Of a DNA stretch of 42,309 nt, positions 1 through 42,309 are shown piece after piece (position 1 is the first letter of the stretch; each line of letters begins with the position of its first letter). The DNA is from Burkholderiaceae bacterium (lineage in GTDB: Bacteria > Pseudomonadota > Gammaproteobacteria > Burkholderiales > Burkholderiaceae_C): the NCBI GenBank assembly GCA_031253955.1, contig JAIRVJ010000013.1:1-42309 (forward strand), written 5' to 3'. The notes under the pieces were generated by a model. That model worked only from the letters and a program-made list of their open reading frames with translations. It searched no databases and was not told where the DNA came from. Both the position numbers and the translations under genes were made by a program.

Positions 1-1341
1 ACGCCCGCGCTGGCGGCGCTGTTCACCTTCAACGGCACGCAACTGACGTGGATTCTGATTGGCTACGGCTTTATCGCCTCGGTGCTGCCGGTGTGGCTGC
101 TGCTGGCCCCGCGCGACTATTTGTCCACCTTTTTGAAGATCGGCACCATCGTCGCGCTGGCCATCGGCATCGTGATCGTCGCGCCCGAATTGAAGATGCC
201 CGCGCTGACCAAGTTTGCCGATGGCAGCGGGCCGGTGTGGGCGGGCGGCCTGTTCCCGTTTCTGTTCATCACCATCGCGTGCGGGGCGGTATCGGGCTTT
301 CACGCGCTGATTGCGTCGGGCACCACGCCCAAGCTGCTCGACAACGAAAAGAACGCGCGCTTTATCGGCTACGGCGCGATGCTGATGGAATCGTTCGTCG
401 GCATCATGGCGCTGGTGGCCGCCTCGGTGATCGAGCCGGGCATCTACTTCGCCATGAACGCGCCGCTGGCGGTGCTGGGCACCACGCCCGACGCCGTGGC
501 GCAGACGGTCAATCAGTGGGGCTTTCTGCTCACGCCTGACATGCTCACCCAAACCGCGCAAGCGGTGGGTGAAAGCAGCATCGTCGCCCGCGCGGGCGGT
601 GCGCCGACGCTGGCGGTGGGCATGGCGCACATCCTGCACCAGGTGATCGGCGGGCAGGCCATGATGGGGTTCTGGTACCACTTCGCTATTCTTTTCGAGG
701 CGCTGTTCATCCTGACCGCGGTCGATGCGGGCACGCGCGCGGGCCGCTTCATGCTGCAAGACTTGCTGGGCACTTTTGCCCCCAGTCTCAAGCGCACCGA
801 ATCGCTGCCCGCCAACCTGATCGCCACCGCGCTGTGCGTGGCGGCCTGGGGCTACTTTCTGTATCAGGGCGTGGTCGATCCGCTGGGTGGCATCAACACG
901 CTGTGGCCGCTGTTCGGGATTTCCAACCAGATGCTGGCGGGTATCGCGCTGATGTTGGCGACCGTGGTGCTGTTCAAGATGAAGCGCAGCCAGTTCGCCT
1001 GGGTCACGGTCATCCCGACGGTGTGGCTGCTGGTATGCACGCTAACGGCGGGCTGGCAGAAGATTTTTCACAGCGACCCCAAGATCAGCTTCGTCACCCA
1101 CGCGCAAAAACTTTCGGCGGCGCTGGCCGAGGGCAAGGTGCTCGCGCCCGCCAAATCGCTGGAGCAGATGCAGCGCATGATCTTCAACGACTACGTGGAT
1201 GCCGCGCTGTGCGGCCTGTTCATGCTGGTGGTGGTCAGCATCGTGATCTACGGCGTGCTCGCCATCGTGCGGGCGCGCCGCATCGGCCATCCCACCGTGC
1301 AGGAAACGCCCTACCAGCCGATAGCGGCAGCGGTGGCGTGA
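1..1341 (+). CDS. cstA: Carbon starvation protein CstA, 5' end outside window
   Basis: Inner-membrane peptide/pyruvate transporter of the CstA family. The frame is open from base 1 with no start, so this is the C-terminal 446 residues of a protein usually near 690. Visible features are strongly hydrophobic repeated membrane segments, the family-typical stretch LLLAPRDYLSTFLK near the left edge, and GISNQMLAGIAL further on, which is typical of CstA. The stop is TGA at 1339-1341. A small YbdD-like gene starts 20 bp downstream, the usual cstA-ybdD pairing in proteobacteria. The frame and identity are clear. The choice of substrate between peptides and pyruvate cannot be read from this portion. 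Confidence 0.95.
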   Translation, partial: TPALAALFTFNGTQLTWILIGYGFIASVLPVWLLLAPRDYLSTFLKIGTIVALAIGIVIVAPELKMPALTKFADGSGPVWAGGLFPFLFITIACGAVSGFHALIASGTTPKLLDNEKNARFIGYGAMLMESFVGIMALVAASVIEPGIYFAMNAPLAVLGTTPDAVAQTVNQWGFLLTPDMLTQTAQAVGESSIVARAGGAPTLAVGMAHILHQVIGGQAMMGFWYHFAILFEALFILTAVDAGTRAGRFMLQDLLGTFAPSLKRTESLPANLIATALCVAAWGYFLYQGVVDPLGGINTLWPLFGISNQMLAGIALMLATVVLFKMKRSQFAWVTVIPTVWLLVCTLTAGWQKIFHSDPKISFVTHAQKLSAALAEGKVLAPAKSLEQMQRMIFNDYVDAALCGLFMLVVVSIVIYGVLAIVRARRIGHPTVQETPYQPIAAAVA

Positions 1342-1361
1342 CACGGCATCGGACACGCATC

Positions 1362-1574
1362 ATGCTCTTTGCCGCGCTGCGCGATAACGTGCAAACCTCT
1401 GGCCGCTACCTGGGCCAGACGCTGCGCCTGATGGTCGGCCTGCCCGACTACGACGGCTACGTCGCCCACATGCGCGCCACGCACCCCGATCGGCCCATCA
1501 TGACCTACGAGGAGTTTTTCCGCGAACGCCAGCAAGCGCGCTATGGGTCAGGGGCCAGCGGGCGTTGCTGTTGA
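1362..1574 (+). CDS. ybdD: YbdD/YjiX family small protein (DUF466)
   Basis: A 70-residue protein of the YbdD/YjiX family, which is nearly always encoded just after cstA/btsT-type transporters and is thought to help them function. It shows the family pattern of a short N-terminal helix, then MVGLPDYDGYVAHM, then PIMTYEEFFRERQQARYG near the C-terminus. The ATG at 1362 lies 20 bp after the cstA stop and gives the expected length of about 65-70 residues. A longer frame running upstream inside cstA is only a shadow. The end SGASGRCC is unlike relatives and may come from drift next to the repeats that follow. Confidence 0.9.
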   Translation: MLFAALRDNVQTSGRYLGQTLRLMVGLPDYDGYVAHMRATHPDRPIMTYEEFFRERQQARYGSGASGRCC

Positions 1575-1619
1575 GCCGGCGGCTTATTCCATTTCCATTT
1601 CAAAACAACAAAAATACTT

Positions 1620-1711
1620 CGTCATTCCCGCGCAGGCGGGAATCCACTGGGCCTTGGTTATCGCCGGACGGTGGATACACCGCATGGATTCCCGCCTGCG
1701 CGGGAATGACG
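1620..1711. repeat. Dispersed inverted repeat, CGTCATTCCCGCG family, copy 1
   Basis: The left arm starts CGTCATTCCCGCGCAGG and the right arm ends CCTGCGCGGGAATGACG, with about 27-bp arms around a 38-bp centre. The same family recurs at 4871-5092, 7228-7311, 8231-8350, 10742 onward (half), 35542-35628, 37745-37826 and 39209-39308. Confidence 0.9.
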
Positions 1712-1770
1712 AGATCATGGGGTCATGCGCTTGACTGGACCGTATTGGCTCCTACACCTTGCTCTATTAA

Positions 1771-1856
1771 TTTAATAGCTTTTCACCAATGCATAACATA
1801 GTTTTTTATATAAAAATATCTCAAAATCATGAAATACATTGGTATATAGCTATCAA
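1771..1856. repeat. AT-rich palindromic element, copy A
   Basis: Imperfect palindrome of about 86 bp with ends of the form AATAGCT...AGCTAT and an inner CCAAT...ATTGG pair. It lies between the convergent ybdD and maeB genes and could form a long hairpin acting as a bidirectional terminator. The same family is seen at 4501-4585, 17914-17997, 29225-29311, 39022-39112 and 41847-41936. Confidence 0.75.
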
Positions 1857-1885
1857 AACAGTAGTTTTCCTTTTCATCACCACAA

Positions 1886-2100
1886 GGCGATCGCATCTGA
1901 ATTCGATTCAAATCAACCCGCTGGATTTCGACGCGACAGATGACTCCCGTGTCTTCGTAGGGGCGAAAAATCTTTCGCCCTGCGGCGTCTTTTTACCAGC
2001 GCCGTCGCTTTTTTGAGCGCAAGGGCGAAAAATTTTTCGCCCCTACCTCCGTGCTCCATCGCCAATTTGTTGACTCTTAAGAAATTTTGATGCGACCGCC
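1886..2100 (+). mobile_element. 215-bp MITE-like element, left copy flanking maeB
   Basis: Begins GGCGATCGCATCTGAATT and ends with the near inverse (reverse complement GGCGGTCGCATCAAAATT), so it has terminal inverted repeats of about 18 bp. Inside are two GGGCGAAAAATTTTTCGCCC-type palindromes. The reverse complement aligns without gaps to 4614-4828, with about 24 mismatches counted by eye. It ends 7 bp from the maeB stop. It has no coding capacity and I see no target-site duplication. Confidence 0.85.
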
Positions 2101-2107
2101 TTGTTCA

Positions 2108-4432
2108 TCATTCCCGCATTTTCACCCCCCTAGCCGCCGCTTCGGCCACGGCAAGGGCGGTCATGTTGATGAGGCGGCGCACGGTGGCCGAGCGGGTGAG
2201 CACGTGGGCGGGGGCGGCGGTGCCCAGCAGGATGGGGCCGACGGTGACGCCGTTGCTGACGGTGAGCTTGAGCACGTTGAACAGGATGTTGGCCGCGTCC
2301 AGATTGGGGCACACCAGCAGGTTGGCCTCGCCTTCCAGCGTGCTGTCGGGCACGGCCTGGGCGCGCAGCGTGGCCGAGAGGGCGTCGTCGCCGTGCATTT
2401 CGCCGTCGCATTGCACGCCGGGCATCTGCTCGCAGAACAGGTCGCGCGCGCGCCGCACTTTCAGCGCCGAGGCGCGTTTGGAGGAGCCGAAGTTGGAGTG
2501 CGAGACGAACGCCACCTTGGGCGGCACGCCGAAGTTGCGCACTTCGTCGGCGGCCATTTTGGCGATGGCGGCCAGCAGATCGGCGCCGGGGTCTTCGTTG
2601 ACGTAGGTGTCGGTCACGAACAGGGTGCGCTCGGGCATCATGATGGCATTGATGGTGGCGTAGCCGGGCGCGCCAGGCTCGATGCCGATAATGTCGCGGA
2701 TGTGATCCAGGTGCTGGTCGAACCGCCCGTGCGTGCCGCACAGCAGGGCGTCGGCATCGCCCAGGCGCACCATGAGCGCGCCGATGGTGGTATTGGAGCG
2801 GCGCACCGCCGCCTTGGCCGTTTCGGCGGTGAGGCCGTTGCGCGCCATCAGGCGGTGGTAGGTTTCCCAGTACTGGCGAAAGCGCGGATCGTTGTCGGGA
2901 TCGACGTTTTCCACGTCGCGCCCCAAACGGATGCGCAAGCCGGCTTTGGCGATGCGCTGTTCGATCACCGCCGGGCGGCCAATCAGAATGGGGCGCGCCA
3001 GCCGGTCATCGACGGCGATTTGCGCGGCGCCCAGCACGCGCTCGTCCTCGCCCTCGGCGTAGGCGACGCGCTTGACGGCATCGGGCGCGGCTTTGGCGGA
3101 CGCATAGACCGGGCGCATGACCATGCCGGTCTGATAGACGTAGTGCTCCAGCGAGGCGCGGTACGCCTGCAGATCGGCGATGGGGCGGGTGGCCACGCCG
3201 CTTTGCGCCGCCGCCCGCGCCACGGCGGGGGCGATGCGCAAAATCAGGCGCGGATCGAACGGGGTGGGAATGATGTAGTCCGGCCCGAAAGACAGCTTCT
3301 GGCCCGCGTAAGCGGCGGCCACTTCGGCCACGGTCTCAACCTTGGCCAGCGCGGCGATCTCGCGCACGCAAGCCAGCTTCATCTCTTCCGTGATCTTGGT
3401 GGCGCCGCAATCCAGCGCGCCGCGAAAGATGTACGGAAAGCACAGCACGTTGTTGACCTGATTGGGATGGTCGCTGCGCCCGGTGGCGATGATGCAATCG
3501 GGACGCGCGGCCTTGGCGTCTTCCGGAGTGATTTCGGGCCTGGGGTTGGCCAGCGCCAGAATCACCGGCTTGTCGGCCATGGTCTTGACCATGTCTTGCG
3601 TGAGCACGCCGCCGGTCGAGCAGCCCAGAAACACGTCCGCGCCTTTGACCACGTCAGCCAGCGTGCGCGCGCCGGTGTCGGGGTGCGCGTAGCGCGCTTT
3701 GCTCTCGTCGTAGCCCGCGGCGCGGCCTTGGTAGATCAGGCCCTTGGAATCGCAGGCATGCACGTGCTGCGGCTGCACGCCCAGCGCCACCATCACGTCC
3801 AGACAGGCGATGGCCGCCGCGCCCGCGCCGCTGACGGCCACCTCGACATCCCAGATGTTCTTGCCCACCAGCTCCAGCGCGTTGAGCAGCGCCGCCGACG
3901 AGATGATGGCCGTGCCGTGCTGGTCGTCGTGAAACACGGGAATGTTCATGCGCTCGCGCAGCTTGCGCTCGATGAGAAAGCACTCCGGCGCCTTGATGTC
4001 TTCCAGATTGACGCCGCCCAGCGTCGGCTCCAGCGCGGCGATGATGTCCACCAGCTTGTCCGGGTCGCGCTCGGCCAGTTCGATGTCGAACACGTCGATG
4101 CCGGCGAACTTCTTGAACAGGCACCCCTTGCCCTCCATCACCGGCTTGCCCGCCAGCGGCCCGATGTCGCCCAGCCCCAGCACGGCGGTGCCGTTGGTGA
4201 TGACGCCCACCAGATTGCCGCGCGCGGTGTATTCCACCGCCTTGGCTGGGTCCTTCTGAATATCCAGGCACGGATACGCCACGCCCGGCGAATACGCCAG
4301 CGACAGATCGATCTGGTTGGATAGCGGCTTGATCGGCGTGACGGAAATCTTGCCGCGTTTAGGCTCGCGGTGGTAATGCAGCGCCGCATCGCGCAGCGCG
4401 GCTTCGGCGGGAGAAAGGGCTTGGTGAGACAT
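2108..4432 (-). CDS. maeB: NADP-dependent malic enzyme MaeB (malic enzyme-phosphotransacetylase fusion)
   Basis: Oxidative decarboxylation of malate to pyruvate in the cytoplasm. The 774-residue length fits the MaeB type, with a malic-enzyme half (about 1-420) and a C-terminal phosphate acetyltransferase-like half (about 430-770) that usually has a regulatory role. Motifs visible are [39 protein letters not shown] and the nucleotide-binding [11 protein letters not shown]. The start chosen is the ATG at 4432, which follows an AGGAGA ribosome site. An in-frame ATG at 4474 lacks one and would add 14 atypical residues. The gene stands alone, bracketed by two inverted 215-bp elements (1886-2100 and 4614-4828), so it may have been mobilised as a unit or simply had two insertions at its borders. 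No frameshift is seen. Confidence 0.95.
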
Positions 4433-4500
4433 GGTCTCCTCGATTCGTTTCGGGGATGGCCCGATTATGAGCACGCCGCCTTCGCATGATGCTCCTGAAA

Positions 4501-4585
4501 CAGTAGCTTCATGCCAATGTATTACATGTATTTTAAATTGTTTTATTCATAAAATACACACTGAACAATGGAGCACAGCTATGAA
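4501..4585. repeat. AT-rich palindromic element, copy B
   Basis: Left arm GTAGCTTCATGCCAATGTAT, with a right arm whose reverse complement reads TTCATAGCTGTGCTCCATTG. Same family as 1771-1856 but here upstream of the maeB start, so it may carry or shape the promoter rather than end transcription. Confidence 0.6.
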
Positions 4586-4613
4586 TTTGGATACGCTCCC
4601 ATCAAAACTCCAG

Positions 4614-4828
4614 GGTGATCGCATCTAAATTTTTTAAAAATCAACAAGTTGGCGATCGAGGACGGATGTAGGGGCGAAAGATTTTTCGCCCTTGCGCTCA
4701 AAAGAGCGACGGCGCTGGCAAGGAAACGCCGCAGGGCGAAAGATTTTTCGCCCCTACGAAGGCGCGGGTGTCATCTGTGGCGTCGAAATCCAACGGGTTG
4801 ATTTGAATGGAATTTAAATGCGATCGCC
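4614..4828 (-). mobile_element. 215-bp MITE-like element, right copy flanking maeB (inverted)
   Basis: Inverted partner of 1886-2100, the same length to the base and alignable without gaps. It begins GGTGATCGCATCTAAATT and ends ATGCGATCGCC. The flanking CAGG and CCTG extend the end symmetry outside the shared core. Confidence 0.85.
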
Positions 4829-4870
4829 CTGATCAAAATTCCAATGCTGCTCAGTGAAGACATTTCAAAT

Positions 4871-5092
4871 CGTCATTCCCGCGCAGGCGCTAATTTAAGG
4901 ATGAATCGCTGGCGTTTTGCTCCTTCCGCCGCTTGCGGGGGAAGGTTGGGATGGGGGCAGCAACGCACCGCAAACGCAGCGCTTCTTTCAGCACCGTGCG
5001 CCCCCACCCCAGCCCTCCCCCGCAAGCGGGGGAGGGAGAAAACCACGCACTCACCCCCCAGTTAGCGCCTATGCGCCTGCGCGGGAATGACG
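4871..5092. repeat. Nested repeat patch (CGTCATTCCCGCG arms with CCCTCCCCCGC repeats inside)
   Basis: Arms CGTCATTCCCGCGCAGGCGC and its inverse enclose copies of the second dispersed repeat, with the palindromic core CCCTCCCCCGCAAGCGGGGG, at about 4916-5040. A stretch of about 65 bp beginning near 4977 is nearly identical to one beginning near 10764. No gene is seen between 4433 and 5228. Confidence 0.8.
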
Positions 5093-5104
5093 GCTTGAGG
5101 TGCC

Positions 5105-5213
5105 TTATAGCGGTTTCGAAAAATACTCAGACGCGAAGGCGAGCCGCAGACAGTACGAGTAGTACGGCAAGGCGAAGACGACAAAGTATGAGAATTTTTG
5201 GGAACCGCTATAA
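5105..5213. repeat. 109-bp palindromic element with TTATAGCGGTT ends
   Basis: Starts TTATAGCGGTTTCGAAAAAT and ends with the inverse of TTATAGCGGTTCCCAAAAAT. The centre holds GAAGGCGAGCC and GGCAAGGCGAAGAC arms around AGTACGAGTAGTACG. It lies 15 bp past the GT51 gene stop, so it could serve as its terminator. It looks like a non-autonomous element. Confidence 0.8.
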
Positions 5214-5228
5214 CTGAACCGCAGCGCA

Positions 5229-6644
5229 TCAAAACTCCGGCTCGTCCAGTTGCGCCAGCAGCGCGCGCCGCTGGGCGGGCTGCACGCCGCGCACTTGGGC
5301 TGCTACCCAATGCAGCCGGGCAGAACTCACGCCGCCTTCGGCGCGCCAGCGCGCCGCTTCCATTTGCGGGTTGTGCAGCATGGCCGCCAGCGTGACGGCC
5401 TGCCGGGGCGTGAGGCGCCGGGCGCTCACACCGAAGTAGTGGCGCGCGGCGGCTTGCGCGCCGCAGATGGGGCGGCCTTGCGCATCTATACCCCAAGGCG
5501 CGTTGGCCAGATAAAGTTGCAGGATGCGGCCTTTGCCGAGCGCGGCTTCGGCATCCAGCGCGTACAGCAGTTCCCGCGCCTTGCGCTCCAGTTGGCGCTC
5601 CCCGCCCGTAACCATGAGCTTGGCCAGTTGCTGGCTCAACGTGCTGGCGCCGCGGCGGATGGCGCCGGCTTGCTGGTTGGCTTGCAGCGCGGCGGCCAGT
5701 TCTTCCGGGTCGAAGCCGGTGTGCTCGTAAAAACGCTGGTCTTCCGCCGCGAGCACGGCGCGCGCCAGCCAGTGGCGCGCCGGCAGCGGCGGCGTGCGCC
5801 CGCAGGCGCTTTGCGCCAACGCCCAGTCTTGCGTGCCCAGACCGCTGACGGTCAGCCCTTCGATGCGCGGCGCGATGCGCCAGTCCGATGTTCCCTCGCG
5901 CGGCGGCAAGGGCAATTCCACGCGCAGCGCCAGCGTGCCTTCGATTTGCGCGGCGGCCAGTTCCGGCAGACCGGGCGCGAGCAGCTCGAACCACTGGCGC
6001 GCGGGTGCGGCGGGCCAGTCGATCACCACACGCCAGCCGGGGCCGGCGCGCCGCGCCTGCCAGTGCGCGGTGAGCGCGGCCTCGTTTTGCGCAGCAGGGG
6101 AGCGTGGGGGCATCTTCTCGCCGCCGCCGGGCCGCCCCAAGGCGGCGAGCGCCCCTGCGGGGGGCAGCGCACCATGCGCAGCAGGGGAACGTGGGGGCAT
6201 CATTTCCAGCCGCAGCGTGCCGTGCAGGCTTTGCGCGTCGCCGCGCGCCAGCGTGATCTGCGCCGCCGGCACGCGCAGACCTTCGGGCTGCCCCAGCGCA
6301 GGCGGCAGCGGCAACCGGCAGGGCTGGCAGCGCAGGGTGAGCGCGGGCGCATCCCCCGGCCCGCCGGCGCTGACCCAGCCCAGCGTGAGCGGCCCCAGGC
6401 GGCTGGGCACGGCGCGGCCCGCCAGCCGCTCGCCGATCCACGGCGTGGTCGCCAGCCACACCAGTTGCGGCACGCTGGCTTGCAGCTTGAACGGGCCGCG
6501 CCCGATTTCGGCGGCCCAGTCGCCGGGCGGCGGCGCAAGGGCGGCGCGCAAGACGATCCACAGCACGCCCGGCAACGCGATCAGGGTCAGCAGCACCCAG
6601 CCGAGGGGCAGCAGGCGGCGCGCAAGGGTGGGGCCGGGTTTCAT
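5229..6644 (-). CDS. Monofunctional GT51 peptidoglycan glycosyltransferase, exosortase-linked
   Basis: Polymerises lipid II into glycan strands at the periplasmic face of the inner membrane. The 471-residue protein has an N-terminal membrane anchor (about 8-35), a poorly conserved middle (about 40-280) and a GT51 domain (about 290-460). The domain shows VLAAEDQRFYEHTGFD with the catalytic Glu, RRGASTLSQQLAK, ERKARELLYALDAE and LQLYLANAPWG. No transpeptidase domain follows. The ATG at 6644 overlaps the upstream stop (ATGA), so translation is likely coupled. Residues about 148-186 contain a doubled peptide, MPPRSPAA, encoded by a dispersed repeat (6088-6201). The family is clear. A role tied to the neighbouring exosortase is inferred from the coupling only. 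Confidence 0.85.
   Translation of the reverse strand: MKPGPTLARRLLPLGWVLLTLIALPGVLWIVLRAALAPPPGDWAAEIGRGPFKLQASVPQLVWLATTPWIGERLAGRAVPSRLGPLTLGWVSAGGPGDAPALTLRCQPCRLPLPPALGQPEGLRVPAAQITLARGDAQSLHGTLRLEMMPPRSPAAHGALPPAGALAALGRPGGGEKMPPRSPAAQNEAALTAHWQARRAGPGWRVVIDWPAAPARQWFELLAPGLPELAAAQIEGTLALRVELPLPPREGTSDWRIAPRIEGLTVSGLGTQDWALAQSACGRTPPLPARHWLARAVLAAEDQRFYEHTGFDPEELAAALQANQQAGAIRRGASTLSQQLAKLMVTGGERQLERKARELLYALDAEAALGKGRILQLYLANAPWGIDAQGRPICGAQAAARHYFGVSARRLTPRQAVTLAAMLHNPQMEAARWRAEGGVSSARLHWVAAQVRGVQPAQRRALLAQLDEPEF
6088..6201. repeat. Repeat inside the GT51 coding region with 27-bp direct repeats
   Basis: 27-mers at 6088-6114 and 6175-6201 differ at one base and lie 87 bp (29 codons) apart, so the peptide MPPRSPAA occurs twice in frame. 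The DNA between is a GC-rich hairpin-like unit. It lies outside the catalytic domain. Confidence 0.8.
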
Positions 6645-7204
6645 ACTGGATCGGCTCCCAAGGGGCTGGTGGTGGTTACGGCCCGCCACGGGCCTTGTGA
6701 GCGGCCCGTGGCCGCCGCCCAGTACCAGGCGGAAGTGTCGGCAAAGTGCTGGCCGCGGACGTCTTCGATCTGCTCGCACACGCGCAGCGCGGTCTCGCCT
6801 TTGCGGGCGGTGAAGCACCGCTGGAGCGCCCTTGGGTCCGGCAACGCCGCTTCCAGCCGCTCGCCCTCGATGCGGTAGCCCAGCGCGCGGTAGCAGTCGG
6901 CCGCCGGGTGCAACATGCGGGTGGGCGCGGTCACGTCGCGCAGCACGACGATCCGGCGGCCATCGGTCAGGCGCGCGATGCGGCCCGGAAAACGCTCGGC
7001 AAAGCGTTGCTCCACCGCCGACAGCGCCAGCGGCCGCACCGCCGCGCCCTGCCAGCGCCGCGGCAATTCGGCGGCTGGGGCGCCAGCGGCGGCCTGCGCT
7101 CCCGCATCCGTTTTGCCGTGCGCGCCCCACAGCGCGCAGATGAGCATGGCCGCACCGAACAGGGTTTTGCCCAGCACGCGATTTTGGAAAGTATTGGAGA
7201 TCAT
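6641..7204 (-). CDS. EpsI-like exosortase-associated exported protein
   Basis: A 187-residue protein with a signal peptide or N-terminal anchor (hydrophobic about 12-28) and no other membrane segment, so it is probably periplasmic. The centre has HPAADCYRALGYRIEG, similar in layout to the H-P-x-x-C-Y-x-A-x-G-Y/W block of EpsI proteins (DUF3485), which accompany exosortases. Further cysteines occur in LQRCF and RVCEQ, and it ends with a Trp-containing segment, FADTSAWYWAA. It overlaps the exosortase stop and the GT51 start by ATGA at both ends, so the three genes are tightly coupled. The exact family is uncertain because the match is by motif layout, not overall similarity. Confidence 0.6.
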   Translation of the reverse strand: MISNTFQNRVLGKTLFGAAMLICALWGAHGKTDAGAQAAAGAPAAELPRRWQGAAVRPLALSAVEQRFAERFPGRIARLTDGRRIVVLRDVTAPTRMLHPAADCYRALGYRIEGERLEAALPDPRALQRCFTARKGETALRVCEQIEDVRGQHFADTSAWYWAAATGRSQGPWRAVTTTSPLGADPV

Positions 7205-8211
7205 TTTTCGACTCCAATGCCCTTCTTCGTCATTCCAGCGAGGGCGGGAATCCATTGCGACGTTGGTTTCTCAAGTGACGTTTTTGGATTCCCGCCTTCG
7301 CGGGAATGACGAAAGGAGGTTTTGTCCGCCCAGCCCATCAGCGCCGCGATGCCGCCGCACACCGCCGCCAGCGCCAGCAGGCCGATGATTTGATGCGCCC
7401 ATTCGCCGCCGCCGCGCCCGCCAGCTTGCAGCGCCACCAGTGCGGTGTTGCGCAGCACGTTGCCGGCCAGCACCATCAGGCCCGCCAGCGGCAGGCGCTG
7501 AAGAAAGGCGCGGTCGGCGCGGCCCTTGAGCAGCGCCGCCGCGCAAGCGGTGAAGTAGCCGGCCCAGGCCATCTGCACGCCGGAGCAGGGCGCATCGACA
7601 ATGATTAGTTGCCCATCGACCAGCAGGCTCGCGCCTTCGCGCTGCACCGCAAACCCCACGGCCAGCAGCCAGCGGCTGGCTTCGGCGGTAAGCACGCGCA
7701 GCGGGTAGCCCGCGTAGAACTGGAGCGAGGCCAGCAGCGGCAGCGCCAGCACCGCCAGCCCCAGCACCGGCGCGGCGGCAATCGCATGACTAGGGGCCGG
7801 CCACAGCACGCCATCGCGCACGCGCATCGCGCCGCGCCGCGCGTCGGGCAGAAAGGCCAGCAGGCCGCAGGCCCAAGCCACAATCGCCAGCAAGCTAGCC
7901 GCCAGCGGCGCGGCTGGCCCGCGCAGCAGCGTGGCCCCAAAAGTGCCGGCCAGCGCCGCCGCCAGCCAGGACAAGCGCGGGGCGCAGCGCAACTGCTGGC
8001 GCAGCGACCACAACAGCACGCCCAGCGCGGCCAGCGCGAGCAGGCCCAGCGGGTCGTCGGAACCGTCGGCCACGCGCGCGGCCATCCAGCGCCATGCAGG
8101 CCATAGCGCGGCGGTCTGCAACCCGATCCACAGCCAGGCCGGAGCGCGGTCCAGCCGAATGGCCCACGGCAGCAAGCCGGGGCGCAACAAGGGATAAGCG
8201 GCGGTTTTCAT
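7201..8211 (-). CDS. Exosortase (PEP-CTERM transpeptidase-like)
   Basis: Polytopic inner-membrane cysteine protease/transpeptidase expected to cut PEP-CTERM proteins at their C-terminal signal. The 336-residue protein has about eight hydrophobic segments and the three catalytic residues in order: Cys about 209 in DAPCSGVQM, Arg about 251 in GNVLRNTAL and His about 273 in EWAHQII. The last 40 or so residues (SFRHSREGGNP onward, from about 300) are the translation of a dispersed repeat at 7228-7311, so the original C-terminus was probably near 296 and the stop was displaced. The only likely substrate in view is the VIT/VWA protein encoded just upstream. I cannot assign the exosortase subfamily. 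Confidence 0.9.
   Translation of the reverse strand: MKTAAYPLLRPGLLPWAIRLDRAPAWLWIGLQTAALWPAWRWMAARVADGSDDPLGLLALAALGVLLWSLRQQLRCAPRLSWLAAALAGTFGATLLRGPAAPLAASLLAIVAWACGLLAFLPDARRGAMRVRDGVLWPAPSHAIAAAPVLGLAVLALPLLASLQFYAGYPLRVLTAEASRWLLAVGFAVQREGASLLVDGQLIIVDAPCSGVQMAWAGYFTACAAALLKGRADRAFLQRLPLAGLMVLAGNVLRNTALVALQAGGRGGGEWAHQIIGLLALAAVCGGIAALMGWADKTSFRHSREGGNPKTSLEKPTSQWIPALAGMTKKGIGVEK
7228..7311. repeat. CGTCATTCC-type inverted repeat inside the exosortase 3' end
   Basis: An 84-bp copy of the family at 1620-1711, read in frame as the exosortase tail. The ATGA junction with the next gene lies just beyond it. Confidence 0.9.
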
Positions 8212-8230
8212 GACGGTTTCCTTTTTCTCT

Positions 8231-8350
8231 CGTCATTCCCGCGCAGTTCCCGCCTGCGCGGGAATGACGGGGAATCCATGCACGTCACCTCAGGCAGCGG
8301 CCCACGAACGAAAACCAGAGCGTCTGGGAATCCCCTGCCATTCCCGCCCA
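8231..8350. repeat. Repeat copy plus decayed repeat at the VIT gene 3' end
   Basis: A short perfect copy (8231-8269) is followed by a degraded one. The stretch GGGAATCCATGCACGTCACC resembles GGGAATCCATGAGCGTCATC in the copy at 37745-37826. The stop codon of the VIT/VWA gene (8285-8287) lies inside the decayed copy. Confidence 0.65.
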
Positions 8351-10507
8351 GCGCCGTGGGCTGCCATGCAATCCCGGCGTTTTGAGACCACGCCTGAACA
8401 AGCTGGGATTCCACTTCGTTCCATCCCAGCCTACAACTCTGCCAACCCGCGCGCGCAAGAAGAAAAAGAGCACCGCCAGCACCACCAGCATGGCGGCCCA
8501 GGTTGCAGGCTCCGGCGTGCTGGCCACTTGCGCGCCGAGCGCGCTGGCATCGCCCACGGCGCGGTCGGTCACGCCTTCGGGCAGGGGGCTGGGCTGGTCG
8601 GCGCGGGCGTTTTGGCCGCCGGGGTTGCGCACCACCTGATCGACGGCGATAAAGCTCGTGTATTGCGTGAGCAGCCCGTAGTCCAGCCCCAGCTTGGTGA
8701 TGGCCGCCTTTTGTGCGCCGCCGCCGGTGAGCGCCTCCTGGTCGCTCAGGGTGGTGATGCGCTGGCGCGCCCACAGGTAGCGCAGCGCCGGGCCGCCCCG
8801 CGCGGCATCAAGGGCGGCCAGATCCACGGACAGCGCCTGCCGGTACGCTCCGCCGGCGGCGCGGCCTTCGACGATCAGGCGCGGCGGCTGGCCTTGGCCT
8901 TCCGCCGGGGCGCGCCATTTGCCGAACACGATCACCGGGCGCTCGGCCAGCACGTCGGGCAGTTGCGGCGGCTCCACGTCGTAAACCTCCAGCCCCTCCA
9001 GGCGCGCCTGCACGCCGGTGAGCACGGGCGCGGCGATCATCTTGCGGAAACGCTCGGCCTGCGCCCTGGCCTCGTGCGGACGGGTGACGATGAACGGCTC
9101 GCCCATGCCGGCGCGCGCCAGCCCTTCCATCAAGTGCCGGTTCACCGACGAGCCGATGCCGAAGGCAAACAGGTTGGCCGCGCCCAAATTGCGGCGCACC
9201 AGCGCGAAAGCATCGTCTTCCACCGTCACGTACCCGTCGGTGATGACCACCACCGTGCGCGACAGATCGGGCGTGCGCGGCTCGGCGAAGGCGCGGCGCA
9301 GCGCGGGCACCAGCTCGGTGCCGCCGCTGCCGCCGGCCTGGTCGATGGTGCGTATGGCCGCGTCGATGTTGGCGCGCGTGGCCGGCGCCGAATGGGGCGA
9401 AAGAATCCGGCTGCTGCCGGAAAACAGCAGCACGTTGAAGCGGTCGCTGGGGCGCAAGCCTTCCAGCAAATCGCGCATCAGCGCCTTGGAGGTGTCCAGC
9501 GGAAAGCCGTGCATGCTGCCGGAAATATCGACCACGAAGATGTAGTCGCGCGGCGCGATCTGCGCCTGCGCCACCGCGCGCGGCGGCTGCACCATCGCCA
9601 GAAAAAAGTTTTCCTTCTCGCCGCGCTCCAGCAGCACGCCGGACGCAATGGCTTCGCCCGCCAGCCGCCAGTTGAGGATGAAGTCGCGGTTGTTGGCGTT
9701 GCCCGCGCCGCGCGCCGCATCCGGCGCCAGTTGCACGCTGGCGCGGCGGCTGGTCTCGGCATCCTGCTGCGTGTCGATGGCATGGCTGGGCGAGACCAGC
9801 TCGCGGATCGCCAGCGGGCTGTCGATCTCCACCTGCATACTGAAGGCCGCCGGGTTGGGCTGGCCCTCATGCAGCACCGGCTGCGCCGGGAAAGCGCCAC
9901 CGCCTGGAGCAGGCTGGCCGCTGGCCGTTGAATCTGGCGCGTTCTCGCGCGTGCCTGCGTAGCGCGGACCCACCACGGTGGGAAAGACGAACTGGTACTG
10001 CCCGTCTTCGGGCGCCAGCAATTCGTTGTAGCGCAACTCCACATCCACCTCGTCGCCCGGCAGGATGTTGGCCACATTCATCTGGAACACGTTGGGGCGG
10101 TGCTGCTCCAGCAGGGCGGCGGTCTTGCCCTCGCGCCTGGCGGCGTCGTATTCGATTTTTGCGGCGTGCTTTTCGCGGATCTGCGCCACCACGCGCCGGT
10201 TGCCCACGCGCACCACCAAGCCGCCCACCGCCGCGCGCGTGCTGCCGGGAAAGATGTAGCGCGCCTCAATCGGCGCGCCGCCTTCGTTGCGGTAGCGCTG
10301 CGTCACCGTCACATCGGCGATCACGCCGGAAATTTTTGCGCGCACATCGGTGCGCTTGAGCGGCAGCGCCTCGACGCCCGGCTCGGCCCCTCGCACGAAA
10401 AAGTAGGGGCTTTCGGCCTTCCGGCTTTCGCCCGGGTCATCCTGCGCCAGCGCCGGCAACCCGGCCAGCGCACCCAGCAGCGCCGTAAAAAAGAATCGAG
10501 CAAACAT
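8285..10507 (-). CDS. VIT and VWA domain surface protein with PEP-CTERM-like tail, exosortase target
   Basis: A 740-residue exported protein. Order: signal peptide (about 1-20, ending LPALAQ), VIT domain (about 35-165, with RYIFPGSTRAAV and FQMNVANILPGDEV), a beta-rich middle, and a VWA domain (about 320-500) with a complete metal site (DISGS about 327, GGTEL, ITDGY about 420). The PEP-CTERM-like sorting signal is STPEPATW from about 663, then one membrane segment and arginines (LRARVGR). The ATG at 10507 follows GGAGG and begins the signal peptide. Longer in-frame starts do not. About 50 residues follow the arginines, unusual for this signal and apparently repeat-derived. It lies directly upstream of the exosortase. 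VIT/VWA proteins are also the targets of the proteobacterial dedicated sortase system, so it is probably anchored or secreted at the outer surface. Confidence 0.88.
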   Translation of the reverse strand: MFARFFFTALLGALAGLPALAQDDPGESRKAESPYFFVRGAEPGVEALPLKRTDVRAKISGVIADVTVTQRYRNEGGAPIEARYIFPGSTRAAVGGLVVRVGNRRVVAQIREKHAAKIEYDAARREGKTAALLEQHRPNVFQMNVANILPGDEVDVELRYNELLAPEDGQYQFVFPTVVGPRYAGTRENAPDSTASGQPAPGGGAFPAQPVLHEGQPNPAAFSMQVEIDSPLAIRELVSPSHAIDTQQDAETSRRASVQLAPDAARGAGNANNRDFILNWRLAGEAIASGVLLERGEKENFFLAMVQPPRAVAQAQIAPRDYIFVVDISGSMHGFPLDTSKALMRDLLEGLRPSDRFNVLLFSGSSRILSPHSAPATRANIDAAIRTIDQAGGSGGTELVPALRRAFAEPRTPDLSRTVVVITDGYVTVEDDAFALVRRNLGAANLFAFGIGSSVNRHLMEGLARAGMGEPFIVTRPHEARAQAERFRKMIAAPVLTGVQARLEGLEVYDVEPPQLPDVLAERPVIVFGKWRAPAEGQGQPPRLIVEGRAAGGAYRQALSVDLAALDAARGGPALRYLWARQRITTLSDQEALTGGGAQKAAITKLGLDYGLLTQYTSFIAVDQVVRNPGGQNARADQPSPLPEGVTDRAVGDASALGAQVASTPEPATWAAMLVVLAVLFFFLRARVGRVVGWDGTKWNPSLFRRGLKTPGLHGSPRRWAGMAGDSQTLWFSFVGRCLR

Positions 10508-10640
10508 CGGTTTTCCTCCACACAAATCGCGGCAGGCGCCATGCCTGTTCCGCATGGCGCTACTGTGGAAACCGAATGAGCGGCCCGTATGAAGCCTGCG
10601 TGCGCCCGCATGAAAAGCGCACATCGGGCGTGAGGGTGGG

Positions 10641-10656
10641 ATGAAAATTGTGTGAA
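10641..10656 (-). promoter_or_regulatory. Candidate CreB-binding tag upstream of the VIT/VWA gene
   Basis: On the minus strand it reads TTCAC-6 bp-TTCAT, one base from the published CreB direct-repeat tag TTCAC-N6-TTCAC. It lies about 134 bp before the start at 10507, in the spacer between creC and the VIT/VWA gene. It is a single short site and unproven. Confidence 0.5.
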
Positions 10657-10741
10657 GCGTTAGCTACAAAATAAATAGCTTATAGCCTAGGTTATACCTT
10701 GGTTTGCGCTCTATTTTGCTTGAAGTAACATACCTCAGCAT

Positions 10742-10935
10742 CGTCATTCCCGCGCAGGCGGGAACGCAGTGCTTCTTTCAGCGCCGTGCGCCCCCACCCC
10801 AGCCCTCCCCCGCACGCGGGGGAGGGAGTGAAGAAAACCAGGATTCGGAGTTGCAAAAATCCAACCCCCGCTTGCAGGAGAGGGAGTGCATCTTGCTCCT
10901 TCCCCCTCAAACGGGAGAGGGAGAAAACCACGCTC
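10742..10935. repeat. Repeat patchwork upstream of the VIT/VWA gene
   Basis: Starts with a half copy of the CGTCATTCCCGCG repeat, then about 65 bp nearly identical to 4977-5040, then several CTCCCCCGCACGCGGGGGAG and CTCCTTCCCCCTC units. No gene lies in the 436-bp spacer 10508-10943. Confidence 0.75.
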
Positions 10936-10943
10936 AACCTTCT

Positions 10944-12473
10944 TCACCGCCGCAGCGCGGGCAGGTGCAGTTCGGCGAGGACGCCGCGCTGTTCATAGAG
11001 AAGGCCGGGCAAGGCGTTTTCCGTGGCGGAGAGTGGGGTGTCTTCTTTGGGCGCGGCATTGTCGAGCGTGACGCTGCCCTGGTGCAGCTTGGCGATTTCG
11101 CGCACGAAGGCCAAGCCCAGGCCGGTGCTTTTCTTTTGGGTGCCGGGGCGCGCAAGGGAGAAGAAACGCTCGAACGCCTTGCCGCGCGCATAGGGCGGCA
11201 GGCCCGCACCGTGGTCGCGCACGCGCACGACGGCGATGCGGGCAGCGCGGTGCAGGCTCAGTTCGATGTCGGGCATGTCGGGCACGCCGCACGGCGCGGT
11301 GAAATCGACCGCGTTGTCGAGCAGGTTGCCGATGGCGCGGCGCAGCAGGAAGGGATCTCCTTCGACGGCTACTTCTTCTTCAATGCGCACGGCCACCTGC
11401 AAGCGCGGTGCCTTGGCGCGCGCGCCGGCGGCCAGTTCGTGCAGCATGGGGGCCAGCGGCACGCGCTCCTGATGCTGCAACATGCGGCGGCTTTCGAGCG
11501 CGGAAAGTTCCAGCATTCGCTCCACGGTTTCTTGCATACGCTGCGTTTCGCTGGCGATGCTGGCGGCAAAGCGGCGGCGCGGCACGGGCTGCATGCTTTC
11601 TTCCTGCAACAGTTCCGCCGCGCCGCGGATGGCCGACAGGGGGCTTTTGAGTTCGTGCGTGAGTTGCTGCACGTAGTCTTGCACGTAGTTGCGCCCGGCG
11701 ATGGCGTCGCGCAGTTCGCGCTCGAGGGCGCGCCACTGCGCGCGCAGCGCGCGCCAGGCGCGGCGCGGGCTGAAGTGGCGCCGCCCGGCGGCGTCGCGCT
11801 GCCAAGCGGTGGCCAGGCCGGCGAGCAGGTCGCTGGTCATGCCGAGCGGGCGGATCATGAGAAACGACAGCGCCAGGCCGAGCACGAGCACGGAAAGGGC
11901 GGACATCAGCCCGGCGTAAACGACGTTGGCCCGCGCGTCGGAGACGAACTGGCCGAAGCTGCGCACCGGCTTGCCTAAGGTGAGCACGCCCACGATCCGG
12001 CCCTGCCAGCGGATGGGCACGCCCACGTACATGACGGAGGAATCGGGGTCTTGCGCGAGGTCGCGCGTGGTGCGCGCGCCGTATTCGCCGGCCAGCGCGC
12101 GGCTCACATCGCGCCAGCGCGAATAGTCCTGCCCCAGCGCGCGGCCCGTGGCGTCGTACACCACCACGCCGCTGGCGTTGGTGACGTAGGCGCGCAATTC
12201 AATGCGCGTTTTGTGCAACTGGTAGATCTGGGCGGAAAACGGGCGCGCGTAGGCGTCGCGGAAGATGGCGGCGATGCGATCCAGGGGCAACGCGCCGTCT
12301 TCCACGTCCTGCTCGATCACGCTGGCCATGAGCTGCGCGGTTTCGACCAGCGATTCTTCGGCGGACTCGCGGTAGCGCGGGTCGAGGCCGGCCAGCATGC
12401 TGTAGAGCAGCGCGCCCATGCCCAGGGCATAGACCAGCAGCAGGGCCAGGAAGATACGCAGACGCCGGCTCAT
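10944..12473 (-). CDS. creC: Sensor histidine kinase CreC
   Basis: Inner-membrane sensor that phosphorylates CreB. The 509-residue protein has a membrane segment at about 5-25, a periplasmic sensor region, a second segment at about 185-205, then HisKA and HATPase domains. Clear CreC signatures are GQDYSRW and DPDSSVMYV in the sensor part, LTHELKSPLSAIRGAAELL with the phospho-accepting His, GNLLDNAVDFT, and STGLGLAFVREIAKLHQG. In other bacteria CreBC responds to carbon/fermentation state or to beta-lactam and cell-wall stress. In enterobacteria creD follows. Here its place is taken by the VIT/VWA-exosortase genes. The start at 12473 is the natural one for the N-terminal membrane segment. Confidence 0.93.
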   Translation of the reverse strand: MSRRLRIFLALLLVYALGMGALLYSMLAGLDPRYRESAEESLVETAQLMASVIEQDVEDGALPLDRIAAIFRDAYARPFSAQIYQLHKTRIELRAYVTNASGVVVYDATGRALGQDYSRWRDVSRALAGEYGARTTRDLAQDPDSSVMYVGVPIRWQGRIVGVLTLGKPVRSFGQFVSDARANVVYAGLMSALSVLVLGLALSFLMIRPLGMTSDLLAGLATAWQRDAAGRRHFSPRRAWRALRAQWRALERELRDAIAGRNYVQDYVQQLTHELKSPLSAIRGAAELLQEESMQPVPRRRFAASIASETQRMQETVERMLELSALESRRMLQHQERVPLAPMLHELAAGARAKAPRLQVAVRIEEEVAVEGDPFLLRRAIGNLLDNAVDFTAPCGVPDMPDIELSLHRAARIAVVRVRDHGAGLPPYARGKAFERFFSLARPGTQKKSTGLGLAFVREIAKLHQGSVTLDNAAPKEDTPLSATENALPGLLYEQRGVLAELHLPALRR

Positions 12474-12480
12474 GTTTACG

Positions 12481-12522
12481 TTTGGCGTTTGGTGTTTGGT
12501 GTTTGGTGTTGAGTGTTGAGCG
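12481..12522. repeat. Six tandem 7-bp units in the creB-creC spacer
   Basis: Units TTTGGCG, TTTGGTG (three times), TTGAGTG and TTGAGCG in a row, 8 bp from the creC start codon. They sit where the creC ribosome site should be, so copy-number change could alter creC translation. Confidence 0.8.
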
Positions 12523-12562
12523 TGTGAAGCGCCGGGTTTTCACGCTCAACGCCCGGCCTGAA

Positions 12563-13348
12563 TTACTCGCGCAGCGCGTAACCGATGCCGCGCAGGGTGC
12601 GGATCGGGTCTTCATCGGCGGCCACCGCGCGCAGCTTGGCGCGCAGGGTTTTGATGTGGGCATCGACGGTGCGGTCGAAGCTCGCGCCGGGATCGTCCCA
12701 CACCAGTTCCAGCAGCTCGTCGCGCGTGAACACGCGCCCCGGGCGCTGGATGAGCGCCGACAGCAGCCCGTATTCGTAGCGCGAAAGATCGAGCGCGCGG
12801 CCCCGGTAGCGGATCTGGCGGCGTTCGGCGTCGAGCCGGAAAGCGCCGTGCAATTCGCCGGACGGGTTGCCGGTTACTCCTTTTTCAGAAGCTGTATGTC
12901 CATACTGTGCTTGCGTTTGTGGCTGATTTTGTTCAGAATCAGCACTCAACCGGCTGCGGCGCAGAATGCCGCGCACGCGCGCCACCAGCTCGCGCGGGGA
13001 AAAGGGTTTGGCGATGTAGTCGTCGGCGCCCATTTCGAGGCCGACCACGCGGTCGATCTCGCCCGAGCGGGCGGTGAGGAACACCACGGGAACGGCCTTG
13101 CCGCCGGGCAGATCGCGCAGGCGGCGCAATAGCTCGAAGCCGTTCATGTCGGGCAGGCCGATGTCGAGAATCGCCAGCGCCGGGGGCGTGCGCGCGAAGC
13201 TTTCCAGGGCTTGCCTGGCGGCGCCGCAAACTTCAGGCGCGAAGCCGTCGGAGGCCAGCGCATAGTGAATGGTTTCGGCAATGCCGGCTTCGTCTTCCAC
13301 CACCAGAATGCGCGGCGGGTTTGGGGCGGCGGGCAAGGGAGCGGGCAT
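12563..13348 (-). CDS. creB: Response regulator CreB
   Basis: OmpR-type regulator partnered with CreC. The 261-residue protein has a receiver domain (about 13-128) with acidic VVEDE, phospho-Asp in LAILDIGLPDMNG, FLTARS, and Lys in ADDYIAKPFSPRE. After an unusually long polar linker (about 130-170, rich in Q, S and T) comes a winged-helix domain with LSRYEYGLLSALIQRPGRV and DRTVDAHIKTLRAKL, very close to known CreB. The ATG at 13348 follows an AAGAGAGA site. An upstream in-frame ATG adds residues translated from the repeat at 13363-13455. The gene precedes creC by 89 bp on the same strand. Confidence 0.93.
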   Translation of the reverse strand: MPAPLPAAPNPPRILVVEDEAGIAETIHYALASDGFAPEVCGAARQALESFARTPPALAILDIGLPDMNGFELLRRLRDLPGGKAVPVVFLTARSGEIDRVVGLEMGADDYIAKPFSPRELVARVRGILRRSRLSADSEQNQPQTQAQYGHTASEKGVTGNPSGELHGAFRLDAERRQIRYRGRALDLSRYEYGLLSALIQRPGRVFTRDELLELVWDDPGASFDRTVDAHIKTLRAKLRAVAADEDPIRTLRGIGYALRE

Positions 13349-13362
13349 GGGTTGTCTCTCTT

Positions 13363-13455
13363 GTAGGGGCGAAAAATCTTTCGCCCCTCGGCGTTTCATT
13401 CAAAGCGTCGTGGCTCTTGCGGCGCACGCACGGGCGAAAAATTTTTCGCCCTTAC
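13363..13455. repeat. Pair of GGGCGAAAAATTTTTCGCCC palindromes between minE and creB
   Basis: Two 25-bp palindromes, at 13363-13387 and 13431-13455, of the same kind as inside the 215-bp elements. They lie after the minE stop and before the creB start and could end min transcription. Confidence 0.8.
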
Positions 13456-13475
13456 GGCTGGCAAATAGAAACCGT

Positions 13476-13742
13476 TCATGGCTTTTTCTCCGGCAACTCG
13501 ATCATGACTTCCAGCACTTCCAGATCGTCTTGCCGCTTGACGTTGACTTTGATGTCCCTGGGGTCGATCTTGACGTATTTGCTGATGACTTCGACCAGAT
13601 CGCGTTGCAGCGCGGGCAGGTAGTCCGGCTCGGCGGGGTTGCGCCCGGCGCGCTCGTGCGCCAGGATGATTTGCAGCCGCTCCTTGGCGACGCTGGCGGT
13701 TTTCTTCTTTTCGCCAAGCAGAAACGAGAACAGGGACATCAT
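13476..13742 (-). CDS. minE: Cell division topological specificity factor MinE
   Basis: Stimulates MinD ATPase at the membrane and drives pole-to-pole oscillation that keeps the division ring at mid-cell. The 88-residue protein has an N-terminal membrane-targeting helix (SLFSFLLG), an anti-MinCD segment with [13 protein letters not shown], and a C-terminal topological domain with [17 protein letters not shown]. The start could be 13742 or 13739 because two ATGs are adjacent. GGAGGT is better spaced for the first. It lies 6 bp after minD in the usual minC-minD-minE order. Confidence 0.95.
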
Positions 13743-13748
13743 GGCCGC

Positions 13749-14561
13749 TTACCTCCCGAACAGGCGCTTGAAGAAGCCCGGTTTTTCCGCGTCCACGAAG
13801 CGCAGCGGGCGCTCCTCGCCCAGAAAGCGCGCTACCACGTCCAGATACGACTCGGCCACCGCCGTGCCTTTCAGATGCACAGCAGGCAGACCTTGGTTGG
13901 AGGCTTGCAGCACATCTTCGCTTTCGGGAATCACGCCGATCAGGGAGATGCGCAAAATGTCCTGAATGTCGGTGAGGCTGAGCATCTGGCCGTCTTGCAC
14001 GCGGCTGGGGTTGTAGCGCGTGATGAGCAGGTGTTCCTTGACCGGATCGCCGCCTTGCTTGGCGCGTTTGGTCTTGCTGGCCAGCATGCCCAGAATGCGG
14101 TCGGAATCGCGCACGCTGGAGACTTCGGGGTTGGTGACCACCAGCGCCTGATCGGCATAGTGCATGGCCAGCAGCGCGCCGGTTTCGATGCCGGCGGGCG
14201 AATCGCACACGATGTAGGCAAAGCCCATGCCTTTGAGGTCATCCAGCACTTTCTCCACGCCTTCCTGCTTGAGCGCGTCTTTGTCTCGCGTCTGGCTGGC
14301 GGCCAGCACGAACAGGTTATCGCATTGTTTGTCCTTGATGAGCGCCTGGTGCAGATTGGCTTCGCCGTGGATCACGTTGATGAGGTCGTACACCACGCGG
14401 CGCTCGCAACCCATGATGAGGTCGAGGTTGCGCAAGCCCACGTCGAAATCGATCACGGCGGTTTTGTGGCCGGCCAGCGCCAGCCCCGAAGCGAAGGCGG
14501 CGCTGGTGGTGGTTTTACCCACGCCGCCTTTGCCGGAAGTCACGACAACGATTTCGGTCAT
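13749..14561 (-). CDS. minD: Septum site-determining ATPase MinD
   Basis: Membrane-binding ATPase that recruits MinC. It is 270 residues long, the family norm. The deviant Walker A motif SGKGGVGKTTTS has Lys11 and Lys16. Further motifs are AVIDFDVGLRNLDLIMG and CDSPAGIE. The C-terminal amphipathic membrane helix is FFKRLFGR. The start at 14561 was chosen because it places the P-loop at residue 11 after an AGGAAAGA site. A longer frame to 14600 adds unconserved residues. It sits between minC (35-bp gap) and minE. Confidence 0.96.
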   Translation of the reverse strand: MTEIVVVTSGKGGVGKTTTSAAFASGLALAGHKTAVIDFDVGLRNLDLIMGCERRVVYDLINVIHGEANLHQALIKDKQCDNLFVLAASQTRDKDALKQEGVEKVLDDLKGMGFAYIVCDSPAGIETGALLAMHYADQALVVTNPEVSSVRDSDRILGMLASKTKRAKQGGDPVKEHLLITRYNPSRVQDGQMLSLTDIQDILRISLIGVIPESEDVLQASNQGLPAVHLKGTAVAESYLDVVARFLGEERPLRFVDAEKPGFFKRLFGR

Positions 14562-14596
14562 TTGTGCAGGTCTTTCCTGAAACGGTGTATCGGTTT

Positions 14597-15388
14597 TCAA
14601 AGCGCGGTGACGACAAGTTTGCCGCCGCCTTCATGGCTGATCAGATGGACATGCGCGGGATGACGCCATATCTCCGGCGGCAACGGCGTTTCGGTGGTGC
14701 GGTAGACACCAGCGATGGCGATCAGCTCCGGCTGCATGTCCAGCGTGAAGATGCGCGCCGAAGTATCGCCGCGTGCGCCGGCAATGGCGCGCCCGCGCAA
14801 GGGCGCGTAAACGTGAATGTGACCATCGGCAATCACCTCGGCGCCAGGATTGACCATCGCCAGCACCACCAGATCGCGCCCGCGTGCATAGATTTGCTGG
14901 CCGGAGCGCACTGGGCGGTTCACCACCAGCGTGGTAAGCGGTTCTTGTGGCGCAGGAACGGATGGCACGAGCTGCGCGTTGACCTCGGCCTGAACCGGCG
15001 ATGCTTGCTCATTCAGTTGCTCAATAGGCGGTGCGTGACGCTTTGGTGAAACGAGTTCAGGCACAGCCGCCAAGCCCGCCTTGGCTGCCGCCGCAATTTG
15101 GCTCAGACTGCCGCCACAAATAGCGATAGGCGCCAGCTTGTACTTGCGCAGCAAGGGTAGCAGCGCTTTGAAGTCGATACGCGCATGGCCGTGCTCGGCC
15201 TGCAGCAGTGAGAGATCAATGAGCAACGGATCTTTGTCGAAAAAATCCGGGATATCGCCAAAGCGCGCTTCAAGCTCGGCCCGAAGCTGCTCCAGATTCG
15301 GCAGCTTGAGTAACAACGTCACCAACGGCAAATTGGCACTTTTGATCTCGAAGCTGGCAGGAGCCTTGGCAGCAAGGGTGACAGACAT
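14597..15388 (-). CDS. minC: Septum site-determining protein MinC
   Basis: FtsZ assembly inhibitor delivered to the membrane by MinD. The 263-residue protein has the N-terminal FtsZ-interacting domain (about 8-110) and the C-terminal beta-helix domain (about 150-255) with NRPVRSGQQIYARGRDLVVL, VNPGAEVIADGHIHVYAPLRG and ARIFTLDMQPELIAIAGVY. A proline/glutamine-rich linker joins them. The upstream leader holds a 10-bp perfect inverted repeat, GCGGCAGCGC (15420-15429 with 15462-15471), which may fold in the mRNA leader. It is the first gene of the min operon. Confidence 0.95.
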   Translation of the reverse strand: MSVTLAAKAPASFEIKSANLPLVTLLLKLPNLEQLRAELEARFGDIPDFFDKDPLLIDLSLLQAEHGHARIDFKALLPLLRKYKLAPIAICGGSLSQIAAAAKAGLAAVPELVSPKRHAPPIEQLNEQASPVQAEVNAQLVPSVPAPQEPLTTLVVNRPVRSGQQIYARGRDLVVLAMVNPGAEVIADGHIHVYAPLRGRAIAGARGDTSARIFTLDMQPELIAIAGVYRTTETPLPPEIWRHPAHVHLISHEGGGKLVVTAL

Positions 15389-15773
15389 ACGAAGATCGGA
15401 AAAAGTTGAAATGCAGAAAGCGGCAGCGCGGCATCTTAGCAGTGATACGCGCTGCTTTCGGGCGCTGCCGCATGGGCTTCATCGTGACAGGTTTTCTTCC
15501 AAGAATTCAATGATTCAAATTCGTAGGTAGTAGTAGAAGCCTGTGGTTATGTGGATGGCATAGCCGAATGTCATATCAGGCTTGACTTGCTGTGTTGCCG
15601 CGGCTTGTGGAAAAGTCCGCCTGAGCTGCAAGCATCAAACGGGATAACTTTGGCGCTGGCGCGGACTTTGTGGATAAGAGCTGGCTTGTGCGGGAGTTGT
15701 TCACAAGCTAAAGCATGAGCAAGATCAAGCGTTGAGTGTGGGAGTTTTAGGTTGCAAACGCTCTGTCGCACCT
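15389..15773. other. 385-bp spacer with DnaA-box-like 9-mers
   Basis: No convincing gene. A 66-codon frame here has no recognisable features. It contains the min leader hairpin and several TGTGG-led 9-mers in the same orientation: TGTGGTTAT (15542), TGTGGAAAA (15606) and a perfect complement of TTATCCACA, TGTGGATAA (15669-15677). These could be DnaA boxes. Confidence 0.45.
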
Positions 15774-15992
15774 TTAATACTCGATGTTCTCCGTGACTTC
15801 ATAGCCTTTTTCGCGGATGGCGGCGGCAAGCGCCTGACGCGGCTGGCTGGAATCGACCTCAACTAGATTGCGGTTGCGGTTGATCTTCACTTCAGCGTGT
15901 GCGTCGAGTTGCTTGATGGCGCGCTGCACAGTCATTTCACAATGGTTGCAGGTCATACCGGTGACGGTGAATTGCTGTGGCATGTCGATCAT
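15774..15992 (-). CDS. Heavy-metal-associated (CopZ-like) protein
   Basis: Small cytoplasmic metal chaperone, 72 residues, made of one HMA domain. The metal-binding motif is GMTCNHCEMTV near the N-terminus, and the C-terminal half has the usual AAAIREKGYEV. It probably carries Cu(I), but no copper ATPase is in view to support that. The start may be 15992 or the ATG at 15983 (MPQQF), and neither has a strong ribosome site. It lies 24 bp after the gst stop on the same strand. Confidence 0.85.
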   Translation of the reverse strand: MIDMPQQFTVTGMTCNHCEMTVQRAIKQLDAHAEVKINRNRNLVEVDSSQPRQALAAAIREKGYEVTENIEY

Positions 15993-16016
15993 TCCGTGTA
16001 AGGTTGCCGGGCGGGT

Positions 16017-16625
16017 TCAAAGCCCCTCGGCTTTCATGGTTGCTTGTACCGCTGGGCGGGCGGCCACACGCTCACGCCAGGCGGCGAGGTGGCTGAACGC
16101 GGCTAGGTCGATATTCATCGGCTTGGCCCAGTTGGTGACAGTGAACAGGTAGCCGTCGGCGACGGTGAAATCCTCGCCCATGAGCCAGGTTTTACCGGTC
16201 AGCTCGCCATTGACCCAAGTCAGGCGGTCCATAAGTCTGGTCTTGGTTGCGGCTTTGGCGTCGGCGCCGAAAGCGGGGTTGAATAGAGGGCCGAAGCCTC
16301 CTTTATGCAACTCGGTGGCGATGAAATTAAGCCAGCTTTGCAGTTTGTAGCGCGCCAGCGTGCCGTTGGGCGGAGCCAGCTTTTTGGCCGGTGCCTGATC
16401 GGCGATGTATTGGACGATGGCTGGGCCTTCGCTCAAACCCGTGCCGTCAGCCAGCACCAGATAGGGCACGTAGCCTAGCGGGTTGATCTTGCGGTAGTCC
16501 GAGCCGTCGGGCAGCACCTTGGTCTTGGTGGGCGCGGCGATGGCCTCGTAGGCCAGGCCAGCTTCTTCCAGCGCGATGTGCGGAGAAAGCGAGCAGGCGC
16601 CGGGGGAGTAGTACAGCTTCAACAT
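16017..16625 (-). CDS. gst: Glutathione S-transferase, beta class
   Basis: Cytoplasmic glutathione transferase of 202 residues. The N-terminal thioredoxin-like domain begins MLKLYYSPGACSLSPHIAL, with the beta-class cysteine in GACS. NPLGYVPYL has the cis-proline and LSEGPAIVQYI the glutathione-binding Ser. The C-terminal helical domain has TWLMGEDFTVADGYLF. The ATG at 16625 follows AAGGAGA, whereas an in-frame ATG at 16649 does not. It lies 27 bp downstream of the substrate-binding-protein gene and may be cotranscribed with it. The substrate is unknown. Confidence 0.92.
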   Translation of the reverse strand: MLKLYYSPGACSLSPHIALEEAGLAYEAIAAPTKTKVLPDGSDYRKINPLGYVPYLVLADGTGLSEGPAIVQYIADQAPAKKLAPPNGTLARYKLQSWLNFIATELHKGGFGPLFNPAFGADAKAATKTRLMDRLTWVNGELTGKTWLMGEDFTVADGYLFTVTNWAKPMNIDLAAFSHLAAWRERVAARPAVQATMKAEGL

Positions 16626-16652
16626 GGAAGTCTCCTTGAGGTTGAACAAAAA

Positions 16653-17801
16653 TCACACTTGCACGCGGCCCGCCGAGTTGATGACGGTCACATCCACGTA
16701 CTTCGATCCGTTGTGTGAAGAAGCGCTGAATTCGAGAGTAAACCCCCCCAGATCGTGCTTGCGTTCCAGCGCATCGACAAAGCGCTGCCACGTCAGCGTA
16801 TCGCCGCATTGCGCGATGCCGCGCAGGATCACCTGGGCGTTCACATAGCCTTCCAGCGCGCCATAGCTGACCTCCGCATCGGTCAGCGCCATCGCCTTGC
16901 GGAATTCGACCACCAAGGGCGGCGACTCTTTCCACGGATAGGGCATCACCTGCGTAATGCCTATGCCCTTGGCCTTTGCCCTCAGATTATTGATCAGTCC
17001 AGAGGTGCCGATGAAGCTCACGCCGCAATACATCATGGTTTTTTCTTGCGGGCCAAGCGTTTCCACCAGCTTGGCGCATGGACCATAGACGTTGCCCAGC
17101 GCCACGGCGGTTGCGCCGCTAGCCGCGATTTCCTTGGCCGCCTGCGCCACATTCAGGCTGTTGCGCGCTACTTTGCTCACCACTACCGGCTGTTTGCCGC
17201 GCTCAGCCAGCGCCTGCGTCACGCCTTGCGTGATGGCCTCGCCGTAGGAATCGTCTTGCGCGAAGATGGCCACTTGCGCGCTATCGCTGTAGGCCAGTAG
17301 TTGCTTGACCAGCACCTGGCACTCGCGGTTGTAGCTGGCGCGGGTGTGGAAGATGTTCGGCTCGAACTTGCGCAGACTTTCGGCTCCCGTGAAGGCGCCG
17401 ACGAACGGGATGCCCGCTTCGACAATGACCGGAAACGCCGCCAGACAAGTCGGCGTGCCCACATAGCCGCCCAAGGCGAACACGCCTTGTTCGATCAGCT
17501 TGAGCGTGTTTTCCTTGCACGGCTGCGGTTCGTATTGGTCGTCGAGCGAAACCAGCTCGATCTTGCGCCCATTCACGCCGCCGCTCTTGTTGGCGAGCGC
17601 GAAGGCGGCCTTCATGCCGGCGGTCATTTCGGTGCCGAGCAGGGCCGAGGGGCCGCTTTGCACCGCCGACTGGCCGATCAGAATGGTCGAGCCGCTGTAA
17701 ACCTGTTTGGCTTTTGCGTTCGAAAGCGCGGACGCCCGCACGGGCTGGATCGTCGCTCCCAAGCCCAAAGCGCCCGCCGCCAGAAAAGTTCGCCGGTGCA
17801 T
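16653..17801 (-). CDS. ABC transporter substrate-binding protein, branched-chain amino acid type
   Basis: Periplasmic binding protein of the LivK-like family, 382 residues. It begins MHRRTFLAAGALGLGA, a twin-arginine-like signal ending near VRASA, followed by a periplasmic-binding fold with ILIGQSAVQSGPSALLGTEM, SGGVNGRKIELVSLDD and GGYVGTPTCLAAFPV. No permease or ATPase gene adjoins, so it is an orphan binding protein and may serve a transporter elsewhere or act in sensing. The start at 17801 was chosen because the ATG at 17810 sits directly on the AGAAAGGAA ribosome site. The ligand cannot be told. Confidence 0.88.
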   Translation of the reverse strand: MHRRTFLAAGALGLGATIQPVRASALSNAKAKQVYSGSTILIGQSAVQSGPSALLGTEMTAGMKAAFALANKSGGVNGRKIELVSLDDQYEPQPCKENTLKLIEQGVFALGGYVGTPTCLAAFPVIVEAGIPFVGAFTGAESLRKFEPNIFHTRASYNRECQVLVKQLLAYSDSAQVAIFAQDDSYGEAITQGVTQALAERGKQPVVVSKVARNSLNVAQAAKEIAASGATAVALGNVYGPCAKLVETLGPQEKTMMYCGVSFIGTSGLINNLRAKAKGIGITQVMPYPWKESPPLVVEFRKAMALTDAEVSYGALEGYVNAQVILRGIAQCGDTLTWQRFVDALERKHDLGGFTLEFSASSHNGSKYVDVTVINSAGRVQV

Positions 17802-17913
17802 CACAATCATTTCCTTTCTGTGCCAGACAGGATGAAAGGCGAAAGATACCAGTTTTAGGGACGGGAAGAAAGCAAAATCGGGCAGAAGTGATGTGTGATG
17901 TATGCTATTTTTA

Positions 17914-17997
17914 ACATAGCTTTTTACCGAATTATTTCATGTCATTACCGGACAGAATACATCTTAAATTTATATGAATCGACGGCACCTAGCTATT
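17914..17997. repeat. AT-rich palindromic element, copy D (diverged)
   Basis: Ends ATAGCTTTTTACCG and CGGCACCTAGCTAT in an AT-rich stretch between the substrate-binding-protein promoter side and the comEC stop. The arms match less well than in other copies. The remainder of 17802-18046 holds nothing else recognisable. Confidence 0.5.
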
Positions 17998-18046
17998 TAA
18001 TAAAGAGCATTGCCCTCGCTTCTCCTCCTCTCATTGAAGCAAATTC

Positions 18047-20626
18047 TCACGGGTTTCCGGCTTCATGCTGCCAGTAGCGCGCCGCCTCGGCGCGCTCGCA
18101 GCGCGCGCGATCGGGTTGCGCGCTTGCCCAGCGGATCGCGCCGCAAGCCGGGGTGGCGATGAATTGCGCGCCCGCGGCGCGGTAGCGCGCCACGATTTCG
18201 GGGTGCGGGTGGCCGTAGCGGTTGCGGTAGCCCGCCTGCGCGAGGGCCAAGCGCGGCTGCACGGCGGCGATCAGCGCGGGCGATGACGACGAATGGCTGC
18301 CGTGGTGCGGTGCCAGCAGCGCGTCGGCGCGCAGATCGAAGCCACGTTCCGGGGCGGACGCGGCCAGTTCCTTTTCCTGCCGCGCCTGGATGTCACCGGT
18401 CATCATCGCCGACGCGCCACGCCCGTCTTGCGCGGCCACGCGCAGCACGCAACTGCGGGCGTTGGTGTTTTTCGCGGCTTCGGTGTGGCCGGATGCGGGC
18501 GGGTGCAGCACTTCAAAACGCACGCCGTCCCATGCCCACGTTTGCCCGGCCCGGCACAGTTCGGGCGTGCGGCTGGGCGCGCCTTCGGGCGGATCGGCTT
18601 CGGAGGCCATCAGCCACGCCTGCGGCTGCGCCAGCAACACCGCCGCCGCGCCGCCGGTGTGGTCGCTGTCGCGGTGGCTGAGGATCACGCCGTCAAGCCG
18701 CTCGCCCAGCGCCGCCAGCAGGGGCACCAGTTCTCGGCTGCCCGCCTCGCCCGCGCTCCCGTAGCGCGGCCCGGCATCGAACAGCAGCGCATGGCGCGCG
18801 GTGCGCACCAGCGTGGCGCTGCCTTGCCCGACGTCGGCGGCCAGCAGTTCGAACTGGCCTTGCGGCGGGCGGCCCGGCGTCCACAGCGCCAGGCCGGCCA
18901 GCAGCGGCACGCCCGCTAGCCGCAGCATCCACGGCCAGCGCAGCGCCAGCAGCACGCCGCCGGCTACCGCCGCCGCGCCAGCGGGCCAAGGCACGGCGGG
19001 CCACGCCAGCGATGCCAGCGGCCAACTGGCGAGCCACTCCAGCCACGCCATCAGGGGCCGCAGCGCCGCCATCGCCAGGGACCACAGCGCGGGCGCGAGT
19101 GCGCCCAGCAGCGCCAGCGGGGTGACGACCAGCGTGACCCACGGAATTGCCGCCAGATTGGCCAGCAGCCCGACCACCGACGCCTGATGAAACAGCAGCA
19201 GCGTCAGCGGCGCAAGCGCGATCGTGATGACGCCCTGTGTGCGCAGCAGCGCCATGAATGGCTCCCACAGCCGCCGCCCCGCGCGCGCCGCCAATCCTGC
19301 CCCTTCCGGCGCGCGTCCGGCATGGCGCGTGCCCAAATCGGTGGCAAACAGAATACCCACCGCGACGAAACTTAGCCAGAAGCCTGACTGCATCAGCGCC
19401 CACGGGTCGGCGGCCAGCACCGCGGCCATCGCCCACAGCCACGTCAGCCACCACGGCCACGCCAGCCCGGCCAGTCGCAGCAGCGTGAACAGCCCCAGCA
19501 TGAGCACGGTGCGCTGTGCGGGCACGCCCCAGCCGCTGAACAGCGCATACAGCAGCGCGCACGCCACCCCGCCGATGCGCCCGGCTACCGGCGCGGGCAG
19601 CCACAGCGCCAAGTTGTGCAGGAGCGGCCACGTAAGGCGCGCGCCCAGCCGCCACAGCCGCGCCAGTGCGAGCGCGGCCAGCCAGCCGATCATGGTGATG
19701 TGCAGGCCGGAGATCACCATCAGATGCGCCACGCCCGCTACGCGGAACAACGCCCAGTCCTCAGAAGCGATGACGGCCTGATCGCCCGTCACCAGCGCGG
19801 CCACGATGCCCGCCTGCCGCTCGCGGGCCGCATCGCTATCCGCCGCGTGCGCCAGAATGCTTTCGCGCACCCATTGCCGCGCTCGTTCGATCAGGCGGTC
19901 CTTGGCGGGCGCGAGCCGTTCGGGGATGAGCGGGCCGGTTTTTTTGGTGCCCGTGCGCACATAGCCCGTCGCGCCTACGCCCTGCTCCCACAGCCACAAT
20001 TCCGCGTCGAATCCGTGCGGGTTGCGGTTGCCGTGCGGCGCTTTCAGGCGCATGGCAAAGCGCCAAAGCTCGCCCGCCAGCGGCGGTTTTTCCGGGGCAA
20101 GGCCAGGATCGGCCGCACCGTCCTGCGCCGCGCCAACGCTCCCGTAACCGTGCGCGTACCAGCTTATCTGCACCCGTGCGGGCAGCCGCGCCGCCTCGCC
20201 CGGACGGCCCGCCGCGTCGAGCAGACGGGCATCTTGCACCGCCAGCGCAAAGCGCCAGCCGTCGGCCCCGCGTTCGGGCATACGGTCGATCACGCCCGTC
20301 ACCAGCAAATCGCGCCCTTCCAGCTCGGGTGCGATGCGGTCCGCGGCCCTGACCCCGGCGCGCAAACCGGCCCCGCCAAAAGCCAGCAGCGCCATGCCCA
20401 GCGTCAGGGTCATCAACGCCGTTTTGGGCGCTGCCCGGCGCCCCAGCCACGCCAACGCGGCCAACACCCCGCCTCCGCCCGCCAGCGCCGCATAAGCCCC
20501 CGCCGCCCACAGCGCGGGCTGCGTCACCTGCAACGCCGTGCCTGCCACCCACCCCGTCGGCCCCAGCGCCAGCGCCCAACCCGCCCAGCCGTAGTTGCGT
20601 GCGTTCTGCAAGGTAATGATTTCCAA
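18047..20626 (-). CDS. comEC: DNA uptake channel ComEC/Rec2
   Basis: Inner-membrane channel for transformation DNA. The 859-residue protein has N-terminal membrane helices and a DUF4131-like domain (about 1-240), a Competence domain with many membrane segments (about 255-560) including VAGVAHLMVISGLHITM, and a C-terminal metallo-beta-lactamase-like domain (about 590-850) with ADVGQGSATLV, LSHRDSDHTGG, and LLAPHHGSHSSSSP. The first possible start is TTG at 20626. Other alternatives are a GTG about 27 codons in. The true start is uncertain, because the gene is divergent from the RidA-like gene with only about 35 bp between them. No other competence gene is in view. Confidence 0.92.
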   Translation of the reverse strand: MEIITLQNARNYGWAGWALALGPTGWVAGTALQVTQPALWAAGAYAALAGGGGVLAALAWLGRRAAPKTALMTLTLGMALLAFGGAGLRAGVRAADRIAPELEGRDLLVTGVIDRMPERGADGWRFALAVQDARLLDAAGRPGEAARLPARVQISWYAHGYGSVGAAQDGAADPGLAPEKPPLAGELWRFAMRLKAPHGNRNPHGFDAELWLWEQGVGATGYVRTGTKKTGPLIPERLAPAKDRLIERARQWVRESILAHAADSDAARERQAGIVAALVTGDQAVIASEDWALFRVAGVAHLMVISGLHITMIGWLAALALARLWRLGARLTWPLLHNLALWLPAPVAGRIGGVACALLYALFSGWGVPAQRTVLMLGLFTLLRLAGLAWPWWLTWLWAMAAVLAADPWALMQSGFWLSFVAVGILFATDLGTRHAGRAPEGAGLAARAGRRLWEPFMALLRTQGVITIALAPLTLLLFHQASVVGLLANLAAIPWVTLVVTPLALLGALAPALWSLAMAALRPLMAWLEWLASWPLASLAWPAVPWPAGAAAVAGGVLLALRWPWMLRLAGVPLLAGLALWTPGRPPQGQFELLAADVGQGSATLVRTARHALLFDAGPRYGSAGEAGSRELVPLLAALGERLDGVILSHRDSDHTGGAAAVLLAQPQAWLMASEADPPEGAPSRTPELCRAGQTWAWDGVRFEVLHPPASGHTEAAKNTNARSCVLRVAAQDGRGASAMMTGDIQARQEKELAASAPERGFDLRADALLAPHHGSHSSSSPALIAAVQPRLALAQAGYRNRYGHPHPEIVARYRAAGAQFIATPACGAIRWASAQPDRARCERAEAARYWQHEAGNP

Positions 20627-20661
20627 TTGATCTGGCCTGCCAGCCTGCTAGGATGCCAGAG

Positions 20662-21117
20662 ATGAACATTCACGACAAACTCAAAGCTTTGGGGATCGCC
20701 CTGCCCCCCGTCGCCACACCCGCTGCCGCCTATGTGCCGTGGGTGCGCAGCGGCCCGCTGGTGTTTCTCTCCGGCCACCTGGCGCGCAAGGACGGCAAGC
20801 CCTGGCCCGGCAAGCTGGGCCAAGACATGACGACCGCCGAAGGCCGGCAAGCCGCCCGCGCCACTGCCATCGAGCTGCTCGGCACGCTGCACGCTGCCGC
20901 CGGTGACTTAAGCCGCGTGCGGCGCATCGTCAAGGTCGTCAGTCTCGTCAACTCTACGCCCGACTACACCGAGCAACATCTGGTTACCAACGGCTGCTCG
21001 GAGCTGCTGGCCGAAGTCTTCGGCGAAGCTGGCCAGCACGCTCGCAGCGCCTTCGGCGTGGCCGCGCTGCCGCTGGGCGCGTGCGTCGAAATCGAACTGG
21101 TGGCGGAGGTGGCGTGA
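20662..21117 (+). CDS. RidA/YjgF family protein
   Basis: A 151-residue protein of the Rid superfamily, whose best-known member hydrolyses reactive enamines/imines formed by PLP enzymes. It shows GPLVFLSGHLARKDG at the first strand, GKLGQDMTTAEGRQAARA, and HARSAFGVAALPLGACVEIE at the end, where the Arg before the final strands is the position needed for deaminase activity in RidA. Two in-frame ATGs exist. The second (20662, MNIHDKL) matches how relatives begin. The gene is divergent from comEC. The subgroup and substrate are not decided. Confidence 0.88.
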   Translation: MNIHDKLKALGIALPPVATPAAAYVPWVRSGPLVFLSGHLARKDGKPWPGKLGQDMTTAEGRQAARATAIELLGTLHAAAGDLSRVRRIVKVVSLVNSTPDYTEQHLVTNGCSELLAEVFGEAGQHARSAFGVAALPLGACVEIELVAEVA

Positions 21118-21175
21118 GACGTATCGAAGCGCCAATTGGTGTGGCGGGCCAACAGGTTCGCGCGGGGCCACCGTC

Positions 21176-21359
21176 AGAACGTGTTTGCGATCTCGTTTTG
21201 ATATGCCGCGTCATTGCCGCGTAGACGCACAGCCGCCCACTTGAAGAAGTGCGCTGTTTTGCACGCTGCGCCGTTTAGCTCCCTCCCCCGCGTGCGAGGG
21301 AAGGGGCAAAAACCAAGCACGCTCCCGCACACCTCGCGCCGAGATCGCAAACACGTTCT
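21176..21359. repeat. 184-bp element with perfect 20-bp inverted ends beside the IS607-type gene
   Basis: AGAACGTGTTTGCGATCTCG at 21176-21195 and its exact inverse at 21340-21359. The interior includes a CTCCCTCCCCCGCGTGCGAGG repeat unit. It ends 2 bp from the stop of the recombinase gene and contains no frame of interest. Confidence 0.85.
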
Positions 21360-21361
21360 CA

Positions 21362-21982
21362 TTACGCCAGTTCCACCGCCTGGCGCATGCCCTCGAGCAG
21401 CTTCTGGTTTTTGTGCGACTGGCTGCCGTACAGCCGGGCGTTGAATTCGGCGATGATCTCCCGCACGTCCACGGTAAGGCTTTCCTCGATGGCCGTGACT
21501 TCTTCCCGGTTGAGGATGAGCACCTCTACTTTCTTGATCGCGCAGACGGCGAAGATCAGTTCCGCGCCAAGGCGCAGCAGCCGGTCCTTGTGCGTGAGAA
21601 CCAGGCGCTCCACTTGCTCCTCGACGATGGCATGGAGCAGGTACTTCAAACCTTTTTTGCGGCAGCTTATTCCCGATCCAATATCGGTCACCACCTCGAA
21701 CGTCCAGCCCTGCTCGGTGCAGTGCGACTCCAGCGCCAGTTTCAGGCGCTCCAGCTCTTTCACGTACTCAGGGCCGGACACGCAAGCGTAGGCCACGGTG
21801 CGCCGGGCCGCGCCGTTCTGGGCGAGAAACATATCCGGCTTGAGTTTTGCCAGGTCGTAGCGCCGATGCCCTCCCGCCGTGTACACGGCGGGTAACTGGC
21901 CGTTAGCTTCCCAGCGCCGAAGCGTCGTAATCGACACACCCAGCGTTCGCGCGGCCTCACTGATACTTACCAATCGGTTCAT
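21362..21982 (-). CDS. IS607-type serine recombinase (TnpA), orphan
   Basis: A 206-residue protein with a MerR-like helix-turn-helix (about 5-45, SISEAARTLGVSITTLRRWE and GGHRRY) and a small serine-resolvase catalytic domain (about 62-190), the IS607 TnpA architecture. The nucleophile region reads YACVSG (Ser69), where the family normally has YARVSS. The Arg next to the serine, important for catalysis in resolvases, is replaced by Cys67. The other arginines in HKDRLLRLG remain. No tnpB follows. Downstream lies the 184-bp inverted-repeat element instead. It may be an inactive remnant or a domesticated DNA-binding protein. The start at 21982 has a weak ribosome site. Confidence 0.85.
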   Translation of the reverse strand: MNRLVSISEAARTLGVSITTLRRWEANGQLPAVYTAGGHRRYDLAKLKPDMFLAQNGAARRTVAYACVSGPEYVKELERLKLALESHCTEQGWTFEVVTDIGSGISCRKKGLKYLLHAIVEEQVERLVLTHKDRLLRLGAELIFAVCAIKKVEVLILNREEVTAIEESLTVDVREIIAEFNARLYGSQSHKNQKLLEGMRQAVELA

Positions 21983-22846
21983 GGTATGAATTCATCGAAA
22001 AAGGTTGGGAATGCAGCAAAAGGGAGCGTGATGTCTGCCTCAGTGTTGTTTCTTGTACCGAAAGCATTTTGTGAATATTAGCACGAAGGCTGTATGACTG
22101 CAAATCAGAATGACACATCAACAGCATTAAACAGTTTTGAATATATTTGTATAGATCATGGCGAATCACAGCATCTTGCCTTACAGGTGACGGACCAATG
22201 ATCCCAAGCCGGTGGGTTCACACGCAAAAATGATGATGTTCATTGTGTGGAAAGGCATTTGTGCAATTTAAATCATAGCATAGCATAACAAAACATTCAT
22301 CACTCCGGTTTGCTACTGTGAAGAAGTTGATTTCCTGGGTTTCATACAGTTGAGTGATATTTATTTCGTCACTTGTCGCAGATTTGATAGGGAAAGATGA
22401 GAATATTTTTAATATCGTACAGATCGTTCGGTGGACCGCTTGCCGCCATTACAAAAGCACCGATTCAAAGAAGGTTGGGATGAAGGGCGGCATCGGCGAA
22501 AGACGAAACCACGAATCGCATCGGCAAGTAAAGCCAAAAATGTCCTGTTCACTTCTTGCGTGATGGTGCCGCGCCTGTGCTGTGGTTCGTCCGCGCAGTC
22601 CGCAGATTTGGTGACATTTTTCACAATATACATATAGTAACATATTTCTGGGCTGATGCGTTGGCCAACATCTGGCAAGAGGCAAAATGCTATTGAATTT
22701 ATAGCATCAATCACACACTAGAACTGGATTGGCATCTTGTTTTGCCTATTGTGATGGATGAATTGGCGTGAGCCGGGGCGAACCGCCGCTGGTGTGTGCG
22801 GCCACCCTACTAGGAAGCAGGCGCGGGAGGAGGATAATCACGGTGC
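21983..22846. other. 864-bp gene-free, AT-richer region
   Basis: Lower GC than its surroundings, with frames up to 101 codons but none with recognisable features or codon use like the neighbours. It includes a small tandem CATAGCATAGCATAAC (about 22276) and a perfect 7-bp hairpin ATGCTAT/ATAGCAT (about 22687). It is probably an island remnant together with the recombinase gene. The ubiA ribosome site lies at its right end. Confidence 0.5.
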
Positions 22847-23737
22847 ATGACTGTCTCCGCGCTGCGTGAAAAGCTTTCCCTGTACCTTGACCTGATTCGC
22901 GTCAAGCCTCCGGTGGGCTGGCTGCTGCTGACGTGGCCGACGCTGGCCGCGCTGTGGCTGGCGGCGGGCGGCTGGCCGGGCTGGCATCTGTTCATGGTGT
23001 TTGCGCTGGGGCCATTCTTGATGCACTCGGCCGGCTGCTGCATCAACGACGTGGCCGACCGCGAGTTTGACCGCCACGTCAAGCGCACCTTGCAGCGTCC
23101 GGTGACGACGGGCCGGATCAGCGTGCCGGAGGCGCTGGCCGTCGGCGCGGTGCTGGCGCTGGCGGGGCTGGGCATGGCGCTGACGATCAACTGGCAGACC
23201 GTGGTCTGCGCGGTTCCGGCGCTGCTGTCGATGATTGTTTATCCCTATTCCAAACGATGGTTTGCCATGCCGCAGGCGGTGCTGGGCGCGTCGTTCGGCT
23301 TCGGCATTCTGATGGCCTACACGGCCGCGCAAGGGCGCTTGCCGCTGGAGGCGATCTTGCTGTTTTTCAGCGCCATCATCTATACGCTCGGCTACGACAC
23401 CAGCTACGCGATGGTGGACCGCGACGACGACCTGAAAATCGGCATTCAGACCTCGGCCATTACGCTGGGGCGGATGGATGTGGCCGCCATTACCGGCTTT
23501 TATGCGATTTTTTTGCTGGCCTGGCTGTCCATCATCGCGTGGCATTTCATCGGCGCGGGGTTGCCGCAGCGTTCGCTGCTCTGGCTATGCCTGGGCTTTG
23601 CCGCCGCCGTCGTGCAAGTCGCGTGGCACTACACGCTGATTCGCCGCCGCACCCGCGAAGGGTGCCACCGGGCCTTTCTTAACAGCCACTGGATTAGCAG
23701 CGCCGTTTTCGCCGGGATCGTGATCGGGCTGGCGTAA
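22847..23737 (+). CDS. ubiA: 4-hydroxybenzoate polyprenyltransferase UbiA
   Basis: Integral membrane enzyme attaching the polyprenyl tail to 4-hydroxybenzoate in ubiquinone synthesis. The 296-residue protein has about eight membrane segments and both Asp-rich motifs: [18 protein letters not shown] (about 65-82) and [16 protein letters not shown] (about 185-200). The ATG at 22847 follows GGAGGA, and its N-terminus [19 protein letters not shown] is typical. The gene is convergent with proC, 12 bp between stops. Confidence 0.96.
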
Positions 23738-23749
23738 TTCGCGCGGAAG

Positions 23750-24616
23750 CTATGCTCCGAATTCATCCCCAAGCTCTTTGGCGCGCACGGCGGCGGCGTG
23801 CAGGGCGCGGATGAAGGCGGGCTGCATATGTGCGCTGTCCAGCACCGTGAGGGCGGCGTGCGTGGTGCCGCCTTTGCTGGTGACACGCTCGCGCAGGGTG
23901 GCTAGCGGTTCATCGGCTTGCCGCGCCAGCGCCGCCGATCCGGCGAAGGTGGCGACGGCCAGATGCCGCGCCTGTTCGGGCGCAAGGCCCAGCTGCACGC
24001 CCGCGGCCTGCATGGCCTCGAGCACATAAAAAACATAGGCCGGGCCGGAACCGGAGAGGGCGGTGACGGCGTCCAGCAGCGATTCATCGGCCACCCACAG
24101 CGCGTCGCCGGTGGCGCGGATGACGGCTTCGGCGCGGGCGCGGTCGGCTGCCTGAACACCCGGCGCGGCGTACAGGCCGGTCATGCCTTGCCCGATGAGC
24201 GCCGGGGTGTTGGGCATGGCGCGGACGATGCGCGCGCCGCCGATGGCGGCGGCGATGGCCGCGACGCGGATGCCCGCCATGACCGACAGGTGCAGCGCCC
24301 GCATACCGGCATGATCTCCGGCGTGGGGGCGCACCGGCGCGGCGGCCTGGGCGAAGCTTTGCGGCTTGACGGCCCAGACGATCAGGCCGGCCTCTTGCAG
24401 AAAATCGCCCGCCTGCTCGTGCGCGGCGATGCCGTGCTCGCGCGCCAGCTTTTCGCGCGCAGCGGCCAGCGGCTCCACGACTTGAATCTGGCGCGTCGGC
24501 AGGCCGCCCCGGATCAGGCCGCCAAGAATGGCGCCGGCCATGTTGCCCCCGCCGATGAAGGCGACATGGGTGGCGGGGGCCAGCGCGGGTGCGGTGGGAG
24601 TGGAGGGTGTGGTCAT
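23750..24616 (-). CDS. proC: Pyrroline-5-carboxylate reductase ProC
   Basis: Last step of proline synthesis, NAD(P)H-dependent, cytoplasmic. It is 288 residues long. The Rossmann start is HVAFIGGGNMAGAILGGLI, followed by WAVKPQ, RAMPNTPALIGQGMTGLY, and the dimer/catalytic domain with ALSGSGPAYVFYVLEAM and TSKGGTTHAAL. The N-terminus has about 14 extra Thr/Pro/Ala residues before the fold. The ATG at 24616 was chosen, since the longer frame to 24730 is not family-like. Confidence 0.95.
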   Translation of the reverse strand: MTTPSTPTAPALAPATHVAFIGGGNMAGAILGGLIRGGLPTRQIQVVEPLAAAREKLAREHGIAAHEQAGDFLQEAGLIVWAVKPQSFAQAAAPVRPHAGDHAGMRALHLSVMAGIRVAAIAAAIGGARIVRAMPNTPALIGQGMTGLYAAPGVQAADRARAEAVIRATGDALWVADESLLDAVTALSGSGPAYVFYVLEAMQAAGVQLGLAPEQARHLAVATFAGSAALARQADEPLATLRERVTSKGGTTHAALTVLDSAHMQPAFIRALHAAAVRAKELGDEFGA

Positions 24617-25091
24617 GGAGGTTGTTCGTTGCGCGATGGCCCCAAGTGTAGTGACCGGCTGACATGCCGCAAAAACTGGAAAATCGCAACACATTTCACT
24701 GACTTGCCCACGCCGGCGGCAGATCGACACACCGGCAATATCGGGCGCGGTTGAGACTGTGCAAATGGAAATGCCTGATTAGGTATATACCTCAGATAAG
24801 ACTGTCGCGCCGCTGCCCCCATCCCGGCCTTCCCCAGCACGCGGGGGAGGGAATCTGAACTCCTTCCCCCGCGTGCTGGGGAGGGTTAGGGCGGGGGCAA
24901 GCTGCGCAAAAAAGAATAGCAAACGCTCCAAGCCACATGCAGCCTCCTTCACTTCTATCCGAGGCATGTATCCAATCAGGTGGAAATGGCGATAAGGCTG
25001 TAGCACTAATGCCTTATAGCTATTAAAAATGTAGCATTCCACGTTGCAAAAGTGCGCCTCACAGACCGACTGGCCGCGTAAAATCGGCGCG
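24617..25091. other. 475-bp spacer before mnmG with one large hairpin
   Basis: Holds an 84-bp near-perfect palindrome (24816-24899) of the CCTTCCCCAGCACGCGGGGG type, and a half copy of the AT-rich element ending TTATAGCTATTAAAAA (about 25014-25030). No gene is supported. The mnmG promoter should lie here but I cannot pin it. Confidence 0.6.
24816..24899. repeat. CCTTCCCCAGCACGCGG-type palindrome
   Basis: Arms of about 37 bp, beginning GCCCCCATCCCGGCC and ending in the near inverse, with the core AGCACGCGGGGGAGGGA against TCCTTCCCCCGCGTGCT. Same broad family as repeats at 4916-5040, 10787-10930, 27065-27181 and 36665-36737. Confidence 0.8.
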
Positions 25092-27062
25092 GTGACGACA
25101 CCGTATATTCACCCTGAAACCTTCGATGTGATTGTAATCGGCGGCGGGCACGCGGGCGCGGAAGCCGCGCTGGCGGCTGCGCGCATGGGCTGCGCGACCC
25201 TGTTGTTGACGCACAGTCTGGAAACGCTGGGGCAGATGAGTTGCAACCCCAGCATCGGCGGTATCGGCAAGGGGCATCTGGTCAAGGAGGTGGATGCGCT
25301 GGGCGGCGCGATGGCGCTGGCGGCGGACGAAAGCGGCATCCAGTTTCGCATCCTCAACGGCAGCAAAGGGCCGGCGGTGCGCGCCACGCGCGCGCAGATC
25401 GACCGCGTGCGCTACCGGGCCGCGATCCGCCGGCGGCTGGAAAACCAGCCCAATTTGTGGCTGTTTCAGCAGGCGGTGGACGACTTGATGGTGGAAGGCG
25501 TTCGCGCCACCGGCGCGGTGACGCAGGCGGGCATTGCCTTCCGGGGCCGCGCGGTGGTGTTGACGGCGGGCACGTTTCTGGATGGCCGCCTGCACGTCGG
25601 GCTGGAGAGCTACCCCGGCGGGCGGGCGGGTGATCCGCCCGCGGTGCGGCTGTCAGAACGCTTGAAAGAATTGAAGCTGCCCCAAGGGCGGCTCAAGACG
25701 GGCACGCCGCCGCGGCTGGATGGCCGCACCATAGACTTTGCCCGCTGCACGGAGCAGCCGGGCGACGGCATGGATGGCTCGCGGCCCGTGCCGGTGTTCA
25801 GCTTCATGGGGCGCGCGGACATGCACCCGCGCCAACTGCCGTGCTGGATCACGCACACCAACGCGCGCACGCATGCGATCATCCAAAGCGGGCTGGAGCG
25901 CAGCCCGCTCTTTACCGGCAAGATCGAGGGTGTGGGGCCGCGCTACTGCCCCAGCGTGGAAGACAAGGTGCACCGTTTTGCGGGCAAGGCCAGCCATCAG
26001 GTATTTCTGGAACCCGAAGGGCTGGACACGCACGAGATTTACCCCAACGGCATTTCGACCAGCCTGCCCTACGACATTCAACTGGCGCTGGTGCGATCCA
26101 TGCAGGGGCTGGAAAACGCCCATATTCTGCGGCCCGGCTACGCTATCGAATACGACTACTTCGACCCGCGCGCGCTCAAAAGCAGCTTCGAGACGCGGCA
26201 GATCGCGGGCCTCTTTTTCGCCGGGCAGATCAACGGCACCACCGGCTACGAAGAAGCGGCGGCGCAAGGGCTTTACGCCGGGGTGAACGCGGCGCTGCAA
26301 GCGCATGGCGAAGCGCCGTGGACGCTGCGGCGCGACGAGGCGTATCTGGGCGTGCTCATTGACGACCTGATAACCAAGGGCGTGACCGAACCCTACCGCA
26401 TGTTCACCAGCCGCGCCGAATACCGCTTGCAACTGCGCGAAGACAACGCCGACATGCGCCTGACCGAAACCGGGCGGCGGCTGGGGCTGGTCGATGATGC
26501 GCGCTGGTCAGCGTTTTGCCGCAAGCGCGACGCGGTTTCACGTGAAACAGAACGCCTGAAATCGACTTGGGTCAACCCGCGTAACCTGCCTGCCGATGAA
26601 TCCGGGCGGGTGCTCGGCAAGCCGCTGGAGCACGAAAACAACCTGTTCGATTTGCTGCGCCGTCCGAGTGTGGAGTATGCCGCGTTGATCGGGATGGATA
26701 GCGGGCGGTATGCGAGCGCCGATGTTTCACGTGAAACGCTGGGCGACGCGCATGACGCCGTGGTCGAGCAGATCGAAATCGCCGCCAAATATGCGGGCTA
26801 CATCGACCGGCAAAAAGACGAAGTGGCGCGCGCCACGCATTACGAAAATCTGCGCTTGCCGCCGGAGCTGGACTACATGCAGATCGCGGCGCTGTCCATC
26901 GAAGTACGGCAAAAACTGCAACAGCACCGGCCAGAGACGCTGGGACAGGCTTCGCGCATTTCAGGAATCACGCCGGTGGCGATCTCTCTGCTGCTGATTT
27001 ATCTGAAAAAAAGCGGCGGCTTGGGCGGCACTGCACCAGCGCGGCAGGCGGATGTGGCATGA
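25092..27062 (+). CDS. mnmG: tRNA uridine-5-carboxymethylaminomethyl modification enzyme MnmG (GidA)
   Basis: FAD-dependent partner of MnmE that modifies U34 of certain tRNAs. With GTG at 25092 the protein has 656 residues, the family length. A TTG-started form from 25044 would add 16 unusual residues. FAD site [18 protein letters not shown] starts near residue 16. Other family motifs are [37 protein letters not shown] and [10 protein letters not shown]. Two copies of the peptide VSRET (near residues 482 and 545) are the translation of embedded parS sites (26534-26549, 26723-26738). rsmG follows with a 4-bp overlap. This gene order with parA is typical near replication origins. Confidence 0.95.
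26534..26549. promoter_or_regulatory. parS: parS centromere site 1, inside mnmG
   Basis: 16-mer GGTTTCACGTGAAACA, 15 of 16 bases of the bacterial parS consensus TGTTTCACGTGAAACA. It would bind ParB. Confidence 0.9.
26723..26738. promoter_or_regulatory. parS: parS centromere site 2, inside mnmG
   Basis: 16-mer TGTTTCACGTGAAACG, 15 of 16 bases of the consensus and 189 bp from site 1. Confidence 0.9.
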
Positions 27063-27823
27063 CCGCCGCCCCTCTCCCGGCCTTCGGCCACCTTCTCCCG
27101 CAAGCGGGCGAGGGCAAAGAAAAGGGCGGCGTTCCCAATCTCCCTCTCCCGCTTGCGGGAGAGGGCCGGGGAGAGGGCGGCAGCGATCAATGGGCTGACG
27201 GCCTTGCCGCGGGTGCGCAAGCCCTGGGACTCGCGTTGACGCAGGAGCAGACCAGCCGGCTGCTCGCCTACCTGAACCTGCTCGCCCAATGGAACAAGGT
27301 CTATAACCTGACGGCGCTGCGCGGCCCTGCCGAAATGCTGACGCATCATCTGCTGGACAGCCTGGCGATCATCGCGCCGCTGCGCCGTCATACCCAAGGT
27401 CTGCCGGTACGGTTGCTCGACGTGGGCAGCGGCGGCGGCTTGCCCGGCGTGGTCATCGCCATTTGCCAGCCAGAGATTGCCGTGACGTGCATCGACGCGG
27501 TCGCCAAGAAAACCGCGTTCATCCAGCAGACTGCGGGCGCGCTCGGTTTGTCCAATCTGCGCAGTCTGCACGGGCGGGTGGAATCGCAGCGCGACTCTTT
27601 TGACATCATCACCAGCCGCGCTTTTGCGACACTGGCCGACTTCACTGGCTGGTCAACCGGCGCGCTGGCGGCGGGCGGGGTGTGGGTGGCGATGAAGGGC
27701 AAACACCCGGCAGACGAGATCGCTGCCCTCCCGCTCGCCGTTGAAGTGTTTCACGTGGAACAACTTATCGTTCCGGGGCTGGATGCCAAGCGGTGTCTGG
27801 TGTGGCTGCGGTTGAGGAGATGA
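27059..27823 (+). CDS. rsmG: 16S rRNA (guanine527-N7)-methyltransferase RsmG (GidB)
   Basis: Methylates G527 of 16S rRNA using SAM. It has 254 residues, about 40 more than usual. The extra part is the N-terminus (residues about 3-41), translated from an inverted repeat (27065-27181) that lies in frame just after the ATG. The body is normal: [31 protein letters not shown] motif [16 protein letters not shown], and ITSRAFA. VFHVEQL near residue 232 covers the third parS site. The ATG at 27059 overlaps the mnmG stop (ATGA). The protein probably works with a disordered extension, unless translation starts later from an unseen site. Confidence 0.92.
27065..27181. repeat. Inverted repeat in frame within the 5' end of rsmG
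   Basis: 117 bp with arms GCCGCCCCTCTCCCGGCC and its near inverse at the far end, each carrying a CTCCCGCAAGCGGG core. It is translated as an Ala/Pro/Gly-rich N-terminal extension of RsmG. Confidence 0.85.
27747..27762. promoter_or_regulatory. parS: parS centromere site 3, inside rsmG
   Basis: 16-mer TGTTTCACGTGGAACA, 15 of 16 bases of the parS consensus, about 680 bp upstream of parA. Confidence 0.88.
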
Positions 27824-28308
27824 CGATATTGACGGCCAAGCAGTTTTATAAAGCGGCGCTGCTTTTGCCGTTGGTGGCGCCCTTGCTGGCTTTTCTGGCG
27901 CCGTTCTTCACCAGAATCTCGCCGACTGGATGGACTATCGGAATGTCGTATTTTTTTGCTGCCGTCGTTTTTCCATACCTGATCTTGCTGCTTTTTCTTT
28001 GGATCGCGGTGAACAAGGCTGAAACCCTGTCCATTTTGCGCAAAGTGATCTATAGAGCGCTACTGTTGTTTTTGCCGGTGGTGTTTACCGTGGGCGGGTT
28101 TTTCTCTGGACTCGTGCCGATAGCAATCATCGACAATGATTGGACGCCAATTCTTTCTATTCTTGGCTACGCCTTGATCTTCGGCTACGCCTACGTTCTG
28201 TTGATACAGGCGCTGTATCACGCCGGTTGCTGGCTCGGTTGGATTAAATCTTGGGAAGGTGCGACGGGAATCACTGCGGTTTTAGGCGAAACGGCGGGCG
28301 GCGGCTGA
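27820..28308 (+). CDS. Small membrane protein of unknown function
   Basis: A 162-residue protein with about four hydrophobic segments (roughly 10-30, 37-65, 78-105, 115-140), so it is an inner-membrane protein. I do not recognise a family. The ATG at 27820 overlaps the rsmG stop (ATGA) and follows GAGGAG, so translation is coupled to rsmG. The codons are less GC-rich than those of its neighbours (many TTT/TTG), suggesting a later arrival between rsmG and parA. It ends 118 bp before parA. Confidence 0.75.
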   Translation: MTILTAKQFYKAALLLPLVAPLLAFLAPFFTRISPTGWTIGMSYFFAAVVFPYLILLLFLWIAVNKAETLSILRKVIYRALLLFLPVVFTVGGFFSGLVPIAIIDNDWTPILSILGYALIFGYAYVLLIQALYHAGCWLGWIKSWEGATGITAVLGETAGGG

Positions 28309-28426
28309 ACCTGAAAACACCAAATGCCGGATAAACTTCGCTATTCTTACCGGCTTGCGTAGATCAGGTTGACCGGGACTGTTCCCGCTTGGTAGCTGGC
28401 TTCCGGCAAGTAACTTGAAGTTAGAT

Positions 28427-29212
28427 ATGTCCCAAATCTTCTGCATAGCCAACCAGAAAGGCGGCGTCGGCAAGACGACGACCACGGTCAACCTTGCCGC
28501 GGGGCTGGCAAAAATCGGCCAGAAGGTGCTGCTGGTCGATCTGGACCCGCAGGGCAACGCGACGATGGGGTCGGGCGTGGATAAGCGCGCGATGCCGCTA
28601 TCGGTGTACGACGTACTGCTGGAGTCAAGCACCATCGCCGAAGCCGCGTCCGCGCCGGAAAAGCTGCGCGAGGCTGGCGCGGGCTACACCGTGCTGGGCG
28701 CTAACCGGGAACTGGCCGGCGCCGAAGTCGAACTGGTGGGCGAAGAGCGCCGCGAGCGCCGGCTGCGGCAGGCGCTGGCCGCGGTCGATGGCGATTACGA
28801 CTTCATCCTCATCGACTGCCCGCCTGCCCTCTCCCTGCTCACGCTCAACGGCCTGTGCGCGGCGCAAGGCGTGATCGTGCCCATGCAGTGCGAATACTTC
28901 GCGCTCGAAGGGCTGGCCGATCTGACCAACACCATCAAACAGGTACACGCCAACCTCAACCGCGATCTGCGCCTGATCGGCCTGCTGCGCATGATGTTCG
29001 ATCCGCGCATTACCTTGCAGCAGCAGGTCAGCGACCAGCTCAAGGCGCACTATGGCCCCAAGGTGTTCGACACCATCATTCCGCGCAACGTGCGCCTGGC
29101 CGAAGCGCCCAGCTACGGTCTGCCCGGCGTGGTGTTCGACCCGGCGGCCAAGGGCAGCAAAGCGTTCATCGAATTTGCCAGCGAAATGGTGGAACGCGGA
29201 CTGCGGGCTTGA
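28427..29212 (+). CDS. parA: Chromosome partitioning ATPase ParA (Soj)
   Basis: Nucleoid-binding ATPase that moves ParB-parS complexes. The 261-residue protein has the deviant Walker A motif NQKGGVGKTTTT (Lys11, Lys16), VDLDPQGNAT, DCPPALSLLTLN, and C-terminal PRNVRLAEAPSYG, all typical of chromosomal Soj/ParA. The ATG at 28427 puts the P-loop at the usual position. A TTG four codons earlier is possible. The usual parB neighbour is missing. A convergent nirE-like gene follows after an AT-rich palindrome. Three parS sites lie upstream in mnmG and rsmG. Confidence 0.94.
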   Translation: MSQIFCIANQKGGVGKTTTTVNLAAGLAKIGQKVLLVDLDPQGNATMGSGVDKRAMPLSVYDVLLESSTIAEAASAPEKLREAGAGYTVLGANRELAGAEVELVGEERRERRLRQALAAVDGDYDFILIDCPPALSLLTLNGLCAAQGVIVPMQCEYFALEGLADLTNTIKQVHANLNRDLRLIGLLRMMFDPRITLQQQVSDQLKAHYGPKVFDTIIPRNVRLAEAPSYGLPGVVFDPAAKGSKAFIEFASEMVERGLRA

Positions 29213-29224
29213 CAAAACTATAGA

Positions 29225-29311
29225 TTCAATAGCTATATGCCAAGGTTTGATATGTATTTATGACATAAAAATATCGTAAATACATATAATATTTTGGTAT
29301 ATAGCTATGAA
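29225..29311. repeat. AT-rich palindromic element, copy E (best preserved)
   Basis: 87-bp palindrome with left arm TTCAATAGCTATATGCCAA and right arm with the inverse of TTCATAGCTATATACCAAA, and further inner pairing around ATATGTATTTA. It fills almost the whole 101-bp gap between convergent parA and nirE, consistent with a bidirectional terminator. Confidence 0.85.
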
Positions 29312-29313
29312 TT

Positions 29314-30153
29314 TTAAAGTTTTGGCGCTGAACAGGCATCCGGGTTGATTGCCGCCGCGGGCTGTGCGGGTTGGCGGCGGGCGGCTACCACGTCGCCGAT
29401 CACGATGAGCGCGGGCGGGCGGATCTGGTGCTGGCGGGCCAGTTCGGGCAGTTGGGCGAGTGGGCCGGTCACGCACCGCTCTTCGGGCATGGTGGCGTTT
29501 TCGATCAGCGCGGCGGGGGTGTGCGCGCTCAATCCGTGGGCCAGGAGTTGGCGGCAGATTTCGGGCAGGTTACCCACGCCCATGTAGAGCACGACGGTTT
29601 GACGCGGGCGGGCCAGCATGGGCCAATCCATGTCCAGTTGCTCGCCGTTGCCGCGCCGGTGGCCGGTGGCGAGCACGAGGGCGCAGGCGTGGTCGCGGTG
29701 GGTGAGCGGGATGCCGGTGGAGGCGGCCGCGCCTTGCGCCGCCGTGAGACCGGGGATGACGCGAAAAGGTATACCGGCCTCGGCCAGCGCCTGCACCTCT
29801 TCGCCGCCGCGCCCGAAGATATAGCCGTCCCCGCCTTTGAGGCGCACCAGCGAACGCCCGGCGCGCGCCAGTTGGATCATCAGGCGGGCGATGTCTTCTT
29901 GCGGCAGGGAGTGCCGCGAGGCTTGCTTGCCGACGTAGATGCGCTCGGCGCCGGCGGGCAGAAAATCGAGCACCCACGGGCTGACCAGGTGGTCGTACAG
30001 CGCCAGTTTTGCCTGCTGGAGGGCGCGCACGGCCTTGAGGGTGAGCAGTTCGGGATCGCCCGGCCCGGCGCCGACCAGAGTGACGGCGCCGGGGGAATGG
30101 TCTGCGTGCGTTTCGGCGTGTTCAGAGGGTGGCAAGTCGCGGGAACGCATCAT
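29314..30153 (-). CDS. nirE: Uroporphyrinogen-III C-methyltransferase, probable NirE
   Basis: SUMT-type enzyme making precorrin-2 from uroporphyrinogen III, the entry to siroheme and thus haem d1. The 279-residue protein has VTLVGAGPGDPELLTLKA, YDHLVSPWV, VRLKGGDGYIFGRGGEEVQAL, and PGLTAAQGAAASTGIPLTHRD. It has the size and single domain of CobA/NirE, without the CysG N-terminal domains. It is divergent from nirT and joined to the haem d1 cluster, so NirE is the likely role, though a CobA role in other tetrapyrrole pathways is possible. The start is 30153 or the adjacent ATG at 30150. The stop lies at the edge of the AT-rich palindrome. Confidence 0.88.
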   Translation of the reverse strand: MMRSRDLPPSEHAETHADHSPGAVTLVGAGPGDPELLTLKAVRALQQAKLALYDHLVSPWVLDFLPAGAERIYVGKQASRHSLPQEDIARLMIQLARAGRSLVRLKGGDGYIFGRGGEEVQALAEAGIPFRVIPGLTAAQGAAASTGIPLTHRDHACALVLATGHRRGNGEQLDMDWPMLARPRQTVVLYMGVGNLPEICRQLLAHGLSAHTPAALIENATMPEERCVTGPLAQLPELARQHQIRPPALIVIGDVVAARRQPAQPAAAINPDACSAPKL

Positions 30154-30269
30154 TTTTCAGGGAGACCAGTGGGGCCAAGAAGGATATGGCAAGAACGGCG
30201 AGGATAACGCCTGCCGGATCGCGGCGCCGCCGCCCGGCTGGAAAAACATGCTCCGAGTTTGCAAAAAAA

Positions 30270-30283
30270 TTGTCGCTGGTCAA
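30270..30283. promoter_or_regulatory. FNR/Dnr-type box between nirE and nirT
   Basis: TTGTCGCTGGTCAA keeps the TTG-N8-CAA frame and 8 of 10 bases of the FNR consensus TTGAT-N4-ATCAA. A GATAAT that could serve as -10 lies at 30300-30305, slightly closer than ideal. It could serve nirT, and nirE in the other direction. Confidence 0.5.
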
Positions 30284-30411
30284 GGGCGCGGCCGTGCGAG
30301 ATAATGAAAATTCCTTCATGATTCGATCGGGAGCGTGCAACACCCGGTCAATCCAAGCCTGACCGTGTCCGCCGCCGAAGGGACGGACGCAGGGCCAACC
30401 AAGGAATTCAC

Positions 30412-31029
30412 GTGAGCGAAAACACCCAAACGCCTGACACCTCCGCGCCGGAGAAAAAGCCCTCGCTGTGGCAGCGCCTGCGGCGTCCTTCCAGATACTC
30501 TCTGCTGACGCTGCTGGTGGTGGGCTTTGCGGTCGGCATCATCTTCTGGGGCGGCTTCAACACGGCGCTGGAAGCCACCAATACCGAGGGTTTTTGCATC
30601 AGTTGTCACGAAATGCGCGACAACGTGTATGTCGAACTCAAGGAAACCGTTCACTACAACAACCGTTCGGGCGTGCGCGCGATTTGCTCGGACTGCCATG
30701 TGCCCAGAGCCTGGGTGCCCAAGATGGTCCGCAAGATTCAGGCCTCCAATGAAGTGTGGGGCAAACTGACCGGCACCATCGACACGCGCGAGAAGTTCCA
30801 AGCCAAGCGGTTGCAACTGGCCCGCAACGAATGGGCGCGCATGAAAGCCAACAACTCGCTGGAATGCCGCAACTGCCACACGCAGGAGCGCATGAAGCTC
30901 GAAGTGCAAAAACCGCGCTCGCGCAAGTCGCACGAAATGGCCGTCAGGGACGGCAACACCTGCATCGACTGTCACAAGGGCATTGCGCACCACAAGCCCG
31001 AAGGCATGACCGAAGAAGATGAAGGCTGA
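30412..31029 (+). CDS. nirT: NapC/NirT family tetrahaem cytochrome c, NirT
   Basis: Membrane-anchored quinol oxidase that hands electrons to periplasmic nitrite reductase. The 205-residue protein has one N-terminal membrane anchor (about 28-50) and four haem motifs: CISCH, CSDCH, CRNCH and CIDCH. GTG at 30412 follows AAGGAA and gives the typical cytoplasmic N-terminus. It is the first gene of the nir direction, preceded by an FNR-like box, and lies 56 bp ahead of a c-type cytochrome. Confidence 0.93.
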   Translation: MSENTQTPDTSAPEKKPSLWQRLRRPSRYSLLTLLVVGFAVGIIFWGGFNTALEATNTEGFCISCHEMRDNVYVELKETVHYNNRSGVRAICSDCHVPRAWVPKMVRKIQASNEVWGKLTGTIDTREKFQAKRLQLARNEWARMKANNSLECRNCHTQERMKLEVQKPRSRKSHEMAVRDGNTCIDCHKGIAHHKPEGMTEEDEG

Positions 31030-31085
31030 TCTTCCCTCTGTCCAACCCGGGTAATTTAGGTAATTTTTTTGCGAAAGGCAAAACC

Positions 31086-31970
31086 ATGAATCCGACCAAA
31101 ACCGCGATCCAGATGGGCGCCACCGCGCTCATTACCCTTGCTTCCGGCGCCGCGCTGGCCGCCCCGCCGGACTGGAGCAAGGTGCCGCAGGCTCAGTTCA
31201 CGCTGTTTTACCCCGGCGTTTCACCGCTGGAATGGGTCACCAAGGGAACCGAGCACGGCGGCGCGCGTGGTCTCAAGAAGGATGAGACCTGCAAGAGCTG
31301 CCACAGCGAGGAAACGGCAGACATGGGCAAAAAAATCGCCAGCGGCGAGAAGCTCGAACCCAACCCGGTCAAGGGCCGGGCCGGTTCCATTCCCGTGAGC
31401 GTGCAGGCCGCCAACGACGGCGCGCAGCTGTATCTGCGCTTTAGCTGGAAACAGCCCCCTGCCGCCAGCGGCGCCGAGAAGCTGGACAAGGACAACCAGG
31501 TCAAGATCACCGTCGCGCTGGAAGACAACAAAGTGGCCGGCACCGCCTCGATGGGCTGCTGGGTCATGTGCCACGGCGACGTGCGCACCATGCCGGGGGT
31601 CAATGACGACAAGAAAACCAAATACGTCAAAGACGGCAGCCTAGCCAGCGGCAAGTTCATCGACCTGATGCAGTGGGCCAGCAAAACCGGCCAGAGCGAC
31701 GGCTACGTGGCCGACAAGCGGGTGATGACCGGCGGCAAGGCGCTGGTGGAGGCCAAGGGCGAGCAAAAAGGCGACGAGTGGGTGGTGGTGTTCACGCGCA
31801 AGCTGGCCGGCGCCGGCAGCGACGGCGACATTACCCTGGCCAGCGGCAAAACCTATGAGATCGGCTTTGCCATTCACGACGATCATTCCGGGGGCCGCTT
31901 TCACGACGTGTCCCTGAACTACACCCTGGGCATTGATACCAAAGCCGACATTACCGCCAACAAGCAGTAG
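31086..31970 (+). CDS. Cytochrome c-552-like protein, ethylbenzene dehydrogenase-type haem domain
   Basis: A 294-residue periplasmic cytochrome with a signal peptide (about 1-26, ending ALAAPP). It has one canonical haem site, CKSCH (near 66), and a second, unusual one, CWVMCH (near 158), which has three residues between the cysteines. The C-terminal beta-rich part, with GKTYEIGFAIHDDHSGGRFH, is typical of the haem domain found in ethylbenzene dehydrogenase gamma subunits and cytochrome c-552 proteins of denitrifiers. Between nirT and nirS it is probably an electron carrier from NirT to NirS. The second haem is an inference from spacing and the following His. Confidence 0.8.
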   Translation: MNPTKTAIQMGATALITLASGAALAAPPDWSKVPQAQFTLFYPGVSPLEWVTKGTEHGGARGLKKDETCKSCHSEETADMGKKIASGEKLEPNPVKGRAGSIPVSVQAANDGAQLYLRFSWKQPPAASGAEKLDKDNQVKITVALEDNKVAGTASMGCWVMCHGDVRTMPGVNDDKKTKYVKDGSLASGKFIDLMQWASKTGQSDGYVADKRVMTGGKALVEAKGEQKGDEWVVVFTRKLAGAGSDGDITLASGKTYEIGFAIHDDHSGGRFHDVSLNYTLGIDTKADITANKQ

Positions 31971-31986
31971 TCAAGCAAGCCACGAT

Positions 31987-32000
31987 TTGAACCATATCAA
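31987..32000. promoter_or_regulatory. FNR/Dnr box upstream of nirS
   Basis: TTGAACCATATCAA matches TTGAT-N4-ATCAA in 9 of 10 bases. A CAAGAT -10-like hexamer at 32023-32028 is at the right distance for a class II (-41.5) activator site. It lies 109 bp before the nirS start. Confidence 0.75.
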
Positions 32001-32108
32001 GGACGCCGGACAAGGCCGGCCCCAAGATCAGCAAATGCCCGCCGTAACAAGAGGCAGCCGGCGGCGGGCGTTCCCTCACAAGGGCTGCTCCGGCGACATG
32101 GAACACGT

Positions 32109-33851
32109 ATGAATACCACATCGAGGAAACCCAAGCTCTCTCCGCTTACCACCCTGCTGGCTACGGCCGTGCTGCTGAGCGCCACCAGTCTGGCCATGGC
32201 CCAGGCCAGTGCCCCGGCAGCTGCGCCTGCCGCTCCGGCAGCCCTTGCCGCTCCGGCGATGAAACCAGCCGAACTTGAAGCTGGCAAAAAAATCTATTTT
32301 GAGCGTTGCGCGGGCTGCCACGGCGTGCTGCGCAAAGGCGCCACCGGCAAGAACCTGGAGCCGCTTTGGAGCAAGAAAGCGCCCGATGGCTCGACCGTTG
32401 AAGGCGGCACGCTCAGACTGGGCTCGGACCGGCTCAAGAAGATCATTACCCTGGGCACCGAGGGCGGGATGGTCAACTACGATGACATCCTGACTCCCGA
32501 CGAAATCGATCTCATGGCGCGTTACATCCAGCAAACGCCGGACGTGCCGCCGGAGTTCAGTCTCAAGGACATGGAAGCGTCCTGGAAGCTGGTGGTGCCG
32601 GTCGATCAGCGGCCCACGCGCCAGATGAGCAAGGTCAACCTCGATAACATTTTCGCAGTAACGCTGCGCGACACGGGCGAGCTGGCGCTGATCGACGGCG
32701 ACACCAAGCAGATCTGGGAGATTCTCAAGACCGGCTACGCGGTGCATATCTCGCGCCTGTCGGCTTCGGGCCGCTATATCTACACGGTGGGCCGCGACGG
32801 GCTGGTGACGCTGATCGACCTGTGGTTTGAAAAACCCACCACCGTGGCCACGGTGCGCATGGGATCGGACGCGCGCTCGGTGGAAACCTCCAAGTTCAAG
32901 GGCTACGAGGACAAATACCTGGTCGGCGGCACCTACTGGCCGCCGCAGTACGCGATTTTTGACGGCATCACGCTCAAGCCGATGAAGGTGGTTTCCACCC
33001 GCGGCATGACCGTGGACGGCGAATACCACCCCGAGCCGCGCGTGGCCTCTATCGTGGCTTCGCAGATCAAGCCGGAGTGGGTCATCAACGTCAAGGAAAC
33101 CGGCAAGGTGCTGCTGGTCGATTACACCGACCTCAAGAACCTCAAGACCATCGAGATCGATTCCGCCAAGTTCCTGCATGACGGCGGCTGGGATAAAAGC
33201 AGGCGCTACTTCCTGGTGGCGGCCAATGCGTCCAACAAGGTCGTGGCGGTGGACACCCAGACCAACAAGCTGGCGGCGATCATCGACACCAAGAAAATCC
33301 CGCACCCTGGCCGCGGCGCCAACTTCGTGCATCCGAAGTACGGCCCGGTCTGGGCCACGGGCCACCTGGGCGACAACGTGGTGTCTCTGATTTCCACGCC
33401 ATCGAGCGAAGGCCGGTACGCCAAGTACAAGCAGTACAACTGGAAGGTGGTCCAGGAATTGCCGATGCCTGGCGCGGGCGATCTGTTCGTCAAGACCCAT
33501 CCGAAGTCCAAGCACCTGTGGGCTGATGCGCCGATGAACCCCGAGCGGGATATCGCCGAATCGGTGTACGTGTTCGACCTGAACGACCTCGACAAGCCGC
33601 CGACGAAGATCAACGTGGCCAAGGATTCGGGCCTGCCCGAAACCAAGGCGCTGCGCCGCGCGGTGCACGAGGAATACAGCCAGGACGGCACGGAAGTGTG
33701 GATCTCGCTGTGGGGCGGCAAGACCGACCAGTCGGCCATCGTGGTCTATGACGACAAGACGCTCAAGGTCAAGCAGGTGATTACCGATCCGAAGATCATC
33801 ACCCCGACGGGCAAGTTCAACGTCTACAACACGAAGCACGACATCTACTGA
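32109..33851 (+). CDS. nirS: Cytochrome cd1 nitrite reductase NirS
   Basis: Periplasmic nitrite to nitric oxide reductase, the key step of denitrification. The 580-residue precursor has a signal peptide (about 1-31), an Ala/Pro-rich stretch, the haem c domain with CAGCH (residues 68-72) and the eight-bladed haem d1 propeller. The likely haem d1 iron ligand is His213 in GYAVHISRL, and the two active-site histidines are His419 in TGHLGDN and His464 in KTHPKSKH. The C-terminus TGKFNVYNTKHDIY is highly conserved. An FNR/Dnr box precedes it and a strong terminator follows (33887-33921). All key residues are present, so it should be active. Confidence 0.97.
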   Translation: MNTTSRKPKLSPLTTLLATAVLLSATSLAMAQASAPAAAPAAPAALAAPAMKPAELEAGKKIYFERCAGCHGVLRKGATGKNLEPLWSKKAPDGSTVEGGTLRLGSDRLKKIITLGTEGGMVNYDDILTPDEIDLMARYIQQTPDVPPEFSLKDMEASWKLVVPVDQRPTRQMSKVNLDNIFAVTLRDTGELALIDGDTKQIWEILKTGYAVHISRLSASGRYIYTVGRDGLVTLIDLWFEKPTTVATVRMGSDARSVETSKFKGYEDKYLVGGTYWPPQYAIFDGITLKPMKVVSTRGMTVDGEYHPEPRVASIVASQIKPEWVINVKETGKVLLVDYTDLKNLKTIEIDSAKFLHDGGWDKSRRYFLVAANASNKVVAVDTQTNKLAAIIDTKKIPHPGRGANFVHPKYGPVWATGHLGDNVVSLISTPSSEGRYAKYKQYNWKVVQELPMPGAGDLFVKTHPKSKHLWADAPMNPERDIAESVYVFDLNDLDKPPTKINVAKDSGLPETKALRRAVHEEYSQDGTEVWISLWGGKTDQSAIVVYDDKTLKVKQVITDPKIITPTGKFNVYNTKHDIY

Positions 33852-33886
33852 CGCGCTCGCTTTTTTCCAGGAAGGTCTGCGCATCA

Positions 33887-33921
33887 GGCCGCACGCGGCG
33901 CAAGCCGCGCGCGGCCTTTTT
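33887..33921 (+). terminator. Rho-independent terminator after nirS
   Basis: 13-bp stem GGCCGCACGCGGC / GCCGCGCGCGGCC with one mismatch, GCAA loop and a run of five T. It lies 35 bp after the nirS stop, so nirC onward needs read-through or its own promoter. TATAGT at 33936 is a possible but very close -10. Confidence 0.88.
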
Positions 33922-33951
33922 CATGATCTGCGCGCTATAGTCAAGACAGGT

Positions 33952-34341
33952 ATGTTCCCGAACCGCCGAATTTTTCACCGTGCCGTCAGCTTGTGCGGTG
34001 CGGCGCTGCTTGGTCTATGCGGCGCGGCCTTGCCCGCGCAACCGGTGGCAGCGCCCGCGCCGGAAAGGCAGGCGCAAATCGCGCATTGGCTGCGTGACGA
34101 TTGCGGCGCCTGCCACGGGATGACGCTCAAGGGCGGCCTGGGCCTGCCGCTTACGCGCGAGGCGCTGGCGGGCAAGCCGCCCGACTTTCTGGTGCAGACC
34201 GTGCTGCATGGGCGTGCCGGCACCGCGATGCCGCCGTGGGAGCCTTTTTTGACCGAATCGGAGGTTCGATGGCTGATCCAACAATTGCAGGCGGGCACGC
34301 CCCCTGCCGTTCCCCCCAATGGTTTCGTCCCCGCGCCATGA
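33952..34341 (+). CDS. nirC: c-type cytochrome NirC
   Basis: A 129-residue periplasmic mono-haem cytochrome with a signal peptide (about 1-32), CGACH (near 51) and a Met ligand candidate in GTAMPPWEPFLTESEV, the pattern of NirC/cytochrome c55X. In other bacteria it passes electrons to NirS and assists its maturation. Its stop overlaps the nirF ATG (ATGA), so the two are coupled. The start at 33952 gives a good signal peptide. Confidence 0.88.
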   Translation: MFPNRRIFHRAVSLCGAALLGLCGAALPAQPVAAPAPERQAQIAHWLRDDCGACHGMTLKGGLGLPLTREALAGKPPDFLVQTVLHGRAGTAMPPWEPFLTESEVRWLIQQLQAGTPPAVPPNGFVPAP

Positions 34342-35528
34342 TGCGCGCCATGCTTGCCGCTTGCGGCGCGTGCGCCTTCGCGCTACTGGCCGGCTGCGCC
34401 AGCGTCCCGCCGGACACCAAGTTGCGCGGCACGGGCGATTTGGGCGTGGTGGTCGAACGCGCTACCGGCTCGATCCAGATCATCGAAACCACGGGCCGCA
34501 CGCGGCTGGCCACCGTCACGGGGCTGGGCGATCTCTCGCACGCCTCCGCCGTGTTTTCGCGCGACGGGCGCTATGTTTATGTGTTCGGGCGCGACGGGGG
34601 ATTGACGCAGGTGGATCTGCTCACGGCGCGCATGGTCCGCCGCATTGTGCAGGCGGGCAACAGCATCGGCGGCGCGATCTCGCAAGACGGGCGCGTGGTC
34701 GCGGCGCAGAACTACGAACCGGGCGGCGTGCGCCTGTTCGACGCGCAAACGCTGGAGCCGCTGGCCGACATTCCCGCCACCGTCGGCGACGGTTTTCGCT
34801 CCAAAGTGGTCGGCCTGGCCGATCTGCCGGGTCACCGGTTGGCCGTGAGCCTGTTCGAGGCCGGGCAGATCTGGATCATCGACATCGCCGACCCGCGCCA
34901 CCCGCAAGTGGAACGGCTCGATGCCGGCGTGCAGCCCTACGACGCGCTGGTCACGCCCGATGGCCGCTGGTATCTGGCCGGGCTGTTCGGCGAAGACGGG
35001 CTGGCGCTGGTCGATCTATGGGGCACGCCGCCGGCGGCGCGCAAGGTGCTCGCGGGTTACGGGCGCGGGCAGGAGCCGCTGCCGGTGTACAAGATGCCGC
35101 ACCTGCGCGGCTGGGCCGTAGCGCAAGATCAGGTCTGGCTGCCCGCCGTCGGTCACCACGAGGTGCTGGTAGCAAGCATCGCCAAGGATTGGCAGGAAGC
35201 CGGGCGCGTGGCGCTGCTGGGCCAGCCGGTGTTTGCCATGGCCCGCCCCGACGGGCGGCAGGTGTGGGTCAATTTTGCGTTTCCCGACAACGGCAAGGTG
35301 CAGGTGATCGACACCGCCACGCGGCAGATCATCAAAACCCTTTCGCCCTGCCACGGCGTGCTGCACATGGAATTCACGCCCAAGGCCGATCAGGTGTGGC
35401 TGTCCTGCCGAGACGACGACCGCGTCGAAATCTGGGACACCGAAAAGCTCGAACGCATCGCCACCCTGCCCGCCAGCAGTCCAAGCGGTATCTTCTTCAC
35501 CACGCGGGCGCAACGCTTCGGGATGTAA
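34338..35528 (+). CDS. nirF: Haem d1 biosynthesis protein NirF (lipoprotein)
   Basis: Periplasmic haem d1 synthesis protein, now thought to act on the d1 precursor before NirN. It has 396 residues. The N-terminal lipoprotein signal ALLAGCAS puts the lipid-bearing Cys near residue 18. The rest is an eight-bladed propeller related to the NirS d1 domain, with VYVFGRDGGLTQVDL and MEFTPKADQVWLSCRDDD. The ATG at 34338 overlaps the nirC stop. An upstream frame extension is a shadow of nirC. It lies just before a repeat copy and nirDLGH. Confidence 0.93.
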   Translation: MMRAMLAACGACAFALLAGCASVPPDTKLRGTGDLGVVVERATGSIQIIETTGRTRLATVTGLGDLSHASAVFSRDGRYVYVFGRDGGLTQVDLLTARMVRRIVQAGNSIGGAISQDGRVVAAQNYEPGGVRLFDAQTLEPLADIPATVGDGFRSKVVGLADLPGHRLAVSLFEAGQIWIIDIADPRHPQVERLDAGVQPYDALVTPDGRWYLAGLFGEDGLALVDLWGTPPAARKVLAGYGRGQEPLPVYKMPHLRGWAVAQDQVWLPAVGHHEVLVASIAKDWQEAGRVALLGQPVFAMARPDGRQVWVNFAFPDNGKVQVIDTATRQIIKTLSPCHGVLHMEFTPKADQVWLSCRDDDRVEIWDTEKLERIATLPASSPSGIFFTTRAQRFGM

Positions 35529-35541
35529 TGCCTGTGGAAAT

Positions 35542-35628
35542 CGTCATTCCCGCGCAGGCGGGGTGCGCCGAACAAGCCCTTCGGATCGAGGAAACGCCCC
35601 TGGATTTCCGCGTGCGCGGGAATGGCGG
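35542..35628. repeat. CGTCATTCCCGCG repeat between nirF and nirDLGH
   Basis: An 87-bp copy of the inverted repeat family, ending 11 bp before the nirDLGH start. The GGAGG ribosome site overlaps its right end. Confidence 0.85.
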
Positions 35629-35638
35629 AGGAAAAGAC

Positions 35639-37729
35639 ATGGCGCTTTCAAGCCCACGGGAATTCGACCCAAAAACGCTGTACGACGCGGCGATCCAGCA
35701 CGACTTCCCGCTGGCCGAGCGCCCTTATCTGCTGTGGGCCGAACGGCTCGGTTGCAGCGAGCAGGCGCTGCTGGAGCAACTGGCGCGCGATCTGCGGGAT
35801 GGGCGCATCAGCCGTATCGGGGCCGTCTTTGCGCCCAACACCATCGGCGCGAGCACGCTGGCAGCGCTGGCGGTCGATCCGGCGCGGCTCGACGCCGTGG
35901 CGCGCGAGGTGAGCGCGCATCCGGCTGTTAGCCACAACTATGCGCGCGGAGGACATCGCTACAACCTCTGGTTCGTCGCTGGCGCGCGCGACCGCGAGAG
36001 CCTCGATGCCGCCTTGCGCGAAATCGCCCAGGCCACGGGCCAGACGCCGCTGGATTTGCCGATGGAGCGTGAATATCACATCGACCTGGGCTTTGCGCTT
36101 GGGGCGGATGCACCCCAAGCGCCGCGCCCGCCGCGCCCGGCAGTGGAGCGCCCTCAACTGGATGCCAGCGACTGGCAGCTGATCGCCGCGCTCGAAGAAG
36201 GCTTGGCGCTCACGCCCCGGCCCTACGATGCGCTGGCGCGCCGCGCTCAGTGCGCGCCCGAAGCCGTGCTGGCGCGGTTCAAAGCGTGGCGGCAAAGCGG
36301 CCTGATCCGGCGGCTGGGCGTGGTGTTGCAGCACCGGCGGCTTGGCTACACGCGCAACCTGATGTGCGTGTGGGATTGGCCGGACGATCAGGTGGACGCC
36401 TTCGGCGCGCGGCTGGCGCAACTGCCCTGCGTCAACCTGTGCTACCGCCGCGCGCGCCGTGGCGCGGACTGGCCGTACAACCTGTTCGTGATGCTGCATC
36501 CGCGTAACGCCGAACAAGCCGAGCAGTTCTTGCGGCAACTGGCCGAAGCGGGCGCCGCGCCGCACCGTGTGCTGGCCGGGCAGACTTGCTACAAGCAGCG
36601 CGGCATGCGCTATGCCGTGGATTTTCTCCCTGCCCAGGAACCTGCAATGCTCGCCGGAGCAAGCGGTCTTTCCCCTTCCTCCGCTTGCGGGGGAAGGAGC
36701 ACGAAGCCTCTCCCGCAAGCGGGAGAGGGGAAAGACCAGGACGAAACCGGCGCACTCGATGCGCTCGATCGCCGCATCATCAACACCTTGCAGCGCGGTT
36801 TTCCCTTGAGTCCGCGTCCTTACGCGCAAGCCGCGCGAGCGTTGGGCACGGATGAGGCCACGCTGATCGAACGCTTGCGCGCCCTGCTCGCACGCGGCCT
36901 GCTTACGCGCTTTGGCCCGCTGTTCCAGATCGAGCGCGCGGGCGGGTGCTTCGTGCTGTGCGCCTGCCATGCCGATGCGGCGCGGCTGGAACAGGTGATT
37001 GCCGCCATCAACGCGCACCCGGAAGTGGCGCACCATTACGAACGCACGCACCACCTGAACCTGTGGTTCGTGCTCGCGCTGGCAAACGTTGATGCCTTGC
37101 CCGCCGCGCTCGCGCGTATCGAGGCCGATGCCGGAACGCGCGTGCTGGCGTTTCCCAGAGAACGCGAGTTTTTCGTCGATCTGTATCTGCCGGTGCCGGA
37201 AGTGCCGGCGCAACCGCCCGTGGTTTTCGACAGCGCGCCGCCTTGCACCGATGCAGTCATCGCCCCCGATTTCGACCACGCCCTGATCCGCGCCGCCCAA
37301 GCCGGCCTGCCCCTGCTGCCCGCGCCCTATCAGGCGCTGGCCGAGCGGCTGGGCAGCACCGAACAGGCCGTCATTGCGTGCCTGGCTTCCATGCGCGCAC
37401 GCGGCCTGCTGCGGCGCATCGGCGCCGTGCCGCAGCACTACCGGCTGGGCTGGCGCGCCAACGCGATGACGGTGTGGGATGTAGCCGACGCGCAGGCTGA
37501 CGCGCTGGGCGAGCGCATCGGTGCGCTGCCCTTCGTCAGCCATTGCTACCGCCGCCCGCGCCACCGGCCCGAATGGCCCTACAACCTGTTTGCGATGGTG
37601 CACGCCCGCACGCGCGAGGAGGCAGCGCCGCTGATCGCCGAAATCGCGCAAGAACTGGGCAGCGTCTGCCGGGGCAGCGACGTGTTGTGGTCCACGCGCG
37701 TGCTGAAAAAGACCGGCTTGCGGATATGA
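35639..37729 (+). CDS. nirDLGH: Siroheme decarboxylase, NirD-NirL-NirG-NirH in one polypeptide
   Basis: Removes the two acetate carboxyls of siroheme to give didecarboxysiroheme for haem d1. The 696-residue frame holds four Lrp/AsnC-like units: NirD-like (about 1-160, SHNYARGGHRYNLWFV), NirL-like (about 173-335, LCYRRARRGADWPYNLFVM), NirG-like (about 371-530, AHHYERTHHLNLWFV) and NirH-like (about 543-696, SHCYRRPRHRPEWPYNLFAM). D-L fusions are known. One chain with all four is unusual. The middle linker (about 342-366) is translated from a 73-bp inverted repeat (36665-36737). The ATG at 35639 follows GGAGGA. An in-frame ATG at 36647 lacks a ribosome site. Naming of units 3 and 4 follows the known gene order and type alternation. 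Confidence 0.9.
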   Translation: MALSSPREFDPKTLYDAAIQHDFPLAERPYLLWAERLGCSEQALLEQLARDLRDGRISRIGAVFAPNTIGASTLAALAVDPARLDAVAREVSAHPAVSHNYARGGHRYNLWFVAGARDRESLDAALREIAQATGQTPLDLPMEREYHIDLGFALGADAPQAPRPPRPAVERPQLDASDWQLIAALEEGLALTPRPYDALARRAQCAPEAVLARFKAWRQSGLIRRLGVVLQHRRLGYTRNLMCVWDWPDDQVDAFGARLAQLPCVNLCYRRARRGADWPYNLFVMLHPRNAEQAEQFLRQLAEAGAAPHRVLAGQTCYKQRGMRYAVDFLPAQEPAMLAGASGLSPSSACGGRSTKPLPQAGEGKDQDETGALDALDRRIINTLQRGFPLSPRPYAQAARALGTDEATLIERLRALLARGLLTRFGPLFQIERAGGCFVLCACHADAARLEQVIAAINAHPEVAHHYERTHHLNLWFVLALANVDALPAALARIEADAGTRVLAFPREREFFVDLYLPVPEVPAQPPVVFDSAPPCTDAVIAPDFDHALIRAAQAGLPLLPAPYQALAERLGSTEQAVIACLASMRARGLLRRIGAVPQHYRLGWRANAMTVWDVADAQADALGERIGALPFVSHCYRRPRHRPEWPYNLFAMVHARTREEAAPLIAEIAQELGSVCRGSDVLWSTRVLKKTGLRI
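36665..36737. repeat. Inverted repeat in frame at the NirDL/NirGH junction
   Basis: Ends GGTCTTTCCCC and its perfect inverse, inner CGCTTGCGGG cores, 73 bp. It is translated as part of the linker [20 protein letters not shown] between the second and third siroheme-decarboxylase units. Confidence 0.9.
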
Positions 37730-37744
37730 GCTATCCCCGGCAAT

Positions 37745-37826
37745 CGTCATTCCCGCGCAGGCGGGAATCCATGAGCGTCATCTCAAAACCAACGCTGTTT
37801 GGATTCCCGCCTGTGAGGGAATGACG
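37745..37826. repeat. CGTCATTCCCGCG repeat between nirDLGH and nirJ
   Basis: An 82-bp inverted repeat copy in the 134-bp spacer. It could affect read-through into nirJ. Confidence 0.88.
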
Positions 37827-37863
37827 GAGTATTTTTCTCGCTGTCAAGTAAAAATGGATTGAC

Positions 37864-39021
37864 ATGTTCCGCCTCTCCCGTTTCATGGAAGCCCTGCACG
37901 GCAACCCGCCCGTGCTGCCCGCGCGCAAGCCGTCCGGGCCGGTCGTGGTGTGGAACCTGATCCGCCGCTGCAACCTCAACTGCCTGCATTGCTATTCGAC
38001 TTCCGCCGATGTCGATTTCAAGGGCGAACTGAGCACCGCCGAGGCGCTGGCGACGCTAGAGCAACTGCGCGCCGCGCGCGTGCCCGCGCTTATTCTTTCC
38101 GGCGGCGAACCGCTGCTGCGGCCCGATCTGTACGAGATCGCGGCGCGCGCCAGGCAGTTGGGCTTTCACCTTTCGCTCTCGTCCAACGGCACGCTGCTTA
38201 CGCAGGAACACGCGCGGCGGCTGGCGCAAGCGGGGTTCGACTACGTGGGCGTCAGCCTCGATGGCCTGCAACCCACGCACGACCGCTTCCGCCGTCATGC
38301 CAAAGCGTTTGCCGATGCGCTGGCGGGCATCCGCCGCGCGCGCGACGCCGGTTTGCGCGTGGGTGTGCGCATGACGCTGACCGAAACCAATGCCGGCGAG
38401 CTGCCCGCCGTGGTCGCGCTCACCGAGGCCGAGGGTCTGGACAAGTTCTACCTCTCGCACTTCAACCATGCCGGGCGCGCGCGCAGCCATACGCGCGAAA
38501 CCGCGCGTCACCGCGTCACACGCTCCGCGCTGGATGGCCTGTTCGAGCACGTCTGGGCGCGCGCCCGGCGCGGGCAGGCGGGCGATTTCGTTACCGGCAA
38601 CAACGATGCCGACGGCGTCTATCTGCTGCACTGGATCGCCGCGCGTTTTCCTGATCGCGTGCGCGACATGCGCCAGCGCCTGCTCAACTGGGGCGGCAAC
38701 GCCAGCGGCGTGAACGTGGCCAACATCGACAACCTGGGCCACGTGCACCCGGACACCATGTGGTGGCAAGTCACGCTCGGCAACGTGCGCGAGCGGTCTT
38801 TCGGTGATATCTGGGCCGACCGCGCGCATCCGCTCATGGCCGGCCTGAACGCCGCGCCGCGCCCGCTCGAAGGCCGCTGCGGCGCGTGTCCGCAGCGCGC
38901 CATCTGCAACGGCAACACCCGCTCGCGCGCTTACGCGGCCACAGGCAACTACTGGGCCGAAGATCCGGGCTGCTACCTGAGCGATGCGGAGATTGCCGAT
39001 CCGCGCATCGATAGCTACTAA
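37864..39021 (+). CDS. nirJ: Haem d1 biosynthesis radical SAM protein NirJ
   Basis: Radical SAM enzyme that converts didecarboxysiroheme propionates to keto groups. The 385-residue protein has the iron-sulphur motif RRCNLNCLHCYSTS (cluster Cys near 36-43), LSGGEPLLRPDL for SAM binding, VGVSLDG, and a C-terminal SPASM-like cysteine set in GRCGACPQRAICNG and DPGCYLSD. The start at 37864 begins the typical MFRLSRFMEAL, though the ribosome site is weak. It follows nirDLGH after a repeat copy. The stop abuts the AT-rich palindrome. Confidence 0.94.
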   Translation: MFRLSRFMEALHGNPPVLPARKPSGPVVVWNLIRRCNLNCLHCYSTSADVDFKGELSTAEALATLEQLRAARVPALILSGGEPLLRPDLYEIAARARQLGFHLSLSSNGTLLTQEHARRLAQAGFDYVGVSLDGLQPTHDRFRRHAKAFADALAGIRRARDAGLRVGVRMTLTETNAGELPAVVALTEAEGLDKFYLSHFNHAGRARSHTRETARHRVTRSALDGLFEHVWARARRGQAGDFVTGNNDADGVYLLHWIAARFPDRVRDMRQRLLNWGGNASGVNVANIDNLGHVHPDTMWWQVTLGNVRERSFGDIWADRAHPLMAGLNAAPRPLEGRCGACPQRAICNGNTRSRAYAATGNYWAEDPGCYLSDAEIADPRIDSY

Positions 39022-39112
39022 ATTAATAGTTTATTGCCAAAATATAATATGATATTTATAATATAAAATGCCACTAAACTCATGTAAATCAAAAACAATT
39101 AGCTATTAAAAT
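39022..39112. repeat. AT-rich palindromic element, copy F
   Basis: Begins TTAATAGTTTATTGCCAAAA right after the nirJ stop and ends TTAGCTATTAAAA. The arms pair imperfectly. It lies in the 352-bp nirJ-nirN spacer. Confidence 0.65.
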
Positions 39113-39208
39113 AATAGTCATCTTTCTTGCGTATGGCTACCATAGCGACAGAAAGCCGCTTGCCTCGTTCCTTGTTTCATTTGGGAGCTGCGTATTTGAC
39201 TTTTCCAT

Positions 39209-39308
39209 CGTCATTCCCGCGAAGGCGGGAATCCATCGAGGTTGGTTTCGGCTCATGGGCTGCTACAAGAGGTAACGCTCATGGATTCCCGCCTTCGCGG
39301 GAATGACG
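39209..39308. repeat. CGTCATTCCCGCG repeat between nirJ and nirN
   Basis: A 100-bp copy with GAAGGCGGGAATCCAT arms. No FNR-like box could be found in the remaining spacer 39113-39373. Confidence 0.9.
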
Positions 39309-39373
39309 GAAAAACAAATGCAGGCAAGTCAAGTAGGTAGTTCCCTTTCATTTCCTTTCCGTCACGTCCGTCC

Positions 39374-41023
39374 ATGATGCGCCTGTCACATTTTCTTCCT
39401 GTCCTTGCGCTCTCCTGCGCGGCCTTGCATGTGTTGGCCGATGAAGTCCCGGCCAAGGCCGCGGCTCCTGCTTCCGCCGCCGCCAGCGCCCCGGCGCGGG
39501 TGGTGGTGGCGCCGGAGCGTGTGCAACAGCTCTACCAGCAAATCTGCACCCAGTGCCACGGCGCCGACCGGCTGGGCGGCATCGGGCCGGCGCTGCTGCC
39601 GGAGAATCTGGAGCGTCTCAAGCCCGCCGAGGCGCGCAAGGTCATCAGCGATGGCCGCGAGGCCACGCAGATGATCGGCTACAAAGACCAGATCACGCCC
39701 GATGAAGTGGCCGCCATCGCCGAGTGGATCTACACGCCGGTCACGCCCGCGCCGGTGTGGGGCGAGGCGGAAATACGGGCCTCGCGCACCGTCAATCCCG
39801 ATGCCGCCAAGCTGCCCGCCAAGCCCATCTACAAGGCCGATCCGGAAAATCTGTTCGTCGTCGTCGAATCGGGCGACAGCCATGTCTCGATTCTGGATGG
39901 CGACAAGCTGGAGCCGATTGCGCGCTTTGCCTCGCACTTCGCGCTGCACGGCGGGCCGAAGTTCACGCCCGACGGGCATTACGTTTATTTCGGCTCGCGC
40001 GACGGCTGGATCACCAAGTACGACCTGTGGGCGCTGCAAGTGGTGGTGGAGGCGCGCGCCGGCATCAACATGCGCAACATCGCCGTCTCCGGCGATGGCA
40101 AGTGGGTCATGGCCGCCAACTACCTGCCGCACAACCTGGTGGTGCTGGACGCGCGCGACCTCACGCTGAAAAAAATCATTCCCGCCGTGAGCCTGCGCGG
40201 TGAGAAGAAAAGCTCGCGCGTTTCGGCGGTCTATGACGCCGCGCCGCGCAAGAGCTTCATCGCCACCATGAAGGACATTCCCGAAGTCTGGGAGATCAGC
40301 TACGACCCGCATGCCCAGCCCGTCAACGACGGTATCGTGCACGACTTCCAGTATCAGGAAGGCGATTTCAAGCCCGGCCAGTTCACCCCGCGCCGCACCT
40401 ATCTGAACGACTATCTGGACGACTTCTTCTTCACCCAGAGCTACGACGAGCTGATGGGCAGCTCGCGCGACGGCGCCAAGGGCCAGGTGGTCAATCTGGA
40501 CGCGCGCCGCAAAATCGCCGACCTCGACATTTCGGGCATGCCGCACTTGGGGTCGGGCATCACCTGGGAGTGGAAAGATACGCAGGGCAACACGCGTACC
40601 GTCATGGCCAGCACCAATCTGCGCGAGGGCCAGGTGACCGTGATCGACCTGGGCAACTGGCAAAAAATCAAGGACATCGCCACGCCCGGCCCCGGTTTCT
40701 TCATTCGGGGGCACGAGCTTTCGCCCAACGTCTGGGTCGATTCGATGATGAGTCCGAAAAACCGCAATACGCTCACCATCATCAACAAGAACACGTTTGC
40801 GGTGGTGGGCAGCGTCAAGGCCGAGCCGGGCCAGACGCTGGCGCACATCGAATTCACGCAGGACGGCCGCTACGCGCTGGCCAGCCTGATGGAAGACAAG
40901 GGCGCCATCATCGTCTACGACGCGCGCACGCTGCGCGAAGTCAAGCGCATTCCCATGAGCAAGCCCATCGGCAAGTACAACGTGTTCAACAAGACCACGC
41001 GATCATCGGGCACCAGTCATTGA
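39374..41023 (+). CDS. nirN: Haem d1 synthesis c-type cytochrome NirN
   Basis: A cd1-like periplasmic protein that catalyses the last step, forming the acrylate side chain of haem d1, and passes the cofactor to NirS. The 549-residue protein has a signal peptide (about 1-22), a haem c domain with CTQCH (near 58), and a d1-binding propeller with FALHGGPKFTPDGHYVYFG, VMAANYLPHNLVV, FIRGHELSPNVW and KPIGKYNVFNKTT. It differs from NirS in lacking the TGHLGD/KTHPKS pair, as expected for NirN. Two ATGs (39374 and 39377) are adjacent. It is separated from nirJ by 352 bp of repeats. Confidence 0.93.
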   Translation: MMRLSHFLPVLALSCAALHVLADEVPAKAAAPASAAASAPARVVVAPERVQQLYQQICTQCHGADRLGGIGPALLPENLERLKPAEARKVISDGREATQMIGYKDQITPDEVAAIAEWIYTPVTPAPVWGEAEIRASRTVNPDAAKLPAKPIYKADPENLFVVVESGDSHVSILDGDKLEPIARFASHFALHGGPKFTPDGHYVYFGSRDGWITKYDLWALQVVVEARAGINMRNIAVSGDGKWVMAANYLPHNLVVLDARDLTLKKIIPAVSLRGEKKSSRVSAVYDAAPRKSFIATMKDIPEVWEISYDPHAQPVNDGIVHDFQYQEGDFKPGQFTPRRTYLNDYLDDFFFTQSYDELMGSSRDGAKGQVVNLDARRKIADLDISGMPHLGSGITWEWKDTQGNTRTVMASTNLREGQVTVIDLGNWQKIKDIATPGPGFFIRGHELSPNVWVDSMMSPKNRNTLTIINKNTFAVVGSVKAEPGQTLAHIEFTQDGRYALASLMEDKGAIIVYDARTLREVKRIPMSKPIGKYNVFNKTTRSSGTSH

Positions 41024-41108
41024 TGGACAGCTCTTGAGCGCCCTTTGGTCAGGGGCCGGGTATCGGGTAAAGTGAGCGCGGGTCTATCCGTTTCATTGGT
41101 GCTTTTTC

Positions 41109-41834
41109 ATGGAACCCTCGCCATTCAACCTTTCGCGCTACCTGTCGCTGCTGCCGCTGTTTCAGGAACTGTTGCCCGCCGAACTGGAGCGGCTGGCGCA
41201 AGGTTCGCGGATGCGCAAACTGGCGCGCTACGAAAACGTTTTTCGCTTCGGGCAGCCGTGCACCGAGTTGCACGTGGTCGTCAGCGGGCAGATCAAGCTG
41301 TTTGCGCTTTCGCCGCAGGGGCAGGAAAAAATCATCCACATCATCGAGGCCGGCAGCAGCTTTGCCGAGGCGCTGATGTTTCTGGAGCGTCCCTACGTGG
41401 TCAGCGCGCAGGCGCTGGTGGAAACCGTGCTGCTGTCGGTTTCGCGCCAGGCGGTGATCCGCGAGATTGAAGGCAACCAGCGGTTTTGTATGCGGATGCT
41501 GGCCGGTCTGTCGCAGCGGCTGCACGTCCTCATCAGCGACGTGCAGGCGTATGCGCTGCAAAGCGGGGTCGAGCGCGTGATCGGCTATTTGCTGCACGGA
41601 TTGCCGGAAAAAAGCGCGGGCGAGGACGCGCACGAACAAGCCGCCAGCGTCACGCTGCCGGTGGGCAAGGCGGTGATCGCCTCGCGCCTGTCCATGACGC
41701 CGGAATACTTCTCGCGCGTGCTGCACGAGCTGGAAAGCCAGGGGCTGATCACCATCGACAAACGCAAAATCACCATCCCCAGCACGGCCCGCCTGACGCA
41801 GCTGCCGGTGACGGCCTCGGACGGTTTGCGATAA
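41109..41834 (+). CDS. dnr: Crp/Fnr family regulator, Dnr type
   Basis: Transcription activator likely to sense NO/low oxygen for the nir genes. The 241-residue protein has a cyclic-nucleotide-binding-like domain (about 20-140), a long dimer helix and a winged helix with VIASRLSMTPEYFSRVLHEL. The recognition helix keeps the Glu-x-x-Ser-Arg pattern (EYFSR) of FNR-type proteins that read TTGAT half sites. It lacks the FNR N-terminal cysteine cluster, as Dnr/DnrD proteins do. No good ribosome site is seen before 41109. It ends the nir cluster, convergent with the AmgK-like gene. Confidence 0.9.
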   Translation: MEPSPFNLSRYLSLLPLFQELLPAELERLAQGSRMRKLARYENVFRFGQPCTELHVVVSGQIKLFALSPQGQEKIIHIIEAGSSFAEALMFLERPYVVSAQALVETVLLSVSRQAVIREIEGNQRFCMRMLAGLSQRLHVLISDVQAYALQSGVERVIGYLLHGLPEKSAGEDAHEQAASVTLPVGKAVIASRLSMTPEYFSRVLHELESQGLITIDKRKITIPSTARLTQLPVTASDGLR

Positions 41835-41846
41835 CTGAAATTCCTG

Positions 41847-41936
41847 AATTGGTAGCTTTATACCATTTGTTTGCATGTATTTATTGCATGAAATACTATA
41901 AATACGCATACAGTAAATTGGCATATAGCTATGAAT
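41847..41936. repeat. AT-rich palindromic element, copy G
   Basis: Arms GGTAGCTTTATACCATTTG and the inverse of TTCATAGCTATATGCCAATT. It fills most of the 118-bp gap between convergent dnr and the AmgK-like gene. Confidence 0.8.
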
Positions 41937-41952
41937 AAAGAAGTCTCCGCGC

Positions 41953-42309
41953 TCAACGCTCAACGCTTTCCGCTTGGTCGATCAGGCGCAGCAGCGGCGT
42001 CAGTTCGCGGCGGGCCGCGGCGCCGGCGCGGATGTAGTCGATGAAGCGCCGCGTGTCGGCCAGGTATTTTGGTTTGCCGTCGCGCAGGGTCAGGCGGGCG
42101 AAGATGCCGGCCACTTTCAGGTGCCGCTGTAAGGCCATCCAATCGACGGCGCGGCGGAAGCCGCCGAAGTCCTGGCCCACCGGCAGCCCGCGCGTGCGCG
42201 CCGCGTGCCAGTAGCGCCGGGTGATTTCGGTGACGAATGCCGCGTCCCAGCTGATGAAGGCGTCGCGCATCAGGCTGGCGATGTCGTAGGTGATGGGGCC
42301 ATACACCGC
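41953..42309 (-). CDS. AmgK-like aminoglycoside/cell-wall sugar phosphotransferase, 5' end outside window
   Basis: The C-terminal 118 residues of an aminoglycoside phosphotransferase-fold protein. The frame runs off the right edge. GPITYDIASLMRDAFISWD contains the end of the kinase catalytic region, and WMALQRHLKVAGIFARL with DGKPKYLADTRRFIDYI is the pattern seen in AmgK, the N-acetylmuramate/N-acetylglucosamine anomeric kinase of cell-wall recycling. The partner murU gene, if present, would lie outside the window. Confidence 0.8.
   Translation of the reverse strand, partial: AVYGPITYDIASLMRDAFISWDAAFVTEITRRYWHAARTRGLPVGQDFGGFRRAVDWMALQRHLKVAGIFARLTLRDGKPKYLADTRRFIDYIRAGAAARRELTPLLRLIDQAESVER

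Follow-up and report, generated by a model that had tools for sequence, protein, structure and literature searches.

A conserved exosortase Q cassette with a VIT/VWA protein and a GT51 peptidoglycan glycosyltransferase, probably controlled by CreBC, in Ottowia and relatives

The stretch of DNA analysed here, in the following called the window, comprises 42,309 nucleotides from a Burkholderiaceae bacterium (assembly GCA_031253955.1, contig JAIRVJ010000013.1). Inspection of its open reading frames together with a profile scan indicates that the six genes listed in a preliminary description of the locus are all open and all lie on the minus strand. They encode the OmpR-type response regulator CreB (12563-13348; NF008296, 307.5 bits, cut-off 273), the sensor histidine kinase CreC (10944-12473; NF008312, 499.9 bits, cut-off 356), a VIT/VWA protein (8285-10507; PF08487, 114.6 bits, and VWA families over cut-off), an exosortase (7201-8211), an EpsI-like membrane-anchored protein (6641-7204) and a GT51 peptidoglycan glycosyltransferase carrying an extra N-terminal domain (5229-6644; PF00912, 139.5 bits, cut-off 27). 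The last three genes are joined by two ATGA overlaps, which can be read directly from the sequence at 7201-7204 (xrtQ and epsI-like) and at 6641-6644 (epsI-like and gt51). Because the identical order of the four genes from the VIT/VWA gene to gt51 was found again in relatives, this gene set goes beyond chance. Short repeats such as TCATTCCCGC are present within and around the operon of the window.

The exosortase matched the subfamily model NF012182 with 376.8 bits (cut-off 270), so that an existing model, which names the enzyme only, already covers it, a point that the preliminary description had left undecided. By this sequence match the enzyme is a member of the named subfamily exosortase Q (XrtQ), and cleavage and transfer of a substrate are predicted for it. 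The Cys, Arg and His residues pointed out earlier correspond to C209, R254 and H273, of which the first is identical in all 74 aligned exosortase proteins and the other two in 73 of 74 each; we take these three residues to be the catalytic ones. A search of the literature, covering open-licence papers only, found none on exosortase Q or XrtQ, its partners or its control.

The predicted target of XrtQ is the VIT/VWA protein, whose tail STPEPATWAAMLVVLAVL (encoded at 8453-8518, minus strand) scored 21.1 bits with the PEP-CTERM model TIGR02595 (cut-off 16) and combines a PEP motif, a membrane helix and an Arg-rich end. A PEP motif within the last 60 residues was also found in 74 of 78 VIT/VWA proteins from relatives. 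The reading frame of the window's protein continues for 50 residues beyond the Arg-rich end of the tail, and most of the listed proteins from relatives terminate soon after it. The assembly to which the window belongs (2.6 Mb, 96.85% complete by tool figure) contains a single exosortase and also a single PEP-CTERM match over cut-off, which is the VIT/VWA protein itself, and five more matches below cut-off. Within the family sample, a single exosortase match was detected in 29 of the 64 genomes with XrtQ, a set chosen by hand and then recounted, and 26 of these 29 contained 0 or 1 PEP-CTERM matches, the identity of the match as VIT/VWA tail having been checked for the window's own genome only. 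The remaining three contained 7, 3 and 3 matches at completeness values of 76, 70 and 89%. These counts are approximate: the short PEP-CTERM model fails on some VIT/VWA tails that can be recognised by eye, so that a count of zero cannot be taken as absence. Up to 34 PEP-CTERM matches were counted in genomes that carry a second exosortase. The proposal of a single target thus holds for the genome at hand, with its one PEP-CTERM match over cut-off, but does not hold in general.

NCBIfam gave a single match for the EpsI-like protein, a weak one of 42.8 bits (cut-off 250) to the exosortase T model, confined to the C-terminal part of the latter. There was no Pfam match to the EpsI family PF11984 (DUF3485) in the window's protein, and only 1 of 52 members matched this family, with E 0.063. 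Searching solved structures with a profile of the alignment revealed nothing at E values up to 1. A structure model with a pLDDT of 90.8 consists of a membrane helix and an alpha/beta domain and had no fold match at E <=0.001; an Eag-type chaperone fold was considered and set aside (best E 0.016, TM 0.26, rmsd 10.5). A single open reading frame covers both the XrtQ and the EpsI-like match in 15 of 78 loci, as it does in exosortase T, and the EpsI-like protein is regarded as a putative partner of XrtQ. In the GT51 enzyme, E301 and E358, presumably the catalytic pair of Glu residues, are invariant in 59 sequences, as are C106 and C109, a CxxC pair located in the N-terminal domain. The structure model of the enzyme (pLDDT 89.9) matches solved peptidoglycan glycosyltransferases, some of them with moenomycin or lipid II analogues. 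With the model for monofunctional peptidoglycan transglycosylase, TIGR02070, it scored 127.4 bits, below the equivalog cut-off of 182.65 bits. The N-terminal domain showed no consistent Pfam family and no convincing fold match, and an AsmA-like reading, an impression gained from its sequence and strand pattern, was set aside because no fold match supported it. The GT51 enzyme points to peptidoglycan rather than to exopolysaccharide.

The distribution of the cassette was surveyed with at most six first-look candidates scored per genome. XrtQ was detected over cut-off in 61 of 399 family genomes and in 5 of 399 order genomes; among the 15 named relatives are isolates of Ottowia and Variovorax as well as several metagenome-assembled genomes. 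Loci reaching up to 9 kb to each side were taken for the 60 other over-cut-off matches of the family, together with weaker matches and matches from outside it. In a profile scan of 78 of these loci (L129-L133 being left out), the VIT/VWA gene, xrtQ, epsI-like and gt51 were all present in 71. The seven incomplete cassettes comprise L053, L060, L087 and L115, where a contig end is reached, and L055, L106 and L126, where gt51 is absent though the downstream sequence is in hand; in total, gt51 is kept with the cassette in 72 of the 78 loci. Two loci from other families with divergent XrtQ-like exosortases (L127 and L128) have kept all partners. In two others (L129 and L130) an XrtQ-like exosortase is accompanied by an EpsI-like protein, with neither a VIT/VWA nor a GT51 match, and in a genome from outside the order (G927), which has CreC, a VIT/VWA gene and XrtQ occur with no exact CreB box or creBC within about 9 kb. 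Taken as a whole, the system is real and conserved.

Two reports give the motif TTCAC-N6-TTCAC as the site of CreB (BlrA) that precedes creD and further Cre genes (PMC4689548; PMC3660660). Among 71 loci of relatives, 66 carry an exact copy in the upstream region of the VIT/VWA gene, corresponding to 58 of 63 sequence clusters; this count covers the loci with a complete 460-base region, shorter regions being excluded, and L054 and L098, which look like one contig, are both among the 71 and merged in the 63 clusters. The exact boxes are always on the coding strand (other strand, 0 of 71). Random 460-base windows from the same loci contained an exact box in 2 of 3367 cases, and the rest of the loci, 1.23 Mb outside the regions upstream of the VIT/VWA genes, yielded 7 further exact copies. 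Among the five non-exact cases, L090, L120, L122 and L126 have one mismatch and L128 has two exact boxes just outside the region, and overlapping multiple boxes were detected in 13 loci. Regions upstream of creD contained an exact box in 20 of 20 cases and regions upstream of creB of relatives in 0 of 43 (0 of 41 complete ones). The window itself has a probable CreB box, TTCACACAATTTTCAT, at 10641-10656 on the minus strand, 134 bases upstream of the start codon of the VIT/VWA gene, which reads TTCAC-N6-TTCAT and thus deviates by one mismatch. As five one-mismatch sites were seen in the window where 1.04 were expected, this site alone proves nothing. In the own assembly the exact box occurs four times, once at creD in its new location.

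CreC was found in 63 of the 64 genomes with XrtQ and in 98 of the 335 other genomes of the family sample, a contrast whose Fisher test ignores relatedness and whose 64 genomes include three known only from sub-cut-off matches or fragments. The exception (G496, 76% complete) showed no CreC even after fuller scoring, and a congener without XrtQ (G686) showed none over cut-off; CreC was present in G279, G182, G387, G032 and G077, all outside the family. The position of creC was determined for 61 over-cut-off XrtQ matches, scoring at most three candidates per genome and taking the places for G000, G535, G617 and G474 from the fetched loci. In 44 cases creC lies within 10.5 kb upstream on the same strand, in 5 at 10.5-60 kb on the same strand, in 2 farther away or on the other strand and in 9 on another contig, which may partly stem from broken assemblies; in 1 case there was none. 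The linkage to creBC and the co-occurrence with CreC, both suggested by the preliminary description, are thus borne out by relatives, and the own genome has no PEP-CTERM protein over cut-off beyond the VIT/VWA tail, so that the combination which would have spoken against the proposal, many such proteins and an EPS-linked exosortase together with a lack of conserved creBC linkage, was not encountered. The notion that the exosortase genes had replaced creD was rejected, as creD is located on another contig of the own assembly and, in 19 of 71 loci, adjoins the VIT/VWA gene on the opposite strand, with a box common to both genes.

From gene content, operon structure, tail, active-site residues, CreB box and CreC co-occurrence, all of them read from DNA, we infer how the system might operate. 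The best explanation, in which we have good though not full confidence, is a dedicated exosortase system that is operated by CreBC as part of its response to cell-wall stress: a stress switch appears to turn on a one-target sorting set together with its own wall-building enzyme in Ottowia and relatives. CreC would sense peptidoglycan, wall or metabolic stress, and CreB would bind to TTCAC-N6-TTCAC and switch on the operon formed by the VIT/VWA gene, xrtQ, epsI-like and gt51. The VIT/VWA protein would be exported and its PEP-CTERM tail would keep it in the inner membrane, where XrtQ would cut it and pass it to an acceptor, thereby delivering it to the envelope or surface. The EpsI-like protein would act as a working partner of XrtQ, and the adjacent GT51 enzyme would polymerise lipid II, by which placement of the protein could be coupled to local wall synthesis or repair. 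The regulatory step, as judged by the box conserved in the relatives, is well supported by sequence, and CreBC is the probable regulator that the preliminary description had named. Loss of PBP4 function is reported to trigger CreC in P. aeruginosa and Aeromonas (PMC4689548) and colicin M, a destroyer of lipid II, to induce creD and cbrABC strongly in E. coli (PMC3599342). In S. maltophilia creD is reported to be repressed by CreBC (PMC4689548), and the sign of CreB control could therefore differ. Further points that weigh against the proposed system are the mismatch in the window's own box, the run-on of its VIT/VWA frame, the three loci without gt51, the locus of G927 and the absence of a CreC match from G496.

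The box might instead serve creD or be a leftover, the cassette being situated beside creBCD by inherited order and not under control of CreB, and the 19 loci in which creD adjoins the VIT/VWA gene and shares its box would fit such a situation. However, an exact box is present in 47 of 52 loci without a neighbouring creD and in 11 of 13 loci with a complete region in which creC is not within 10.5 kb (the other two having one mismatch), and XrtQ is nearly confined to genomes with CreC, which makes this alternative highly improbable. A more serious contender, which we nevertheless hold to be wrong rather than right, is that an ordinary exosortase Q locus is seen here, in which GT51 and the EpsI-like protein are only co-transcribed and play no part in sorting, GT51 serving general wall repair within the Cre response. 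CreBC responds to wall damage in other bacteria (PMC4689548; PMC3599342), and a wall enzyme in the Cre regulon would therefore make sense on its own; also, three loci lack gt51, as does an exosortase T locus over the fetched stretch. Against this stand the retention of gt51 in nearly all loci, even with creBC away and in the divergent L127 and L128, and the fusion of the EpsI-like part to XrtQ in 15 of the 78.

The window's own copy might also be decaying, repeats having entered the operon, the box having been weakened and the tail extended, so that the system may no longer work in this strain. Judged by its sequence, this copy shows signs of disturbance, namely repeat-like stretches in and around the operon, the run-on of 50 residues after the tail and the box with one mismatch, and creD has moved away. 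But none of the six frames is interrupted and the catalytic residues have been retained, and we regard decay as rather unlikely.

Regarding known systems, the proteobacterial dedicated sortase system (target TIGR03788, kinase TIGR03785, regulator TIGR03787) likewise combines a VIT/VWA protein with a sorting enzyme, a kinase and a regulator. Membership in this system was rejected, as the target, kinase and regulator of the window scored below the model cut-offs (413.2 against 551.65, 87.8 against 612.2 and 136.9 against 335.7 bits, respectively), and the sorting enzyme beside the VIT/VWA target is an exosortase, not a sortase. In the XrtQ cassette the exosortase replaces the sortase, the target ends in a PEP-CTERM tail, CreBC occupies the regulatory position, and GT51 and the EpsI-like protein are added. 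The earlier view of an exosortase analogue of the VIT/VWA sortase system is therefore supported in design, and the overall reading stands in part: a dedicated system, CreBC control and linkage are upheld, replacement of creD and a generally single target are not. With the known Cre regulon (creD, cbrABC) the cassette shares CreB and CreC over cut-off and, in the relatives, an exact box upstream of the operon; as a part of that regulon it would contribute an operon for an exosortase that also includes a peptidoglycan glycosyltransferase gene. Among open-licence papers, none was found that links CreBC to an exosortase, and no relevant one that deals with an exosortase together with VIT or a glycosyltransferase. 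The enzyme subfamily is already known; CreB control and the partnership with GT51 appear to be undescribed in that literature.

To our knowledge, the acceptor of bacterial exosortase substrates is unsettled, and in the cassette this question comes down to a single enzyme with a single substrate, a single partner, a lipid II polymerase and a predictable switch, in hosts that include cultured Variovorax and Ottowia. Should CreB control be confirmed, protein sorting would join a stress response known mainly for effects on the envelope and on beta-lactams. It is conceivable, and in our estimate quite unlikely, that XrtQ uses a peptidoglycan precursor as the acceptor for the VIT/VWA protein, either lipid II or the nascent strand coming from the adjacent GT51 enzyme, and that the EpsI-like protein hands over the tail or the acceptor; if true, these Gram-negative bacteria would possess, by way of an exosortase, a counterpart to the wall anchoring performed by sortases, switched on by CreBC upon wall damage.

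A further arrangement of this kind was detected for exosortase T (NF033770), for which one locus over cut-off (L145) was found in 329 genomes. It contains a VIT/VWA protein and an exosortase joined to an EpsI-like part, as in the cassette, and a regulator and a kinase whose best models are CreB (222.3 bits, cut-off 273) and CreC (154.8 bits, cut-off 356), both below cut-off. It differs from the XrtQ cassette in having another exosortase, and the 19.3 kb covered contain neither GT51 nor an exact CreB box. Judging by the few loci at hand, a design in which VIT/VWA protein, sorting enzyme and two-component system go together may be a recurring one.

At two loci carrying XrtQ-like exosortases (L129 and L130), the exosortase is accompanied by an EpsI-like protein, and within the stretches fetched for these loci no match for VIT/VWA or GT51 was found. 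Each of the two loci contains one exact CreB box (TTCAC-N6-TTCAC), located about 2.5 kb upstream. In the case of the exosortase T locus (L145:4236-10468, minus strand), a VIT/VWA protein is found together with a CreBC-like regulator and kinase.

In the Variovorax-like loci L059 and L074, creC and creD flank a gene for a bifunctional penicillin-binding protein with transglycosylase, OB and transpeptidase domains (L059:2801-6709 and L074:2618-5170, both on the minus strand), and at the equivalent position other Variovorax-like loci displayed similar, weak GT51 matches.

Three further exact CreB boxes are present in the assembly containing the window (C61:13537, C71:25596 and C74:6301); visual inspection places the C61 box a short distance upstream of a uvrC-like frame. 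Reading of the window by eye also reveals minD-like and minC-like frames upstream of creB (13749-15388, minus strand), minD and minC being division-site genes, and in the related locus L092 creB is likewise preceded by a minD-like frame.

Between positions 1622 and 40176 of the window, 14 sites on the two strands carry a short repeat that includes TCATTCCCGC. Some of its copies lie within or between the genes of the VIT/VWA-xrtQ-epsI-like-gt51 operon, and the C-terminal end of the exosortase seems to be supplied by this repeat.
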